Assembly: GCF_002214485.1 (NCBI RefSeq)
Contig: NZ_CP015102.1
Location: 992,001-1,056,000, forward strand
Source: Thermococcus pacificus
Lineage (GTDB): Archaea > Methanobacteriota_B > Thermococci > Thermococcales > Thermococcaceae
DNA length: 64,000 nucleotides
Reading direction: 5' to 3'
Positions within the stretch are counted from its first letter, which is position 1. Each line of letters opens with the position of its first letter. The notes under the pieces were generated by a model. It was not told the origin of the DNA. It searched no databases and was given only the letters and a program-made list of their open reading frames with translations. The position numbers were made by a program, and so were the translations under genes. Shown piece after piece: positions 1-64,000 of the stretch.

Positions 1-217
<217 letters not shown>

Positions 218-245
218 TTAATAAGGTTTGCGAAAGGAAACACTA

Positions 246-1805
246 TCACCCAAGGAGAACCTGGAGGTAGGCCTCCTCCCCGGGTTCGAGGTGCTCTATC
301 TCCCAGAGGACCCTTCCGTCCTCTATTTTGGCCTTCCCCTTCGTTGCCCTGACCTCGAGGGCGTTGGTTCTCTTCTCGAAGCTGAAGCTATCGAGGCCCT
401 TCAGCTTAGGAGCCCTGACCTTGACGAAGTAGTAGCGGTCTATCGTCTCCTCCTGGACTATCGGCCTGAAGAAGGCAACGTAAGAAGTTCCCGCCAGCAG
501 GATTCCGGACAGTATGAGTATGAGCGGGAGGGGCCCGTAGTTCTTCGGCGGCTTTGTCAGGACCATCGTGGTGGTAATGGGCGGCATTGTCGTTGGGGAG
601 GAATTTGACGGTGTAGTGTTCGTCTCCGTGGGAGTTGGAGTAGGTGGCTGGAAGGTCTTGGCGGTGGCGGAGGCGCCGAGGTAGTTGCTGTTCTCGGCGC
701 TCAGGATTATTATGCCGTAGCCAGTTTTTCTCAGGTCTATCACCGCCCTGCCCGAGGAGTTCGTAACGGAGTAGTCCCTGTCGAGCGCCCCAACTGCCTT
801 CACCGTGACGTTGGGAACGGGGAAACCGTTGGAATCACGGACCTCAACGATGAGTCGGGTTTTATTCTGCTCGTAGGAAATCCTAAGCCCCTTCACCTCC
901 ACCGGAACGCGAACTATCTTCCCATCGAGGTCAAGGGTAACGATGTAAGTCCCAGGCTCAGAAACAGGAACGCTCAGCCTGCCATCATCTCCAGTCGTCA
1001 GGGTGGTATTGCCGATGGTGACCGGGATGTCACTCACTCCCGAGCCGGTTTTGTTGTAGACGAAGACGCTTATCTCGCCGTCTCTGAAGCCCACCTTGTA
1101 TTCAAGGTGCCGTCTGTAGACTTGGAAGGTCCCCCACGTTTCTTTATAGACCCCGCTGAAGTTAGCCCAGAGGTGAACCTCGTAGTTTCCGAGCGGGAGG
1201 TCGTGCAGGAGAAGCCTCTGGGTCCAGCTCTGACCGGGCTTTACGAAGGTTACCGTGGTCCTGTTGAGGACCGTTCCGGAAGGGCCGATTATGTAGTAGC
1301 CAACGCTCCCGCTGAGGATCCCGTTTGACTTTGAGGTTATCCTCAGTTTCACCTCGACGGGCTTTCCAATCAAATAGCGCTCCTTGCAGTCAACCCCCAG
1401 GGAATAGTCTGTTATCCTCTTCACGTTAACGAAAACCGGGGCTTGGCTGTAGGTGCTGTTGTGGCGGGCCACGAGGAAGAGCTTGTATCTCCCGAGGGCG
1501 GTGTTTAGAACCTTGATGGTGAGGGTGCCGTTGTAGTCTCCTCCGGGGGGAATCGGGCCTGAGATGAGCGTGTTCTGGTAGAGGAAGTCCCCCGCTGGAC
1601 CCGTGATATAGACGGTGACGTTCTCGAGGATCTCACTCCCGAGGTTCACCAGCCTGAAGGGAACCACCACAGTATCGCCGGGAAGGGCGGTAAAGTTGTT
1701 GTTGAGCGGTGCTATCGAGAAGAGCGCGCTGTCGGAGGCCTTGACAGCAGGCAGGAACAGCAGGACGAGAGCTACCAAGAGCAGGAGGTTGGACCTAGGT
1801 CTCAC
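246..1805 (-). CDS. Secreted, membrane-anchored Ig-like domain protein
   Basis: This 519-residue protein has an N-terminal signal peptide (about residues 1-23, ending VKA), a long extracellular part of beta-sandwich repeats resembling CARDB/NEW3 or carboxypeptidase-regulatory domains, a Pro/Thr/Ser-rich stalk with N-glycosylation sequons (about 386-420), one membrane span (about 426-446) and a 70-residue C-terminal tail. The layout suggests a cell-surface stalked protein projecting through the S-layer; no catalytic motif is visible. It starts at GTG behind GGTGATAAACC and overlaps the end of hjc by 11 bases, so the two are probably cotranscribed. The function is unknown; an adhesin-like or envelope-organising role is only inferred from the architecture. 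Confidence 0.8.
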
Positions 1806-2196
1806 GGTTTATCACCCCTACGAGGGAGGCTTGCCTCCCCGTGATTTCATCGAAGGTCAGATATTCCTTTGTCTGGACGTCGAGCTTATAGTTTTTGCCC
1901 CCCTTCCTGAGGTTCTCTGGGTAGAAGAAGCGCCAGCCCCGGTTTATGAACTTGACCGCTATAACCGCTTTTCCTCCAAAGCGCTCGGCGAAGGAGGTGA
2001 GCTTCTCGTAGTCCTCCTCTCTGAAGTAGAGCGTGTCATCGTGGGTGCTCTTGACCTCAATGCAGAGGTAGAGCCTCCCGTTTCCGGCAACTATGTCCAC
2101 TTTCTTGCTCCCGGCAGAGCGGACGACGGCAAAGCCGGCCTTCTCAAGCATCTTTATCAGTTCTCTCTCGGCACTCGCACCGGTTCTGTACCTCAT
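1795..2196 (-). CDS. hjc: Holliday junction resolvase Hjc
   Basis: Archaeal Hjc is a homodimeric, metal-dependent nuclease that cuts four-way DNA junctions symmetrically during recombination. The 133-residue protein shows the family start ([15 protein letters not shown]) and the PD-(D/E)xK-type active site: Glu10 in the first helix, Asp34 in KKVDIVAG, and Glu47/Lys49 in CIEVKS. The length is close to the Pyrococcus enzyme. The ATG at 2196 follows GGTGAGCC. A TATA palindrome at 2229-2238 lies between it and the divergent carbonic anhydrase gene. The downstream surface-protein gene overlaps its 3' end, although the two products have no obvious functional link. Confidence 0.93.
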
Positions 2197-2228
2197 GGCT
2201 CACCCTCGACCTCTCTTGCCCGGTTAGG

Positions 2229-2238
2229 TTTATAAGTA
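2229..2238. promoter_or_regulatory. Shared bidirectional TATA element, hjc / carbonic anhydrase
   Basis: The near-palindrome TTTATAAGTA (reverse TACTTATAAA) is centred about 2233. It sits 37 bases from the hjc ATG and 34 bases from the carbonic anhydrase ATG. Archaeal initiation about 25 bases from the TATA centre would give both transcripts leaders of roughly 10 bases, just enough for their ribosome sites. No second TATA box is visible in the gap. Confidence 0.65.
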
Positions 2239-2267
2239 CTGCCGGGGAGGCCAGTGTGGTGATGCTC

Positions 2268-2792
2268 ATGGCGGTTTACGAACTCGGTGGAAAGAAACCA
2301 AAGGTTCACGAAACGGCCTTCATCGACGAGACTGCCTCCGTTATCGGCGACGTCGTTCTTGAGGAGAAGACGAGCGTCTGGCCTTCAGCGGTTCTCAGGG
2401 GGGATATAGAGCAGATTTACATCGGCTGCTGCTCCAACGTCCAGGACAACGTGAGCATACACACCTCCCACGGCCTTCCTACCAGGGTAGGGAAGTACGT
2501 CACCATCGGCCACAACGCCGTTGTCCACGGCGCGACCATCGACGACTACACCATCATTGGCATGGGCGCCATAATCCTCGACGGGGCAAAGATTGGCAAG
2601 CACGTCATCATAGGAGCGGGAGCGCTCGTTCCCCCGGGCAAGGAGATACCCGACTACAGCCTCGTCGTCGGCGTTCCGGGCAAGGTCGTCAGGCAGCTGA
2701 GCGAAGAGGAAATCGAGTGGACGAAGAAGAACGCTGAAATCTATATGGAGCTTGCGGAAAAGCACCTCCAGTCCAGGAAAAAGATCGAGTGA
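2268..2792 (+). CDS. Gamma-class carbonic anhydrase family protein
   Basis: The protein is a left-handed beta-helix of hexapeptide repeats, visible as recurring IGxxAxV/IGxGAxI units. His65, His82 and His87 lie in the spacing of the three zinc/iron ligands of Cam and CamH enzymes, and LRGD (43-46) and Gln59 match conserved active-site positions. Such proteins form trimers; some hydrate CO2, while others are of unknown activity. The ATG at 2268 is preferred over upstream GTG/ATG codons because GGTGAT lies 4 bases upstream and the promoter predicts initiation near 2257. The length (174 aa) is typical of the CamH/YrdA group. The uppS gene starts 6 bases downstream and is probably cotranscribed. 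Confidence 0.88.
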   Translation: MAVYELGGKKPKVHETAFIDETASVIGDVVLEEKTSVWPSAVLRGDIEQIYIGCCSNVQDNVSIHTSHGLPTRVGKYVTIGHNAVVHGATIDDYTIIGMGAIILDGAKIGKHVIIGAGALVPPGKEIPDYSLVVGVPGKVVRQLSEEEIEWTKKNAEIYMELAEKHLQSRKKIE

Positions 2793-2798
2793 TGCCCG

Positions 2799-3593
2799 AT
2801 GCTCCGCGGCCTGCTTTCCCATATTCCTCACATAATTTTTAAGCCCGTCTATGACATCTACGAGGGATACCTGCTTGAGAAGGTTAAATCCAGAGAGCTT
2901 CCCAGCCATGTGGCCATAATCATGGATGGGAACCGGCGGTGGGCGAGAAAGCTCGAAAAGCCGCCCTGGTACGGCCACCTCTTCGGTTCTAAAAAGCTTG
3001 AGGAGATATTAGAGTGGTGCCACGAGCTTGGGATAAGAACGCTCACCGTCTACGCTTTCTCAACCGAGAACTTCAAGAGAACGCCCGAGGAGGTAAACGC
3101 CCTCATGAACCTCTTCGAGCAGAAGTTCAAGGAGCTTATTCAGGACGAAAGGGTTCACAAGTACGGCATAAGGGTTAACGTCCTCGGGAGGAAGGAACTC
3201 CTGCCAGAGAACGTGAGGAAAGCGGCTGAAGAAGCGGAGAGGGTGACGAGAAAGTACACGAACTACACCCTAAACGTAGCCCTTGCCTACGGCGGGAGGA
3301 GCGAGATAGCCGATGCCGTGAAGGACATCGTGAGGGACGTCCAGGAGGGCAGGATAAGCGTCGAGGACATTGACGAGGGGCTGATAAAGCGCTACCTTTA
3401 CTACCCCAACATGTCCGACCCGGACATTGTGATAAGAACCGGGGGAGAGGTGAGGATAAGCAACTTCCTTCTCTATCAGATAGCATACAGCGAGCTTTTC
3501 TTCGTGGACGTCTACTTCCCGGAGTTCAGGAAGATCGACTTCCTCAGAATCATCCGCGAGTACCAGAAGAGACAGAGGCGCTTCGGGAGGTAG
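2799..3593 (+). CDS. uppS: Cis-prenyltransferase (polyprenyl diphosphate synthase)
   Basis: This enzyme extends an allylic diphosphate with isopentenyl diphosphate in cis configuration, giving the long-chain polyprenyl carrier for archaeal N-glycosylation and envelope sugars. The signature IMDGNRRWA (41-49, Asp43 as the metal/diphosphate residue) and the second-half motif RTGGEVRISNFLLYQ followed by YSELFF are clear. The Trp usual before Gln in this motif is Tyr here. The length (264 aa) suits archaeal homologues. The ATG is preceded by GTGATG overlapping the upstream stop, so it forms an operon with the carbonic anhydrase-like gene. It may provide the lipid carrier for the glycosyltransferases elsewhere in the window. 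Confidence 0.92.
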   Translation: MLRGLLSHIPHIIFKPVYDIYEGYLLEKVKSRELPSHVAIIMDGNRRWARKLEKPPWYGHLFGSKKLEEILEWCHELGIRTLTVYAFSTENFKRTPEEVNALMNLFEQKFKELIQDERVHKYGIRVNVLGRKELLPENVRKAAEEAERVTRKYTNYTLNVALAYGGRSEIADAVKDIVRDVQEGRISVEDIDEGLIKRYLYYPNMSDPDIVIRTGGEVRISNFLLYQIAYSELFFVDVYFPEFRKIDFLRIIREYQKRQRRFGR

Positions 3594-3693
3594 CTCCCGC
3601 CAATCGGAACCTTCTCCTGCCAGAACGACCCTTTTTAAAGTTTTCCGCGAAAGCTTATTAACGTTGGCTTCGACTTCTCAGCGGTGGTGAGTG

Positions 3694-4360
3694 ATGGAAT
3701 ACGGCGAACTGAGTCCGAGGATTAAGAGGGTCTACGCACAGGTCAGGTATCTCGACGATTACCACTGGGAGATCACGGGGGACAGAATAATCGGAACCCA
3801 CAAGAAGAGCAACGTGAAAGTCTTCATAGACGTTGCCGACGACAGGGAGCACGCCCAGAAGCTCGCGGAGGAGGAGAAGCCCGAAGGGATAAGGATAATC
3901 GCCATCCCCGACAAGAGCGTCTTCTTTGTTCACAACGGGGCCTTCATCCTGACCTACCGCTACATCAAGGCGACCCTTGCAGATATAAACGACCACATCG
4001 TCTGGAGTGGCTTTAAAATCGTTGAAGACGGTGGAAAGCTCGTCCAGGAGGACTTCTACGAATACCTTGGGGGGGCTTTAATCAACCACATAAAGAACAA
4101 CATGCTCGCCGGTCAGGACTACGCCTTCTGGCAGTTCTACAAGTGTGAAGTCTGCGGGAAGTACGTCGACGTCGAGAGCCTTGAGGGACACCTGAAGGGG
4201 CACGGCATAAAACACCACGAGAAGAGCGAGGAGCACTACGAGGTCTTTGAGATAAACTTCCAGGAAGGGAAGCTCTACGACAAGTACGGGAAGGAGATAA
4301 AGAGAGACGAATTAAGCGAGGAGGCGAGGGACTTTTTGGATGAGATAACTGCCGGAGCCG

Positions 4361-4368
<8 letters not shown>
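3694..4368 (+). CDS. TBP-interacting protein TIP26
   Basis: The 224-residue protein resembles Thermococcus TIP26, which binds TATA-binding protein and can hinder its binding to DNA. It has an N-terminal alpha/beta domain (1-about 135) and a C2H2-like metal site (Cys151, Cys154, His166, His170) followed by a mixed C-terminal region. The ATG at 3694 is chosen over GTG at 3691 because GGTGA ends 3 bases before it. TATA-like CTTTTTAAAG and TTATTAACG stretches lie 40-70 bases upstream. Its stop overlaps the GTG of the following pseudogene. The family appears restricted to Thermococcales and relatives; its physiological role in global transcription remains open. Confidence 0.85.
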
Positions 4369-5189
<821 letters not shown>

Positions 5190-7079
5190 AGGCCTCGGCC
5201 TGTATGGGAAGCCCTCCGTCTGGGCCTTTATCTCCCTGATGAGATCCTCAAGCTGCATCTCGACCTGCTTTCCGTCGCTTCTCCTCCTCACCGTCACAGT
5301 GTTCTGCTCCTTCTCGTTATTTCCGACAACGATGATGTACGGCACCCACTCCTTCTCTGCCTTCCTTATCTTCTTGTTGAGCCTGTCGTTGGTGTCGTCA
5401 ACATCGACGCGAATCTTGGCCCCTTCGAGCTTACCTGCGACGTAGAGAGCATAGTCCATTACATCGTCACTGACCGGTATAACCCTAACCTGTATCGGGC
5501 TGAGCCAGAGCGGGAACATCGGCTTCTGACCCTTCGCCTGGAGCTTGGCCTGCTTCTCGAGGATGGCGTACATGACGCGCTCAATGGCACCGCTCGGAGA
5601 GCAGTGGAGTATGAGCGGGTACTGCTCCTGTCCCTCTTCGTCGTAGTAGGTTATTCCAAAGCGCTCGGCGTTCTCGACGTCGATCTGCACGGTGCTCAGA
5701 GCGGCCGCTTTGTCGAGGTTGTCGACGAAGTTGAATTCGAACTTGAGGATGAAGTAGAAGAACCTCTGCTTCCACATCTCGATGAGGACGGGCTTGCCTA
5801 TGATCTTGGCCAACTCGACGATGAAGTCCCTGTTCCCGTTCCAGAAGTCCTCGGTGAACCTTATGGCGACCTCGTAGTCGTCCGGGGTGAGGCCAACACC
5901 CCTGAGAACTTCCATGCTGAGCTTGTACTGCTTCTTGAACTCGTCCATGGCCTGCTTGAGGTCTCTCGCTACGGTGTGCATATCAGGCATCGTGAAGGCC
6001 CTTAACCTTCTCAGGCCGCTCAGCTCACCGCTCTTCTCCCTTCTGAAGGAGTAGCGCGTGAGCTCGTACATCCTGAGCGGCAGGTTGCGGTAGCTTATGG
6101 TCGCGTCCTTCTTTATGAGGAACTGGCCGAAACAGGCCGCAAAGCGGAGGAAGAACTTCTTGTCACCGCTCTTGACGACGTACTGCCTCGCGGGGAACCT
6201 GTTCAGATACTTCTCAAGGGCCGGGTGCTCGAAGTCGTACATGATCGGCGTTTCTACTTCCATTGCACCGTACTCAACGACTTTCTCTGTTACGTACTGC
6301 TCGAGGAGGCCCTTGATGAGCCTGCCCTTCGGATAATACCTGAGGTTTCCGCCGTCGCTTCCCGGCTCGTAGTCCACAAGCTCGTGTTCGAGCATAAGCT
6401 TAACGTGCGGCGGCTCCCTGTCGGCAACCCTGTTCTTGCTTATCTCGTAGTTGGCGAACTTCCTGAGGTTTTCGTGGCCGGTGAAGTCGAACTTGTCTAC
6501 CTCGATGAGCTCGCCTTCCGGAGTGAGGACGTACCAGTAGCTCTTTAGTTCCTCCTCCTTTTCGAGGGCTATGTTGCGCTCCTCCTTTGAGACGGCCTCG
6601 CCGCTCGGGACTATCGTCCTGCTGAGTTCAGCCAAGGGGTGCCCCTTGCAGCTCAGCTTGAAGGCCTTGTAGTAGCCGAAGGGTGCGCGCTTGACCTCGA
6701 AGCCCTCCTCCTTGAGCTTCTCCTCGATCTTCTGAAGGATCTTTAGGGCCACATCCGGCTTTGCCAGCTCGCTGCTCAGATGGGCGAAGGGGTAGACGAA
6801 TATCTTCTCTGCTTTAACCTGTGAAGCGACGTCCTTGATTTCCTTCACGGCTTTCTCAACGACCTCATCCGGGTTCGACTCGTCTACCTTCTCAACGCTC
6901 ATGAAGACCGCTAAGACCTCGTCGAGCCTGCCCTTCCTCTGTTCGTCGCTTATTGGCTCCGGGTTCTTCAGGGCTTTGTCCTTGACCTCGTATTCGAGGT
7001 AGTCGGAGTGTATCAGAAGCATTCTCATTCTCAACCACCACCATAGGCTCAATCGGAATTACTAAAACTTTTCCCCTCT

Positions 7080-7092
7080 CCCTTATAAATCC
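7080..7092 (-). promoter_or_regulatory. TATA box of thrS
   Basis: On the reverse strand GGATTTATAAGGG lies 59 bases upstream of the thrS ATG. Initiation about 25 bases downstream of its centre would fall near 7062, giving a leader of about 34 bases that contains the GGTGGT ribosome site. Confidence 0.6.
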
Positions 7093-7108
7093 TCCCGCGA
7101 GCCAAAGG

Positions 7109-7118
7109 CTTAAAAAAT
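7109..7118 (+). promoter_or_regulatory. TATA box of the csl4-DUF2067-rpo11 operon
   Basis: GCTTAAAAAA with a purine-rich BRE-like flank (CCAAAG) lies just upstream. Initiation about 25 bases on falls near 7139, 11 bases before the csl4 ATG. This argues against the in-frame GTG at 7141 as start, since it would be essentially at the transcript end without a ribosome site. Confidence 0.6.
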
Positions 7119-7149
7119 CCGCGCCGGAACTTTCAGAGAGGTGGGAGGA

Positions 7150-7740
7150 ATGGATGGAAAGAAAGGCGTAAAGACCGGCGATCTCGTTCTTCCCGGTGAC
7201 TACCTCGGTGTCATCGAGGAGTACTTCCCGGGTGATGGAGTCAAGGAGGAGAACGGTGAGCTCTATGCTGTTAGGGCAGGAAAGGTTGTAATCGACCCGG
7301 ACAGGATGGAAATAAGCGTCGAGCCTGTAACCGACACACCGCCCCTCCCAAAGGTCGGCGATGTGGTCATAGCAAGGGTCATTGAGGTCAAGCCCCAGGC
7401 GGCGATAGTTCAGATAGTTAAAATCGAGGGCAGAAACAACGATAGGGAGATAGCGACTTCAAAGCTCGCAGGCATACACATCTCCCAGGCCAGGAACGGC
7501 TACGTTGACAACCTAGCCAACGAGTTCAGGATTGGTGACATCGTCAGGGCCAGGGTAATAGCCACCGAGAAGAGCCCGATACAGCTCTCCACGAAGGACC
7601 CCGACCTCGGTGTCATCTACGCCCTCTGCACGAGGTGCAGAACGCCGCTGGTTAGGCGTGGGGATAAGCTCATCTGTCCGCGCTGCGGCCACGTCGAGAC
7701 GAGGAAGCTCTCCTCTCTCTACAGGAAGGTGAAGGTCTGA
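7150..7740 (+). CDS. csl4: Exosome RNA-binding subunit Csl4
   Basis: Csl4 caps the archaeal RNA exosome (Rrp41/Rrp42 ring) and helps recruit DnaG and substrates. The 196-residue protein has an N-terminal domain with the family start GDLVLPGDYLGVIEEY, a central S1 RNA-binding domain (about 66-150, GDVVIARVIEVKP to IQLSTKDPDLG) and a C-terminal zinc ribbon with Cys160, Cys163, Cys176 and Cys179. The ATG at 7150 follows GAGGTGGGAGGA. The stop overlaps the next ATG (TGATG), so it is the first gene of a three-gene operon ending in an RNA polymerase subunit, linking RNA synthesis and decay. Confidence 0.94.
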   Translation: MDGKKGVKTGDLVLPGDYLGVIEEYFPGDGVKEENGELYAVRAGKVVIDPDRMEISVEPVTDTPPLPKVGDVVIARVIEVKPQAAIVQIVKIEGRNNDREIATSKLAGIHISQARNGYVDNLANEFRIGDIVRARVIATEKSPIQLSTKDPDLGVIYALCTRCRTPLVRRGDKLICPRCGHVETRKLSSLYRKVKV

Positions 7741-8372
7741 TGGCGAGGGCAAAGAAGGTAATAACCATACACGTCCGCGACGACCGTGAGAAGGAGGAGT
7801 TCATGAGGGAGCTCCAGCGGCTCCGCCTCCCAGCTTTCATCTACGTCCACGGCAAGCTCAACGACCTCAAAATAAACGTCCAGGGGACGAAGGACGAGAT
7901 AAGGGAAGCGATAAGGAAGATCAGGGAGATACACCACCGCGTCAGGGCCAAGCTCTACCCCGACAAACGAGGATTATACCGCTACACGGTGGACGACCTG
8001 CTCAGAGAAGCCGGGGCGAGCGTTTCGACGCCCGTCCTCGTCAAGACCCTTGAGCTTCTCGGGGAGAACGTCGAGCTGAGGGACGACGAACTCGTGACTT
8101 CAATGCCCTGGGAGGAGATGGTAGAGGTCACGGAAAGGCTCGGAAGATATCTCTCGGATGTTTCGCTCAACACGACGAGACAGATAAGGGAGGTCGTTCT
8201 CCCCGTTTCAGTTGCCTTTGATCTCGACCCTGAGGAAGTTATTGACATCCTGGTAGACCTCGGTGCGGCCGAGTGGAAGGAGGATAAGTTTAAATACGAA
8301 CTGGTGAAGAACAAGGAGCAGGCCTTAGAGATGCTACTTGAACACTTAAAGGGTGAGGAGAATGAAGATTGA
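7740..8372 (+). CDS. DUF2067 family protein
   Basis: The 210-residue protein belongs to the archaeal DUF2067 family; its function is unknown. The N-terminal third is a compact alpha/beta region ([21 protein letters not shown]) that could be a KH/RRM-like nucleic-acid binding fold. The remainder is helical, with a segment [28 protein letters not shown] suggestive of a helix-turn-helix. The start ATG overlaps the csl4 stop and its end overlaps rpo11 by 11 bases, showing translational coupling. Its position between an exosome subunit and an RNA polymerase subunit suggests a role in RNA metabolism, but that is inference from context only. Confidence 0.85.
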
Positions 8373-8649
8373 GGTCATCAAACGTGAGGAAAACGTCCTT
8401 GAGTTTTACCTTGAGGGTGAAGACCACACCTTCGCCAACCTGCTCAACGAGGTGCTCCACGAGAACAAGCATGTAACCTTCGCGGGCTACACCATCGAGC
8501 ACCCGGTCCTCATGGCCAGAAAGCCGAAGTTCAGAGTTGTGACCGACGGGAAAGTAACACCGGAGAAGGCACTCGAGGAGGCAGCCCAGAAGATATTCGA
8601 CAGGGCCAGGGCCGTTCTCGAGGCCTGGAACGCCGCGCTCAAGGAGTGA
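8362..8649 (+). CDS. rpo11: RNA polymerase subunit Rpo11 (L)
   Basis: Rpo11 pairs with Rpo3 to form the alpha-like assembly platform of archaeal RNA polymerase. The 95-residue protein carries the family motif [13 protein letters not shown] (20-32) followed by a GYTIEHPVL strand and a C-terminal helix. The start at ATG 8362 is supported by GGTGAGGAG directly upstream and by family length; an in-frame GTG at 8353 is less likely. It overlaps the DUF2067 gene by 11 bases. A pyrimidine-rich TTTTCTTTT run follows the stop and probably terminates the operon. Confidence 0.95.
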
Positions 8650-8650
8650 G

Positions 8651-8664
8651 CCCTTTTCTTTTAG
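8651..8664 (+). terminator. T-rich terminator after rpo11
   Basis: CCCTTTTCTTTTAG begins two bases after the rpo11 stop. Archaeal intrinsic termination in Thermococcus depends mainly on non-template T runs, and no hairpin is needed. The next gene has its own TATA-like CCTTAAATG near 8689, consistent with transcription ending here. Confidence 0.5.
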
Positions 8665-8745
8665 TTTCCACCCGCTCCCCCCGAAACCCTTAAATGCAGG
8701 GCTTTTCTAACTTCCAGTTGAAAGCCTCCTCTTGAGGTGGAATAA

Positions 8746-10068
8746 TTGAGGTCCCGGAATGCCCTCGCGCTCCTGCTCATAGCTGGGCTCGCGGTTCGGC
8801 TCGCCCTCGCGCCTTATTCTGCCGGCAGTGACCTGACCCAGTTCTATGGCTTCGCCGGGACAATGCTCCAGCACGGCGCGTGTTTCTACTCCTACGCTGA
8901 CGCCGTCGGTTTCTCGGCAAAGGACTGGCCTTACCCATGGCCCTACGTCTACGGCCCGGTGATGGCCTACATCCTCGAGGGCATAAGGGCCCTTGTCGGC
9001 GGCTGGGTGGAGACCTCGTGGGGTGGTGGCGTTTACCACGTCTACGTCGACCCAACCTGGGCCTTCGCTGTGAAGCTGGTCTTCATCGCTGCAGATGTTC
9101 TCGTCGCGCTCCTGATCTACTGCCTCCTGAAGGAAAAAGGAAAAAAAGCGGCCCTTCTCGCAGCAGCTTTCTACTACCTCAACCCCATGGTCATCCACGT
9201 TTCCTCAATCTACGGGATGTTCGACGGACTGGCCCTGCTGTTTTTCCTCCTTGCCATATATTTGGAACGCAGGGAGTACCTCTCGCCGGTTCTGGCCGGC
9301 TTCTCCCTGACGGTGAAACACACCCTCCTCTTCCCTGCGGTGGTTCTCCTGTGGGAGTGGCTCCTGATGGGAAGGAAGGGGCTCAGACGTGTGGTTTTCT
9401 TCGCCCTGGGTGTTTTCATCCCTTTCCTCCCCATGCTCCTCCTCTGTCCTTCCAGCCTCTCGTCAATCCCCGAGCTCATGAGGGGCATGGAGGTTTCCTA
9501 TCCCCTCCCCGTGTCGTACAGCATGAACGGCCTCTCAAGCCTCGCCACCTATTTGCACGTCACCTATAGGATGGAAACAATGCCCCTCCTGCGATACTGG
9601 TACGTTCCCGCTGGATTTTTGATGCTCCTCGTTCTTATGAGGCACTCCTTCGAGAGGGACGTGGTGACCTCCTCCACCCTCGCCTACACGGTCTTTACCG
9701 CCACCTACTGGCGCGTTAACCCGCAGTACCTCCTCCCACTGGTGGCATTTCTGGTGATTATGGCCTTTCATGAGGGAAGGGCTTCCCTGGTCACCAGGGC
9801 CCTCTCGTTTATCGCCGCGGTTTACATCGGTCTCTGGCCAATCCTCCAGCCCACTGAGTTCTGGTTCCAGGTTCACATGAAGGATCCGGACTGGACTGTC
9901 TACCGGTTTGTCGACCGCTTCACCTTGGGAGTTTCTCAGGAGGGGTTCTACTTGGTTTACAGCCTGATACTCACGACGCTCCTCTATATGATCGTGCTCT
10001 CCGCAACTTTACCATATCTCAAAAGCCTTAAAGCCTGGCTCTCGGAGAGGATTCGGGTGAGCGCATGA
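8746..10068 (+). CDS. GT-C type polytopic membrane glycosyltransferase-like protein
   Basis: The 440-residue integral membrane protein has about ten hydrophobic spans. After the first comes a long outer loop containing [12 protein letters not shown], resembling the acidic loop of GT-C enzymes that use polyprenyl-phosphate sugars (GT39/GT87 mannosyltransferases). Later spans include [22 protein letters not shown] and FSLTVKHT, patterns seen in GT87-like proteins. A role in transferring sugars to envelope glycans or glycolipids is likely; donor and acceptor are unknown. The start is a TTG, supported by GAGGTGG 5 bases upstream and by the lack of another usable start. The stop overlaps the next gene by 4 bases (ATGA). 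Confidence 0.75.
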
Positions 10069-10451
10069 GGTACGAGAAGAACTTCACCGATAAGGGGCTT
10101 GCAAAGTTCGGTGATTCGCTGGTCAACTTCACCTTTTCTCTCGCCCTGAGCGAGTACTTGGAGAAACCGACCGGCGAGAGGGTTCCCAACGCTTCGCTAG
10201 CAATGGCGCTTGAGCTTGCTGGACTGAGGAACGCCATCCCGCCCAGAACTGACAAGCACGGGAAGGGTGACATAGCGGAGGCAATCTTCGCCTACGCCTG
10301 GCTTGAGGGAAAGATAACGGTCGATGAAGCCGCCAGAATCCTGAGGGCGAACTTCACCGAGGACGTTACTCACTTCTCAAGGAGGAAAGAGGTAATAGGA
10401 AGGGCCTTCGCGGAGGTATTCAAAGTGATAAAAGAAAGGCTGGAGATTTAA
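10065..10451 (+). CDS. RNase III-like family protein (archaeal, catalytic-domain only)
   Basis: The 128-residue protein looks like a stand-alone RNase III fold similar to archaeal and mini-III proteins. The first signature appears as [11 protein letters not shown] (12-22, Asp17 retained) and the second as [16 protein letters not shown] (67-82, Asp69 and Glu72 retained). The glutamate normally four residues before the first aspartate is Ala13, so metal binding may differ from bacterial RNase III. There is no dsRNA-binding domain. The ATG overlaps the upstream stop, so it is translationally coupled to a membrane glycosyltransferase-like gene with which it has no evident functional link. Its substrate is unknown; rRNA or other RNA processing is plausible. 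Confidence 0.7.
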
Positions 10452-10452
10452 C

Positions 10453-11259
10453 TCAAAGGCTCGTCAGCAGCTCTATCAGGCCAGTTTTGGTTGGCACCTT
10501 CGCGAACTTCTCCGGATCCTTGACCTTCAGCAGAAGCGGAACATCGCCAAAGAGCCTGAGGACCTTGCCGAAGGGTATGCTTCCCTCCCCCGGCAGGAGG
10601 TGCAGGTCTCCGACGCCGTAGGCGAGGGCATCCTCTGGCTCAACCTGCGGGAAGAGCTTTCCAAAGTTGTCGTGTATCATGAGGATTATCGTCTTGTCGG
10701 TTCCAAGCTTGACGTCCTCGAGCAGCTTGTCGGCATCGCCCTGCGCACTGAGGAATGCGTGGGCGACATCGAGGGCAAAGCCGACGTTTTTCCTGTCGAC
10801 GTTATCGACTACGTACAGGGTGTCCTTGACGCTGAAGGTGTTCTCCAGGGCAATCTTTATGCCAAAGGGCGCCACCATATCCGCGAGCTGCTGGATGGCC
10901 TCTATTTCCAGGTCGAGCCGCCCAGTCCTGCCGCTCTGCATAACGATTACCTTTGCCCCGAGCTTTATGGCAACGTCCGCTATGGCCCTGGCGACGCGAA
11001 AGTGGCGGGTGTAGTAGATGTGGTCGCGCAGGTTGACTGAGGTCGGCATCCTGATGATGTAGTCGATTCCCACGCCCCTGAGGGTCGTTTCGATGTTTCT
11101 GAGCTTTTTCTCAATGACGACTCCGTTCATTATCAGCCCCAGCGTGTGGGGAAATATCGAGACGAAGTCATAGTTCTTTATCTTGATATCAGCGAGCACC
11201 GATGCCAGGGTCTTGTCCTTGGTGACGAAGTGTGGGTAGACTGTGATTCCTATCTCCAT
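10453..11259 (-). CDS. Sugar phosphate isomerase/epimerase family TIM barrel
   Basis: The 268-residue protein resembles the xylose isomerase-like TIM-barrel superfamily that includes sugar epimerases and endonuclease IV. Candidate metal residues typical of the fold are visible: Glu in IALENTFSV, Asp and His in FALDVAHAFLS, and His-Asp in MIHDNFGK, with a late Glu in LPGEGSIPF. The start at ATG 11259 is chosen over ATG 11283 because GGTGATAGC lies immediately upstream. Its TATA (reverse CTTTTATATCC) is near 11292. The substrate cannot be named; endonuclease IV is less likely because several of its metal ligands are absent. It is convergent with the RNase III-like gene, one base apart. Confidence 0.75.
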   Translation of the reverse strand: MEIGITVYPHFVTKDKTLASVLADIKIKNYDFVSIFPHTLGLIMNGVVIEKKLRNIETTLRGVGIDYIIRMPTSVNLRDHIYYTRHFRVARAIADVAIKLGAKVIVMQSGRTGRLDLEIEAIQQLADMVAPFGIKIALENTFSVKDTLYVVDNVDRKNVGFALDVAHAFLSAQGDADKLLEDVKLGTDKTIILMIHDNFGKLFPQVEPEDALAYGVGDLHLLPGEGSIPFGKVLRLFGDVPLLLKVKDPEKFAKVPTKTGLIELLTSL

Positions 11260-11352
11260 GCTATCACCTAAAGGGAAGTGCACCGCCGGATATAAAAGCT
11301 TAGCGAGGGACAGTCTTAAAAGCCCAGCGCGTAAAATCTTCCGGGTGAGTGG

Positions 11353-12351
11353 ATGAGGGAAGACATATGGAAGTACATCTCGGCGGTTCTCATACTCCTG
11401 CTCGCTGTGTCGAGCGTGGCGGTCGTTCTGCTCTACATGCAGAACTCAGAGCTTAAATCCTATCCTTCAAACGCGTCCCCGGTCGTGGTGGAGACGTCGC
11501 TGAACGCAACGTGCAACGAAACTGCCTACAAGCTCCAGATTGACGAACTTCAGAGACAGCTCGAATTCCTCAAGGCCCAGCTCAGGGAGGAGAACATGCC
11601 GGAGGGCAACACCACGATAGCGATTGTCCCGATATTCGGCCTCATCGACGACTACACGGCCCTCCAGGTTATCCCCGTTCTCAGGGGTATAGCCAAAAAC
11701 GACTCAATCGGCGGGGTCGTTCTCTGGATAGAGAGCCCCGGCGGCTACGTGGCTCCGGTGCGTGAGATATACTCCACGGTTAGGAAGCTCGACCTCATCA
11801 AACCCGTGGTCGCCTACACGGGCGGAATGGCCGCCTCAGGGGGTTACTACATAGCGGTCGGAGCGGAGAAGATAATCGCAGACCCCCTCGCCGAGGTTGG
11901 GAGCATCGGCGTCATCTACGTCCACTACGACCTCCAGAAGAACTACGAGATGAACGGCGTAAAGGTCGACGTCTTCAAGACGGGCCCCTACAAGGACATG
12001 GGGGCGGAGTGGCGCGGCCTCACTGACGAGGAGCGTAAAATGATAGCGGAGAGCATAGACACCCACTTCCAGGCCTTCCTTCAGGCAGTGAGCACGGGCA
12101 GGGGCATGCCCCTGAACGAGACGAGGAAGTACGCGACGGGCCAGACGTGGTTCGCCATGAACGTTACCGGCTCGCTCGTCGACGAGACGGGGGACCTCGA
12201 CTACGCCATCAAAGTCCTCTCCGAGACCCTTAACATCTCCAAGCCGAGGGTGGTGATATACAAGGGCGAGCGCTCATCCGACTTCGGGATATTCGGGAGC
12301 ACCGCACTCCTCCTCGACCCCCGCTACGTTAGCGCTTACATCAAGGGATGA
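11353..12351 (+). CDS. sppA: Signal peptide peptidase SppA
   Basis: SppA is a membrane-anchored serine protease that degrades cleaved signal peptides. The 332-residue protein has an N-terminal membrane span (about 8-28), a coiled linker, and a ClpP-like S49 domain. The nucleophile is Ser162 in GGMAASGGYY and the general base Lys214 in FKTGPYKDMG; both numbers coincide with those known for the Thermococcus kodakarensis enzyme. The active site faces the cell exterior. The ATG follows GGTGAG, and a TATA-like GTCTTAAAAG lies near 11313. The stop ATGA is followed closely by the next gene, so the three genes to 13841 are probably one operon. Confidence 0.95.
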   Translation: MREDIWKYISAVLILLLAVSSVAVVLLYMQNSELKSYPSNASPVVVETSLNATCNETAYKLQIDELQRQLEFLKAQLREENMPEGNTTIAIVPIFGLIDDYTALQVIPVLRGIAKNDSIGGVVLWIESPGGYVAPVREIYSTVRKLDLIKPVVAYTGGMAASGGYYIAVGAEKIIADPLAEVGSIGVIYVHYDLQKNYEMNGVKVDVFKTGPYKDMGAEWRGLTDEERKMIAESIDTHFQAFLQAVSTGRGMPLNETRKYATGQTWFAMNVTGSLVDETGDLDYAIKVLSETLNISKPRVVIYKGERSSDFGIFGSTALLLDPRYVSAYIKG

Positions 12352-12361
12352 GGTGGTGCCG

Positions 12362-12841
12362 ATGCTCTGCGAGGAGAAGCTTGAGGTGTTTGAGAACGGC
12401 TTCGAGGACGGGAAATTCAACCTCCGGATCGAGTTCTACGGGAAAGACGCCAGAAGGCTTCTCCTTGCTATAATCAGGGAGCTCTACCTTCAGGACTACG
12501 GGGAGGACTATGTCTACCCCTTTGAGTGCGCCAAGGAGTTTTGGGGGATATACATGGACGCGGGGGAGATAAGGGCTGAGGACTTTCGTCCCAGCCCGGT
12601 GAAGTTTATGAACCAGAGCATTCTAAACAGGTTAGAGAAGGCCCTGGAAACCATTGATGCTCCCAAAGATGTCAGAGAATCCATCGACTTCGAAAAGGTG
12701 GAGGTTCACAAACTCAAGAAAGGTTTATTAGCGATGGGGAAGAACTTTATCCTCAGGGAAGACGGATACCTGTTCATCTTCAACAAGCCGAGCGCCCGCG
12801 GGCTGATACTGAAGTACATGGGGATGCTGGATGGAGATTGA
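12362..12841 (+). CDS. Conserved hypothetical protein
   Basis: This acidic, soluble protein of 159 residues has no motif I recognise. It begins MLCEEKLEVFENGFEDGKFN, has a helical middle part (SILNRLEKALETIDAPKDV) and a C-terminal basic beta segment (VEVHKLKKGLLAMGKNF). The ATG at 12362 is preferred to GTGs at 12353 and 12356 because those codons form part of the ribosome site GGTGGTG. It lies between sppA and an AI-2E family permease and overlaps the latter by 11 bases, so it is cotranscribed with membrane-protein genes. A role in membrane protein quality control would be pure speculation. Confidence 0.7.
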   Translation: MLCEEKLEVFENGFEDGKFNLRIEFYGKDARRLLLAIIRELYLQDYGEDYVYPFECAKEFWGIYMDAGEIRAEDFRPSPVKFMNQSILNRLEKALETIDAPKDVRESIDFEKVEVHKLKKGLLAMGKNFILREDGYLFIFNKPSARGLILKYMGMLDGD

Positions 12842-13841
12842 AGCCGCCGTCTGGGTAGCGATCTCACTCGTAGTCCTCTATCTCGTATGGGAGACAGTCA
12901 GCCCTATCCTTTCTCCTCTGATCATAGCGGCGACCCTCGCCTACATCCTCTACCCGTTCCATGAGCGGCTCTCCAAGAGGTTCGGGAACCGGCTCTCAGC
13001 CCTCACGATGACCGGTGTCCTAACCATCCTCACGTTACTCTTCATAATAGGCTATGCCCTCTGGATAAACGATGTCAAGCACTCCCTAGCGCACTACATT
13101 GAGGTCTTCTTCCAGTGGCTCCTCGGGTTTCACCTCCCCCAGGCAATGTACGAACTCGTCCAGCGCCTCGCGGAGGACATTCCAAGGCGTCTCGAAGAGT
13201 ACGTTCTGGGCTATACCTATTCCCTCCCCAAGCTGACGCTTCAGGCCATCGTCATGGTCTTCACATTCTACGGCCTCCTAGTCAACACACGGGCCATAAG
13301 GGAAGAGGTGTACGCGCTCCTGCCCATGGAGAACAGGGAGCTCGCCGCTAAACTCCTCGGGAGCGCCGGGAGAACCCTCCACAACCTGCTCCGCGGCTGG
13401 CTGGCAGTGAGCGTCCTCAAGGGCTCGGCCATCGCCTTGGGCTTCTACCTGTTCTCAGTATCGTCCGCTGGCGGTGCCATAGCGGCGGGCATTTTCACGA
13501 TGGTGTTCGAGCTTCTGCCCGTCCTCGGAGGCTGGATGATATGGCTGGCGGGTGCGGTCTACCTCTTCAACTCAGGCAGCTTGCTGGCCGCGTTGATGCT
13601 CTCCGCTTACGGGTTCGTCCTCGTCTCCCCGATGCCGGACTACTTCCTTCGCTCGAAGCTCGGGAAGAGAGAAACCGGTGTCAACTCGCTCATAAGCCTC
13701 GTCGGAATCTTCGGCGGCTACATAGCCTTTGGCTTCGTCGGTATAATAATTGGCCCCGTCGCCCTTTCCCTGCTCGGGACTCTCCTTGACGAGTGGAAGA
13801 AAACGAAGGAAGCCCGCTCTAGGGCCGGAACCTCTTCATGA
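12831..13841 (+). CDS. AI-2E family transporter
   Basis: The 336-residue polytopic membrane protein has the family layout: three N-terminal spans (about 7-70), a long amphipathic region (VKHSLAHYIEVFFQWLL to LPKLTLQ), then a C-terminal group of five spans with the conserved FELLPVLGGW and a late VGIIIGPVALSLLGTL stretch. Members range from autoinducer-2 exporters to sodium/proton antiporters; in archaea the substrate is unknown and antiport or efflux is likely. The ATG overlaps the upstream gene. The 3' end overlaps the convergent pterin gene by 23 bases, so terminator signals must lie inside the neighbouring gene. Confidence 0.82.
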   Translation: MEIEAAVWVAISLVVLYLVWETVSPILSPLIIAATLAYILYPFHERLSKRFGNRLSALTMTGVLTILTLLFIIGYALWINDVKHSLAHYIEVFFQWLLGFHLPQAMYELVQRLAEDIPRRLEEYVLGYTYSLPKLTLQAIVMVFTFYGLLVNTRAIREEVYALLPMENRELAAKLLGSAGRTLHNLLRGWLAVSVLKGSAIALGFYLFSVSSAGGAIAAGIFTMVFELLPVLGGWMIWLAGAVYLFNSGSLLAALMLSAYGFVLVSPMPDYFLRSKLGKRETGVNSLISLVGIFGGYIAFGFVGIIIGPVALSLLGTLLDEWKKTKEARSRAGTSS

Positions 13842-14637
13842 ACGCGGCCATCTTCACCGCGTCCACCGTTTCCTTAACGTCGTGAGTCCTAACTATATTG
13901 GCGCCGTTGAAGACCGCTATTGCAGTAGCGGAGAGGCTCCCGGGCAACCTCTCAGCGGGATCCTTCCTCCCCGTTATCGCACCTATGAACGACTTCCTTG
14001 AGACGCCGATGAGTATCGGCCTTCCGAGGATTTTGAGGGCGTTGAGGTTCGCCAGAATCTTAGAGTCCCACTCGTACCATTTTGGAACTTCCGGGCGGAG
14101 GAAGCCGATGGCAGGATCAACGGCTATCTCCTCGATCCCGTGCTCCTTCGCTATGACTAGGCTCTCCTGGAGGAAGTCGATGACCGTGTGAACCGGGTCG
14201 CTGAAGTCCCTCACCCTCCCGTGGGCGCAGACCACGACCGGAGCACTGTATTCGGATGCCACTTTGGCCATCTCCGGTTCTCCTTTGAGGCCGGTGACGT
14301 CGTTGATGATATCGGCCCCGGCCTTGAGCGCCTCCTCCGCAACTTTCGCGTTCGTGGTGTCGATGCTTATTGGGACGTCCAAGCTGTCGCGTACGGCCTT
14401 CACAGCCCAGACCGCCCTCCTTACCTCCTCCTCGACGGGAATCTGGGTCTCCAGGTAGGGAGCGGTGGACTTGGCGCCGATGTCGATGAAGGCCGCTCCC
14501 TCTTCGACCATCTTAACGGCAGTTTCCACGAGCTTCTTCTCATCGTTTCTGACGCTGCCCTTGTAGAAGCTTTCGGGCGAGACGTTGATGACGCCCATTA
14601 TCTTCGGTTCATCCAGGATGATCCCCGCAAACTTCAT
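13819..14637 (-). CDS. Dihydropteroate synthase-like enzyme
   Basis: The 272-residue TIM-barrel protein has family landmarks: MGVINVSPESFY (pterin pocket), AAFIDIGAKSTAP, PISIDTTNAKVAEEAL, DIINDVTGLKG and ILIGVSRKSFIG. Dihydropteroate synthase joins a pterin diphosphate with an aryl amine. In archaea making methanopterin-type cofactors the aryl amine would be the beta-RFA phosphate product. The beta-RFAP synthase gene is divergently placed 400 bases away, supporting that role. The start ATG 14637 follows CAGGTGCCGGCA; an earlier ATG at 14655 is possible. It overlaps the upstream membrane-protein gene by 29 bases. Related methyl-corrinoid enzymes share the fold, so exact activity is inferred. 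Confidence 0.82.
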   Translation of the reverse strand: MKFAGIILDEPKIMGVINVSPESFYKGSVRNDEKKLVETAVKMVEEGAAFIDIGAKSTAPYLETQIPVEEEVRRAVWAVKAVRDSLDVPISIDTTNAKVAEEALKAGADIINDVTGLKGEPEMAKVASEYSAPVVVCAHGRVRDFSDPVHTVIDFLQESLVIAKEHGIEEIAVDPAIGFLRPEVPKWYEWDSKILANLNALKILGRPILIGVSRKSFIGAITGRKDPAERLPGSLSATAIAVFNGANIVRTHDVKETVDAVKMAAFMKRFRP

Positions 14638-14935
14638 TGCCGGCACCTGACTCAAGCTTGATCGCCAGGAATAAAAAGGTTAGCGCGGTTATTATCGTGG
14701 GCAGGAGTGGATCAACGTTCGGATCGTTAGAGTGAACCGCAACTGCGAGGAGAACGTTGATTGCGCTGAAACTTGCCAGGACTCCCTCGTCCGTTATTTT
14801 GGCGTCGACTCTCTTAAGCACGTGGAAGAGGTACAGCTCGGCCACGAGCGGGACTACTGTTATTATCCCGATCAGTCCCGTGATTATCGTCGAAATGTAC
14901 AGGGCGACTCTCAACCCGTCTTCGTTTTCGGCCAT
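14609..14935 (-). CDS. Small three-span membrane protein
   Basis: The 108-residue protein has three predicted membrane helices: about 10-31 (ALYISTIITGLIGIITVVPL), 51-67 and 78-94. It has a charged loop VLKRVDAKITDEG and no recognisable domain. The ATG is well supported by GGTGATAAG and by a reverse TATA-like CTTTTAATAG near 14970. It overlaps the following pterin-synthesis gene, so the two share a transcript. Coupling does not by itself indicate function; a membrane partner of an unrelated pathway is equally possible. Confidence 0.68.
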   Translation of the reverse strand: MAENEDGLRVALYISTIITGLIGIITVVPLVAELYLFHVLKRVDAKITDEGVLASFSAINVLLAVAVHSNDPNVDPLLPTIITALTFLFLAIKLESGAGNEVCGDHPG

Positions 14936-15033
14936 CTTATCACCGTCGAATGTAATGTGTTAAACTATTAAAAGTTTTTGCCGGGGCATCAACGGTTAAA
15001 AAGAGGTTGAAGGAAACGCCTTTGGTGGTGCTC

Positions 15034-16005
15034 ATGATAATCCGCACTCCGAGGAGGCTTCACATGGGGCTCATCGACCCTGCGGCAGTCTTCGGGCGGC
15101 GCTTCGGGAGCCTTGGCGTGGCCCTCGAAGGGGGCTATGAGGTAAGGGTAACCGAGGGGGAGAGGATGGAGATAGTCGCCGAGGGCGAGGACAGGGAGAC
15201 GATAGAGGCCGTGCTCAAGAAGATGAACTCCGCCTACGAAACGGGCGTGAACTACCGCGTTGAGGTCAGGAAAGCCATCCCAAGACACGTCGGCCTCGGC
15301 TCGACTACCCAGCTGAGCTTAGCCGTTGCGGTGGGAATAGCGAGGCTCAGCGGTCTGAAAATCCCCGTGGAAGAGCTTGCAAAAACCCTTGGAAGGGGAA
15401 AGAACAGCGGGGCGGGGATATACGCCTTCGCCCACGGCGGCTTCGTGATAGATGGTGGTGTCAGGGAAGACATACCGCCGCTTATATTCCGGGAGGACTT
15501 CCCGGAGGACTGGGCTTTTCTGCTTGTGATACCCGGGCTGAGACCGGGCTTCGACGAGGAGGAGGAAAAGCCCGTAATGGCAGGAGTCGTGGGCAGGGCC
15601 GATGTTGCGATGGAGATAAGCCACAGGATTCTGCTTGGCCTCCTTCCGGCTTTGAATGAGAGAGACATAAGAACCTTCGGGGAGCACCTCTCCGCTATCC
15701 AGCGCCTGGTGGGGAAGCACTTCGAGGCCTACCAGGGGGGAGAGTTCAGGGAGGACGTGAAGCTCATCCTCGGCTTCTTAGCTGAGAAAACCTATGGCGT
15801 TGGCCAGAGCAGCTGGGGGCCGACTGTCTACGGCCTCATCAGGAAGGGAGAGTTCCAGAGGCTCTCGGCGGAGACCCACGACTTTCTGAAGGATCACGGG
15901 CTTAAGGCCAGCGTAGAACTCGGCATCCCTAAGAACTCCGGAGCGGACGTTATTGAGGAGAGCGCGTTCATCGAGAGGCTGATACGGAACGTGGCGGGTG
16001 AGTAA
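15034..16005 (+). CDS. Beta-ribofuranosylaminobenzene 5'-phosphate synthase
   Basis: This GHMP-superfamily enzyme condenses 4-hydroxybenzoate or 4-aminobenzoate with phosphoribosyl diphosphate, the first committed step in making the arylamine part of methanopterin-type C1 carriers. The 323-residue product shows the family N-terminus IIRTPRRLHMGLIDP, the glycine-rich loop PRHVGLGSTTQL and a late SSWGPTVYG segment. The ATG at 15034 follows GGTGGTG; an upstream TTG is not needed. A TATA-like GGTTAAAAAG lies near 14995. The divergent dihydropteroate synthase-like gene fits the same pathway in a non-methanogen. Confidence 0.9.
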   Translation: MIIRTPRRLHMGLIDPAAVFGRRFGSLGVALEGGYEVRVTEGERMEIVAEGEDRETIEAVLKKMNSAYETGVNYRVEVRKAIPRHVGLGSTTQLSLAVAVGIARLSGLKIPVEELAKTLGRGKNSGAGIYAFAHGGFVIDGGVREDIPPLIFREDFPEDWAFLLVIPGLRPGFDEEEEKPVMAGVVGRADVAMEISHRILLGLLPALNERDIRTFGEHLSAIQRLVGKHFEAYQGGEFREDVKLILGFLAEKTYGVGQSSWGPTVYGLIRKGEFQRLSAETHDFLKDHGLKASVELGIPKNSGADVIEESAFIERLIRNVAGE

Positions 16006-16007
16006 CG

Positions 16008-16799
16008 TTGACCCTAGACCGCTTTATTCAAATAAAGTACAAATCGGACGATGAGAAGGTCCGGGAGCTCGTGAGTATTCTCAGGGAGCTCGGCCTAGAG
16101 TGTGCTAGGACGATTGAGGAGCACGTTGACCTCCAGTTCGATGCGCTCAAAAACCTCCGCGGCAACCTCGGGGACGATGAGACTTTCATAAAGCTCGTCG
16201 TCGCCAACTCGATAGTGAGCTACCAGCTGTCAGCTAAGGGAGAACAGTGGTGGTGGGAGTTCTCCCACTATTTTTCAGCCAACCCACCGGAAAGAGGCAT
16301 CGCGGAGGCCTATGCCGACTTCCTCCCCAACTCAAGGACCAACAGGCGCCTCGTAAGCGGGAAGGTAAAGCGCCTAGAAAAGCTCGAACCCTTCCTTGAG
16401 CGCCTTGATATGGATGCCCTTAAGGGGTACTACTTCGGGGGCATGGAGCGGCTGAGGGACGACCTGGCGCGGGCGCTTGGCTCTAAGAGGAGCGCAAAGA
16501 CCGTGGTCTTCGCCGTCAAGATGTTCGGCTATGCCGGGAGGATAGCCTTCGGGGAGTTTGTGCCCTATCCGATGGGGATAGAGATTCCTGACGACGTCAG
16601 GATAAACGCCTACACCAAGAGATTCACGAACGAGCCCCCAGTGAGCTTCTGGAAGAAAGTTGCGGAAAAGACCGGAATCCCCCCACTCCACATAGATTCC
16701 ATCCTCTGGCCCGTCCTCGGCGGCAATCCTGAGGTTCTCCGCAGGCTGGAGGAGCACTGCGAGGAGAGCGACGCAGTCCTGGGTCTGGCCTCTCTCTGA
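16008..16799 (+). CDS. Archaeal 8-oxoguanine DNA glycosylase/lyase (AGOG)
   Basis: AGOG excises 8-oxoguanine and cuts the strand by beta-elimination. The 263-residue helical protein has the modified HhH-GPD region: Lys164 in KTVVFAVKMFGYAGR is the likely Schiff-base lysine, and the aspartate in EIPDDVRINAYTK (195-196) the catalytic acid. The early segment QWWWEFSHYF matches the base-binding region of Pyrobaculum AGOG. The start is TTG, with GGTGA six bases upstream; it begins 3 bases after the beta-RFAP synthase stop, so the genes are cotranscribed. Distinct from bacterial MutM and from OGG1/2. Confidence 0.9.
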   Translation: MTLDRFIQIKYKSDDEKVRELVSILRELGLECARTIEEHVDLQFDALKNLRGNLGDDETFIKLVVANSIVSYQLSAKGEQWWWEFSHYFSANPPERGIAEAYADFLPNSRTNRRLVSGKVKRLEKLEPFLERLDMDALKGYYFGGMERLRDDLARALGSKRSAKTVVFAVKMFGYAGRIAFGEFVPYPMGIEIPDDVRINAYTKRFTNEPPVSFWKKVAEKTGIPPLHIDSILWPVLGGNPEVLRRLEEHCEESDAVLGLASL

Positions 16800-16845
16800 G
16801 GTTTTCTGCCCCTCGACCAGGGCGACCTTTTAACTTCAAAGGCAA

Positions 16846-16857
16846 AATTTTTATACT
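16846..16857 (+). promoter_or_regulatory. TATA box of the ABC exporter operon
   Basis: AATTTTTATACT is preceded by a GGCAA BRE-like flank. Initiation about 25 bases after its centre falls near 16876. This lies downstream of the first in-frame GTG (16868), so the true start of the permease must be later; GTG 16916 behind AAGGGGGT fits. Confidence 0.6.
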
Positions 16858-16915
16858 CTTAGGGTTAGTGGTAGGTGAAAGCGTCTTCATCACTCAACTC
16901 AAGGGGGTATGCAAT

Positions 16916-17785
16916 GTGTTCTGGGGATTCAGGCTCGAGTTCAAACAGAGCCTCCGCACCAAGAAGCTCTGGGTCATATTGGGGGTAATGATGCTCCTCT
17001 ACATACCTGGATTCTACCTTCAGAAATCGTCGGGACAAGAGATAGAAACTGTGGGACAGGCGGTTTCAACCCTCATCAACGGCATCAACGGGCTGGGCTC
17101 TTTCTTCATAGGGATACTGGCGCTCCTTATAGGTGCAACGGCGATAAACAGCGAGATCGAGAAGGGAACCCTGCGCGTGGCCATGAGCAAGCCGATTAAG
17201 AGGCTGAGCTACATCGGCGGCAAGTTCCTGGCCCACACGGCGGTACTCCTACTCGCACTCCTGCTCACGACTGTGATAGGGATAATCGGGGTCGTTTGGC
17301 TCGGCGCCCCGGTCAAGGGCCAGCTCATAACGGACTCCCTCCTCCTCAATGGCCTCCTCCTGCTGGCGATGGTTCAGCTGGTGGCGCTCGGTTACATCCT
17401 CTCAACATTCATCAAGTCATCGAATACTGCCCTCGGCGTGGCCCTTGTGGTGATGTTCGTCGTCTTTATGATAATGCCCTCCGTCATCCAGTTCATGGCG
17501 GCCAAGGACACTCTGCTGAGCGAAAATCCCGACTGGCAGGCCTATCAGGAGAAGAGCAAGGAATACCAGACCAAGTACTTGTTTTACGTCCCGACGACGC
17601 AGATAGACGTCATAGTGAGCGACGCCACTGTGATCGAGGGTGACATAGCCAACCCATCAATCGAGTACGTCGGCATCGGGCACGCGATAAAGAGCAACCC
17701 CACGAACCTGTTCAACCTCGCCTTCCTGACGCTGGTCTACCTCGCGATAGCCTTCTACCGCTTCCTCCGCATGGACCTGAGGTGA
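16916..17785 (+). CDS. ABC-2 type transporter permease
   Basis: The 289-residue protein has six hydrophobic segments: an N-terminal span after FRLEFKQSLRTKKLW (GVMMLLYIPGFYL), then SFFIGILALLIGATAI with the ABC-2 motif INSEIEKGTLRVAMSKPIKR, several mid spans and a C-terminal one. A 75-residue outer loop (DTLLSENPDW to NPSIEYVGIG) lies between spans 5 and 6. GTG 16916 is chosen because the promoter at 16846-16857 would place longer starts at or before the transcript end, and GGGGGT lies 8 bases upstream. It pairs with the following ATPase to form an exporter. The substrate is unknown; antibiotic, lipid or polysaccharide export are the usual roles. Confidence 0.85.
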   Translation: MFWGFRLEFKQSLRTKKLWVILGVMMLLYIPGFYLQKSSGQEIETVGQAVSTLINGINGLGSFFIGILALLIGATAINSEIEKGTLRVAMSKPIKRLSYIGGKFLAHTAVLLLALLLTTVIGIIGVVWLGAPVKGQLITDSLLLNGLLLLAMVQLVALGYILSTFIKSSNTALGVALVVMFVVFMIMPSVIQFMAAKDTLLSENPDWQAYQEKSKEYQTKYLFYVPTTQIDVIVSDATVIEGDIANPSIEYVGIGHAIKSNPTNLFNLAFLTLVYLAIAFYRFLRMDLR

Positions 17786-17790
17786 TGCTC

Positions 17791-18708
17791 ATGATAAGGA
17801 TCGAGAACCTGGTTAAGCTCTACAAGGACGTCCGCGCCCTGGACGGCCTCAGCCTTGAGGTGAAGCCCGGACAGGTGTACGGCTTCCTCGGGCCCAATGG
17901 TGCGGGAAAGAGCACCACCATACTCAGCACCCTTGGCCTCATATTCCCTCAGGAGGGGCGTATCGAGCTCTTCAACCTCGAAGTGTTCAGGGACGGGAAG
18001 TTCAATGAGGACGACCTCGTTGAGGCAAAGCGGCGGATAGGCTACATGCCCGAGCACGCCACGCTCTGGGACTTCATGACGCCGGCCCAGACTCTCGACG
18101 TGATTGGAGAAGCCTTTGAGATTCCAAAGGCCGAGAGGGAGAAGCGCATCAGGGAACTCCTAGAGCTGGTCAACCTTTGGGAGGACAGGAACCGCAAGGT
18201 CGGAAAGTTCTCGAAGGGCATGAGGCAGAGGCTCCTGCTCGCGCAGGCGCTCATCAACGACCCGGACCTCTTGATCCTCGACGAACCGATGACCGGCCTT
18301 GACCCGAAGGGAATAGCCGAGTTCAAGGAAATCATAGCCGCGCAGAAGAAGGCAGGGAAGACGGTTTTCTTCTCCAGCCACATCCTGGCCCACGTTGAAG
18401 AGGTGTGCGACACGGTCGGGGTCATCGTCAAGGGCAAGCTCAGGGTTGAGGACAACCTAGAGAGAATCAAGCGGGAGTTCCTCAAGAAGGCTGGTTACAC
18501 GATAATCCTCGAGACCAATGTCCCTGTGGACTTCACGGGCGTGGAATGGAAGGTCAGCCCACTGGGCGAGAAGAAGTACAGAATCGTGGCACCTGAGGAT
18601 ATCAGGGAGGAGCTCCACGACTTCGTTTCGGCTAAGGGCGCGAAGATACTCGCGATGCAGGTGAAGGAGCCGAGCCTCGAGGAGATATTCCTGAAAATGG
18701 TGGAGTGA
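17791..18708 (+). CDS. ABC transporter ATP-binding protein
   Basis: The 305-residue ATPase has Walker A GPNGAGKSTT, the Q-loop region RRIGYMPEHATLWDFM, signature FSKGMRQRL, Walker B LLILDEPMTGLDP and the H-loop FFSSHILAHVEEV. The C-terminal 80 residues are an extension found in drug/lipid-export ATPases of the DrrA/CcmA type. The ATG at 17791 follows GGTGATGCTC and overlaps no other gene; the permease stops 6 bases before. Together they form a two-gene exporter. The substrate cannot be read from sequence. Confidence 0.92.
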   Translation: MIRIENLVKLYKDVRALDGLSLEVKPGQVYGFLGPNGAGKSTTILSTLGLIFPQEGRIELFNLEVFRDGKFNEDDLVEAKRRIGYMPEHATLWDFMTPAQTLDVIGEAFEIPKAEREKRIRELLELVNLWEDRNRKVGKFSKGMRQRLLLAQALINDPDLLILDEPMTGLDPKGIAEFKEIIAAQKKAGKTVFFSSHILAHVEEVCDTVGVIVKGKLRVEDNLERIKREFLKKAGYTIILETNVPVDFTGVEWKVSPLGEKKYRIVAPEDIREELHDFVSAKGAKILAMQVKEPSLEEIFLKMVE

Positions 18709-18711
18709 GGG

Positions 18712-19977
18712 CTAAACCTTCGCCCTCTCGAACTCTTCCTTCCTGTCGAGCGGTTTGGTGGCATCTATCCCCCACTTCGCGGTTAAGCTCTTCTCAGCCG
18801 AGGGGTCAAGGGAGCTACCGCGGGCGTTCGGTACTATGATAAGGTCTTTATCTGCCTGGAAGCGAGTCGCTACCGCCCACTCCACTTCCCGGTCGTCGTA
18901 GATGTTGATGTCCTCGTCAACGACAACGACGTGCTTCAGGCTTGGGTGGCCTGCGAAGGCCGCCAAAATCGCGTTCTTGCCGTCCCCGTCGTGCTGCTTG
19001 GTTATGCTGACGACAGCGTGGAGCCACATGGCTCCGCCCTCAGTTAAGCGAACGCCGTGAACCTTTGGAACGACGCGCTTGACGCTCGCGTATATCTGGG
19101 GCTCCTTTGGAAGGCCCATCAGCATGTAGTGCTCGTAGCCACCGGGCAGGAGGGCGTGGAAAATCGGCTCATCAACGTGGTACATCCTCTCAAAGACCAC
19201 CAGAGGCTGCTTCCTGACGTAGTCGTAGGTTCCGGTTATGTCCACGAAGGGCCCTTCATCCACAAGTTCAGGCGTTATCTTCGCCTCAAAGACGAACTCC
19301 GTCTCGACCGGGACGGGGATGCCTCTAACGCTGACCACCTCAAGGGGCCTTCCAAAGGCCTTCTCGCTCATTCTCGACGCTATCTCAAGCTCGCTGATGC
19401 CATAGGAGGTGCTCGTTGCCCCAGCCAGGAGCAGGTGAACTGGGTTTCCGACTACTATTCTAACGTCCAGTTCTTCCCCGTGATCCGCCTTGTCTTTCCA
19501 CATCGCGTAGAGATGTCTTGGCACGAGCCTTATCGCGGCCGTTTTATCGTCGCGCACCATGATCCTGTGGAATGAGACGTTAACGAAGCCGTTCTCGTCC
19601 TTGGCTATGACCATCGCCGAGGTGAAGTACTGGCCGCCGTCCTTAGGGTAATACTTTGGAACCGGCAGCTCCCTGAGCGAGAAGTCAGCGGTGGAGTTTC
19701 CGAGGAAAGGCGCTTTCTCAACCACCCTGTAGGGAGAGGGGTTCTCCATAGCGTCGGCCATGAAGTGGATTATTTCCTCCCTTTTGATGCCGAGGTAGCG
19801 GGCTATCCTCTCGCGGGTGCTCCATATGTTGCCCGCGACCTCCCAGCCACCCACATCCCTGAAAAGGACGGGCCTGTCGCGGTACTTGAGGAGGTATCTG
19901 GTGACTTCGAGCTCCTTACTCACCGGCTCCTCGATGATGATCGCGTCCTCAAAACGCTCGATGATTTCCCTCAGCAT
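18712..19977 (-). CDS. UbiD family (prenylated-FMN) decarboxylase
   Basis: UbiD enzymes (de)carboxylate unsaturated acids using prenylated FMN supplied by UbiX. The 421-residue protein has family blocks [36 protein letters not shown] (FMN/metal region), [11 protein letters not shown] and the acid-rich [14 protein letters not shown], in which the usual Gly-Glu after EGPF is Val-Asp. Archaea with the modified mevalonate route use a UbiD member to decarboxylate trans-anhydromevalonate 5-phosphate. With HMG-CoA reductase also in this window, that role is a reasonable inference but not shown. Aromatic acid decarboxylation is the alternative. The ATG follows GGTGATACA. It is convergent with the ABC operon, 3 bases apart. 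Confidence 0.85.
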
Positions 19978-20008
19978 TGTATCACCTTAGTTTAATCTTC
20001 CAAAAGGG

Positions 20009-20018
20009 CTATAAAGCC
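20009..20018 (+). promoter_or_regulatory. TATA box of the SF2 helicase gene
   Basis: CTATAAAGCC is centred near 20012. Initiation about 25 bases on falls at 20037-20040, only 5-10 bases before the ATG codons at 20045 and 20051. No ribosome site is visible, so this transcript is probably near-leaderless. Confidence 0.6.
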
Positions 20019-20044
20019 TTTTTCCAAACTCCCAACGATTGGTC

Positions 20045-21445
20045 ATGCCTATGGTTATCCTCCGCATCCCGGACGGTTCAGCACTGGTCAGGATTGAGAA
20101 GGCGGACCCCAAGGTCTACTTCAGTATATACGAACTACTGAGCTACAAGAAGGACTACGGCAAATGGGAGAAGCCTGAAAGCCTGTACGACCCCTACGAG
20201 AAGACCTTCCCAGTTGGCCTTCTCCCAAGGGTCAAGAAGTTCCTCAACAGCAGGGGCTATCGCGTTCGCGTTAAAGACGAGCGCCAGGTCAGAGGGGTTA
20301 AGCTCAACTCGACCTGGAATGAGAACTACGTCATGCGTAAATACCAGCAGCGTGCCGTCAAGAAGGCCCTCAAGGAGAAGATGGGCGTCCTGGCCCTGCC
20401 TGTAGGGAGCGGTAAGACCGTCGTTGGCCTCAGGATAATCCATGAGCTCGACCTCTCAGCCCTCATAGTCGTTCACACCAAGGAGCTTCTCTACCAGTGG
20501 GCAGATAAGGTCCGTGAGGTTCTGGGCATTGAGCCGGGCATCGTCGGCGACAACAAGTGGAACGAGGGAAGCGTGACCATAGCGATGGTGCAGACGCTCC
20601 TCTCGAGGGGTGCCGACAAGCTCCAGCACGATTACGCCATAGTGATGTTCGACGAGTGCCACAGGACTTCAGCGGCCGAGAAGTTCTATCAGCTCGGCCT
20701 TTCTCTCCCCCAGGTCTATCGCTTCGGCCTCTCCGCAACCCCCTGGAGGCGCGTTAGGGGCGAGGAGATCAAGATAGAGGCCGTGGTCGGCCCGACCATA
20801 TTCGAGGTTAAGGCGGAAGACCTGATAAAGGAGAAGTTCCTCGCAAAGCCGCGCTTCGAGGTCATCACTTATGAGTCCGCGATGCCCTCCTTCAGCGAGC
20901 GCTACAAGGAACTCTACGAGGACATGATCATGAACAACGACGAGAGGAACCTGGCCGTGGTTGAGAAGGCCGTTGAGCTCGCCAGGAAGGGACACCGCGT
21001 CCTCATCGACGTCAAGCGTATAGAGCACGGCAAGATATTGAAGGAGATGCTGGAGAAGAGGGGCATGAAGGCTGAGTTCCTGAGCTCCAAGAGTCCGAAC
21101 AGGTGGGAGATACTGGAGGCATTCAAGGAGGGTGAGATTCCAGTCTTGATCTCCACGCTCCTCAAAGAAGGCGTGGACATTCCGGAGATTTCAGCGATAA
21201 TCCTAGCCGGCGGCGGCAAAAGCGACATAATGACGATACAGACTATAGGCCGCGCCCTGAGGCCGAAGAGGGGGATGAGGGCCGTCATAGTCGACGTCCA
21301 GGATGACGACCCGCTACTCTTTACGCACTTCATCGAGCGCCAGAAGGCACTCAAGCAGTACTACGGGAAGTACTACGACAAAGAGATGGCGTCAAAGCTG
21401 GAGGAGAGCGTCCCCAAGAAGCGCCGCCCTCGTAAGCGCCCGTGA
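20045..21445 (+). CDS. SF2 DNA/RNA helicase (XPB/Rad25-like group)
   Basis: The protein has an N-terminal domain of about 95 residues, then helicase motifs: Q-like RKYQQRAVKKAL, motif I LALPVGSGKTVVG, II FDECHRTSA, III FGLSATPWRR, IV/V GVDIPEISAIILAGGG and VI QTIGRALRP. The basic tail PKKRRPRKR may bind nucleic acid. The DECH-type motif and domain order resemble archaeal XPB-like helicases, which act in repair or transcription; RecG and Hef look different. The ATG at 20045 or 20051 fits the promoter. The 3' end overlaps truA by 54 bases in convergent orientation, an unusually long overlap for this window. Confidence 0.85.
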   Translation: MPMVILRIPDGSALVRIEKADPKVYFSIYELLSYKKDYGKWEKPESLYDPYEKTFPVGLLPRVKKFLNSRGYRVRVKDERQVRGVKLNSTWNENYVMRKYQQRAVKKALKEKMGVLALPVGSGKTVVGLRIIHELDLSALIVVHTKELLYQWADKVREVLGIEPGIVGDNKWNEGSVTIAMVQTLLSRGADKLQHDYAIVMFDECHRTSAAEKFYQLGLSLPQVYRFGLSATPWRRVRGEEIKIEAVVGPTIFEVKAEDLIKEKFLAKPRFEVITYESAMPSFSERYKELYEDMIMNNDERNLAVVEKAVELARKGHRVLIDVKRIEHGKILKEMLEKRGMKAEFLSSKSPNRWEILEAFKEGEIPVLISTLLKEGVDIPEISAIILAGGGKSDIMTIQTIGRALRPKRGMRAVIVDVQDDDPLLFTHFIERQKALKQYYGKYYDKEMASKLEESVPKKRRPRKRP

Positions 21446-22195
21446 GTAACGTTCGAAGATGTCCCTCTTCGCTTTTTTCAGCCCCCTCTCATCGACTTCG
21501 AATTTTATACCGGGGTAATCGATGTGCCACAGCACCAGCCCCTCGGGCAGTGCAGGCGGGACTTTTTTGGTGTAGTCCCCGTTAAGCATCCTCTCGATTT
21601 CCGCGGGTTCCATGAGTCCAAGCCCGCAGAACCTTATCGCGTTCACCATTCTGCGCACCATCTCCCAGAGGAAGCTCTTCCCCTTGATTTCGATGACGTA
21701 GTAGCCCTGCCTCTCCTCAATCTCGACCCGCGTTATCTCCCGGACGGGCTCTTTCCCGGGCTCGAGCCTCGCGAATGCCGAGAAGTCGTGCTCCCCGATG
21801 AAGAGCCGGGCGCATTCCTCCATTTTCCAGCGGTCAAAGCCCTCGTTGACGAGGTAGTAGCGGTAGGTCTTCGATTTCGCCCAGAAGCGTGGGTGGAAAT
21901 CATCAGGAACCTCCGCGACGCCGAGAACCCAGACGTCCCTTAAGTGATGGTTCAGAACCTCGGCCCTCACCAGGTCCGGTCTGCCAGCCGCATCGAACGC
22001 CACGACGTTGAAGATGGCCGAGACGCCTCTGTCCGTCCGCGAGGCCCCCTTGAAGCCCGCGCTTTCAGCGTCTTCGATGACCCTAAGTCTCGTGAGGGCC
22101 CTCAGTATTTCCCCCTCGACCGTCCTCACATCCGGCTGCCTCTGGAACCCGTAGAAGGCCGTTCCGTCGTAGGCTATCCTGAGTGCGAACTTCAT
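21392..22195 (-). CDS. truA: tRNA pseudouridine synthase A
   Basis: TruA isomerises uridines 38-40 in the tRNA anticodon arm. The 267-residue protein starts with the family strand MKFALRIAYDGTAFYGFQRQP, has the catalytic Asp in GASRTDRGVSA, and later the KSFLWEMVRRMVNAI helix of the active-site cleft. The ATG 22195 has only a weak GGGAGC ribosome site; a reverse-strand TATA-like ATTTATACC near 22216 predicts a very short leader. The final 18 codons overlap the convergent helicase gene. Length and motifs are otherwise ordinary. Confidence 0.94.
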   Translation of the reverse strand: MKFALRIAYDGTAFYGFQRQPDVRTVEGEILRALTRLRVIEDAESAGFKGASRTDRGVSAIFNVVAFDAAGRPDLVRAEVLNHHLRDVWVLGVAEVPDDFHPRFWAKSKTYRYYLVNEGFDRWKMEECARLFIGEHDFSAFARLEPGKEPVREITRVEIEERQGYYVIEIKGKSFLWEMVRRMVNAIRFCGLGLMEPAEIERMLNGDYTKKVPPALPEGLVLWHIDYPGIKFEVDERGLKKAKRDIFERYSRALTRAALLGDALLQL

Positions 22196-22260
22196 GCTCC
22201 CGGGTTTTCACGGGGGTATAAATGCTTTTTCGATGTTCCCCCCGGACAGAGTGACGGATT

Positions 22261-22327
22261 GTTTTACCTTTGTAAACCCTAATTTTGGAGAGAATTCAAC
22301 CAAACCTGGAAAAGGTTGATAAAGAAC
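22261..22327 (+). promoter_or_regulatory. Promoter with two inverted repeats before a small gene
   Basis: A TATA-like TTGATAAAGAA (22316-22326) is flanked upstream by two inverted repeats: TTTAC/GTAAA with a 4-base gap (22263-22276) and AACCT/AGGTT with a 5-base gap (22303-22317). The second touches the BRE/TATA region and would place a bound repressor across it. The downstream ATG is 35 bases from the TATA centre, the same spacing seen for other genes here. Confidence 0.5.
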
Positions 22328-22355
22328 TTTGAGTACTCCAATCGGGGGTGGAAAA

Positions 22356-22448
22356 ATGGATGAGTTTGTCGACATCGAGGTGCTCGAGAACGTCACCAAC
22401 TTTGAGCTGATGTGCATCTTCATGAAAAATGTGAAGGAGAACTGCTGA
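22356..22448 (+). CDS. Small 30-residue protein (putative)
   Basis: ATG 22356 to TGA 22446-22448 encodes 30 residues, MDEFVDIEVLENVTNFELMC and then IFMKNVKENC. It is acidic at the start, with two cysteines near and at the C-terminus. Support comes from GGGGGTGG ending 5 bases before the ATG, a TATA-like element 35 bases upstream, and inverted repeats over the promoter. It sits in a 257-base gap between truA and pheT, on the strand opposite both, ending 4 bases before the pheT stop. I recognise no family. It could be a regulatory small protein, or the remnant of a longer gene. Confidence 0.5.
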   Translation: MDEFVDIEVLENVTNFELMCIFMKNVKENC

Positions 22449-22452
22449 AATA

Positions 22453-24174
22453 TCAGAGGTAGGGCTCTGTATAGAGGGGCCTAAGGAAGAGCTCAAAGCC
22501 CGCAACGGGCATCTCTAGGCCCCAGTTTTCCAGCACCGCGGGATGTATCTCCCCTATAATTCCTATCGCTTTCCCTTCAACGACTATTTTCCCAGCCCTT
22601 CCAGGGATGAAGCTCGGGTGCTCGACCTCCTCCAGCTCGTACTCAAAGCCGAGGTGTCTCATTACCGAGTCAAGGATTTCCTTGGCCTCTGTGAATGTTA
22701 CGCGCGGATGTGCCAGAGCCACCGCCAGCTTGCTCTCGCTCACCGTTTTGGTCTCCCTGCTCTCATCTATCAGCGTCGCCTTGCCCACTTCAAAGACCCT
22801 CTGCGGGTACTCCTCGTGGGTGTTCTGGCTCAGGAAGTCGAGCAGACTCGGCAAAAGCCAGTTCCTCAAGGCGGACCACTTGGGGCTTATTGGGTTCTCT
22901 ATCTCGACGAGTTCAGCCGGCGGGTGGTTGAAGTAGCCATCGCACTCTTCTCCCTCCTCGCAGGGGAGATTCATCCTTGAATACTGGGCTTCCCTGTTCG
23001 TAAGGTTGAAGGTCATTACTTCCTGTAAGCCAAAGCCGACCATGAGTTCCCTCACGGCATCTTCGAACTCGACGAATTTGTCCCCCCTGCCCTGGACGGC
23101 AAGCTTCGGCTCCTCGGGCTCGATTTCATTGTAGCCGTAGGCTATGAGAACGTCCTCCAGAACGTCCCTTGCGTGCATTATGTCGTCCCTGAAAGCGGGA
23201 TATAGGAGCCTTGCCTTTCCACCTTCGAGCTCAACCTCGTACATCATCCTCTCGAGGAGGTCTTTTATCTCATCGTCGCTCAGCTCAAGGCCGGCTAACT
23301 TTCTTATGTAGTCCAGCTCGACCTCAAAGGGCTTTGGAGTTAGGTCTGGCGTCTCGATTTCAAAGTCAGGATAAACTACCTTGACGCTCTTTATCTTCCC
23401 ACCGCGCTCGGCTAGGGCTGTAACGACGACGTTGAGGGCTAGCATAATCTTGTTCAGGTCCCAGCCGGTCACGTCAACGAAGACGTTCTTGGTTTCGGTC
23501 GTCACTCGCCCAGTTATCTCGGAGTTTATGATAGGTGGCATGGAGAGGACTTTGCCCTCGCTGTCGACGAGGAGCGGGTAATAGGGCTTATCCTTTATCA
23601 GGTGCCCGTATTCTTTCCCTTTCTCGTGCTTTTCGAGGATTTCCTCCAGCGTTAGCTCATCGGTGAAGCCGAGGGGGACGAACTTCTCGGTCTTCTCTGC
23701 CGCGCGGTAGTAGATCGGCGGTTTAACCTTGTCGAAGTCGAAGATGCCTATCGCTACTTCCCTTCTGCGCCTTCCAAAGGTTAAGGCTACCTTCTCCTGG
23801 AGGTTTATCATCTGCTTGAGGGCCTCTTCATCGAGGTGAAGGCCCTCAACTATGGCGTAGACACCGTAGGGACGGATGTCCTTCAGCTTCTCGTCAACGT
23901 AAACCACAACGTCGCTCTTCTCAACTTCGTACTTCGGCAGGCCCCTCTTCATTCCGAGTGCCCACTTGATCTGCCTTGCTATTCCCTCGGCGCTCCAGAG
24001 GTCGGGCCTGTTGGTGTCCTTGGAGTCTGCCTTGAAGTAGATTTCACCGTTCTCCTCCCAGACGTCGTCGAGCTCACATTTCGCATAGAGGAAGAGGTCC
24101 TCCCACTCCTCGACGGTGAAGCTCTTCCCGATGAGCCTCTCAAGGTCGGACTTTGAAACGTCAAACTTCGGCAT
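22453..24174 (-). CDS. pheT: Phenylalanyl-tRNA synthetase beta subunit
   Basis: This is the archaeal-type beta subunit of the (alpha-beta)2 PheRS. The 573-residue protein starts MPKFDVSKSDLERLIG and has the B3/B4 editing region (KPFEVELDYIRKLAGLELS), and the B5 and catalytic-like core GRGDKFVEFEDAVRELMVGFGLQEVMTF with a C-terminal WSALRNWLLPSLLDFLS segment. It lacks the tRNA-binding EMAP and anticodon-binding domains of bacterial beta subunits, as expected in archaea. ATG 24174 follows GGTGATACTC; ATG 24183 is less likely. It lies 10 bases after pheS, in the same operon. Confidence 0.95.
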   Translation of the reverse strand: MPKFDVSKSDLERLIGKSFTVEEWEDLFLYAKCELDDVWEENGEIYFKADSKDTNRPDLWSAEGIARQIKWALGMKRGLPKYEVEKSDVVVYVDEKLKDIRPYGVYAIVEGLHLDEEALKQMINLQEKVALTFGRRRREVAIGIFDFDKVKPPIYYRAAEKTEKFVPLGFTDELTLEEILEKHEKGKEYGHLIKDKPYYPLLVDSEGKVLSMPPIINSEITGRVTTETKNVFVDVTGWDLNKIMLALNVVVTALAERGGKIKSVKVVYPDFEIETPDLTPKPFEVELDYIRKLAGLELSDDEIKDLLERMMYEVELEGGKARLLYPAFRDDIMHARDVLEDVLIAYGYNEIEPEEPKLAVQGRGDKFVEFEDAVRELMVGFGLQEVMTFNLTNREAQYSRMNLPCEEGEECDGYFNHPPAELVEIENPISPKWSALRNWLLPSLLDFLSQNTHEEYPQRVFEVGKATLIDESRETKTVSESKLAVALAHPRVTFTEAKEILDSVMRHLGFEYELEEVEHPSFIPGRAGKIVVEGKAIGIIGEIHPAVLENWGLEMPVAGFELFLRPLYTEPYL

Positions 24175-24184
24175 GAGTATCACC

Positions 24185-25690
24185 TCACCACACGAGCCTC
24201 GCTTCCCTCAACCAGCGCAGGTCGTAGCTGAAGAGGTAGCGGATGTCGTCTATTCCGAGCTTGAACATGGCTAATCTGTCGATTCCTATTCCCCACGCTA
24301 TCACTGGCGCGTCTATTCCAAGGGCCTTCGTCATCTCCTCGCGGAATATTCCAGCTCCGCCGAACTCGACCCATCCGAGCTCCGGGTGGTAGGCGCTCAT
24401 CTGGACGCTCGGCTCAGTGAACGGGTAGTAATCGGGCAGGAACTTGACCTTCTTCGCTCCAGCTATCTCAACGGCAAAGCGCTTGAGGATTCCGAGGAGG
24501 TGCCTGAAGTTTAGGTCTTCACCAACGACGAAGCCGTCCACCTGGTTGAACTCGATGAGGTGTGTCCTGTCCAGAACATCTGGCCTGAAAACGCGCTGAA
24601 TCGTGAAGTACTTGCCCGGTATTTCAACGCCTTTAGCCAACTGTCTTCCGCTGAGGGCTGTTCCGTGGGCCCTCGGCATCAGGAGCATCGCCCTCTCCGG
24701 TGACCAGACGTAGCCCCAGCCGCGCGAGCCGGTGTCGCCGCCACGCTCGTGGGCGGCCTTCACTCTCTCAACGAGCTCCTCGCCTGGCAGGTGGCCGCTC
24801 TTCGGATACTTGAGCTGGTAGGTGTCGGTCCACTCCCTGGCTGGGTGGTTCTGGGGCTGGAAGAGTGCGTCGAAGTTCCAGAACTGGGTCTCTATGAGAC
24901 TCTCGACAGTCATCTCGATGAAGCCCATCTCGATGAGCCTTCTCCTTATCTTGTCGAGGAAAGCGCGGTAAGGCTGCTTCTTACCCGGGTAGATCCTCCT
25001 CACGGGGGCCTTGATGTCAAAGCGCCTGAACTCGACTTCCCTCCACTTGCCCGACTTTATGAGCTCGGGCGTTAGAACGGAAACTTCTCTCTTCAGCTCA
25101 ATTCCCTTCTTCACGAGCTCCTCTCCGGCGGGTGTTATCTCGACGGTTCTCTCGGTGACGGTGCCCTCCTCGGCTATCTTCCTCCTCTTGAGTTCCTTGA
25201 CCGAAATAAGCTTTTCAATCTCCTTCGCGGGGACGCTTCCCTTCTCTGCCAGAAGTTTTAGTGCTTTATCAATGGGCCTCTCCTCGGCGTTAAGGCCTCT
25301 CTCAGTAATTTCAAGGATTAGCTTTCCTTCTTCCTTCCTCACGTTCGCCCAGCCCTCTTTCCGGAGAAGGCCGACGATGGGCTTGAGCTCGTCTTCACTG
25401 AGAACCCCCGAAAGGTCGTCGAGGGTGACTTTCCCCTTCTCCTTCAGAACCCTCAAAGCCCTCCACTCGGGCAGACCAATTCTGGCGTATTCCCTCCCGG
25501 TCTCCGTGAGAACCGCGACCTTCTCACTGCTCTCGTGGAGCTTTGCAAGCCCCTTGGCCTGCAGGCCGAGGACGGAGCGCATAACCGCAACCTGGTCGAG
25601 GCCGGTTTTTTCAACGAGTTCTTCAAATTTGAGCTTTCGTGCCTCTCCGAGCTTTATGAGCGTGAGCTTCTCCTGGTAGCTAAGTTCCAT
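24185..25690 (-). CDS. pheS: Phenylalanyl-tRNA synthetase alpha subunit
   Basis: This is the catalytic subunit of PheRS. The 501-residue protein has the archaeal N-terminal winged-helix repeats (about 1-200, several HTH-like units with charged helices) that contact tRNA, then the class II core: motif 1 near [13 protein letters not shown], motif 2 [20 protein letters not shown], and motif 3 [21 protein letters not shown] 25690 is preceded by GGAGGTGG. The next gene upstream (Tdh) ends 85 bases away with its own promoter, so pheST are a two-gene operon. No unusual residues were seen. Confidence 0.96.
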
Positions 25691-25775
25691 AGTGCCACCT
25701 CCCAGTGTGGGTGGGTGAGGGAACTTAAGAGAATTGCGGTGCCGTAAAAACTATTGGGAAAAGAGAAGGAAAACT

Positions 25776-26828
25776 TCAACCCTTGTGCGGGAAGAAGACG
25801 ACCTTTCCGGTCTTGCCAGCGCGCATGAGCTCGAAGGCCTCCTCAAACTTGTCGAAGCCCTTGTACTTGTGGGTGATTACCGGGTCAAGGTTGAGCTTTC
25901 CGCTCTGGATGAGGCTTGAGACTGTGTACCAGGTCTCCCAGAGGTGCCTTCCGGTGATGCCGTGTACTTCAAGGGCCTTGAAGATCATGAGGTTGTTGAA
26001 GTCGAGCGTAACGTCCCTCGGGAAGAGGCCGAGCAGGGAAACCCTTCCTCCCGGGGTGGTCGCTTTAAGACCCTGCTCAAGGGCTTTGGGAGCTCCGCTG
26101 AACTCGAGGAAGACCTCAACCCCGGCGCCGTCGGTTATGTCCATCACGGCCTTGACCGGGTCCTCCTCGAAGGGATTGATGACGTAGTCGGCGCCGACCT
26201 TTTTCGCTAGCTCCCTTCTGAACTCGCTCGGCTCGCTCACGATGACGGGATAAGCGCCGCTCGCCTTCGCAACCGCTATTCCAAGGAGTCCGAGCGGGCC
26301 AGCTCCGGTGATGAGCGTGCTCCTCCCCGCTATCGGTCCAGCCAGGACGGTATCGACGGCGTTTCCGAGGGGCTCCTGGAGGGAGGCGTACTCCGGAGGC
26401 ATGTCCTTCGGGTTCTTCCAGGCGTTCTGGGCAGGGACTATGGCGTACTCGGCGAAGACGCCGTCCATGTCAACGCCAAATATCTTCGTGTTCTGGCAGA
26501 CGTGGTAGCGGTTGTGCTTGCACGCGTAGCACTTGCCGCAGACGATGTGGGTCTCGACGCTTATGTAGTCGCCCTCCTGGAGGGTGTCAACGCCGGGGCC
26601 GACTTCAACGACCTCCCCAGCCACTTCGTGACCCATTATCTGGGGCGGCTTTATTCTGCTCTGCGCCCATTCGTTCCACTCGTAGATGTGAAGGTCAGTA
26701 CCGCAGATGCTCGTCGCCAGAACCTTTATGAGAACCTCGCCCGGACCTGGCTTTGGAACGTCAACCTCGACGAGCTCGGCACCGTAAGCCGGCTTGGTTT
26801 TCATGATAGCAGGCATTTTTTCAGCCAT
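25776..26828 (-). CDS. tdh: L-threonine 3-dehydrogenase
   Basis: Tdh oxidises threonine to 2-amino-3-ketobutyrate with NAD+ in amino-acid catabolism. The 350-residue protein closely resembles the T. kodakarensis enzyme. It has the catalytic zinc region [12 protein letters not shown], the GHEVAGEV motif, the structural zinc site [15 protein letters not shown], and the Rossmann loop [23 protein letters not shown] 26828 is preferred to an upstream ATG at 26837 because GGAGATGATTCCC lies just before it and the length equals that of relatives. A TATA box is at 26874-26883. The protein is a cytosolic tetramer in known members. Confidence 0.96.
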
Positions 26829-26873
26829 GGGAATCATCTCCTTAACCTTTCAATGTGTATCTGAACAGGGAGC

Positions 26874-26883
26874 GATATAAACC
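26874..26883 (-). promoter_or_regulatory. TATA box of tdh
   Basis: The reverse strand reads GGTTTATATC preceded by GCAAAA, a good BRE/TATA pair. Predicted initiation near 26853 leaves a 25-base leader containing the GGAGATGAT ribosome site. Confidence 0.65.
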
Positions 26884-26974
26884 TTTTGCGGGGACGAATG
26901 GAAGCCAGTGTTCCCCCCGGCCATCGGAAACCTTATATTCCAGGAGTATCTTATTCACGTGGAGGGGTCTAGAA

Positions 26975-27718
26975 ATGGTGCTCATAGTTGTAACAGGGAG
27001 GGGTGGTGCCGGGAAGACGACTACTACTGCTAACTTAAGCACTTTTCTTGCAATGAGGGAATACCGTGTTCTCGCCGTTGACGGTGATCTTTACCTTCCC
27101 AACCTTGGCTTTCACTTTGGGTTTGACACCGTTAAATACACTCTCCACTCTGTCCTGAAGAATCCAGACATAGACCCGGAGTGGGCGATATACAGGCACC
27201 CTCAAACGGGCGTCCACGTCATGCCCGGGAGCACTCAGCTCCAGGACGTTCTTGGAATCTCCCCCAGAAGGCTTGTGGACATCCTCGAGAGGGTTAAGTA
27301 CAAGTTCGGCGTTATTTTCGTTGACTCCCCCACAGGGATACCCTTTGACACCCTCCCCACCTTTGAAGTTGCGAATTATCAGCTCATAGTCGTTGAGATA
27401 GAGCGCTCACCAATATACTCTTTTGAGACCATGGTGGAGAATGAGATCGAGAAGCTGAAGGCCCTGGGAGAGAGGTACAACCTGAACATCGGGGTTATCC
27501 TTAACAAGGTTCGTGAGTCTGGGGACGTCGTTGACAAAGTCATCGAGGCTGTTGAGGAAGATCTCAACGTTCCCGTTATAGGGTGGATACCCTTTGATAA
27601 CAACGTCCCTGAATCCATCAACGTTGGTGTCCCCATCCTGAAGTACCGTCCCAAGAGCGACGCGGCCATAGCCTTCCAGGAGACTGGGGAAGTCCTTGAG
27701 GAATGGATATTCGGCTGA
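26975..27718 (+). CDS. MinD/ParA-like ATPase
   Basis: The 247-residue protein is a deviant-Walker ATPase: P-loop TGRGGAGKTTTTANLS (7-22), switch I LAVDGDLYLPNLGFHFG and switch II IFVDSPTGIPFD. The signature lysine at the start of the deviant P-loop (KGGxGKT) is Arg9 here, and Lys14 is the usual P-loop lysine, so the ATP-dependent dimerisation typical of MinD may be altered. A C-terminal amphipathic helix (FQETGEVLEEWIF) could bind membranes. ATG 26975 follows GGAGGGG; the upstream in-frame codons are not supported by the TATA-like CTTATATTCC near 26932. It lies 25 bases before HMG-CoA reductase. Its role is unknown. Confidence 0.8.
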   Translation: MVLIVVTGRGGAGKTTTTANLSTFLAMREYRVLAVDGDLYLPNLGFHFGFDTVKYTLHSVLKNPDIDPEWAIYRHPQTGVHVMPGSTQLQDVLGISPRRLVDILERVKYKFGVIFVDSPTGIPFDTLPTFEVANYQLIVVEIERSPIYSFETMVENEIEKLKALGERYNLNIGVILNKVRESGDVVDKVIEAVEEDLNVPVIGWIPFDNNVPESINVGVPILKYRPKSDAAIAFQETGEVLEEWIFG

Positions 27719-27743
27719 TTTCAAGTTCTGGAGGGGTGTCCTT

Positions 27744-28976
27744 ATGGATGTGAACTTCGAAGAACTTGTGGAGAAGGTAGCCAATGGGGAAATAAAGCTG
27801 CATCAGGTTGAGAAGTACACGAACGGCGACAAGAAGCTCGCCACTGAAATAAGGAGAAAGGCCCTTGAGCGTAAGTTTGGTATCAGCCTCGAGAACATCG
27901 GCCACTACTCTATAGACCCCAACAGAGTGATAGGGAAGAACATCGAGAACATGATAGGCGTCGTCCAGATACCCATGGGTGTCGCCGGGCCCCTCAAGAT
28001 CAACGGGGAATACGCGAAGGGTGAATTCTACATTCCCCTCGCAACAACAGAAGGCGCGCTGGTAGCCTCAGTCAACCGCGGTTGCTCGGCATTGACCGCC
28101 GCTGGAGGAGTTAAGACCACCATAATAGGCGACAAGATGACGCGCGCCCCCCTCCTCAAGTGTCCAGATGCGAGGAGGGCTAGGGAAGTTGCAGAGTGGG
28201 TCAAGAACAACCTCGACTACCTCCAGGAGAAGGCGGTATCAAATGTCACCAGACACGGGAGGTTGAGGGACGTCAAGCCGTACATAGTGGGCAACAACCT
28301 CTACCTCCGCTTCGAGTTCGAGACCGGCGATGCGATGGGTATGAACATGGTCACCATCTCGAGCGAGGAGATAATGAAGGTCATTGAGGAGGAGTTCCCC
28401 GACGTTAAGTACCTGGCTCTCTCGGGCAACCTCTGCGTCGACAAGAAGCCCAACGCCATGAACTTCATCAACGGGCGCGGCAAGACGGTCATAGCCGAGG
28501 CTTTAATCCCGAGGGAGATAGTCGAGAAGAAGCTGAAGACGACTCCGGAGCTCATAGCCGAAGTCAACTACCGCAAGAACCTCGTCGGTTCTGCCCAGGC
28601 AGGAAGCTACGGCTTCAACGCCCACTTTGGGAACATAGTTGGGGCGATATTTTTAGCGACAGGCCAGGACGAAGCTCAGATTACTGAAGGCTCGCACGGC
28701 ATAACTTTGGCGGAGGTCACACCTGAGGGCGACCTCTACATAAGCGTAACCATGCCGAGCCTTGAGGTAGGAACCGTCGGCGGCGGAACGAGGGTTCCAA
28801 CTCAAAGGGAAGCTTTGAGCATTATGGGCGTTGCAGGCGGAGGAGATCCGCCCGGAACGAACGCCAAGAAGTTCGCCGAGATAATAGCCGGGGCTGTGCT
28901 GGCGGGCGAACTTTCTCTCCTGGCCGCGATAGCCGCCAAGCACCTCGCGAAGGCCCACAAGGAGCTAGGACGTTAA
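27744..28976 (+). CDS. hmgA: HMG-CoA reductase (class I)
   Basis: This enzyme makes mevalonate for archaeal ether lipids using NADPH. The 410-residue protein contains ENMIGVVQIPMGVAGPL (68-84), Glu103 in ATTEGALVAS, GDAMGMNMV (195-203, Asp196), Lys235 in VDKKPNAMN, Asp309 in GQDEAQ, GTVGGGT and the C-terminal His400 in AAKHLAKAH, i.e. all catalytic groups. The start is ATG 27744 behind GGAGGGGTG. Spacing to the MinD-like gene suggests cotranscription. With uppS and the UbiD enzyme in this window it represents the isoprenoid pathway. Confidence 0.97.
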   Translation: MDVNFEELVEKVANGEIKLHQVEKYTNGDKKLATEIRRKALERKFGISLENIGHYSIDPNRVIGKNIENMIGVVQIPMGVAGPLKINGEYAKGEFYIPLATTEGALVASVNRGCSALTAAGGVKTTIIGDKMTRAPLLKCPDARRAREVAEWVKNNLDYLQEKAVSNVTRHGRLRDVKPYIVGNNLYLRFEFETGDAMGMNMVTISSEEIMKVIEEEFPDVKYLALSGNLCVDKKPNAMNFINGRGKTVIAEALIPREIVEKKLKTTPELIAEVNYRKNLVGSAQAGSYGFNAHFGNIVGAIFLATGQDEAQITEGSHGITLAEVTPEGDLYISVTMPSLEVGTVGGGTRVPTQREALSIMGVAGGGDPPGTNAKKFAEIIAGAVLAGELSLLAAIAAKHLAKAHKELGR

Positions 28977-29566
28977 AGCGTTATCCTCTCGAGTTCTCCC
29001 TTCTTTTCGGCCTTTTTCAGCATCTGACTCCAGGTTTTGGAGGGCATCACGTTTATCAGTTTGCCCTTCTGCCCCTTGGGACCGAAGAGGTACTCGACGA
29101 TCGAGAAGAGGGCCCCGAGGATTATCGCACCCCATAGCCCAAGGTTGAAGTAATCGCTGAGGGCCGCGATTACAATGGCGAGTATTCCATCGAGGAGGAA
29201 CCTCCAGGGGTTGCCTTTCCTAAGCTTTGATTCCGTGATTTTATCCAGTTCGTCCTTGGCGAGAAGGGAGAAGAACTCCCCGGCCTGCTTCGGATGGAAC
29301 ACGTAGACTTTGGGTATCATTTCATTAACTGCGATGATTCTCTTCTCCAGAGGCTGGATGAAGACGTACCTGGAACCGTCCTTCACGTCGAGTATAAGGA
29401 GGCTTGTTCTGCCACTAATGCCCTCTGACAGCGTTAAGAAGCTTGCAACGTCGGGATTCTTGAACTCAAGGGCGGAGGGGAACACCTCCTTAACCCTCTC
29501 GAGGGGGATGTCCTTTGGAGCGTAGTAAAAAACGATGACCGGCTGAAAAGCATCTACGAGAGACAT
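28973..29566 (-). CDS. Hypothetical two-span membrane protein
   Basis: The 197-residue protein has a soluble alpha/beta N-terminal half (1-about 115, including a strand-rich TSLLILDVKDGSRYVFIQPL) and two adjacent hydrophobic spans (about 122-160), followed by a charged tail (KTWSQMLKKAEKKGELERI). No family is recognised. The ATG follows a GGAGG-like AGGAAC, and a reverse TATA-like CTTTTAATTG lies near 29591. It is convergent with hmgA and overlaps it by 4 bases. A Thermococcales-specific membrane protein is the most that can be said. Confidence 0.68.
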   Translation of the reverse strand: MSLVDAFQPVIVFYYAPKDIPLERVKEVFPSALEFKNPDVASFLTLSEGISGRTSLLILDVKDGSRYVFIQPLEKRIIAVNEMIPKVYVFHPKQAGEFFSLLAKDELDKITESKLRKGNPWRFLLDGILAIVIAALSDYFNLGLWGAIILGALFSIVEYLFGPKGQKGKLINVMPSKTWSQMLKKAEKKGELERITL

Positions 29567-29734
29567 GTTCCTCCTTACGATTTCACAATTAAAAGTATTT
29601 CGGCATCATAAATGAAAATCTCTGGTAGAAAAAACTTGATGTTCTACGATAACATCCGGTTCTTGGTCGTTTAAAACGGGCAAAGAGGAGAACCTGCAGC
29701 CGCCTTCTTTTGTAAAATGGAACTACGCCGTAGA

Positions 29735-29744
29735 CTTTAAAAAG
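29735..29744 (+). promoter_or_regulatory. TATA box of the C/D box sRNA
   Basis: CTTTAAAAAG is centred at 29739-29740. Initiation 25 bases downstream falls at about 29764, 5 bases before the C box, exactly as expected for a short independently transcribed archaeal C/D guide RNA. Confidence 0.65.
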
Positions 29745-29763
29745 TTGCACACTAGTGGACTTA

Positions 29764-29823
29764 CAGGGATGATGACTTATTTCCCTCACTCTGAACCGTG
29801 ATGAGGAGCCGATGCTCTGACCG
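29764..29823 (+). ncRNA. C/D box small guide RNA
   Basis: All four boxes are present in order and spacing: C box ATGATGA (29769-29775), a 15-base D' guide (29776-29790), D' box CTGA (29791-29794), a 3-base gap, C' box GTGATGA (29798-29804), a 12-base D guide GGAGCCGATGCT (29805-29816), and D box CTGA (29817-29820). Such RNAs bind L7Ae, Nop5 and fibrillarin and direct 2'-O-methylation five bases upstream of each D box. A TATA box lies 25 bases upstream of the inferred 5' end. The D' guide UUUCCCUCAC pairs with GUGAGGGAAA, a conserved 23S rRNA segment (recalled, not searched). The ends are approximate. Confidence 0.85.
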
Positions 29824-29840
29824 TAGAAAATAGAAAGGGG
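29823..29840 (-). terminator. T-rich terminator after gatE
   Basis: On the reverse strand, directly after the gatE stop, CCCCCTTTCTATTTTCTA forms a T-rich run. It overlaps the 3' flank of the sRNA on the opposite strand. Confidence 0.4.
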
Positions 29841-29842
29841 GC

Positions 29843-31732
29843 TCAGCCCGCTATTTCCTGGATTTTCTTCCTCACGAGCTGGTTGACGAGCTTTCCGTCG
29901 GCCCTGCCGCGGAGCTTCGCCATCGCGCGGCCCATTATCATGCCCATTGCGCCCATTCCCTTGGCCTTGATGACGTCGATGTTCTGCTGAACCACCTCGT
30001 CTATTATTCTCTCGACTTCCTCTTCGCTGAGAAGGGTTAATCCCTTCTCTTCTGCGACCTGCCTCGCAGTCTTTGTCGGGTTCTTTGCGAGCTCCTTGAA
30101 TATCTCCTCAAAGGCCTCCTTTGCTATTTTACCCTCAATGTAGAGCTCGAAGGCCTCCCTTATGTGCTCCTCTGTGAGGTTCTCTATCGGAGCTTCTTTC
30201 TTCAGTCCCTTGAGAACCACAACCAGTATCGAGGCCACGAGGGACGGCTTGAGGCCCTTCTTCACAAGCTCCTCGAAGAGCTCATCGCGCTCATCGTTGA
30301 CCAGCGTCTCGGCGAGGCTTTTGTCTATTCTGTACTCCCTGACGAAGCGCTCAACCCTCTCCTGCGGGAGCTCGGGGAGGTTCTCGATGATGCTGCGCTT
30401 GAGCTCCTCGGTTATCTCTATCGGGGGCACGTCCGTCTCGGGGTACATCCTCGCCTTTCCCGGGAGCGGGCGCATGTACTCGGTGTTGCCGTCCGGTAAA
30501 GCTCTCCTCGTCTCCTCGGGGACGCCCTCTATGGCCTCCTTAGCGCGCTTGACGACCTCGCGCAGGGCCTTCCTTGCGGTCTCCTCCTCGGCCGCGACGA
30601 GGACGAAGGCATCATTCTCCCCGAGGTTAAGCTTTTCGATAACTGCATTAACCTCTAATTCTGTAATTCCATAGTTCGGTAATTCATCAATGTGGAAGAT
30701 TCCGCGCACGTACTTCCTCGCCCTGTTAGCCATTTCGGTGCCCAAACGCCTGCCCGGCTGAATCTCCCTGCCGATCAGCCCGCGGAACCCGGGGAGCTTA
30801 ACCGCGAGAACCTTTCCACCGTTCTTTATCGCCCTCGCGATTATCTTTGAACCGGTGTTCTGGAACACGTCGGTAACGTCGTGGAACTCTTCGTTAAGGT
30901 CTTCCGGCTTAACACCCCTCTCGCGGAGCTCATCGCGTATCTTGAGCAGGTTTACCTGCCTCTCCACCTCGCGCTCGATGATGAGGGGTATCATGTCGAG
31001 CTCCTGCACACCTTTAATCTCGACCCTCGCTCCATCCCTGATGGAGACATTGAGGTCCTGCCTGATGGTTCCGAGGCCGCGCTTGACCTTTCTAGTTGCC
31101 CTCAAAGCGTCGCCTATGAACTTGGCGACGACCTTTGCCTGCTCCGGGTGGTGGATGTCCGGGGTGGTGGCTATTTCCACGAGCGGGACGCCAAGGCGGT
31201 CGAGGCGGTAGATTACCTTCTTCTCGCCCCTCTCAACGATTCTGCAGGCGTCTTCCTCAAGGCAGACCGTCGGGATGCCAACGCTTCCCCAGGGGGTGTC
31301 CACCTTCCCCTCCATGCCCACTATGGCCGTCCTCTGGAAGCCGGAAACGTTCGAGCCGTCTATGACGATCTTCCTCATGAAGTGAACCTCGTCAACGGGC
31401 ACGGCGTTGAGCAGGTAGACTATCTGGAGCGCGGTCTTGAGGGCCTCCTCGTCGGGCCCCCTCGGGGGCTCCTCGTCCATGTAAACCAGGTCGGTGAGCT
31501 CGTAGTTGCCCTCGTACACGTAGACCTTCCCCTTCTTGAACTCCTCTAAAGCGGCGGGATCAATCTCGCCGAGCTCGCTCATTGTCGGCCTTAGGCGTCT
31601 CTCGAACGTGAAGTCAACGTCCTCGCTGAACTCGCTCGGTACGGGTGAAAACAGCTTCTTCGTGTCGAGCTGCCTGTGAATCTCAAGGCCGACCTTGAGG
31701 CCAAGCTCCTCGTAGTTGAACTTCTCAGCCAT
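29843..31732 (-). CDS. gatE: Glu-tRNA(Gln) amidotransferase subunit E
   Basis: GatE is the kinase-like subunit of the archaeal GatDE complex that converts Glu-tRNA-Gln to Gln-tRNA-Gln. The 629-residue protein has the GatB/PET112-like cradle domain ([20 protein letters not shown] at the start and [18 protein letters not shown]), the inserted AspRS-like domain (about 270-400), and the helical YqeY-like C-terminal tail ([17 protein letters not shown] to [19 protein letters not shown]). ATG 31732 follows GGTGATGAG and lies 5 bases after the gatD stop. A TATA is not needed because it is the second gene of the operon. Confidence 0.96.
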
Positions 31733-31737
31733 CCTCA

Positions 31738-33057
31738 TCACCTCAGGTAAGTGTCAAACCTCGTGTAGGGCGTTATCTCGCCGGCGTAGTTCGTCAGCAT
31801 CATCTCGCGGACTTCCTTCGGGTCGTCGGTGTGGCCGAGAACCCACATCAGCTTGACGTAGGCCGTCTCCGGGAGCATGTCCTCGCACGGAATCACGCCC
31901 GCCTTGAGGAGCCTCCTTCCGGTGGAGTAGACGTTGAGGTTGACCCTGCCGTAGAGGCACTGGCTCGTCATGCAAACCGCCATGCCCTCCTCGGTGGCGC
32001 GCTCTATCGCTGGGATGATGTCGTTGGGCGTGTGCCCGAGGCCGGTTCCTTCGATCACGAGACCCCTGTAACCCCTGTCAACGAAGAAGTCTATGAGCTC
32101 GGAGCTTATTCCGGGCACGACCTTGAGGAGCCCTACGCGCGGCTCCATTCTATCGTCAACCCAGACCTCTCTTTCTCCCCTCTTCCTGTAGTCCTTCCTC
32201 AGGAACTCTATCTCCCCTTTCGGCCATACCCTTGCTATGGGCACGTCGTTTATGCTCCTGAAGGCGTCCCTCCTTGAGGTGTGCATCTTCCTGGCCTTGG
32301 TGCCGCGGTGGGCTAAACAGTAGGTGTCGCTCGTCTCGCCGTGCATGACTATCGCCACCTCGCCAAAGTCTGCTGTTGCCATCCTGACCGAGCAGATTAG
32401 GTTCATGGCAGAATCGCTGCTCGGTCTGTCGGAGCTCCTCTGGGAGCCAACGAATATCACCGGCTTTTCGAGGTCGCGGAGCATGAAGCTCAAAGCGGCC
32501 GCACTGTACGCTAAAGTGTCCGTTCCATGGGCGATTACAACCCCGTCCTCGCCCGCGTTCAGGGCCTTCGCCGCCTCGTGGGCCATCCTCTTCCAGTAGT
32601 CCGGTTTCATGTCCTCGCTCATGATGTTCATGAGGAGCTTTGGCGTTATGTTTGCTATCTCGAAGATCTCCGGGACAGCTCTGGCCAGCTCCTCCGCGGT
32701 GAAGGCCGCGTGAACCGCTCCGGTCTTGTAGTCTATCTTGCTCGCGATGGTTCCGCCCGTTCCCAGTATCGTGACGCCCGGCAGGCCCTCCTTCCTGGGG
32801 AGCACCTCTTTGAACGCCACTTCCTCCCCGGGCCTGGCCTTCTCAATGACCTCAACGCTCTCTATGAGCTCTATCCTTACACCCACGTTGTAGCCGTTAT
32901 CGAGCTTTATCGTAAGGGTCTCTCCGGGGGAGAGCTCGTAGGGCGGCATGACTATGCCCTCGTACCTTATCCTCCTGTCCCCTTCCCTCTTAACGACCGA
33001 AACGCGGTCGCCAAGGGAAAGGCCCTTCTCCTTCATGAACGCCTCAACTTTCCTCAC
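31738..33057 (-). CDS. gatD: Glu-tRNA(Gln) amidotransferase subunit D
   Basis: GatD is the L-asparaginase-like subunit that releases ammonia from glutamine or asparagine for GatE. The 439-residue protein has an N-terminal beta-barrel (about 1-85) and an asparaginase domain with the first catalytic threonine in [10 protein letters not shown], the second in [13 protein letters not shown], and a late EGTGLGHTP segment. The start is GTG 33057 behind GGGGTGATAAC, giving a normal length. It is first in the gatDE operon, which archaea use in place of a direct glutaminyl-tRNA synthetase. Confidence 0.96.
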
Positions 33058-33100
33058 GTTATCACCCCTCCGACCTGATGACGCGGGAAGCGTTAAAACG

Positions 33101-33394
33101 TTAGCGGATTTCGATTTTGAAGCGGGGCTCCTCTATCCAGGACGAGTGGCACCGCGGGCACTTGCTCGGAAGCTTTATCTCCGGCTTGAAGACGAAGCCG
33201 CACTTCCTGCACTCTGCGGGCTTTATGAGAAGAACCTTCCCCTCATGTTTGAGCGTTTTGGAGATTGCCTTCAGGTCTTCGAGGATTACCTTTTTGATGC
33301 CCTTTCCCCTCATGTCCAGGGCCAGTGCCAGCTCGCTCGGTGAGTAGTCCCTCTCCTCCAAAAGCTTTATTATTCGCTGTCTGCGAGTCATCAT
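33101..33394 (-). CDS. Small HTH-zinc ribbon transcriptional regulator
   Basis: The 97-residue protein joins an N-terminal winged helix (QRIIKLLEERDYSPSELALA) with a zinc ribbon of four cysteines (CRKCGFVF and CPRCHSSW), as in the archaeal COG3357 group of predicted regulators. Two adjacent ATGs (33394, 33391) are possible. A reverse-strand TATA-like CTTTATAT centred near 33421 predicts initiation at the ATG itself, so the mRNA is probably leaderless, and no ribosome site is visible. Its targets are unknown. It is divergent from pus10 and 43 bases from gatD. Confidence 0.75.
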   Translation of the reverse strand: MMTRRQRIIKLLEERDYSPSELALALDMRGKGIKKVILEDLKAISKTLKHEGKVLLIKPAECRKCGFVFKPEIKLPSKCPRCHSSWIEEPRFKIEIR

Positions 33395-33440
33395 CGCGAG
33401 ACCTTTGGAGCGGATGGGATATAAAGCTTAAGGTGAGAGC

Positions 33441-34601
33441 ATGATAACCGAAAAAGCGGGGAGAGTACTTGAGAAGTACGAGTTGTGCGACCACTGCCTC
33501 GGCAGGCTGTTCGCGAGGCTCGGTAAGGGAACCAACGAGGAGAGGGGGAGAGCGATAAGGTTCGTCCTCAACATGGAGCGCGCTGCCGCCGGGTTGCCCC
33601 CAATAACCGAGCCGAAAAAATGTGGGCTCTGCGGTAACGTCTTTGAGAGGATTCCCGAGCTTGTGGAGAGGATGAAGGAGGCTTCCGCGGGAATAGAGTT
33701 CGATACTTTCCTCGTCGGCTCGCGCTTTCCGGCTGAAGTCCGTGAGAAGGAGGAAGTCATCTGGAGGGAGTTTGGAATCGAAACTGGAGAGCCGATAAAC
33801 CGCGAGTTCAACCGCGAGCTGGGGAAGGCCTTTGGCCTGGCCACGGGAAAGGACACTGCCCGGAACCCCGATGTTGTCTTCATCGTGGAGCCGTACTCCG
33901 CTGAACTCGAGCTCCAGATAAACCCCATCTACGTCTACGGCCGCTACAGAAAGCTTGTCCGCGGCATCCCCCAGACACCCCTGCCGGACTTCGAGGACAG
34001 CGTTGCTTCTATAATCTGCAGAGCATTTTCAGGGGCGAGCGGTGGGAAGTGCGTCTTCAAAGGTGCCGGAAGGGAGGACGTTGATGTCAGAATGCTCGGC
34101 AACGGCAGGCCCTTCATCGTCGAGATCAAGAGGCCCCGGAGGAGGAAGCTCGACCTTAAATCGATAGCAGAGGAGATAAACGCGAGTGGCAGGGTTGAAG
34201 TCCTCGATCTTAGCTTCGTCGCACCAAAGGAAGCCGAGGAAGTCCTCACCAAGAACCACCGCAAGGAATACCTTGCTTTAGTTCTCGTCGAAGACGGCGT
34301 AACGCCGGAGGAAGCAGAGGAAGTCGCGAGGAAGCTTAAAGGCTTAGAAATCCACCAGAGAACCCCATGGCGCGTGAGGAAAGTGAGGGCCGATAAAGTG
34401 AGGGTCAAGAGGGTTCACGAGGCGGAGGCGAGGTGGCTCGATGAGAAACACTTCGAGCTAAGGCTGGTCACCGACGGCGGCCTCTACATCAAGGAGCTGG
34501 TCTCCGGGGATAAAGGCAGGACGAAGCCGAGCGTGAGCGACCTGCTCGGAAAGCCCGCGTGGTGCGAAAGGCTCGACGTTCTGAACATTCTCGACGACTG
34601 A
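33441..34601 (+). CDS. pus10: tRNA pseudouridine synthase Pus10
   Basis: Archaeal Pus10 makes pseudouridine 54 (and 55) in the T-loop of tRNAs. The 386-residue protein has an N-terminal zinc site (Cys16, Cys19, Cys61, Cys64), a THUMP-containing region (about 70-170), and the catalytic segment GREDVDVRMLG (210-220), which carries the essential aspartate. The thumb region KNHRKEYLALVLVEDG and the end GLYIKELVSGDKGRTKPSVSDLLG are typical. ATG 33441 follows GGTGAGAGC. The next gene starts after a separate promoter. Confidence 0.94.
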   Translation: MITEKAGRVLEKYELCDHCLGRLFARLGKGTNEERGRAIRFVLNMERAAAGLPPITEPKKCGLCGNVFERIPELVERMKEASAGIEFDTFLVGSRFPAEVREKEEVIWREFGIETGEPINREFNRELGKAFGLATGKDTARNPDVVFIVEPYSAELELQINPIYVYGRYRKLVRGIPQTPLPDFEDSVASIICRAFSGASGGKCVFKGAGREDVDVRMLGNGRPFIVEIKRPRRRKLDLKSIAEEINASGRVEVLDLSFVAPKEAEEVLTKNHRKEYLALVLVEDGVTPEEAEEVARKLKGLEIHQRTPWRVRKVRADKVRVKRVHEAEARWLDEKHFELRLVTDGGLYIKELVSGDKGRTKPSVSDLLGKPAWCERLDVLNILDD

Positions 34602-34604
34602 AAA

Positions 34605-34614
34605 CTTTATAAAC
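34605..34614 (+). promoter_or_regulatory. TATA box of the rpl21e-rpo4 operon
   Basis: CTTTATAAAC, with the BRE-like GAAAA before it, starts only 4 bases after the pus10 stop. Predicted initiation near 34634 implies a leader of about 100 bases, unusually long for this genome. Confidence 0.65.
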
Positions 34615-34633
34615 GGTTCCCGCCGATTGGATA

Positions 34634-34736
34634 GCGAAGCCCTAACAGGCTTAGTCGGTATGCCGAAAAGGTTTGAACACCTGAAAACGTGTTTGCGTCC
34701 GTTGCGCGATGAGTAAAACCCTGCGAGGTGATTGGA
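34634..34736 (+). other. Long, hairpin-rich 5' leader of rpl21e
   Basis: Three hairpins follow one another almost without gaps: AAGCC/GGCTT (34637-34652), TCGG/CCGA with a TATG loop (34655-34666) and AGGT/ACCT (34669-34682). A further AAAC/GTTT palindrome and a GC-rich stretch come before the ribosome site GAGGTGATT. Most genes here have leaders of 0-35 bases, so a structured 100-base leader before a ribosomal protein operon suggests autoregulation or a processed small RNA. C and D boxes are incomplete (CTGA at 34681 and CGATGA at 34707-34712), so a C/D guide RNA is not claimed. Confidence 0.5.
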
Positions 34737-35033
34737 ATGGTTAAGAAAGCCCACAGCTTCAGGAGGAAGACCCGCGGAAAGCTCAGCAAGAGCCCGAGGA
34801 GGAGAGGCCTGCCCCCGCTCACCAGGTTCCTTCAGGAGTTCGAGGTCGGGCAGAAGGTTCACATAGTCATAGAGCCGAGCTACCACAGGGGAATGCCCGA
34901 CCCGAGGTTCCACGGAAGGACCGGAACCGTCGTCGGCAAGCGCGGCGATGCCTACGTCGTTCAGATAAAGGACGGCGGTAAGGTTAAGACCTTCTTCATA
35001 CACCCGGTCCACCTCAGGGCGCAGAAGGGATGA
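34737..35033 (+). CDS. rpl21e: Ribosomal protein L21e
   Basis: The 98-residue basic protein of the large ribosomal subunit starts [19 protein letters not shown] and has an SH3-like barrel with [18 protein letters not shown]. Length and sequence fit archaeal L21e. ATG 34737 follows GAGGTGATTGG; upstream in-frame GTG is part of that site. It leads the conserved archaeal cluster L21e-Rpo4-DUF655-KsgA, and the next gene starts 4 bases after its stop. Confidence 0.96.
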
Positions 35034-35037
35034 TCGT

Positions 35038-35406
35038 ATGATAGGAAGGAAAAAGCTCGAGGAGCACTACCTAACGATAGCCGAGACCAAGGAGCTCCTC
35101 GAGAGGCGTAAGGCGGAGGGCATGGAGGAGAACCCGGAGGAGCCGATGTTCTACGAGGCCAGGGTTAGCCTCGAGCACGCGGAACGCTTCGCCAAGCTCA
35201 AGCCGGAGCAGGCGGCTGAGCTGAAGGAGAAGCTCCTCGGCCTCTTTGACTGGATAGACGAGAGGATAGCGGTTAAGCTGATAGACCTCCTCCCAGAGGA
35301 CTACTTCGACATCCGCGTCATATTTGCCAAGGAGGACTACATGCCTACCAAGGAGGAGGCCGAGGAGATAATAAGGCTCCTCGACGACTACCGTCCCGAG
35401 GAGTGA
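35038..35406 (+). CDS. rpo4: RNA polymerase subunit Rpo4 (F)
   Basis: Rpo4 pairs with Rpo7 to form the stalk of archaeal RNA polymerase. The 122-residue helical protein has the HRDC-like C-terminal region LIDLLPEDYFDIRVIFAKED and PTKEEAEEIIRLLDDY, as in the family. The ATG lies 4 bases after the rpl21e stop and is preceded by AAGGGATGATC. A pyrimidine-rich run follows the stop, but the cluster continues with a new promoter. Confidence 0.95.
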   Translation: MIGRKKLEEHYLTIAETKELLERRKAEGMEENPEEPMFYEARVSLEHAERFAKLKPEQAAELKEKLLGLFDWIDERIAVKLIDLLPEDYFDIRVIFAKEDYMPTKEEAEEIIRLLDDYRPEE

Positions 35407-35427
35407 TCCTCTCTTCTTTTCTCTTAG
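35407..35427 (+). terminator. Pyrimidine-rich terminator after rpo4
   Basis: A run beginning TCCTCTCTTCTTTTCTCTTA follows the rpo4 stop directly. A TATA-like AGTATAAAAA (35432-35441) begins right after it, so transcription of the next pair can start independently. Confidence 0.45.
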
Positions 35428-35474
35428 ACAAAGTATAAAAACTCCGGGAGGGTATAATTTCTGGGGGAGAGACG

Positions 35475-37430
<1,956 letters not shown>

Positions 37431-37461
37431 TGCGCCCACCATCGGATATAATCCACTTATC

Positions 37462-37469
37462 TTTTTAAA
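37462..37469. promoter_or_regulatory. Shared TATA element, ferritin-like / radical SAM genes
   Basis: TTTTTAAA is nearly palindromic and is centred at 37466, 26 bases from the radical SAM ATG (37492), which has no ribosome site and is thus probably leaderless. It is 36 bases from the ferritin-like ATG, which does have one. Confidence 0.6.
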
Positions 37470-37491
37470 CCCCTCTCACGAACCAGCAAGC

Positions 37492-39237
37492 ATGATAGTC
37501 GCTATCATCGACGGCTACACTGATGAACCCGCAGGCCTGGGGGTCCCTCCCTACCTGGGTATTTACCCACGCTACGCCTACGGCGCTATAAAAAAGGCCA
37601 GGAAAGACGCCAGGGTCTTTTATCTGACCATAGATGACCTGAGGGCTGCTTTCGAGGGTGAGAATGGGATTGCCACCAAGAATAAGACTCCAAACTTCCC
37701 AAAGGCCAGGGAAATTCTGGAAAAGGCAGACGTCATCATATACATCGGTGGCCTCCACACGCCGGGGAAGTACCTCTCTGCCGTTCCGTCCCAGGTTGAA
37801 GAGGTGGCGAGGTTCATCAAACCTTTCGGCGGCGTTAAAATCCTCGGCGGGCCGGCTTTCATGGGCTCCGCCCATGCTGGTGGGACAAAGATAACCTCCC
37901 GGGAACTCTTGCTTGCCCAGTCTATCTTTGACCACATCGTTTACGGTGACCTTGAGGCGTTCCTGTTTGACTACTTAACGAACCCAAAAGACGCAGACCC
38001 CTTCCGCTTCAGGAACTACAATGAATTAAGGGATTATGCAATTATTGGTGCTGAGGTGGTCAAGCAGTTCCCGGACTTTCCGGATTTTGTGATAGTTGAA
38101 ATTGAAACCCAGCGGGGCTGTCCAAAGGCTATGGGCATTGGGGGTTGCTCCTTCTGCACCGAGCCGGTTCGCTACAGAACCGTTGAAGACCGGCCGATTG
38201 AAGACATCGTTGCTGAGGTCAAGGCCCTCTACGACCTCGGCGTGAGACACTTCAGGGTTGGACGACAGAGCTGCATCTTCTCCTACATGGCGAAGCCCAA
38301 CGGGCGCGTCCCAGTCCCCAACCCGGATGCCCTTGAGAAGCTTTTCAGGGGGATACGCTCGGTTGCCCTTGATGTCAAAACCCTCCACGTTGACAACGCG
38401 AATCCGGCAGTTATAGCCAACTATCCAGAGGAGAGCATAAGAATCGCCAAAGCGCTCATAAAATACGGCACTCCCGGCAACGTCGTTGCCTTCGGCCTTG
38501 AAAGCGCCGACCCGAAGATTGCCAGGCTTAACAACCTGAACGCAACCGCGGAGGAAACCTATGAAGCAGTAAGGATTCTCAACGAGGTCGGCGCGAGGAG
38601 AGGTCCAAACGGAATGCCCTGGCTCCTGCCGGGGATAAACATAATCTTCGGCCTTCCGGGCGAGACAAAGAAGAGCTATGAATTAACGTTCCAGCTCCTT
38701 AAGAGGCTCCTCGATGATGGCCTCATGGTCAGGAGAATAAACATCCGGCAGGTAGTAGTCTTTCCCGGAACTCCCCTCTGGCACCTCAGGAGCAAAATCA
38801 AAACCGAGAAACACAAGAAGCTCATCCAGCACTACAAGTACAAGATAAGGCACGAGATAGACCTTCCGATGCTCAGGCGCGTCGTTCCCGTCGGCACGAT
38901 TCTGCGCGATGTCAGGGCAGAGGTTTTCGACAATGGCCTCACCTACGGCAGGCAGATAGGGAGCTACCCTCTCATAGTCGGCATCCCCAAGGAGATGCCT
39001 CTCAACAGGTTCTACGACGTCCTAATAGTGGATCACGGGTTCAGAAGCATAACCGGGATCCCGGTTCCGATAAACGTTAACACTGAGTCTCCCAGGGTTC
39101 TTGGCTATCTCCCAGGCATTGGCAAGAAGAGGGCTGTAAAAATCCTGGCATCAAGACCGTTCAGAACGAAGGAGGAGTTTTTCAGCGTTGCTGATGGAAA
39201 AAATAGAGAGATGCTGGAGGGGTTGATCACCCTGTAG
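37492..39237 (+). CDS. Radical SAM protein with C-terminal helix-hairpin-helix (COG1031 group)
   Basis: The 581-residue protein has an N-terminal Rossmann-like region (1-about 195, resembling B12-binding domains), a radical SAM core with cysteines 210, 219 and 222, GLPGETKKSYELTF later in the barrel, a TRAM-like or OB segment, and a C-terminal HhH motif LGYLPGIGKKRAVKILASRP. The cluster motif is Cx8Cx2C instead of the common Cx3Cx2C. Domain order suggests a nucleic-acid modifying enzyme; the reaction is unknown. ATG 37492 is selected from TATA spacing (leaderless) and family start. It is convergent with, and overlaps by 11 bases, the secreted-protein gene. Confidence 0.8.
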   Translation: MIVAIIDGYTDEPAGLGVPPYLGIYPRYAYGAIKKARKDARVFYLTIDDLRAAFEGENGIATKNKTPNFPKAREILEKADVIIYIGGLHTPGKYLSAVPSQVEEVARFIKPFGGVKILGGPAFMGSAHAGGTKITSRELLLAQSIFDHIVYGDLEAFLFDYLTNPKDADPFRFRNYNELRDYAIIGAEVVKQFPDFPDFVIVEIETQRGCPKAMGIGGCSFCTEPVRYRTVEDRPIEDIVAEVKALYDLGVRHFRVGRQSCIFSYMAKPNGRVPVPNPDALEKLFRGIRSVALDVKTLHVDNANPAVIANYPEESIRIAKALIKYGTPGNVVAFGLESADPKIARLNNLNATAEETYEAVRILNEVGARRGPNGMPWLLPGINIIFGLPGETKKSYELTFQLLKRLLDDGLMVRRINIRQVVVFPGTPLWHLRSKIKTEKHKKLIQHYKYKIRHEIDLPMLRRVVPVGTILRDVRAEVFDNGLTYGRQIGSYPLIVGIPKEMPLNRFYDVLIVDHGFRSITGIPVPINVNTESPRVLGYLPGIGKKRAVKILASRPFRTKEEFFSVADGKNREMLEGLITL

Positions 39238-40012
39238 CTGTGGAGTTGTTCTCCGGCCAGCTGAAGTTAATTGCTTTTTCAATTAGGGCTATCTCTGCCC
39301 TGAGTGCATCGTCGGTTTTTCCTTCAATCACCACCAACCCTTGTTTTGGAATGATTATCCTATTGGACTCACTTCCTTCAGCGGGGCCTAGTAGTATTAC
39401 TGCAAGGTGCTTTTCGTTGCCTATGGTTCCAAGGCCTATCTGGGCTTTTGTGAAGAAGGCCAAGTAGGCTTTTCCGTAACGCTTAGTGGTCTCTTTGAAT
39501 GCATACGCTTTTGCCTCACTTTCGCTCATTCCTTGGGAAAGTCCCTCGTAGTAAAAGTGATCCTTAAAGATGTTGGACGCCATTGCCGTGATTTCGGTGA
39601 CTGCTGCTGCTCTCTCTGCACAGTTGCCTGGGAACATTGAAGGGTCTGTGGAGCACGTTTTTACTTCTGTACTTCCCATGATTATTGTAAATCTCTCGTA
39701 CCTTGATCTAAACGTGAGGTTCATGTCGGTTCCGAGATCTCCAGTTATTCCCGTAATAATTGTGACCGGATATATTTTTGAGCCAGTTGGGGGGGACCAG
39801 TTTCCACTCTGAGTTAAATTTAGGAATGTCCTTGCGGATATGATAACGTAGTTTGTGCTCTCTGGAGGCTTTATAACAACAAACTGGTAGGAAACCGCGT
39901 TAGGTTTGGGAGCAATCTGCTCGTCAAACTTCGTGTATCCATAGCCTATATAGGATATTGGTAAGAGGACCAATACAAGGATTACAATGGCTCCAATGAA
40001 CTTCTTGTTCAC
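39227..40012 (-). CDS. Hypothetical secreted or membrane-anchored protein
   Basis: The 261-residue protein has an N-terminal hydrophobic segment (MNKKFIGAIVILVLVLLPIS) with a lysine-rich start, acting as signal peptide or anchor. The exterior part carries several N-glycosylation sequons (NLT, NFS, NST) and two cysteines in CSTDPSMFPGNC. No known domain was recognised. Codons end in A/T more often than in most genes of the window. It lies downstream of the S-layer gene on the same strand, 68 bases away, with its own TATA-like AACTTTTTAATC near 40051. A surface role is inferred from location and topology only. Confidence 0.68.
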   Translation of the reverse strand: MNKKFIGAIVILVLVLLPISYIGYGYTKFDEQIAPKPNAVSYQFVVIKPPESTNYVIISARTFLNLTQSGNWSPPTGSKIYPVTIITGITGDLGTDMNLTFRSRYERFTIIMGSTEVKTCSTDPSMFPGNCAERAAAVTEITAMASNIFKDHFYYEGLSQGMSESEAKAYAFKETTKRYGKAYLAFFTKAQIGLGTIGNEKHLAVILLGPAEGSESNRIIIPKQGLVVIEGKTDDALRAEIALIEKAINFSWPENNSTATG

Positions 40013-40061
40013 TTCCCAGACCTCCAGAATTGGTTAATGTTAGAAGATTAAAAAGTTTAAG

Positions 40062-40080
40062 ATCAAGAAGAAAAGAAAGT
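40062..40080 (-). terminator. T-rich terminator after the S-layer gene
   Basis: On the reverse strand, directly after the S-layer stop, CTTTCTTTTCTTCTTGATC forms a strong T-rich run, expected for the highly expressed upstream gene. Confidence 0.5.
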
Positions 40081-43000
40081 TCAGAGGCCAGCGAGGTACT
40101 CCATGAGGGCCTCTGCGGCGGCCTGGGTACCTTCTCTGTCAGTACCGGCAACGAGGACGACACCGTAGCCGTTGATGTCGCTGACCTCGGCGATGTACTT
40201 GATGACGCCGCTGTCAGCGCCGGTGCCGTACTCGCTCTCCCAGCCGTCGTAGTCGGTCGGGATCTCAAGCTTCTCAGCGAGGGCCGCTGCAACGCTGTTG
40301 ACCACTGGACCACCGACGAGTATCAGGTTGCTGTCAACACTCTCGAGGCCTGCCTCCATGATCTCAGTGTCGAGGACGGTTATCGGCTTGGCCTCTCCTG
40401 GGGTGACCTGGGTGTACTTCTCAGCGGTTATGGCATCAACGATCCAGCCAGTGTGCTCATTGTCGGCGGCTCCAACCTCGTCGCCGACTTCCAGGGTCTC
40501 GTAGATGTAGTACGGGTACGGGTCGATGACGACCTCTGCGTTGACGAGATATTTGGTGAACTCGTCGTCTCCCTTGACACAGTTGACTTCCTTGGCAGTG
40601 TAGACATAGTCAATCTCATAGGTGTTGAATATGTCTATCGTCTCACCCTCGATGGGTTCGCTGTTGACGAAGGTTATCTTGTCGATGTATTTGTAGCCAG
40701 CGCTGTCTTCCTTGATGTCGAGGTGGGTAACGTATCCTGGAGCGAGGCTGTATTTCTCGCTGCCGCTTACGACTTTGCCCTCCTCAACCTTTACGCTGAG
40801 TTTTGCTATGACGTCCTGGGTAGCACCAATAAAGGCGTCCTCCACAGTAACGTAGAGGCCACCGAGCTTGGTGGTGTCACCGACCTTGACTGAGCGGATA
40901 ACCGGCTCACCGCCGACTTCACTGAGCTGGAGGAGGACCTTCTGCTCGAAGATGTTTATGTCGAGTACCTTTAGGACGTAGTCGTCGAAGGTCTTCTCAT
41001 CTCCGACCTTGTACCACTGTGAGCCGTAGTCAACACCGTAGGTGAAGTAGTCGTCTCCAATGTCAAGTATGCTGACAGTCTTTTCGAACGGAACGATGGT
41101 CAGAGTGTCTCCTTCGTAGGCGCCGTTAACGTGTCCGTCACTTGAGGCGGTTGGGTACTCACCCGCCACATCTGGGTCGCCTCCGAGGTACTCACAGTAT
41201 GGGTTGCTGCAGTATTGGTAGGTTACTACGTCGTAGCCGAGGTCAACGGTTATGCTGATGCCGCCCTCGGGTATTACCACCGTAGCGTCTTCTGGCGGAA
41301 CGATGTTCTTGTCGACATACTTCTTGAGGTCCTTTATCTCTATCTGGGATATCTCAAAGGTGGCCTCCTCTGAGTAGGTGTCGGGGTAGTCGCCCTGGTG
41401 GGTATTCCATTCGATGAAGTTTGACACGATGCCTGGTCCTATGGTCTCCTCGTCCCAGGTGCCATCTGCCCAGTAGCTGTCTCCGAACTTGCCGTATCCA
41501 CGCTCGGTGTTCTCTTCCCATACAACGCTCTCGAAGGTTACACCCTCAGATACGAGATCAACTGATATTTCAATGGACTCCATGCTGAACTCCAAGTCTG
41601 CAAGGACTTCATCATTGAGATCAACAACGACATCCTGGTCAACTATTATGTCGCTTCCTGGAATCGTGCTGATGTGGAGGGTCACTTCTCCATCTCCGAG
41701 ATCGATGTCTTCCACAGTCACGTTAAAGTCTCCAACGAGGAACCACTCTCCCTCGGCAAGGGTGTCCCAGTCGCCAAGGCGAACGGATATGGTGTTTGGC
41801 CTGCTTCCAACGTAGTTTACGTACATGTCGAATGTTACACTGCCAACTGAGGTTGGGACTCCCATGTGCTGCTGCTCATCCGTGAGCATTACGAACTCTC
41901 TGTACCAATCCACAAGGGTCTTGACTCCATTGTAGTACACGGACTCTATGGCTATCTTGACGTTGTCCTCATTGGTGTCAACGTCCTTTATTTCAAATGT
42001 GACGTTGCCAGGTATTACAGTGGTTATGTTGACGTTGTCCTGAACCTCACCCTCTTTCAGGTCCAGGTAGGTCGAGGCTGGGAACGAGTTCGTGGTGTAC
42101 TCGTTCTGGTATCCTCCAATGGCACTAAGGTCGAAGTTGAGACGCATGTAATCAACGGCTGGATTTCCTGTCTGGTTCATTTCGACTACCTGGAAGTCAA
42201 AGATACCCTCATCAGTGTAGAACTCGATGATGTCCCCAATTGTAAGCCCAGTGAAGGTTGTGCTGTTCCCAGTAACTGTAACTTGCTGTCCATTGAGGTA
42301 TACCTCATTGACAGTAACTGAAGTGTTGTCCCAGCTAATTGTCAGGTCTCCAGTGTCACCAACTGGATCAATGTTTGAGGCATTGAACTTGAAGTAGTGT
42401 CCCGTGTACCCCTCTGTGGTAAGGTCTGCTATAAGCTTCTCGCCCTCAGCGAGGGTTAGTGGGCTCTGGTCATCGTCCTTGGGGGCAAACTGGAGGTTCG
42501 GGTTGGTTTCGAGGATAAGGTTAACGATGTCTCCAGTCTCAGGGTCACTTGCCATTATTGGCAGTGTTATATCTCCTGAGGGGGTTATCTCTCCTTCATA
42601 TTCGGGCACAACTTCGAGTATCTGGGTCTCACCGAGCTTGAGAGCGTATGTCTTTCCATCAATGTCGAGCACCACAGTCCCAGTATCCTCTCCTAGGTTG
42701 TAGTACTTGAGAACCTTGTACTCCCTACCGTCGGGCCCAGTTACTGCACTTCCATCAAGAGGAACCTGCACTTCGCCTGCAGAGGTCATTAGCTTGACTG
42801 CAACTGGAACGTCCCCGGTGTAGAGCGGAACTCCATACCAGTTGTATTCCCATTCGCTCTTGTATTCCTCGGGGTCCTGGTAGGCGTCCTCGCTTATAAC
42901 GGCGTACTTACCGAGGACGTCCCCTCCGAAGACTGGCAGGTCGGCAATGTCCCAGTCCCCTGAGATGTCCTTCTTGAGAACAACGCTAGTGCCGTTAGCA

Positions 43001-43236
43001 TCGACTTCCTTCTCGGTGTAAAGCATACTTCCGATAGCGACTGCTATGTCCGCGGCGCTTGCAACATCAAGTGCAGCACCCTGGCTTCCAACGACGATTT
43101 TAACATTTGGCTGTCCGTCTTTAACAAAGAAGTCCTTCGGAATCTCTGGGACGGTTGGCTGCGCACTTGCGAACCCTATAGTGGCGCCAACCATGGCGGC
43201 GCCAACGGCGAGGGCCGCAATCTTCTTCACCTTCAT
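40081..43236 (-). CDS. S-layer glycoprotein
   Basis: The 1051-residue precursor of the crystalline surface layer has a signal peptide (MKVKKIAALAVGAAMVGATI, ending ASA, cleavage about residue 25), the archaeal S-layer N-terminal domain beginning VPEIPKDFFVKDGQPNVKIV, many Asp/Thr/Val-rich beta repeats with N-glycosylation sequons, and the C-terminal S-layer domain SNLILVGGPVVNSVAAALAE and GYGVVLVAGTDREGTQAAAE. The two end domains pack together in known relatives. There is no C-terminal membrane span. The gene has a strong promoter, and the ATG follows AAGGAGGTGTTGAGAA. It is probably among the most highly expressed genes here. Confidence 0.93.
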   Translation of the reverse strand: MKVKKIAALAVGAAMVGATIGFASAQPTVPEIPKDFFVKDGQPNVKIVVGSQGAALDVASAADIAVAIGSMLYTEKEVDANGTSVVLKKDISGDWDIADLPVFGGDVLGKYAVISEDAYQDPEEYKSEWEYNWYGVPLYTGDVPVAVKLMTSAGEVQVPLDGSAVTGPDGREYKVLKYYNLGEDTGTVVLDIDGKTYALKLGETQILEVVPEYEGEITPSGDITLPIMASDPETGDIVNLILETNPNLQFAPKDDDQSPLTLAEGEKLIADLTTEGYTGHYFKFNASNIDPVGDTGDLTISWDNTSVTVNEVYLNGQQVTVTGNSTTFTGLTIGDIIEFYTDEGIFDFQVVEMNQTGNPAVDYMRLNFDLSAIGGYQNEYTTNSFPASTYLDLKEGEVQDNVNITTVIPGNVTFEIKDVDTNEDNVKIAIESVYYNGVKTLVDWYREFVMLTDEQQHMGVPTSVGSVTFDMYVNYVGSRPNTISVRLGDWDTLAEGEWFLVGDFNVTVEDIDLGDGEVTLHISTIPGSDIIVDQDVVVDLNDEVLADLEFSMESIEISVDLVSEGVTFESVVWEENTERGYGKFGDSYWADGTWDEETIGPGIVSNFIEWNTHQGDYPDTYSEEATFEISQIEIKDLKKYVDKNIVPPEDATVVIPEGGISITVDLGYDVVTYQYCSNPYCEYLGGDPDVAGEYPTASSDGHVNGAYEGDTLTIVPFEKTVSILDIGDDYFTYGVDYGSQWYKVGDEKTFDDYVLKVLDINIFEQKVLLQLSEVGGEPVIRSVKVGDTTKLGGLYVTVEDAFIGATQDVIAKLSVKVEEGKVVSGSEKYSLAPGYVTHLDIKEDSAGYKYIDKITFVNSEPIEGETIDIFNTYEIDYVYTAKEVNCVKGDDEFTKYLVNAEVVIDPYPYYIYETLEVGDEVGAADNEHTGWIVDAITAEKYTQVTPGEAKPITVLDTEIMEAGLESVDSNLILVGGPVVNSVAAALAEKLEIPTDYDGWESEYGTGADSGVIKYIAEVSDINGYGVVLVAGTDREGTQAAAEALMEYLAGL

Positions 43237-43298
43237 TTCTCAACACCTCCTTGGCTTTGGGCTTTACGCCCCAAGGTGGTCCCTACCACGTACTGTCA
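43237..43298 (-). other. 5' leader of the S-layer mRNA with hairpins
   Basis: The predicted transcript start (about 43298) leaves a 60-base leader. It can form a TTGGG/CCCAA hairpin (about 43258-43275) and a smaller GGT/ACC pair just before it, close to the strong AAGGAGGTG site (about 43243-43251). Such 5' structures often stabilise mRNAs of surface proteins; this role is inferred. Confidence 0.45.
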
Positions 43299-43318
43299 AT
43301 ACCATTCTCTCGGTTTAA

Positions 43319-43334
43319 GGTTTATATACTTTTC
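43319..43334 (-). promoter_or_regulatory. Strong promoter of the S-layer gene
   Basis: On the reverse strand GCGAAAAG (BRE) is followed by TATATAAA (43321-43328), the best BRE/TATA match in the window. Initiation is expected near 43298-43300. Confidence 0.75.
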
Positions 43335-43444
43335 GCTTTCAGACCCTTTCAGAGCTTAAAAGAAGGTCGCTAATTGCCGTAAAAATAAAAAGGAGGCTTA
43401 ATTGAATGCCTATACCCGTTTCGCCTTTTGCCGATAATATCCTC

Positions 43445-44278
43445 TCACAGTTTGAATTTGAATGTCTCTTTTTCAATGATTTTTTCCTTCAATGGCCTTG
43501 TTGTTAGTTCGTAGGCAAATCCCGCCAGGTCAACGAGGGCACCTTGAAGCTCGTAGGCGGTTACGTCTATTATCTCTGGCTCTATTATAGAGATCGCAAC
43601 GGGAGCGTACTTAGCAGTCAGCTGGAAGAGGGTTTCAAATGAAGATACGAGCTCCAGAGCGATTAGAATGTACTTCCTTCCCCTGTTTTCCTCCTGAACC
43701 TTAGTGACCAGCTTGTTTATCTTACACCCTTCGTACTCTAGTCCCTTTGCCAGGCCTATCTTGACTTCTTCCTCATCATTGCCGTAGGCCTCAACGACGA
43801 AGCGGTACACTATCATTCTCTCGTTAAAGATGAACTCTTCGATCTCGTCCCTTGTGTAGCCGATTTTTGGCTCAGGCAACTCATCAAACTTTGGGTATGC
43901 CGCCAGCGGACCGAATTTTTCCATGAGCTCACCCATCATGTACGATACCTTGCCTAGTACTTTCATCAGTTCTTCAGCTGTTATCTCAATCTTCCCAGGG
44001 GATATTATGTCCACCACTGCTGGAGCGTACTTTATGGCGGCTATTGTGATGGCCTCCAGCGTCCCCTTCAGTCTGGCCTCTATCATTCCGGAGTATTTCA
44101 ACGTTTCCGTTTCTGAGTTCTCAATGACATCTTCCATCTTGAGATCGACTATCTCCAGACTCTTGTCCCTTCTGAGTTTCTCAGCAGTCTCCTTCAGAGC
44201 GCTTTCTAAAACTTTCTTGTCGTTGCCAAGACCTTCGATGTAAAATATAACCTCGATCTCGTCCAATTTCACCACCAC
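43445..44278 (-). CDS. Hypothetical protein with internally duplicated domain
   Basis: The 277-residue soluble protein contains two copies of one domain: 8-120 and 156-260. Each begins with a strand of the type EVIFYIEGLGND or IVYRFVVEAYGND and later has KYAP (83-86 and 223-226) with matching flanks, DIISPGKIEITAEELM versus SIIEPEIIDVTAYELQ. No motif points to an enzyme; the opening beta-alpha pattern is reminiscent of ferredoxin-like regulatory folds. The reading frame opens at GTG 44278, but the third GTG or the TTG at 44266 behind GGTGGTG may be the real start. It overlaps the amrS stop, so the two are coupled. Function is unknown. Confidence 0.7.
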   Translation of the reverse strand: MVVKLDEIEVIFYIEGLGNDKKVLESALKETAEKLRRDKSLEIVDLKMEDVIENSETETLKYSGMIEARLKGTLEAITIAAIKYAPAVVDIISPGKIEITAEELMKVLGKVSYMMGELMEKFGPLAAYPKFDELPEPKIGYTRDEIEEFIFNERMIVYRFVVEAYGNDEEEVKIGLAKGLEYEGCKINKLVTKVQEENRGRKYILIALELVSSFETLFQLTAKYAPVAISIIEPEIIDVTAYELQGALVDLAGFAYELTTRPLKEKIIEKETFKFKL

Positions 44279-45315
44279 ATCCAGTTATATCGCTTTTTTG
44301 TGTAGGTCCCGACTATGGGAATGGGCTCACCGCAGTATTTGCACTTCCCATCCTCGATTTTGTATTCGGTTATCTCAAATCCCCATCTAACTATTAAAGG
44401 TTTGCCACATCTGGGGCAGTACGTGTTCTCGCCCTCATGGCCTGGGACGTTTCCGATGTAGACAAACTTTAGGCCCTCTTCCTTAGCGATGCGGTAGGCC
44501 ATCTCGACGGTCTTGATGGGCGTCGGCGAGAGGTGGTTGAGCTTGTAGTGCGGGAAGAAGCGCGAGAAGTGAACCGGTGTATCGTCACCGAGGTTTTCCA
44601 CCACCCAGCGGGCGAAGGCGCGTATCTCTTCCTCATTATCGTTGAGCGTCGGGATTATTAGGTAGGTGAGCTCCACGTGGATTCCGTATTCCCTCTTCGC
44701 GATTATCGCCGTCCTCCTGCTCGGCTCGCCGCTTGGGACACTCGCTATCTTCATGTAAAATTTATCGTTGAAGGCCTTTATGTCTATGTTCATGGCGTCT
44801 ATGTATGGGGCGAGCTCCCTGAAGGGCTCCTCGTTGATGTAACCGTTGGTTATCATGAGGTTGTAGATTCCCTCCTTCTTGGCAAGCCTGGCAGTATCGA
44901 GGACGAACTCGTACCATATCGTCGGCTCGTTGTAGGTGTAGGCTATGCTCTCGCAGCCGTAGCGCTTCGTTATCGCGACTACCATCTCGGGTGTCATATC
45001 GTGAAGGTAGGGAAAGCTTTCATCGGCCTGGCTTATCTCCCAGTTCTGGCAGTGCTTGCAGTGCATGTTGCAGCCGACCGTGCTTATCGAGAGGGCGCAG
45101 GAGCCCGGCCAGAAATGGAAGAGCGGCTTTTTCTCGACCGGGTCGGTTCCGATTGCTGAGACTTTACCGTAGTTGAGCGTGTAGAGCTTTCCACCGATGT
45201 TCTTCCTAATCCTGCAGGAGCCGCGCTGACCTTCGTTGATGATGCAGTTGAGGGGGCAGAGCTTACAGCGGACCTTTCCTCCCTCAAGCGGCTCCCAGTA
45301 CATGGCCTCTCTCAT
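44269..45315 (-). CDS. amrS: AmmeMemoRadiSam system radical SAM enzyme
   Basis: The 348-residue radical SAM protein is the AmrS type, related to pyruvate formate-lyase activators. It has an N-terminal four-cysteine region (Cys17, Cys20, Cys24, Cys34), the cluster motif CNMHCKHC (82-89), ESIAYTYNEPTIWYEF, and a C-terminal zinc-ribbon-like CPRCG/CKYCG pair. AmrS is usually encoded with MEMO and AMMECR1 proteins; neither is visible here. Instead the duplicated-domain protein overlaps its end. The ATG at 45315 follows GGTGAGACC. The reaction is unknown, though amino acid or peptide modification has been proposed for this group. Confidence 0.9.
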   Translation of the reverse strand: MREAMYWEPLEGGKVRCKLCPLNCIINEGQRGSCRIRKNIGGKLYTLNYGKVSAIGTDPVEKKPLFHFWPGSCALSISTVGCNMHCKHCQNWEISQADESFPYLHDMTPEMVVAITKRYGCESIAYTYNEPTIWYEFVLDTARLAKKEGIYNLMITNGYINEEPFRELAPYIDAMNIDIKAFNDKFYMKIASVPSGEPSRRTAIIAKREYGIHVELTYLIIPTLNDNEEEIRAFARWVVENLGDDTPVHFSRFFPHYKLNHLSPTPIKTVEMAYRIAKEEGLKFVYIGNVPGHEGENTYCPRCGKPLIVRWGFEITEYKIEDGKCKYCGEPIPIVGTYTKKRYNWMWW

Positions 45316-45338
45316 GGTCTCACCGTTTAATAGTTCCA

Positions 45339-46061
45339 TCACTCACGTTTAAGCTTTCCGTAGAGGTCGTAGTACTCGCGCATGGTGAAGAACCTTGCGC
45401 CCTGCGACCTGTAGTGGTCTATGATCATCCCTAGGAGCTCGATGGCCTTGTCCCCTGTGTTGAACCTGCAGTCCCACCTTATTTTCTCCTTCTGCATCGG
45501 CACGAACTCCCAGGGGTGGGCGAAGTAAACCCTTGGCTCCTTGAGGCGCGAGTGGATTATCCTCTGGAATCTCCAGGGGAGCCTTATCACGGAGCTCGTC
45601 GTCGAGGCAGGCACCTCAAGAACGTTCCCGAAGAATTTGACGCCTTCCCTGTAACCTTTGTAGGTTGCCTTGGACGAGTCCACGAGGATTCCGTTCTTCT
45701 CCAGTACATCATAATAGTAGTTGGGGAACTGCAAATTGGGTGCGCGGAACGAGACGACGTCGTCGAACCCCCTCAGAACTTCAAGGGATTTCTCAATGGC
45801 TTTTCTCCCCTCGTCCCTGCTCAGCTTATCGAGCCTCTCGTGGTTGTAGTTGTGACTCCCGAGCTCGTGTCCCTCATCGATGACGCGCTTCACCAGTTGG
45901 GGAAAGCGCTTTGCCATCTCCGCCGTGAAGAAGAACGTTGCTCTCACTCGCTTCTCCGCCATCAGGTCCAGGAGTTTTGGAAGGCCCTTCTCCATGCCCC
46001 GCGTTGTGGTTAGATACGGCGGGCAGTCATGCTCCACATCAAATGTTATCGAGACCATCAT
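45339..46061 (-). CDS. Polysaccharide deacetylase (NodB-like)
   Basis: The 240-residue protein has NodB-fold motifs: the first Asp in ITFDVEHDCPP, HELGSHNYNHERL (the HxxxH-type metal motif), a later SFRAPN, and an AHPWEF segment with a catalytic-type His. It removes N-acetyl groups from sugars. The ATG follows the GT4 stop directly (TGATG), so the two genes are coupled, and amrS follows. A role in modifying envelope glycan or glycolipid precursors is inferred. No signal peptide is visible, so it acts in the cytoplasm. Confidence 0.82.
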   Translation of the reverse strand: MMVSITFDVEHDCPPYLTTTRGMEKGLPKLLDLMAEKRVRATFFFTAEMAKRFPQLVKRVIDEGHELGSHNYNHERLDKLSRDEGRKAIEKSLEVLRGFDDVVSFRAPNLQFPNYYYDVLEKNGILVDSSKATYKGYREGVKFFGNVLEVPASTTSSVIRLPWRFQRIIHSRLKEPRVYFAHPWEFVPMQKEKIRWDCRFNTGDKAIELLGMIIDHYRSQGARFFTMREYYDLYGKLKRE

Positions 46062-47284
46062 CAGCCGATCCTCCTCATCAGCTTGTAGGCGAGGTAGAGC
46101 CGATCCACCTCGTCCCTCATGTCCATCGTCATGCGGTAGACACGGAGGATTCTTTTCAGAACGACCTCCCAGGAAAACTCCTTCTCGACTCGTTCCCTTG
46201 CCGTCATTCCCATCTCCACGAGCATCTCCCTGTCCTGAAAGGCCGTTGCCAGGTTCTCGGCCATTTCCTCCTCGCTGACCGCGAGAAGGCCGGTCTTGCC
46301 GTTTAGAACCATGTCGGAGAGACCGCTCTCATTGCGCCCTATCACGGGTCTTCCTGTAGCCATTGCTTCAAGTCCAACCACCGGGAAAGCCTCCAGAATG
46401 CCGGGCATCAGAACCAGATCGGCCGCCCAGTAGAGCGGGAGCAGCCTTCCCCTCTCCATGAAGTCGTAGAGTTCGGTTATCTCCCCAATACCTGTCTTCC
46501 TCAGATTTTCCTCTAGGACGGGCCTCATCGGTCCGTTTCCAATCATGACGAGCTTTACCTTCTTCTTTGGCAGGTTGCTCCTTCTGAGGGCATCCCTGAC
46601 CATGAAGGGTATCCTGTGGGCCTGCTTCCTCTCGGTCATCCTTCCGAGGTAGAGGATTACTATCTCATCTTTCACCCCCAAGTCTCTTCTCGCTTTATCC
46701 CTCTCCTCGGGCTCCGGCGGGCGCCACTTATTGACGTCTATCCCGTTCGGAACAACCACGACGGGGCGGCCGTTCAGTTTGCTCCTTAGAAGGTTGCGGG
46801 TGTCATCAGCCACAGGTGTGCTGACCGCGACGAAGGTGTCTATTCTGTCGAGGTTACGCCTCACAAACGCCCCTATGAGAGAATCGAGCGGCGGCTTCCC
46901 ATAGAACGAGTGGTTGGTGGCGACGACGGGCACCCCTCTAATGCCCCTTGAGAGCTTTGAAACCGCAACGGAGAGGGGTGAGTAGATGCTGTGAACATGA
47001 GTGATGTCAAAACCGACTTCCTTGTAGAGCTCGTTTATTCCCCGAAGCTGGTCAACCCCAACGCTGGTGTGGTATTTTTTGAAGTAAATGGTCGATGGGA
47101 ACCTAGCCACCCTATAGGGGAAGCTGTCCACATAGGGTTTCATGTAGCGGTAGTCGTGGGTTATGACGTAGGGTTCGTGACCGGTGAAGAGGAGGTTACG
47201 TGCGAGCTCGTCGATGTGGGATTCGATACCCCCCACCTTGGGATAGAACCAGTCGCTCGCTATTGCGATTTTAAGGCCTTCCAT
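46061..47284 (-). CDS. GT4 family glycosyltransferase
   Basis: The 407-residue protein has the GT-B layout: an N-terminal domain starting GLKIAIASDWFYPKVGGIESHI, and a C-terminal domain with NGIDVNKW, YLGRMTERKQAHR, IGNGPM, and the donor-binding segment PGILEAFPVVGLEAMATGRPVI with its acidic residue. These retain the GT4 retaining-enzyme pattern. Donor and acceptor are unknown; a mannosyl- or glucosyl-transferase acting on phosphoinositol lipids or envelope glycan is likely. ATG 47284 follows GGAGGGGTTGAAAT. The start overlaps the flippase-like gene by 25 bases and the stop overlaps the deacetylase start. Confidence 0.88.
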   Translation of the reverse strand: MEGLKIAIASDWFYPKVGGIESHIDELARNLLFTGHEPYVITHDYRYMKPYVDSFPYRVARFPSTIYFKKYHTSVGVDQLRGINELYKEVGFDITHVHSIYSPLSVAVSKLSRGIRGVPVVATNHSFYGKPPLDSLIGAFVRRNLDRIDTFVAVSTPVADDTRNLLRSKLNGRPVVVVPNGIDVNKWRPPEPEERDKARRDLGVKDEIVILYLGRMTERKQAHRIPFMVRDALRRSNLPKKKVKLVMIGNGPMRPVLEENLRKTGIGEITELYDFMERGRLLPLYWAADLVLMPGILEAFPVVGLEAMATGRPVIGRNESGLSDMVLNGKTGLLAVSEEEMAENLATAFQDREMLVEMGMTARERVEKEFSWEVVLKRILRVYRMTMDMRDEVDRLYLAYKLMRRIG

Positions 47285-48141
47285 ATTTCAACCCCTCCGG
47301 AGGTGAGCAACACTGCCAGTCCGACGAGACTGCTTGCTACATAGGAAACGAAGCGCTCCAGCAGGGTGACGGAGAGGGCGATGGCCATCGGGATGCCGAA
47401 GTAGGTGAGTGTCCCTATGAGGCCGCCCTCGATGATGCCGATCCCGCCGGGGGTGAAGGCTATGAGACCGAAGAGCAGGTTGGCTATTGAGATGACGGCT
47501 ATCAAGCTCCATGGAAGATTGAGGCCAAAGGCCATTGTAATGAGCTTCAACCGGGTCACGTCGAGGAGCCAGATGCTCGAGCTGAGGAGTATGGCGATCA
47601 TGTTGAGGTTGTGCATCTTTCGCAGTGAGGTTATCTTCTCCATTTCCTCCCTTGTAACCTGCGTCCTGAAGAGCCGAAGGGAGAGCCTGACGAAGGAATC
47701 CCACTTTATCCATATCAGTGCTATTCCCGCTATCCCCAGGAGGACCAAGGGAAGAGGCTCGCCGGAGGAGAAGTAGCTCATACCAACGAGGAAGAGGGCA
47801 AAGACGGGGATGGTCTCGAGTGTCCTCTCGTAGACTATGCTCACCGCAGAAACTCCCACCGGGATGTGGGCTCTCTTTGAGACCCATGCCATTCTGAGGA
47901 GTTCCCCCCCACTTCTGCTGAGAGGGGTGACGTTGTTCATGAATATCGAGGCGAGTATGGCCTTCACCAGCTCTTTGAGCGGTGCGTCCCTCCCGATGCC
48001 GTTGAGGACGAGCTTCCACCGGATGCCGTATATGACGACGCTGACGTAGTACGTTAAGAACGCAAGGGCTAGGTACTTGAGCGACGCGCTACTGACAATT
48101 GAAAAATATTGCTTCATGGAGCTTGCAAGGCTCTCAAGCAT
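47260..48141 (-). CDS. Flippase-like membrane protein (UPF0104/LPG synthase TM family)
   Basis: The 293-residue protein has about seven membrane spans and the family motif NNVTPLSRSGGELLRM (a TPxRxGE-type pattern) plus FTPGGIGIIEGGLIG. The family is related to the membrane part of lysyl-phosphatidylglycerol synthases, and members are proposed to move polyprenyl-linked or lipid-linked glycans. It is first in the operon with GT4 and deacetylase genes, suggesting an envelope glycan pathway. ATG 48141 with AGGT 8 bases upstream is preferred over GTG 48147. The direction and substrate of transport are inferred only. Confidence 0.78.
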   Translation of the reverse strand: MLESLASSMKQYFSIVSSASLKYLALAFLTYYVSVVIYGIRWKLVLNGIGRDAPLKELVKAILASIFMNNVTPLSRSGGELLRMAWVSKRAHIPVGVSAVSIVYERTLETIPVFALFLVGMSYFSSGEPLPLVLLGIAGIALIWIKWDSFVRLSLRLFRTQVTREEMEKITSLRKMHNLNMIAILLSSSIWLLDVTRLKLITMAFGLNLPWSLIAVISIANLLFGLIAFTPGGIGIIEGGLIGTLTYFGIPMAIALSVTLLERFVSYVASSLVGLAVLLTSGGVEIWKALKSQ

Positions 48142-48181
48142 AGCCACGACCTACCCTAAGTTCCCGATGGGTTTTAAAACG

Positions 48182-49150
48182 TTATCGGAACAACGTTCTA
48201 TATTTCCCTTTTACTCCTTTCTCAAGGTGCTCCCAGCCCAAAAGGGGCATCTCCTGCCGTTTTTCCCCAGTGGTAATGTACACGCCACTGCCCTCAAACG
48301 TCCTGCCGATGGCCGTGCAGTCAATTTTCAGCCCTTTGAGGACTCTCTCAGGCACGGTAAAGACTATCTCGAACTCCTCGCCGCTGGCGAGCGCGATCTC
48401 CACTGGATCCACTCCCAGAAGTTCCGCCGCCTCGAAGACCTCTCTCCTTATGGGCAGCTTTTCTGCGTCGACCTCAATCCCCACCCCGCTCATCTCGGCG
48501 AGGAGGTGCAACTCTTTACTGAGACCATCGCTGATGTCTACGGCCGCGCTGGCAACGCCGCTCAGCTCAACCCCCTCCTCGACCCTTGCCCTCGGCTCAA
48601 GGAGCTTCTCGTATAGGGCTTTTTTTGTCCTCTCGGAAATTTCGAGGTTTCTCTTCCACGCGAGCAGCCCGGCAAGCGCTCTACCAATGTCCCCCGTAAC
48701 GCACACAAGCTCTCCGGCTCCCGCGCCCGACCGGGTCAGGAGCTTTCGGGTCTTCCCGAGGGCTATACCGTCGATTATCAGGTCGTCGGCCTCATTGGTG
48801 TCCGCACTGATGACTGGAACGTTGTAGAACTCCAAGGCTTTTCCTATGCCCTCCGCAATCCCTTCAAGGTAGCTTCCCTCTACATCGGCGGGAACGCCGA
48901 GGGAGAAGAGAAAACCTATGGGCCTTGCTCCCATAGCCGCAACGTCGCTCACGTTCATGGTTACAGCCTTAAAGCCAACCTGCTCGGGCGTCATTATATC
49001 CGGAACATCAGTTTTCCTCACGAGCATGTCGTTTGTAGCAACAAGCCATTCATCGCCGAGTCTAATGGCTCCTGCATCGTCTCCGAGCGGAAGGTCGCCC
49101 TGTTTCCTAAGGTGTTTGAGGAAGAGCTCTATTATTTCCGATTCCCTCAA
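48182..49150 (-). CDS. thiL: Thiamine-monophosphate kinase
   Basis: ThiL phosphorylates thiamine monophosphate to the active diphosphate with ATP. The 322-residue protein has the PurM/AIR synthetase-like fold with GDLPLGDDAGAIRLGD, NVSDVAAMGARPIG, TGDIGRALAGLLAW and AAVDISDGLSKEL motifs, including the metal-binding aspartates. The start is a TTG at 49150, 6 bases after GGGTGAAACC, overlapping the EndoQ stop by 4 bases. The pairing with a DNA-repair enzyme appears incidental. No other thiamine gene is in the window. Confidence 0.93.
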   Translation of the reverse strand: MRESEIIELFLKHLRKQGDLPLGDDAGAIRLGDEWLVATNDMLVRKTDVPDIMTPEQVGFKAVTMNVSDVAAMGARPIGFLFSLGVPADVEGSYLEGIAEGIGKALEFYNVPVISADTNEADDLIIDGIALGKTRKLLTRSGAGAGELVCVTGDIGRALAGLLAWKRNLEISERTKKALYEKLLEPRARVEEGVELSGVASAAVDISDGLSKELHLLAEMSGVGIEVDAEKLPIRREVFEAAELLGVDPVEIALASGEEFEIVFTVPERVLKGLKIDCTAIGRTFEGSGVYITTGEKRQEMPLLGWEHLEKGVKGKYRTLFR

Positions 49151-50409
49151 GGTTTCACCCCCAGAAACTCCGTTATGCTCCTCTGCTTGGGTTTCTCCTC
49201 CGCTGGAAGCTCGACCTCAACGCTCTCCAGCTCGTCTATGGAAGCGTTCCTTATCTCCTCCGGCAGTCTAATCTCTCCGTATTTGCCGCCACCGCCAGGG
49301 ATGATTATGAGCTTATCGTTTCTGTAGGCCCACACCGCCTTGGCCACATCCTCGTGAACCTGAGCCAAAGTTTCAACAGGAACATCAACGAGAACCCTTA
49401 TCTCGCTCCCGAACTCCTGCAAAAAGCGCTCCCAGATAATCCTGACCGCCTTCGTCTCGACGCCCTTCCCGATGACCATCGCTATTATCTCCGCGAGTGG
49501 TGCGAGGTGAATGTAGGGCGGCCTGTCCTTTGGCCTCTCGTTAGTATCGGCCAGCTCAAGGATTCTGTCATGAACGCCCTTCTTTATCCTGCCTCCACAG
49601 CGGGGGCACTTCCAGTGAAAGGCCTTGGCCTCCTCAAGGCTGTACTTCGTGTAACAGCGCGAGCAGGCCGTCAGGTGATACTTACCAAGGCGAGGGTCGA
49701 GGCCCGCGTTGAGGACTATCCTCCTGCCGCCGCGCTTCAGGATTACCTTTCTGATTTCCTCAAAGGTCACTTCTTTTACCTCAAAGCGGTTGAACTCCCT
49801 GCCAAGCCTGTGGGGCATCGGTGAATGTGCGTCGCTGTTGCTGAGGTAGGTAAGCTTATGGTGGGCCTTTATCATGTCAGCCATCTCGCTGTCGGCTGAG
49901 AGGCCCAGCTCAAGGAAGTGGATTTTGGCGCCGCCGTAGGCCTCTTTAAGGCTGTCGTACTCCTTGTAGAGGCTCGTCCAGGGTGTAAAAGCGTGGGCAG
50001 GCCCTATCAAAACGTCCAGCTCGTTTGCAAGGTCTGCTATCTCTCCAGCTGAGAGGCTCAGGTGTGGCCGTCCTTCCGTCTCAATATCGCTCGAATAGGG
50101 CTTCAGTCTTTCCCGCATCTCACGGACGGCCTCTATGGCCGGAAAGATTAAGACGTGGTGAACCCTTCTATTGTCCTCAACTTCAGTCGTAAGGAGAAAC
50201 CTAATTCCGTTCCTCTCGTAGGTCCCCTCGTCGACCTTTTCTGTGTATTTAAGCAGTTCCTCCTCCCACTTCGGGTTCAGTATGTCCCCGGTTCCAACCA
50301 GGCCTAGACCCTTGAAGCGGGCGTTTTCAGCCAAGTTGTGAATCGTCATTGCCTTTGAGACCGCCTTTGAGTAGCGCGAGTGAATATGAAGGTCGGCATC
50401 AACCTGCAT
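49147..50409 (-). CDS. Endonuclease Q (EndoQ)
   Basis: EndoQ cuts DNA on the 5' side of deaminated bases such as hypoxanthine, uracil and abasic sites. The 420-residue protein has a PHP phosphoesterase domain (DADLHIHSRYSKA at the start, GPAHAF and NSDAHS later), a zinc site CSRCY/CPRCGG, and a helical C-terminal domain. The last residues include QRSITEFL, a PCNA-interaction motif, as in Thermococcales EndoQ. ATG 50409 follows GAGGTGG. It is coupled to thiL by overlap. In combination with AGOG and Hjc it fits the thermophile repair repertoire. Confidence 0.9.
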   Translation of the reverse strand: MQVDADLHIHSRYSKAVSKAMTIHNLAENARFKGLGLVGTGDILNPKWEEELLKYTEKVDEGTYERNGIRFLLTTEVEDNRRVHHVLIFPAIEAVREMRERLKPYSSDIETEGRPHLSLSAGEIADLANELDVLIGPAHAFTPWTSLYKEYDSLKEAYGGAKIHFLELGLSADSEMADMIKAHHKLTYLSNSDAHSPMPHRLGREFNRFEVKEVTFEEIRKVILKRGGRRIVLNAGLDPRLGKYHLTACSRCYTKYSLEEAKAFHWKCPRCGGRIKKGVHDRILELADTNERPKDRPPYIHLAPLAEIIAMVIGKGVETKAVRIIWERFLQEFGSEIRVLVDVPVETLAQVHEDVAKAVWAYRNDKLIIIPGGGGKYGEIRLPEEIRNASIDELESVEVELPAEEKPKQRSITEFLGVKP

Positions 50410-50418
50410 AGAACCACC

Positions 50419-52137
50419 TCAATCGATATACATTCCCTCAAGCCCGCGGTAGTAGGCGCGGTATATGTCCCTTTTGGTGACTACGCCAACGAGCCTTCTG
50501 CTCTGAGGGCTCTCCACGACAGGCAAGAGGTTCTGGTCATAGGCCATAAGCTTTTCGAGGGCATCCTGAGCCGTCTCGGTTGGATAAGTGATTCCGTAGG
50601 CCCTTTTGAGGAAGCGTTTCACCCTCATCCTCTTCATCGAGCTGGACTTTTTGAGGATGTCCTTGACGCCGATAACTCCAATGACTTCCATCCTCTCGTT
50701 CACCACTGGGAAGCAGTCGTGACCGGTCTCGCCTATCAGGTGCTCAACATCGAAGAGCGTCATGTCCTCTGTAACGTACACCGGGTTTTCGGTCATTATC
50801 TCGCCGACTGAGATTGTCTCAAGGATGACCGGCTTCCCGGTCTTTATGTGGTAGCCCTTTCTGAGCAGTTTGAGGGTGTAGATTGACTCGCCGCCCAGGA
50901 AGAACCTAGCCGTCAGGAAACCCATCGTTGCAGAGGTCATGACCGCTGGCAGAACCGCGTAGCTCCTCGTGAGCTCTGTAACCATGAGTATCTGCGTCAG
51001 TGGCGCCTGCGTCATACCGCTGAAGAAGGCGGCCATTCCAGCCAGGGCGTAAACTGACGGGTCGGCCTGCAGGGAGGGGAGAAGAAGGTTGATGGCTTCC
51101 CCGAAAGCCGCTCCGAACATCGTCCCTATGTAAAGACTGGGAGCAAAGACGCCACCACTCTGGCCGGAGCCTATCGTTAAGGCCGTTGCCAGCATCTTGG
51201 CAAGCCCAAGCGTGAGGAGAAGACCTATTCCCAGCTTCCCGTAGAAAGCGAGCTTCATCCCATCGTAGCCAATTCCAAATACTCCGTAGCCCGGAAAGAG
51301 GAAGCTTATGAGGCCAACTCCCAGTCCACCGAGGAAGGGCTTTGCCCATTCCGGAATCTTCGAAGCCGAGAACCTGTCGGAGACACCGTAGAGGAAGCGG
51401 GCGTAGAAAGCGGCGAGGAGGCCGAGGATTATCCCGAAGATAAAGAAGAAGGGAAGCTCAACAAGAGTGTGGCCAAGGTTGGCCGGTATCTCCACCTCGA
51501 ACGCCTTATTGAGAAGGGCGAGCGTTACGGCGTTGCCCGTTATCGCCGAGAGAAATATCGGAACGAGGTTTATTGAAAACGCTCCCATGTAGACAACTTC
51601 CAGGGCGAACATCGCTCCGGCGAGTGGTGTGTTGAAGGTTCCCGCTATTCCAGCGGCCAAACCGCAGGTAACGAGGAGCTTCTTCATCTCCCTTGATAGG
51701 CCGAACCACCTGGCGAAGATGGACGTTAAGGAAGCTCCGATGAACCCTATCGGCCCCTCCCTGCCCACGCTCCCGCCGGAGCCTATCGTTATCGAGGTCG
51801 CCACTATTTTGGCTACCGCGAAGCTCCCGGGGATGTTCCCATTCCTGAAGACAACGGCCTCTATCACCTCTGGAATGCCGTTGCCCTTGATTTCGGGATA
51901 CCGCAGGACTATAAAGCCAACGATGAGGGCTCCAGTTGCAGGGATAAGGATGTAGCCGAGGTTAAAGCTTCCGGCCTGGAGGGTCACGAGGGACAGAACC
52001 TTACCAAAGAAGAACTCATGGGTGAGGGAGATAAGGAACCTGAAAGCTACCGCTCCAAGCCCGCCGATTAGGCCTGCCATGAACGAGAACACCAGAACCT
52101 CCGCCCATTTCCTGAGGTAGTGTTTCCTCCGGGCCAT
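50419..52137 (-). CDS. ClC-type chloride channel/antiporter with CBS domains
   Basis: The 572-residue protein has the ClC membrane domain (about 18-445) with filter motifs GSGGSVGREGPIG (the Glu gates the pathway) and GSGQSGGVFAPSLYIG, and a C-terminal pair of CBS domains (about 448-570, SVGEIMTENPVYV and LPVVESPQSRRLVGVV). It moves chloride in exchange for protons or acts as a channel, and the CBS pair may sense nucleotides. ATG 52137 is preferred since the TATA box at 52175-52184 makes longer starts (to 52275) impossible. The ribosome site is weak (GGGGA). It is divergent from the following gene. Confidence 0.88.
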   Translation of the reverse strand: MARRKHYLRKWAEVLVFSFMAGLIGGLGAVAFRFLISLTHEFFFGKVLSLVTLQAGSFNLGYILIPATGALIVGFIVLRYPEIKGNGIPEVIEAVVFRNGNIPGSFAVAKIVATSITIGSGGSVGREGPIGFIGASLTSIFARWFGLSREMKKLLVTCGLAAGIAGTFNTPLAGAMFALEVVYMGAFSINLVPIFLSAITGNAVTLALLNKAFEVEIPANLGHTLVELPFFFIFGIILGLLAAFYARFLYGVSDRFSASKIPEWAKPFLGGLGVGLISFLFPGYGVFGIGYDGMKLAFYGKLGIGLLLTLGLAKMLATALTIGSGQSGGVFAPSLYIGTMFGAAFGEAINLLLPSLQADPSVYALAGMAAFFSGMTQAPLTQILMVTELTRSYAVLPAVMTSATMGFLTARFFLGGESIYTLKLLRKGYHIKTGKPVILETISVGEIMTENPVYVTEDMTLFDVEHLIGETGHDCFPVVNERMEVIGVIGVKDILKKSSSMKRMRVKRFLKRAYGITYPTETAQDALEKLMAYDQNLLPVVESPQSRRLVGVVTKRDIYRAYYRGLEGMYID

Positions 52138-52174
52138 CGAAGTTCCCCAATGGGATACGATGGGAATACTTAAG

Positions 52175-52184
52175 CTTTTATACC
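52175..52184. promoter_or_regulatory. Shared TATA element, ClC / hypothetical gene
   Basis: CTTTTATACC reads GGTATAAAAG on the other strand. It is 35 bases from the GTG at 52214 and 42 bases from the ClC ATG at 52137, so one element can serve both divergent genes. It also rules out the longer in-frame starts on each side. Confidence 0.6.
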
Positions 52185-52213
52185 CGACATCCAAACTAGG
52201 GACGGTGAACGCT

Positions 52214-52684
52214 GTGAAGGTTGAAGGATTCGTTGCCTCTCTCAAAAACGCCGAGACAATTGGCGAGCTGTTCAAGATACTCGGGGAGAAGGGCGCTCCG
52301 ATTGTGGAACTCGACGGTCAGAGGTTCCTCATCGTTGTCGAGGGCGACTTCGAGGGGAGGAAGTTCTGGACCGAGATAAACGGCGAGAAGGCCAACCAGG
52401 CCCTCGGCGATGCGATGCTGAACTCGTCAAGCTTCCCCTTCAAGTGCAAGAGGCCCTACACCGGTGGAAACGTCATCTTTGTGAACTTCGACGACATCGA
52501 GGTTGAGAAGTTCCTGGTTGCATACCGCGACCCGGACTACGGGATTTTCTACCTCGTCGAGAACGGTGACGCGAAGGAGATAACGACGGAGGAGTACGAG
52601 AAGCTTCTCCCCGAGATGCCGGAGTTCAAAATAAAGAGCATGAGCGAAGAGCAGATGGACATGATGGGGGCCTTCTTCGGGTGA
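52214..52684 (+). CDS. Conserved hypothetical protein
   Basis: The 156-residue acidic soluble protein starts at GTG (VKVEGFVASLKNAETIGEL), with GGTGA 5 bases before it; longer in-frame starts lie upstream of the promoter. It looks alpha/beta, with a RRPYTGGNVIFVNFDD-like strand-loop (KRPYTGGN) and an acidic C-terminus (SMSEEQMDMMGAFFG). I recognise no family, and there are no catalytic motifs. It stands alone between divergent and convergent transport genes. Confidence 0.7.
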   Translation: MKVEGFVASLKNAETIGELFKILGEKGAPIVELDGQRFLIVVEGDFEGRKFWTEINGEKANQALGDAMLNSSSFPFKCKRPYTGGNVIFVNFDDIEVEKFLVAYRDPDYGIFYLVENGDAKEITTEEYEKLLPEMPEFKIKSMSEEQMDMMGAFFG

Positions 52685-52708
52685 AGGGAATAATATAGAA
52701 ACAGGGGC

Positions 52709-54028
52709 TCACTGGGAGCCCTTTAGCTCCTTTATCTTCTCCTTGGTTTCCTGGATTCTCTCAACTTTCTTGCTGGCTTTCGTCGCTTTTGCTTCCTCGA
52801 TTTCCCTCCTGAAGGCCCACTTAAGGAGAGGCGGTGTTATCAGGACTGATATTGTAATGAACATCAGCGTCGCCGCTATGAACTCCTGCGCGTGGTCTGG
52901 GCTTATGGCACCACCGTGGATGGCCACCATCAGGTCAACGAGTGCAACCTCAGTCCTCGGGACCGAACCTATGCCCATCTGGAGCGACATCCAGAAGTTC
53001 TCTTTCGTGAAGAGAAAGTCCTTTCCGCGGCCCCAGGCTGTTATCCAGGCTCCAAAGCCCCTGCCAATTATTTTTCCGAGCACCGCTATGGTAGTCATAA
53101 CAGCGGCCAGTATCAGCGCGTTGGCGTTCTCAAAGACAGTCAGGTTGAGCATCGCTCCGGTGTGCACGAAGAAGAACGGTATCAGCAGGCCGTAGCCTAT
53201 TGCCCTGACGTCCTCCATGAGGCGCTTTCCCTCAGGGAGCTTGGAGAGGATAAGGCCCATCATAAAGGCACCTTCAATGGCCGCCGCAAACCAGCCCTCG
53301 GCTAAAGCCGCGAAGAGGAACATCATTCCAATGGTCATTCCAAGGATCCCCTTCTCGACGTGGAGCCTCTCGGCAAACCTGATGTAGTAGTCTATGAAAT
53401 ACCACCCAAGGACGCCGGTTATTATGAAAAAGGCCACGATTTTAACGCTCAGGTCTATCAAACTGCCGCTTCCAACCGCGAAGATAACCAGGGCTATGCC
53501 GAGGAAGTCGTCCATGACGCTCGCGCTGAGGGAAGCCGCTCCAACCTCGCTCCTGAGAACGCCTAAGTCCATCATCACCCTGACGGTCAGGCCTATGCTC
53601 GTGGCAGTCAGGAGAACGCCGCCGGCGAAGGCCTCTCTACTCGGATAGCCCATGGCTATGAGGGCGTACCAGCCGAGGATTAACGGAACGAAAACTCCCA
53701 GGAGGGTGGATACGGTTGCGGTAACGCCGGTTTTCTTCAGCTGCTCTACGTCGGTATCGAGGGCACCGAGAAAGAGAAGGAATATTATTCCCAGCTTTGC
53801 CAGGAACTCGGATATCTGGGAGACATCTGTGGTAAAAGCCTGGCCGCTGACGATGGGCAGGTACTGGGGAGCAACGAAACCGAAGTAAACGAGGTTTCCG
53901 AGGAGCATACCCATTATCAGCTCGCCGAGAACGCCGGGGAGCTCAAAACGTTCAATTATGCTGTCCCCTATTTTAGCCAGGATGAGGGCAATACCGATCG
54001 TCGCCAGAAGCCATGCTACTCCCTCCAT
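52709..54028 (-). CDS. Cation/proton antiporter (CPA2 family)
   Basis: The 439-residue membrane protein has about 12 spans and the family patterns ELPGVLGELIMGMLLGN, LLFLGALDTDVEQLK, ASLSASVMDDFLGIALV (the Asp pair of ion transport) and PFFFVHTGAMLNL. The C-terminus is a charged coiled segment (EIEEAKATKASKKVERIQETK). It probably exchanges Na+ or K+ for H+. The ATG follows GGGTGGTGCCC and overlaps the CBS gene by 13 bases, so the two form an operon and may form a complex. Confidence 0.88.
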   Translation of the reverse strand: MEGVAWLLATIGIALILAKIGDSIIERFELPGVLGELIMGMLLGNLVYFGFVAPQYLPIVSGQAFTTDVSQISEFLAKLGIIFLLFLGALDTDVEQLKKTGVTATVSTLLGVFVPLILGWYALIAMGYPSREAFAGGVLLTATSIGLTVRVMMDLGVLRSEVGAASLSASVMDDFLGIALVIFAVGSGSLIDLSVKIVAFFIITGVLGWYFIDYYIRFAERLHVEKGILGMTIGMMFLFAALAEGWFAAAIEGAFMMGLILSKLPEGKRLMEDVRAIGYGLLIPFFFVHTGAMLNLTVFENANALILAAVMTTIAVLGKIIGRGFGAWITAWGRGKDFLFTKENFWMSLQMGIGSVPRTEVALVDLMVAIHGGAISPDHAQEFIAATLMFITISVLITPPLLKWAFRREIEEAKATKASKKVERIQETKEKIKELKGSQ

Positions 54029-54510
54029 TGGGCACCACCCACCCTCAAGAGCCTTAAGAACTCGTCTATCAGTATCCTCAGGCTCACTTCACCGACCAGC
54101 TTTTCTCCCTCAACAACCGCCAGAACCTGGGCCTTATACCTTCTCATTTTGTTGAGGGCATCAAGCACTGTGGCGTCTTCTTCTATCGTGAGCGGGTGCC
54201 TGTCGGCGACGTCCTCAGCCTTGGCGGCCCCTCCGAGGAGGGATTTCAAGCTTTTGCTCGTCATCCCAAGCTTGAACCTGTGGGATTCGGGGGGGAGGAG
54301 TATGTCGATTACGTCAAGATACCTTATAACTCCGACCAGTTCCATGCTCTCCCTGTCCTTGACGACCCACACGTGGTGCCTGGCTCTTAGGACTTTTAGA
54401 ACGCTTAGAAGGTCAGAATCTGCAGTGACGATGGGCATCATAGTCGTTGGGGGTATTATCTCGGCCAATTTCATAGAGTGAAACTTTTCAAGTGCTGCCT
54501 CAACGTCCAT
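54016..54510 (-). CDS. CBS domain protein
   Basis: The 164-residue protein has two CBS motifs (about 14-75 with PIVTADSDLLSVLKVL and LVGVIRYLDVIDIL, and about 98-155 with PLTIEEDATVLDALNKM and LVGEVSLRILIDEFL). Such pairs bind adenine nucleotides. Its overlap with the antiporter suggests it regulates that transporter according to cell energy state, though this is inferred. ATG 54510 is preferred over 54519 because GGTGGTGAT lies just upstream. The upstream gap to agmatinase contains a T-rich run and no other gene. Confidence 0.85.
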   Translation of the reverse strand: MDVEAALEKFHSMKLAEIIPPTTMMPIVTADSDLLSVLKVLRARHHVWVVKDRESMELVGVIRYLDVIDILLPPESHRFKLGMTSKSLKSLLGGAAKAEDVADRHPLTIEEDATVLDALNKMRRYKAQVLAVVEGEKLVGEVSLRILIDEFLRLLRVGGAQWRE

Positions 54511-54628
54511 AATCACCACCGGGCTAAAAATTTGAAAAAAGTCCTCTTAAGGGTTTCTGAATCCTAAAAAACAGAAAAGCACAGAAGAATTCACCCTTCA
54601 ACGGATGCGTGACCAGTAAAAAGAAAAG

Positions 54629-55495
54629 CTAGCGGCCGAATTTGGCCACGGCACCGATGAAGTAGAAAAGCAGCTTCGCGGCGGTTAGCGCGGTGGGGTC
54701 CCCCAGCCCTTCGCCGGCTACTTCCATTATGTCAAAGCCGGCTATTCTCTTCTTTTCGGCAAGCCACTCAATGGCCTCAACGACATCCCAGAAAGCCAGG
54801 CCACCGGCCTCGGGCGTTCCGGTTGAGGGAACCATCGAGAGGTCAAAGGCGTCTATGTCAACGGAGAGGTAAACCGGGTCCGGGAGGGAAGAGACCAGGT
54901 CAACGAAGGCATCAAAGCTGTAGTCCCTCGCGTGAACCCACCGTATTCCGTTCTTTTCGGCGAACTCCACCTCCTCCTTCGTCCCACTTCTTATTCCGAA
55001 CATCGCCTCTTTAACGCCGAGCTCGCTTATCCTCCTGGCAACGCAGGCGTGGTTGTGGGGGTTGTCCTCGTAGCTGTCGCGGAGGTCGAGGTGAGCGTCG
55101 AAGACGACGTAGCTCTTCGGTTTTAACGCTTCAACGGCACCGAGGGTCTGTGAATGTTCACCGCCAAGAAGGATGGGAAGGGCACTTGGATTGGCCCTCT
55201 TTATCTCTTCAATCGTCTCGCGCACCCTATCAGCGGTTTTCCTGGGATCACCTGCAACAACTGCAACGTCACCTATGTCCGCTATCGGAAGCTCAGCTAT
55301 ATCGATGTCGTAGTCGAGGATGTAGCTCTCGAGGTTCAGCGTCGCGTGCCTGATGAGAGTCGGGCCAAAGCGGGCTCCAGCCTTGAAGCTGGTGGTACCG
55401 TCAAAAGGAACGCCCACGATTATGAAATCAGCACTTTCCGGCTCGACCAGGGGGAACTCAAGCTTAAGCGTCTCGTAAGTATAAAGGAAGTCCAC
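54629..55495 (-). CDS. speB: Agmatinase family ureohydrolase
   Basis: The 288-residue protein has the manganese ureohydrolase motifs GGEHSQTLG, FDAHLDLRDSYEDN with the HAC sequence after it, and SVDIDAFDLSMVPSTGTPEAGG. In T. kodakarensis the homologue prefers N1-aminopropylagmatine, giving spermidine. The start is GTG 55495 behind GGAGGTGAGACT. It lies 78 bases downstream of aIF5A on the same strand, a pairing that fits polyamine supply for hypusine. Agmatine is the alternative substrate. Confidence 0.9.
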   Translation of the reverse strand: MDFLYTYETLKLEFPLVEPESADFIIVGVPFDGTTSFKAGARFGPTLIRHATLNLESYILDYDIDIAELPIADIGDVAVVAGDPRKTADRVRETIEEIKRANPSALPILLGGEHSQTLGAVEALKPKSYVVFDAHLDLRDSYEDNPHNHACVARRISELGVKEAMFGIRSGTKEEVEFAEKNGIRWVHARDYSFDAFVDLVSSLPDPVYLSVDIDAFDLSMVPSTGTPEAGGLAFWDVVEAIEWLAEKKRIAGFDIMEVAGEGLGDPTALTAAKLLFYFIGAVAKFGR

Positions 55496-55573
55496 AGTCT
55501 CACCTCCTCTTGAGGTAGAGAAGACTCCTTAAAAGGTTTCAGAATCAGGGAATTAAATAGAGAATAGAAGGGA

Positions 55574-55984
55574 TCACTCGCCCTTGAGCTTCATGATCTT
55601 TATCCTGCCGAGGGTCTCCCAGTACTCAACGTTTATGCCCTCTTTGAGCTGGTCCTTGATCTCGTCGGCGACACCGGTCTCGATCGGGACGTCGAAGAGC
55701 TCGTAGGTCTCCATGTCCATGATCTGGACGGTGTCCGGGGTCATGGCGATAACCTGAGCAGTCCTCTTGTCGATGATCGGAACCTCAACCTCAGCGCTGG
55801 TGGGCTTGACGATGCTCCTGACCTTGCCGTCGAAGATTCCAACGGCCTCAATTCTGGCCTTGGCGGAGCCGTGCTTGCCCGGCGAGGAGACGGTTATGTT
55901 GCCTATCCTGCAGGGCTCACCGTCGATGAGGATGTACCTTCCCGGCTTGAGCTTGCTGACCTGAACCTTGGTCTTGTCTCCCAT
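55574..55984 (-). CDS. eif5A: Translation factor aIF5A
   Basis: The 136-residue protein assists peptide-bond formation at difficult sequences. It has an N-terminal SH3-like domain with the hypusination loop [12 protein letters not shown], where Lys37 is the modified residue, and a C-terminal OB domain (about 72-136). ATG 55984 follows AGGAGGTTTGAAAA. Deoxyhypusine synthase is not in the window; it uses spermidine, which the neighbouring ureohydrolase could help make. Confidence 0.96.
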
Positions 55985-56054
55985 TTTTCAAACCTCCTAT
56001 AAGCGTTCTAAGACCGATTGGGAGGGGTCTTTAAAAAATTTTTGAAAGTGAAAA

Positions 56055-57434
56055 TCAGTGGCGGGACTTCAGGAGCATGCCGTTCATTAATACTGGCACG
56101 AAGAGTACAACTCCCAGCAACGCCCCTATCTTGACGGTCGTCGCGGAGGCTGTGAGGCTGCTGTAGAGGGTGGCCAGTCCCGTAGCGACGAGCAGGAGCA
56201 GTATCCCCGTCACCACAGCCTTGTTGTGGGCAAGCTCCGACGAGAGGAGCGGGTAAGTCTCCACTGCCGCAACGAGCGCCCCTACAGCAAAGGGGACTAC
56301 GACGAACATTGTCCTAATGTCGGCGATTATCATGGCCCCCGCGATGACCATACCTATGAGACCCACGAAGCCAAGGCTCTGATTCCTGCCAAACTGCATG
56401 ACTTCCGAAAGTATCTGACTGCCCATCTCGATGAGGACTATTATTGTCGTGAGACCGGCCAGGTATAGCGACAGCATGAGGAGCACTATGAGGCTCGTGT
56501 CATTGGCCACGTTGCCCTTGAGTATCTGAGGTATTGAGTAAAAGACCTCAATGGAGTCCATCGGACTTTTTTCGCTGTTGGTGGCGTAGTCCTTGAGGTC
56601 GTTGAACTTCATGAAGAGTTTCATCGACTCCTCCGCTGGAATGTTTGGATTCTGGAACGCCTTCTGGAAACCCTCGTAGGCAGCACCGAGGGAGTAACCA
56701 ACGGTGAAAGCGGCCGCAAAGCTAATGATTATCTGGAGTATGAAAACCCCTGCGAGAACCTTCTTGAGGTCGAGCTCCTCTGGGGTGAAGCTGCCTATAA
56801 CGTAGTAAACCCCTGCACCGAGGCCGAGGGAGATGAAGGTTGAGACTACCAAGTACAGGACTCCCTTGACCGTCAGCGGCAGGTTGAAGGAGGTTATTGA
56901 CGAGAGAGCTTTATCCATGTACTGGGCTGCTTGGGGCGACGTAACGGTGCTCAGTGCCTGCTCCCTGATGAGGAACGCGGCGGAGATGGCGAGGAGTATG
57001 AAAAGTATCGACATGACTGAGATAAACTCGAGGGTTCTGCCCTTTGCCATCATGAGGAGCACAACCGCGAGGAGGATGGTTCCTATCGCCATTGCCAAAA
57101 TGTAACTGGAACTGCCCCCTACTATGAAGGCGAGGCCGTAGGCTGAATAATAAGTTGTTATACCGAGCATTATCACGAGGAATATCAGCAGGGTGAATAT
57201 CAGCGCAGGGGTTCTGGATACCTTGAAGAACAGTTCGTAGATCAGGTAGCGAGTCTTCTTCGTGCTCTCTGCCTCGCTGTATATCAGGTACATCGCGGCC
57301 AGCGTTGGAATCAGTGATACGAGGAAGCCCTTGAGACCGAAGGCTATGTAATACTTGGGCAGGACCAGAAAGTTCCATATTCCGAGGATATAACCCGTTA
57401 TTAAAAATGCCATCAGGAAGCTTATTTTTCTCAT
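56055..57434 (-). CDS. Sodium:neurotransmitter symporter-like transporter
   Basis: The 459-residue membrane protein has about 12 spans. The first, FLMAFLITGYILGIWNFLVLPKY, resembles the unwound helix of LeuT-type NSS transporters, and the later KGVLYLVVSTFISLGLGAGVYYVIGSF matches the sixth. Typical NSS members transport amino acids with Na+. Sequence here is divergent, so substrate and ion cannot be named. ATG 57434 with GGGGGTGT nine bases upstream is chosen over GTG 57443. A reverse TATA-like TTTATATT lies near 57507. It sits between aIF5A and nep1. Confidence 0.75.
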   Translation of the reverse strand: MRKISFLMAFLITGYILGIWNFLVLPKYYIAFGLKGFLVSLIPTLAAMYLIYSEAESTKKTRYLIYELFFKVSRTPALIFTLLIFLVIMLGITTYYSAYGLAFIVGGSSSYILAMAIGTILLAVVLLMMAKGRTLEFISVMSILFILLAISAAFLIREQALSTVTSPQAAQYMDKALSSITSFNLPLTVKGVLYLVVSTFISLGLGAGVYYVIGSFTPEELDLKKVLAGVFILQIIISFAAAFTVGYSLGAAYEGFQKAFQNPNIPAEESMKLFMKFNDLKDYATNSEKSPMDSIEVFYSIPQILKGNVANDTSLIVLLMLSLYLAGLTTIIVLIEMGSQILSEVMQFGRNQSLGFVGLIGMVIAGAMIIADIRTMFVVVPFAVGALVAAVETYPLLSSELAHNKAVVTGILLLLVATGLATLYSSLTASATTVKIGALLGVVLFVPVLMNGMLLKSRH

Positions 57435-57533
57435 GGAATGCACACCCCCAGTGGTCGTGTGGCATGTTTCAGTACCACATTGAAAGAATTAAACAAGAAC
57501 AAAATATAAACATTATGTATTCCCTTCGTTTTT

Positions 57534-59259
<1,726 letters not shown>

Positions 59260-59286
59260 GATAACACCCTGGTTTACTTGGCGAAG

Positions 59287-59297
59287 GTATATATAAG
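59287..59297. promoter_or_regulatory. Shared TATA element, saccharopine DH-like / phosphoesterase
   Basis: GTATATATAAG is nearly palindromic and centred at 59292. The phosphoesterase ATG is 26 bases away (leaderless, no ribosome site) and the dehydrogenase-like ATG 33 bases away on the other strand, with a short leader. Confidence 0.65.
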
Positions 59298-59317
59298 CCC
59301 TGCTCCTACCCCCAACA

Positions 59318-59896
59318 ATGCCCCTGAAACTTCCCATATTCCGCAAGAAAGTCCTGGGACTGCTGGCCTCGACCGATGAGACCAAGGTAATGCACATAAG
59401 CGATACCCCGGAGAGCTCGTACCGCTTCATCGAAGACCTAATCGATAAAACGAGCCCGGACTACATAATACACACCGGGGATTTGGTGGACAACGTGAAG
59501 CTGGAGCGCCGGCCCGACCTCCTGCCCATCTACAGGGGAGCTCTTAGAAAGCTCGCACGGGTTCTCAAAGGCTCTGGCGCAAAGCTCTACGTGGTTCCTG
59601 GCAACGAGGACGACCCGGAGCTGGTGAGGGAGTTCTTTGGGGATGCCGTTGTTGAACCGGGGAGCGTCATTGAGATCGAAGGCGTCAGGTTCGCCCTCGG
59701 TCATACCTGGGAGGACGTGGTGGATAAAGATGCTGACTTCAGGCTCTACGGTCACAACTTCAAGCTGATAGACAGGGGACTGAACGGCGTCCTCGGCGTC
59801 AACTTTGTCCTCCTCCCGAGCAGGAGGACATACCGGGTCAAATACCCTGGAGGGACGGATTTTGATAGGGGCTATAAGATGTGGAGGGGTCTGTGA
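59318..59896 (+). CDS. Calcineurin-like metallophosphoesterase
   Basis: The 192-residue protein has a shortened calcineurin-like metal-site pattern: KVMHISDTPESS, IIHTGDLVDN, VVPGNEDDPE, and LGHTW plus LYGHNF for the late histidines. The usual DxH at the start is ISDTP here, so one ligand may be missing or supplied otherwise. The substrate could be a nucleotide or phosphoester. ATG 59318 is leaderless according to the promoter. The stop overlaps the next ATG (TGATG), so the two genes form an operon. Confidence 0.82.
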   Translation: MPLKLPIFRKKVLGLLASTDETKVMHISDTPESSYRFIEDLIDKTSPDYIIHTGDLVDNVKLERRPDLLPIYRGALRKLARVLKGSGAKLYVVPGNEDDPELVREFFGDAVVEPGSVIEIEGVRFALGHTWEDVVDKDADFRLYGHNFKLIDRGLNGVLGVNFVLLPSRRTYRVKYPGGTDFDRGYKMWRGL

Positions 59897-60870
59897 TGAA
59901 GGTCATCCGCTTTGGGCCGTCGATAGTGTTCCTGAGGACGGCTCATCTTGAGGCTGTTAAAGAGGCCATAAAGGATGTCTTTGGTGTTGATGAGGTAGAC
60001 ACTGAGAGGGCTATAAGGGAAAGCAGCGAGTTTGAGACCGTTCTTTTCGTGACCGATGAGTGGCAGAAAAAGACCCTGCCCCCGCAGTCCGGTTTTCTCA
60101 TAAAGGCCCATGCACCCTTTGTCTTAAGTCAGGTCATAAACAACGGTTTTCCCGTTGAAAAAGTTCACGTTGAGAGCACCTTGATATTTTTCAGAGTCCC
60201 AGAGAAAACGGATGAGGCGTTGAAATTCCTCGCTCACAAGTACGGCGGCGAAGTGATGGACATCAGGAACGCCCTCGATGAGGGAGAGGCGGGCGATACC
60301 ATAATAGGGATCACCCGGAAGAAGCTCACCTGCCCAATAGGACCCGAGGAGATAGAGGGGGCCGTTCTCGTAAGGCGCAGCTTCCTCGAAGTTTACAGGG
60401 AGCTCCTCCTTGATGCCCCGCTCCTCCTGCTCAAGCTGATGCCCGAGTGGAACGAGTTGACCATCAAAATCTACGACACGGAGAAGCGCTACGAGGAGAA
60501 CATCGAGCGGCTGATGATGGTGATTGAAGACCTCGACCTCGGCTTTGTCGTTGGGGAGGGCTGGGACTGGGACTACCCGAGGCCCTTCATGAGGGTTCCG
60601 GTCTACAAGCTGAAGCTCCTGACGTGGGAGAAGCCCGAGCGCGTCAAGTTTCTCCTCAAGGGAATCGAGTACGTCGGCTACAAGCGTCTGTGCGACATAG
60701 ACGTCTTTGTTGAGGGCAAGAAGATCCACTGGACTTCCCTGGGAAAGTACGACTCGAAGTTCGAGCTGGCGAAGGCAGCCAGAGAAGAGCTGGAGAAGCA
60801 CCTCAGCGAGGACGTTCTCAAAAAGCTTAGAGAGCTCGAAGAAAAGCTCGTAGCCGAGTCAAAGGGCTAA
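59896..60870 (+). CDS. Conserved hypothetical protein
   Basis: The 324-residue soluble protein starts MKVIRFGPSIVFLRTAHLEA and consists of alternating charged helices and strands; the end (LSEDVLKKLRELEEKL) is a likely coiled coil. No known catalytic motif is visible. The sequence RPFMRVPVYKLKLLTWEKPE is basic and could bind phosphate or nucleic acid. It is translationally coupled to the metallophosphoesterase, with GGAGGGGT before the ATG. I recognise no family; conservation in Thermococcales is suspected from context, not verified. Confidence 0.7.
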   Translation: MKVIRFGPSIVFLRTAHLEAVKEAIKDVFGVDEVDTERAIRESSEFETVLFVTDEWQKKTLPPQSGFLIKAHAPFVLSQVINNGFPVEKVHVESTLIFFRVPEKTDEALKFLAHKYGGEVMDIRNALDEGEAGDTIIGITRKKLTCPIGPEEIEGAVLVRRSFLEVYRELLLDAPLLLLKLMPEWNELTIKIYDTEKRYEENIERLMMVIEDLDLGFVVGEGWDWDYPRPFMRVPVYKLKLLTWEKPERVKFLLKGIEYVGYKRLCDIDVFVEGKKIHWTSLGKYDSKFELAKAAREELEKHLSEDVLKKLRELEEKLVAESKG

Positions 60871-60872
60871 AC

Positions 60873-61802
60873 TCACAGCTTCTTTATTTTTGCAACGAAG
60901 AAGCCGCTCGTCCCGTGCCTGTCGGGATAGAAGCGCCTCGCCTTCGCTATTTCTTCGCTCAGCTCGATTCCAAAGGGCCTAGTCAATGCAGGCTCTCCGT
61001 AGCGGAGCGGGAGCAGTTCTACATCGAAGTTATCGAGAACCCACTGGATCACGAACTCGTTCTCCTCCGGCTCGAGAGAGCAGGTGGAATAGACGAGGGT
61101 TCCACCCTTCCTGAGGACGCTCAGCCCCTTCTCAAGGAGCTTCATCTGGAGACCCTGGCAGAACTTAACGTCATCCATCGTTCTGTTGGCCTTCCTCTCC
61201 GGGTTCTTGTGTATCGTTCCGGAGCCAGTGCAGGGTGCGTCGAGAAGGATTTTGTCGAATTCCACGCCGAGTTCATCTATGTGGAGGGACGAGCTGTGGA
61301 TTAAGACGATGTTCGTAACGCCAAGGCGGGAAAGGTTGAGCCTCGTCTCCTTCAACCTCTCCTCCCCAACGTCGAAGGCGTAGATTATTCCCTCGTTCTC
61401 CATCAGCTGGGCGAGGTAGGAGGTTTTTCCTCCCGGCGCTGCCGCCATGTCGGCAACGGTCTCACCGGGCTTTGGTTCCAGAGCCACTGGGGGATACATC
61501 GAACTCGCTTCTTGGATGTAGAGGAGGCCGCTTAGGTATTCGGGCGTTGAGGTTATCGAGAAGGGCTCGCGCGTGAGGCAGAAGCCTTCCCTGGCCCAGG
61601 GGACGCGCCTGAACTGGAAGCCCTTCTTGTTGAGGAGCTTGGTGAGCTTTGGAACCTCTATCCTGAGCGTGTTTACGCGGAAGCACCTTGGCAGGGGCTT
61701 TTCCATGGCCTCGGCTATCGCTAGTGCCCTCTCACCCCAGAGCTCGTAATAGCGCTCCGCGAAGGTCTTGGAGTAGCCGAGGCTGAAGAGCTTTTCGAGC
61801 AT
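60873..61802 (-). CDS. RNA (cytosine-5)-methyltransferase, NOL1/NOP2/Sun family
   Basis: The 309-residue protein has the N-terminal RNA-binding extension of NSUN/RsmB enzymes (ALAIAEAMEKPLPRCFRVN), SAM motif I VADMAAAPGGKTSYLAQLM, motif IV LDAPCTGSG with Cys191, and motif VI STCSLEPEENE with nucleophile Cys241. It methylates C5 of cytosines in tRNA or rRNA; archaeal relatives such as Trm4/aTrm4 act on tRNA positions 48-52. The ATG at 61802 has no ribosome site, and the TATA box 24 bases upstream makes the transcript leaderless. Upstream lie four palindromes. It is convergent with the preceding gene, 2 bases apart. Confidence 0.88.
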   Translation of the reverse strand: MLEKLFSLGYSKTFAERYYELWGERALAIAEAMEKPLPRCFRVNTLRIEVPKLTKLLNKKGFQFRRVPWAREGFCLTREPFSITSTPEYLSGLLYIQEASSMYPPVALEPKPGETVADMAAAPGGKTSYLAQLMENEGIIYAFDVGEERLKETRLNLSRLGVTNIVLIHSSSLHIDELGVEFDKILLDAPCTGSGTIHKNPERKANRTMDDVKFCQGLQMKLLEKGLSVLRKGGTLVYSTCSLEPEENEFVIQWVLDNFDVELLPLRYGEPALTRPFGIELSEEIAKARRFYPDRHGTSGFFVAKIKKL

Positions 61803-61822
61803 GGTTGGGGTTTGGGGGAGGG

Positions 61823-61830
61823 GTTTAAAA
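61823..61830 (-). promoter_or_regulatory. TATA box of the m5C methyltransferase gene
   Basis: The reverse strand reads TTTTAAAC after AACC, centred near 61826. The start codon at 61800-61802 lies 24-25 bases downstream, the normal initiation distance, so translation starts at the mRNA end. Confidence 0.6.
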
Positions 61831-61841
61831 GGTTCTCCGTC

Positions 61842-61958
61842 TGTGAAAGTTCACTTTCACAAAAAGCCCGATTTATGAAAACCCGTTTTCATAAACTGCC
61901 ACTTTACGAAAGAGACCTTTCACAAACACGGGTACACCTATGAAAACAGGCTTTCGCA
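61842..61958. repeat. Array of four palindromes with about 32-base spacing
   Basis: Centres are at about 61851.5, 61883.5, 61914.5 and 61948.5 (spacing 32, 31, 34 bases, close to three helical turns). Arms: TGTGAAAGT/ACTTTCACA with gap TC (perfect, 9 bp), TTTATGAAAAC/GTTTTCATAAA with gap CC (perfect, 11 bp), TTTACGAAAG/CTTTCACAAA (two mismatches), and TATGAAAAC/GCTTTCGCA (three mismatches). Half-site consensus is about TRYGAAARN. It lies between the m5C methyltransferase start and the OTC stop, 15-130 bases upstream of the former's TATA box, and has no coding content. Cooperative regulator sites are likely; a hairpin function is less so because gaps are only 2-4 bases. Confidence 0.7.
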
Positions 61959-62001
61959 CAAGCCAGAATATTGAACGGAAACAAAGGAAGAAGAAAAGCC
62001 C

Positions 62002-62949
62002 TCAGACCTTAATTCCACCCATAACCAGTGCCATGAGGGCCTTCTGGGCGTGGAGCCTGTTCTCGGCCTCGTCGAAGACAACGCTGTTCGGGCTGTCAAC
62101 GACATCATCCGTGACCTCTTCCCCGCGGTGGGCCGGGAGGCAGTGCATGAAGATGTAGTCTGGCTTGGCGTGCTTGACGAGATCCCTGTTGACCTGGAAG
62201 GGCATGAATATCTTTCTCCTCTCCTCGGCCTCGGCTTCCTGGCCCATGCTCGCCCAGACGTCGGTGTAAATGACGTCTGCATCTTTGACGGCCTTGACGG
62301 GGTCGTGGAGAAGCTCGAAGCTTCCGCCGCTCTCGGCCGCGTTCTGCTCCGCCCACTTGACGACCTTCGGGTCGGGTTCATAGCCTTCCGGCGTGGCGAC
62401 AACAACGTTAGCCCCAAGCTTGGTTCCGGCTATCATGAGGGAGTGTGCCACGTTGTTTCCGTCACCGACGTAGACGATTTTAAGACCAGCAATCCTGCCC
62501 TTCTTCTCGAGTATGGTCTGGTAGTCAGCGAGGGCCTGGCACGGGTGGGAGAAGTCGCTGAGACCGTTTATGACCGGAACGCTCGCGTACTTTGCGAGGT
62601 CCTCAACGTCCTTGTGGGCGTAAACCCTCGCCATTATCCCATCCACATAGCGGCTGAGAACCCTGGCGGTATCGGCTATCGTCTCACCGCGCCTGAGCTG
62701 AAGGTCCTGGGCGTTGAGGTAGAGGCCGTAGCCGCCGAGCTGATAAATGCCGACCTCGAAGGAAATCCTCGTCCTCGTCGAGGGCTTCTGGAATATCATG
62801 GCGAGGGTCTTGCCCTCAAGAACACGGTGCGGCTTGCCTATCTTGTTCCATATCTTCATCATCTCGGCCGTCTTGAGAATAGTTTCAATTTCTTCCCTTG
62901 TGAAGTCCTGAAGGCAGAGAACATCCCTTCCTGCGAGGCTAACCACCAT
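62002..62949 (-). CDS. argF: Ornithine carbamoyltransferase
   Basis: The enzyme joins carbamoyl phosphate and ornithine to form citrulline. The 315-residue protein matches the Thermococcales enzyme in length and has [12 protein letters not shown] (54-65, carbamoyl phosphate loop), [15 protein letters not shown] (ornithine site) and [10 protein letters not shown], including the catalytic cysteine. ATG 62949 follows GGTGATGCAC; ATG 62958 is less likely. A TATA box (GGTTATTAAATT on the reverse strand, centre 62983) gives a short leader. No other arginine gene is nearby. Confidence 0.96.
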
Positions 62950-62977
62950 GTGCATCACCGTCTAAAGCTGGGGGGCG

Positions 62978-62989
62978 AATTTAATAACC
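62978..62989 (-). promoter_or_regulatory. TATA box of argF
   Basis: The reverse strand reads GGTTATTAAATT after GAAAG. Initiation near 62958 leaves about 9 bases before the ATG, containing the GGTGATGCAC ribosome site at the transcript end. Confidence 0.55.
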
Positions 62990-63191
62990 CTTTCGTCGGC
63001 AGAATAACCTGAACACTGGAGAGTTTTAACTCAAAGGCCCAATAATGTTTCCAAACGTAAGGACAGTGTGGCAAGGTTCCCGGTTATGGTTTTGCACATC
63101 AGACCATCAAACCCACACTTCCTGTCAGTGGTTCAAAAGTGGGGCAGAAATCATAATAAGAGTGGGGGCACCTTGAGATGCGGTGAAGAAT

Positions 63192-63929
63192 ATGAACGAT
63201 AAAATCCGCGTGACTCTTGTCAATTATACAAAAAAACCGCTCGAAACTGTCACATGGGCGGCTCTGATAAGCTACTGGGACGGATGGGAGACAGAGGCCT
63301 TCGAGCGGATGGGTGAGAAGGACGTCGAGATGCACCTGCCGAGGGTTCTCGGCTACGGCCACGAGTCTATTCTGGAGCACGCGACGCTGACCTTCGCAAT
63401 AGAGGGCTGCTCTCGCGTTTGCAGTCATCAACTTGTAAGGCACAGGCTTGCGAGCTACACCCAGCAGTCACAGCGCTATATCAAATTAAACCCAAATGAT
63501 GTGGAAGAGACCTTCGTGATCCCCGAGAGTGTCAAGGAAAAGCCCGAGCTCTACCAAAAGTGGAAGGAGTTCATGAAAAACGCCATCGAGCTCTATGAAG
63601 AAACTTACAAGGCCGGAATCCACCAGGAGGACGCGCGCTTTATCCTGCCTCAAGCAGTCCGGACAAAAATCGTCGTCACGATGAACCTCCGCGAGCTCAA
63701 GCACTTCCTTGGTTTAAGGGCCTGCGAGAGGGCCCAGTGGGAGATAAGGGAGATAGCTTGGAAGATGCTGGAGGAGATAGCGAAGAACGAGGAGCTTAGG
63801 CCGATTATAAAGTGGGCCAAGCTGGGACCGCGGTGCATCCAGATCGGCTACTGTCCAGAGGGTGAGCTCATGCCCCCCGGCTGCTGGAAAAGGACGAGGG
63901 AGAAGTGGAAGAATGTAGCCAAAGAGTGA
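63192..63929 (+). CDS. thyX: FAD-dependent thymidylate synthase ThyX
   Basis: ThyX makes dTMP from dUMP with methylene-tetrahydrofolate (or its archaeal analogue) and FAD/NADPH. The 245-residue protein has the diagnostic RHRxxSxxxxSxR motif as RHRLASYTQQSQR (83-95), and the FAD-binding helix LRELKHFLGLRACERAQWEIR. ATG 63192 follows CGGTGA. The 180-base upstream region holds a TATA-like CATAATAAG near 63154 and an imperfect inverted repeat. The methyl donor could be the pterin C1 carrier suggested by the beta-RFAP synthase gene in this window. Confidence 0.95.
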   Translation: MNDKIRVTLVNYTKKPLETVTWAALISYWDGWETEAFERMGEKDVEMHLPRVLGYGHESILEHATLTFAIEGCSRVCSHQLVRHRLASYTQQSQRYIKLNPNDVEETFVIPESVKEKPELYQKWKEFMKNAIELYEETYKAGIHQEDARFILPQAVRTKIVVTMNLRELKHFLGLRACERAQWEIREIAWKMLEEIAKNEELRPIIKWAKLGPRCIQIGYCPEGELMPPGCWKRTREKWKNVAKE

Positions 63930-64000
63930 ACCTATTTTCATAAATTTTTGGGGCAGAACACTCAAGACCAGGAAAAATACTTGGGTAACACACGTCCAAA
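63930..64000. other. Downstream region of thyX, no gene seen
   Basis: TTTTCATAAATTTTT just after the stop is T-rich and may terminate transcription; it also contains one copy of the half-site TTTTCATAAA found in the palindrome array. The remaining bases to the window end show no start codon with a ribosome site, no RNA gene and no repeat. Confidence 0.4.

Follow-up and report, generated by a model that had tools for sequence, protein, structure and literature searches.

What does the short interval beside the 3' end of gatE encode in Thermococcus pacificus, and if it is a guide RNA, on which RNA would it act? An earlier note, made from the sequence alone, had placed a C/D box guide RNA at positions 29764-29823 of the window, by which we mean the whole 64-kb stretch of DNA that was analysed (G000:C1:992001-1056000, from a Thermococcaceae genome in one contig of 1.79 Mb). 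We propose that the locus very probably encodes a double-guide archaeal C/D box sRNA with two sites in 23S rRNA, and that it is predicted to direct fibrillarin to the 2'-O-methylation of A497 and U445.

A C/D box sRNA gene beside gatE

When the sequence is read directly, a complete C/D box sRNA gene is found on the forward strand (Table 1), in agreement with the position, the canonical boxes and the correct spacing described in the earlier note. The C (RUGAUGA), D' (CUGA), C' (RUGAUGA) and D (CUGA) boxes follow one another with guide-sized spacing, and all of them fit the consensus (29769-29820). The C'/D' k-loop expected of archaeal C/D box sRNAs is also present, with a 3-nt loop and co-variation between D' base 2 and C' base 5 in 48/48 copies. 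When both strands of the 64-kb window were scanned with a strict and a loose pattern, this motif turned up a single time. The terminal stem of the T. pacificus copy has 2 bp followed by a G.G mismatch; among the homologues of a first set (n=25) it has 2-5 bp in 22 and none in 3. Single-strand folding was uninformative both for the sRNA (z 0.07) and for the 23S rRNA segment that it is predicted to bind (z -0.42). The identity as a C/D box guide RNA is borne out by the boxes, the k-loop, the 23S complementarity and the conservation, and the identification as an ordinary member of this well-known archaeal class is well supported.

Table 1. Features of the sRNA locus, in window coordinates
Feature	Position	Strand	Evidence
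TATA box TTTAAAAA, putative own promoter	29736..29743	+	sequence; TATA-like hexamer at equivalent site in 36/47 homologues
C/D box sRNA gene, whole RNA	29765..29823	+	RF00095 end-to-end match; homologues in 47/94 family genomes
C box ATGATGA, terminal k-turn	29769..29775	+	identical in 47/48 copies
D' guide region CTTATTTCCCTCACT, 15 nt	29776..29790	+	part 29780-29789 (TTTCCCTCAC) pairs with 23S GUGAGGGAAA, N+5 = A497
D' box CTGA, k-loop	29791..29794	+	base 2 co-varies with C' base 5 in 48 copies
k-loop spacer ACC, 3 nt	29795..29797	+	alignment; sequence variable between homologues
C' box GTGATGA, k-loop	29798..29804	+	base 5 co-varies with D' base 2 in 48 copies
D guide GGAGCCGATGCT, 12 nt	29805..29816	+	pairs with 23S GGCAUCGGCUCC, N+5 = U445
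D box CTGA, terminal k-turn	29817..29820	+	same in 48/48 copies (collecting pattern demands CTGA) and in aligned set

The gene is flanked by the 3' end of gatE (29843-31741, reverse strand; GatB/GatE domains) and by a gene for a protein of 197 aa (28973-29566, reverse strand), beyond which the next gene upstream encodes HMG-CoA reductase (27696-28976, forward strand). As the sRNA lies on the forward strand and gatE on the reverse, transcription would run towards the 3' end of gatE. The 197-aa protein has no Pfam match, and a protein 37-41% identical to it is found at the same place in several relatives.

The sRNA is likely to have a promoter of its own. The earlier note had already judged the TATA box to be at the right distance. 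Its first base is 33 nt from the C box, and the TATA box lies some 27 nt ahead of the expected 5' end of the RNA. Among the homologues with enough upstream sequence (n=47), 36 have a TATA-like hexamer at a distance of 25-42 nt upstream of the C box, mostly starting 29-33 nt before it, as against 1.8% of random 23-nt windows. A scan with bacterial promoter and terminator models, which are not applicable to archaea, gave nothing useful.

Predicted target sites in 23S rRNA

Both guides were searched by the N+5 rule against the 23S rRNA, 16S rRNA and 44 tRNA genes of this genome, the 23S numbering being counted from the start of RF02540. This check, which the earlier note had proposed with a complementarity of at least 9 bases as its yardstick, yielded two matches in 23S rRNA, of 10 and 11 bp. 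The D' guide forms 10 consecutive Watson-Crick pairs with GUGAGGGAAA, the ten-base complementarity that had been given in the earlier note and is now located in the genome's own 23S gene. The nucleotide at N+5 is A497 (genome position 151438), the A of GUGA as foreseen, and it aligns with A466 of Escherichia coli K-12. The D guide forms 11 consecutive Watson-Crick pairs with GCAUCGGCUCC, with U445 at N+5 (genome position 151490); counting one G.U pair as well, its duplex extends over GGCAUCGGCUCC and is the better match of the two guides. A firm E. coli number is not given for U445 because the alignment there is too gappy. The U445 site lies 52 nt upstream of the A497 site, both near the 5' end of the 23S rRNA (domain I), and in each of the duplexes a Watson-Crick pair occupies the N+5 position. 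When the guides were shuffled with their composition preserved, the D' guide reached 10 nt in 1.1% of cases and the D guide 11 nt in 0.4%, whereas both together did so in 0 of 20,000.

The earlier note could name no target for the D guide and supposed that it might act on a tRNA or on an unexpected RNA, a view that does not survive the search. It would make the sRNA a single-target guide whose D guide is an orphan or directed to tRNA, and nothing was found to speak for it beyond the fact that the earlier note could name no target. With 11 consecutive pairs plus a G.U pair to the genome's own 23S rRNA in the right register, and with a D guide as conserved as the D' guide, such a reading is very improbable. 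In tRNA gene bodies the longest match was 8 nt among the matches listed, and a tRNA target for the D guide was rejected on this ground. No 16S rRNA match was among the best matches for either guide. The segment UCGGCUC of the peptidyl-transferase region of 23S rRNA was also considered as a D target and set aside, having 7 consecutive Watson-Crick pairs as opposed to 11 at U445.

The genes for fibrillarin and Nop5 are present, and adjacent, in the T. pacificus genome. The action of archaeal C/D sRNPs, in which the RNA guides fibrillarin to its target, has been reviewed (PMC7994747). For the present sRNA, transcription from its own TATA promoter would be followed by binding of L7Ae to the C/D k-turn and to the C'/D' k-loop, and by recruitment of Nop5 and fibrillarin. 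In the assembled particle the D' guide would hold GUGAGGGAAA for 2'-O-methylation of A497, and the D guide would hold GGCAUCGGCUCC for that of U445. Since the sites are 52 nt apart, a single particle could engage both, and it might also help this segment of the 23S rRNA to fold. Such chaperone action has been proposed for double-guide C/D sRNAs with closely spaced targets (PMC4644070; PMC7994747). The sRNA could thus be mainly a folding chaperone for the domain I segment, with little or no methylation at one site or the other, and the closeness of the two binding sites fits this. However, the paired N+5 positions and the intact D and D' boxes are what methylation requires, so that a predominantly chaperone role appears unlikely; the two modes are not exclusive. 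With guided methylation of both nucleotides as the preferred reading, two predicted 2'-O-methylation sites would be added to the map of Thermococcaceae 23S rRNA.

Double-guide C/D sRNAs with closely linked rRNA targets are known from the literature (Omer 2000 as cited in PMC7994747; PMC4644070), and the T. pacificus sRNA resembles them in that its two guides point to nearby positions on one rRNA. The pair U445/A497 was not found named in the literature that we consulted. A large part of 23S domain I has been described as having few targets (PMC4644070).

Conservation and loss of the gene in Thermococcaceae

A search with a sequence model found intact homologues, defined as full-length matches with E <1e-15, in 47 of 94 Thermococcaceae genomes belonging to four genera. 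A search of the phylum gave nothing outside Thermococcaceae, and in a scan of genome contigs the matches were in Thermococcaceae/Thermococci MAGs only. The sRNA is a neighbour of gatE, often 500 nt off, in almost every Thermococcus context; the four g2/g3 loci that were tested have it in different surroundings. In one genome there is a second intact copy (L079, G009:C1:1403399-1403455). It lies some 31 kb away from the other copy and has the same guides, and the sequence upstream of it is different.

Across 48 distinct copies, the guides vary very little. The D' guide core TTCCCTCACT is found in 46 of them, and the two exceptions are a C to U change opposite G, by which a G.U pair is kept, and a change at the unpaired position -1 alone. 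The D guide consists of GGAGCCGATGC and then T, A or C in the 48 copies, so that it varies at position -1 only; the k-loop spacer is freely variable, as is the D' region in its 5' part. The pattern by which these copies were collected itself demanded CTCAC and GGAGCCGATGC, fixing part of the guides. Therefore, the stronger argument comes from the unconstrained model search, which yielded the same copies and few other full-length ones. Another C/D-like sRNA (L148, L149) occurs in several genomes of the family; its C-to-C' half is related (CTTCCCCTCAT precedes D'), and its D guide is different.

Intact copies are absent from genus g4 (13 genomes) and from about half of genus g1, and three relatives have decayed copies, with boxes broken or the D guide changed (L130 in G029, L131 in G044 and L132 in G049). 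Loss of the gene does therefore occur. The target sequences are identical in all 26 copies of 23S rRNA examined, including those of genomes without the sRNA, so that about half of a genus has lost the sRNA while its 23S targets are unchanged. This suggests that the predicted methylations would not be essential in the family. Candidate replacement guides for genomes lacking the sRNA were discarded: in 29 other genomes there were matches to both guide patterns, and none was preceded by a C box. The patchy loss next to unchanged targets offers natural pairs of presence and absence in which the role of the methylations can be asked.

Relation to Rfam and to described sRNAs

The T. pacificus sRNA matches the Rfam family RF00095 (snoPyro_CD) from end to end with 41.6 bits (E 9e-8) and does not reach the gathering cut-off of 45 bits. 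Thus, it would escape automatic annotation by pipelines that apply the cut-off, and a clear sRNA copy is missed. Homologues with the same guides lie above 45 bits (L007, 50.8; L008, 47.9; L010, 47.7). The box architecture is shared with RF00095, whereas the guide sequences differ from those of its consensus, and for this reason the targets cannot be read from assignment to the family.

A score just under the cut-off and the decayed copies in relatives would be in keeping with an unexpressed motif, either decayed or arisen by chance. This is hard to reconcile with the intact state of every box, the presence of the TATA box, and guides that equal the consensus of the Thermococcaceae homologues exactly; moreover, 60 first-order Markov simulations of the 64-kb window contained zero C/D motifs. 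We regard such an origin as highly implausible, and the locus as an intact guide RNA gene.

In T. kodakarensis, 61 putative C/D box sRNAs have been reported (PMC9014305) and 54 C/D sRNAs verified (PMC4247193). A likely homologue in that species, with the same guides, is found in G012 at 795508-795566 on the reverse strand; the genome is taken to be T. kodakarensis because its coordinates fit the published sR49, sR29 and 23S rRNA. This locus does not appear in the table published for circularised sRNAs, a table that covers a subset only. For P. furiosus, RiboMeth-seq data are reported to have been placed in GEO (PMC7758197). A text search of the literature for the guide sequences returned nothing relevant, the lists of Pyrococcus and Thermococcus sRNAs being placed in supplements.

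Co-variation in the k-loop

Base 2 of the D' box and base 5 of the C' box (window 29792 and 29802) face each other in the k-loop. Among the 48 copies this position is U.U in 33, C.C in 10, C-G in 4 and U-A in 1, and a mixed state never occurs; the association of U versus non-U at the two bases is strong (Fisher p 3e-11, relatedness being ignored). In the terminal C/D motif the pair is U.U in 47 of the 48 copies. The co-variation is indicative of selection at the level of the RNA, and the several distinct paired states imply several separate events. We consider it more likely than not that, between close relatives of one guide RNA, co-ordinated changes take the third C'/D' k-loop pair from U.U to C.C, C-G or U-A, while the terminal k-turn stays U.U. 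If this is true, the copies would form a natural series in which the effect of this pair on L7Ae binding, and on methylation at the D' site, could be followed. Switches of the k-loop pair were seen in L013, L014, L020, L083, L109 and other copies.

What the first reader, a model, noticed from the sequence alone, without database searches (positions are those of the whole stretch)
61842..61958. Four phased palindromes upstream of an RNA m5C methyltransferase
Four inverted repeats with related half-sites (about TRYGAAARN) stand at 31-34-base steps, i.e. about three helical turns, so all would face one side of the DNA. Two are perfect (9 and 11 bp arms). The array begins just upstream of the TATA/BRE of a leaderless methyltransferase gene and continues to within about 45 bases of the argF stop. 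Known Thermococcales operators (TGM, Phr, SurR sites) do not match as far as I recall. A lone half-site TTTTCATAAA also follows thyX at about 63936. This could be a cooperative regulator array, a plasmid-style iteron set, or a phase-spaced architectural site.
Basis: seen in the sequence. Interest (0 to 1): 0.75.

Follow-up and report, generated by a model that had tools for sequence, protein, structure and literature searches.

The report
Orphaned operator array of lost ATPase
Four evenly spaced DNA palindromes next to an RNA-methylation gene turn out to be the control switch of a different gene, a candidate antiviral ATPase that this archaeon has lost, and related ATPase genes often carry their own differently worded version of the same switch.

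Summary
In detail: four dyads (TRYGAAA-N6-TTTCRYA) sit at 61842-61958, expected by chance 0.07 per window, and nowhere else in this genome. The ancestral form, seen in 32 of 61 genomes of the genus, is stricter: 3-5 copies of TRTGAAAG-N4-CTTTCAYA at exact 32-bp steps, essentially one array per genome. Its owner is not the methyltransferase. In all 15 genomes (4 genera, several unrelated loci) that encode one 439-aa AAA_14-DUF4143 ATPase subfamily (PADLOC candidate defence family PDC-S01), the array forms that gene's promoter: the TATA box lies in the last spacer and the last dyad ends 1-2 bp before the start codon. The window's genome lacks this ATPase, so its array is an orphan operator 39 bp upstream of the RsmB/F-like methyltransferase. 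A related layout is a family habit: across 21 DUF4143-ATPase subfamilies, repeats of subfamily-specific sequence tend to bracket the TATA box (p=1.3e-4 against other genes). Best mechanism (inferred): each ATPase binds its own dyads through its winged helix and represses itself. Orphan arrays at the methyltransferase promoter keep their consensus better than neutral drift predicts, so secondary use there is possible. Not iterons, not an RNA hairpin set.

The parts
61842..61861 (.). Dyad 1, TGTGAAAGTTCACTTTCACA (methyltransferase-proximal; corresponds to the site just upstream of the ATPase TATA box in genomes that keep the gene)
61872..61895 (.). Dyad 2, TTTATGAAAACCCGTTTTCATAAA (core 61874-61893)
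61905..61924 (.). Dyad 3, TACGAAAGAGACCTTTCACA (one outer position off the genus consensus)
61939..61958 (.). Dyad 4, TATGAAAACAGGCTTTCGCA (one outer position off the genus consensus; shifted to a 34-bp step)
61820..61835 (-). BRE/TATA of the methyltransferase gene (GAACCTTTTAAACC on the minus strand); the junction motif CACARACGRMGAACCTTTTAAACC marks the orphan-array allele in many species
60873..61802 (-). RsmB/F (Nop2/Sun)-type RNA m5C methyltransferase gene, now downstream of the orphan array
62002..62958 (-). argF (ornithine carbamoyltransferase), upstream neighbour; in the genus the array lies between argF and the methyltransferase where both are on one contig

Best explanation
The four dyads are the operator array of an AAA_14-DUF4143 ATPase gene (439 aa, PADLOC candidate defence family PDC-S01) that once stood between argF and the methyltransferase and has been lost from this genome. 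In the intact form, dyads of one sequence stand every 32 bp (three helical turns), the TATA box sits in the last spacer, and the last dyad covers the DNA between the TATA box and the start codon of a leaderless gene. That geometry means a protein filling the array would block TBP/TFB and RNA polymerase. The most likely reader is the ATPase itself, through the winged helix between its ATPase and PD-(D/E)xK-like parts: negative autoregulation, cooperative along one face of the DNA. SHOWN: array identity and geometry, association with this gene in 15 of 15 cases, absence of the gene here, subfamily-specific repeats at many sister genes, consensus conservation in orphan arrays. INFERRED: past presence and loss of the gene in this lineage, binding by the ATPase, repression, cooperativity. 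OPEN: whether the orphan array now serves the methyltransferase promoter.
For: Array in 32 of 61 genus genomes with 0 control hits, at 32-bp steps. All 15 members of the ATPase subfamily (74-100% identity, 4 genera, several loci) have the array directly upstream with the TATA in the last spacer. No homologue at E<=1e-30 in the window's genome; its only DUF4143 ATPase has different dyads. Degraded ATPase with degraded array in G042, and array remnant without the gene in G113. Single sites at about background outside arrays where listed, so no sign of a regulon. Sister subfamilies carry different repeats in a comparable place: medians above controls, p=1.3e-4, best scores up to 21 vs control maximum 10; two haloarchaeal homologues reach the test floor of p=0.016. 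Winged-helix signal at residues 220-302 (HTH_5, Csa3, CasR models).
Against: No binding or expression data. Most subfamily medians (15 of 21) do not exceed the control 95th percentile in the repeat test. Orphan arrays at the methyltransferase keep their consensus better than neutral expectation, which a pure relic should not, so either the loss is recent or repeated, alleles are exchanged, or something else uses the array. The winged-helix hits are weak, and the structure prediction failed (pLDDT 40).
Confidence: 0.77

Rival explanations
1. The array has been taken over as a working regulatory element of the methyltransferase gene: a host protein other than the lost ATPase binds it, and it is maintained by selection.
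For: In arrays next to the methyltransferase, strict consensus positions differ in 3 of 180 comparisons against 67 of 198 at centre and spacer positions. Ascertained by the promoter junction rather than by the dyad pattern, 14 of 21 genomes keep a perfect proximal dyad against about 11% expected under a rough neutral model. Arrays cut off from any gene are worse (0.84 vs 0.15 mismatches per site). Distance to the ATG is 38-40 bp in the measured cases.
Against: Several species with the same allele have lost dyads or the whole array (G003, G012, G048, G057, G025). No other gene in the own genome carries the site. The window's copy has drifted from the 32-bp register (34, 31, 32). Constraint could date from times when the ATPase was present or reflect allele exchange with ATPase-bearing strains.
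Confidence: 0.3
2. A widespread host regulator of the Lrp/feast-famine type (TGAAA half-sites, as recalled for FL11/LrpA) reads both the ATPase arrays and the orphan arrays.
For: Same TGAAA/TTTCA half-site as recalled for Pyrococcus FL11; Lrp-type octamers suit multiple phased sites.
Against: Half-site spacing is N6 here, N3 in the recalled FL11 site. No regulon was seen: single-site counts outside arrays are near control. Sister ATPase subfamilies carry unrelated repeat sequences in a similar place, which points to the ATPases as readers.
Confidence: 0.08
3. The dyads act as transcribed hairpins (small RNA or 3' UTR structure of argF).
For: Perfect inverted repeats in an intergenic region downstream of a gene on the same strand.
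Against: Outer positions 2 and 19 vary independently (61 Watson-Crick against 58 expected, with 33 mismatches of 120 sites), so there is no compensatory change. Dyads sit on both sides of the TATA box of the ATPase gene. No Rfam match reaches its gathering score; low-scoring hits only.
Confidence: 0.03
4. Plasmid-style iterons, a partition site or an architectural/chromosome-organising site.
For: Regular spacing, essentially one array per genome, fixed chromosomal neighbourhood in the genus.
Against: No match in 2.9 million viral contigs or in plasmids. In other genera the array sits at other loci, with the ATPase gene. About half of the genus lacks a detectable array.
Confidence: 0.03

Closest known systems
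PDC-S01 (PADLOC candidate defence ATPase; Pfam AAA_14 + DUF4143)
   Same: The gene that owns the array matches PDC-S01 at E=3e-34, and all 19 subfamily representatives scanned match. [quoted passage not shown]
   Different: I found no reported operator or regulation for these genes; only one paper in the library names DUF4143. In the window the gene itself is absent and only its operator array remains.
Autoregulated operators of repressors and toxin-antitoxin genes
   Same: Repeated dyads around the core promoter of a gene that encodes a protein with a DNA-binding domain; one gene, one operator sequence (general knowledge).
Tar (TK0271) operator TGGACA-N8-TGTCCA
   Same: Palindromic operator near the BRE/TATA in Thermococcus (PMC6737238).
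   Different: Different half-site, spacing and position; found at several operons rather than as one array per genome.
FL11/LrpA (feast/famine) sites of Pyrococcus (recalled from memory)
   Same: TGAAA/TTTCA half-sites.
   Different: N3 rather than N6 between half-sites; global regulator with many targets, whereas no regulon was found here.

Membership tests
Operator array of the 439-aa AAA_14-DUF4143 ATPase subfamily | TRTGAAA-N6-TTTCAYA dyads at 32-bp steps | tested here: met
   Window dyads 1 and 2 match exactly, 3 and 4 with one outer deviation each; steps 32, 31, 34
Operator array of the 439-aa AAA_14-DUF4143 ATPase subfamily | Located where the gene stands in relatives (between argF and the methyltransferase) | tested here: met
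Operator array of the 439-aa AAA_14-DUF4143 ATPase subfamily | Final dyad between TATA and the ATPase start codon, ATPase gene present | tested here: not met
   Gene, its TATA and the last dyad are missing in the window; no homologue at E<=1e-30 in the genome. Hence 'orphan remnant', not an intact member
Operator array of the 439-aa AAA_14-DUF4143 ATPase subfamily | Bound by the ATPase | not testable with these tools
   Needs gel shift, footprint or ChIP
PDC-S01 promoter with subfamily-specific repeats around the TATA box | Repeat similarity between both sides of the TATA above control genes | tested here: met
   21 subfamily medians vs 128 control genes, p=1.3e-4; 6 of 21 medians above the control 95th percentile
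PDC-S01 promoter with subfamily-specific repeats around the TATA box | Holds outside Thermococci | tested here: inconclusive
   Of 10 plasmid-borne homologues, 2 haloarchaeal ones and one Bacteroides reach p=0.016, the lowest value 60 mononucleotide shuffles can give; the other 7 do not, and the tests are uncorrected
FL11/LrpA operator | TGAAA-N3-TTTCA (recalled) | tested here: not met
   Spacing is N6 at all window dyads
Tar operator | TGGACA-N8-TGTCCA | tested here: not met
   Sequence differs
Plasmid iteron or origin | Same array on replicons, near a rep gene | tested here: not met
   No match in viral contigs or plasmids; neighbours are argF and the methyltransferase
Structured RNA element | Compensatory changes in the stems | tested here: not met
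   Positions 2/19, 8/13, 9/12 and 10/11 show no clear excess of Watson-Crick pairs over independence

The most novel reading that the evidence does not exclude
PDC-S01 ATPases, very widespread candidate antiviral genes, are sequence-specific DNA-binding proteins that each carry a private operator code at their own promoter. The phased array would be part of the switch that keeps the defence silent until infection, and orphan arrays left after gene loss are reused as promoter elements of neighbouring housekeeping genes such as the m5C methyltransferase.
Probability: 0.3. Interest if true: 0.8.

Novelty: new variant of a known kind. Interest (0 to 1): 0.62.

Why it matters
PDC-S01 is reported as the fourth most common defence across prokaryotes, with validation pending for most such candidates (PMC12988326). 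A conserved, subfamily-specific operator at its promoter gives a direct handle on what these ATPases bind and when they are switched on: each gene names its own predicted binding site. It also explains an otherwise puzzling phased palindrome array as the footprint of a lost gene, a type of relic that can mislead promoter annotation and can be used to trace gain and loss of such genes.

Tried and rejected
Methyltransferase-specific operator as the origin: rejected, because the array occurs at other loci with the ATPase. Other ATPases near argF (ATPase_2/DUF234 type, PDC-S27) as owners: the array is not tied to their start codons. Global regulon: single-site hits at about control frequency where listed; the match list was cut. 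Viral and plasmid origin of the array: none found. Structure of the ATPase: only two sequences could be used, pLDDT 40, so no fold search was run. Winged-helix conservation within the subfamily: only slightly above the protein average, so not used as evidence. A first dyad-pair score was too strict on arm length and was replaced by the bracket score.

Full report
OBSERVATION. Four dyads of the form TRYGAAA-N6-TTTCRYA stand at 61842-61861, 61874-61893, 61905-61924 and 61939-61958 (expected by chance 0.07 in the window). They lie between argF (62958-62002, minus) and an RsmB/F-type m5C methyltransferase (61802-60873, minus). Centres are 32, 31 and 34 bp apart. The own genome (1,785,673 bases, one contig) has no other exact match.

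CONSERVATION. A two-dyad pattern at a 32-bp step (up to 3 mismatches) hits 32 of 61 genomes of the genus and no control pattern; in the wider class it also hits four further genera. Apart from one 33-bp step in G004 and the window's own 31 and 34, the chained sites stand at exactly 32 bp; G058 carries an extra upstream dyad 28 bp away. Genomes hold 3-5 copies in one array, or 2 where the array is truncated, decayed or cut by a contig end. In the genus the arrays lie between argF and the methyltransferase where both are on the same contig. Several genomes have only about 70 bp between the two genes and no array, which shows what the unoccupied site looks like.

OWNER OF THE ARRAY. In genomes where extra genes lie between argF and the methyltransferase, the array often directly abuts one of them: a 439-aa protein with AAA_14 and DUF4143 domains. 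I call it F7. A genome-wide search finds this subfamily (74-100% identity) in 15 genomes of 4 genera. All 15 have the array immediately upstream, including genomes of other genera where gene and array sit at quite different chromosomal places. The arrangement is constant: dyads upstream, TATA box (CTTATAAG/CTTATAAA type) in the last 12-bp spacer, one more dyad, then the start codon 1-2 bp later. The gene must therefore be leaderless or nearly so, and the last dyad covers the promoter-to-start stretch. A degraded F7 in G042 stands next to a degraded array, and G113 has two imperfect dyads and no F7 at a locus where G103 and G104 have F7.

THE WINDOW IS AN ORPHAN. The window's genome has no F7 homologue at E<=1e-30. 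Its single DUF4143 ATPase (G000:C1, locus L206) belongs to another subfamily and has different dyads around its TATA box, GTTTTCTGCATAAAAC and GTTTTATGTATAAAAC, the second ending at the ATG. The window array corresponds to the upstream dyads of the F7 promoter; the F7 TATA, last dyad and gene are missing, and the array joins the methyltransferase's own BRE/TATA through a junction (CACARACGRMGAACCTTTTAAACC) shared by many species. The window's dyads 3 and 4 deviate by one outer base each and the register has slipped (34, 31), which is mild decay. That the gene was once present in this lineage is inferred from these comparisons.

A FAMILY HABIT. Upstream regions of 106 AAA_14-DUF4143 genes in 21 subfamilies (55% identity clusters) were compared with 128 other genes. 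The score asks whether the stretch upstream of the TATA region and the stretch next to the start codon contain the same repeat, direct or inverted. Subfamily medians exceed controls (Mann-Whitney p=1.3e-4; 6 of 21 above the control 95th percentile of 9; control maximum 10), and single members reach 13.5 to 21. Repeat sequences differ between subfamilies: TACTCATTAnnAATGAGTA, GGTACGGTATnnTGTACC, TTGGTAATnnnATTACCAA, TGGTAAAGTTGAGTTTACCA, TGAGAACTnATACTTCTCA and others. Most subfamily medians (15 of 21) do not pass that cut-off, so this is a tendency, not a rule. Among ten plasmid-borne homologues from other groups, two haloarchaeal ones (phased GTTGTGG...CCCACAAC-type dyads) and one Bacteroides reach p=0.016, the floor of a 60-shuffle mononucleotide test without correction; seven do not.

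READER. The simplest reading of one repeat sequence per ATPase subfamily is that the ATPase reads it. The protein has helix-turn-helix-like signal between the ATPase and the C-terminal part (HTH_5 E=8.7e-4, below Pfam's cut-off; Csa3 1.8e-4, below NCBIfam's cut-off; CasR 4e-6) and a PD-(D/E)xK-like motif seen by eye in the alignment. A structure prediction from two sequences was too poor to use. Binding and repression are therefore inferred, not shown.

IS THE ORPHAN STILL USED? Dyads carry 0.15 mismatches per site both with F7 and as orphans at the methyltransferase, and 0.84 where the array is cut off from a gene; this count is biased towards detectable sites. Between orphan arrays, strict consensus positions differ in 3 of 180 comparisons and centre plus spacer in 67 of 198 (p=3.5e-18); in the window's own group 10 of 156 against 53 of 150 (pairs within a group are not independent). 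Ascertained by the promoter junction instead, 14 of 21 genomes keep a perfect proximal dyad, against about 11% expected under a rough neutral estimate. Other genomes with the same junction have lost it (G003, G012, G048). This fits either reuse by the methyltransferase in some lineages, or repeated F7 loss and allele exchange; argF-plus-methyltransferase trees show the states scattered. I leave it open at about 0.3 for reuse.

ALTERNATIVES. No compensatory changes support an RNA stem. No sign of a regulon supports a global regulator (whose match list was cut). No plasmid or viral copy supports iterons.

KNOWN OR NEW. F7 matches the candidate defence family PDC-S01 (E=3e-34; all 19 subfamily representatives match). 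A 2026 survey calls PDC-S01 the fourth most common defence across prokaryotes, with experimental validation pending for most such candidates (PMC12988326). Searches of the open-access library found one paper naming DUF4143 and no report of an operator for these genes; subscription papers are not covered. Autoregulated dyad operators as such are well known; phased arrays at PDC-S01 promoters, and their survival as orphans, appear to be new.

LIMITS.

Noticed in passing
L206:797-846 (own genome, G000:C1 near 1402865): The only DUF4143 ATPase of the window's genome has its own pair of dyads (GTTTTCTGCATAAAAC and GTTTTATGTATAAAAC) on either side of its TATA box, the second ending at the ATG.
   Followed up: partly
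L106, L108, L093 downstream of the arrays (about L106:6034-6130): In G036, G043 and G055 the array is followed by a decayed copy of the methyltransferase promoter and 5' end, while an intact methyltransferase gene is found elsewhere (behind a DUF4932 lipoprotein gene in G036 and G055, on another contig in G043): the insertion seems to have duplicated or split the 5' end.
   Followed up: partly
L076, L095, L100, L105: The argF-methyltransferase gap, and a second locus in another genus, are hotspots that collect several AAA_14-DUF4143 and ATPase_2-DUF234 genes (PDC-S01 and PDC-S27) in tandem, with family-less ORFs (about 306 aa, no Pfam hit) between some of them.
   Followed up: no
L179 / G086:C1:1702214-1702807: A broken F7 copy with an internal stop (71% identity over the C-terminal half) in another genus, with no array found by the two-dyad search.
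   Followed up: no
window 63935-63944: Lone TTTTCATAAA behind thyX: one unpaired half-site, most likely chance.
   Followed up: yes
L274:1357-1445 and L282:685-765: Haloarchaeal plasmid-borne PDC-S01 genes carry phased GTTGTGG...CCCACAAC-type dyads, about three copies at 33-34 bp in Haloferax larsenii.
   Followed up: partly
alignment A2, C-terminal part: Subfamilies with an N-terminal NPWW motif keep an ExK in the PD-(D/E)xK-like region (e.g. IEVKYGK), whereas most others read IQV-S/T, suggesting loss of nuclease activity in the latter.
   Followed up: no
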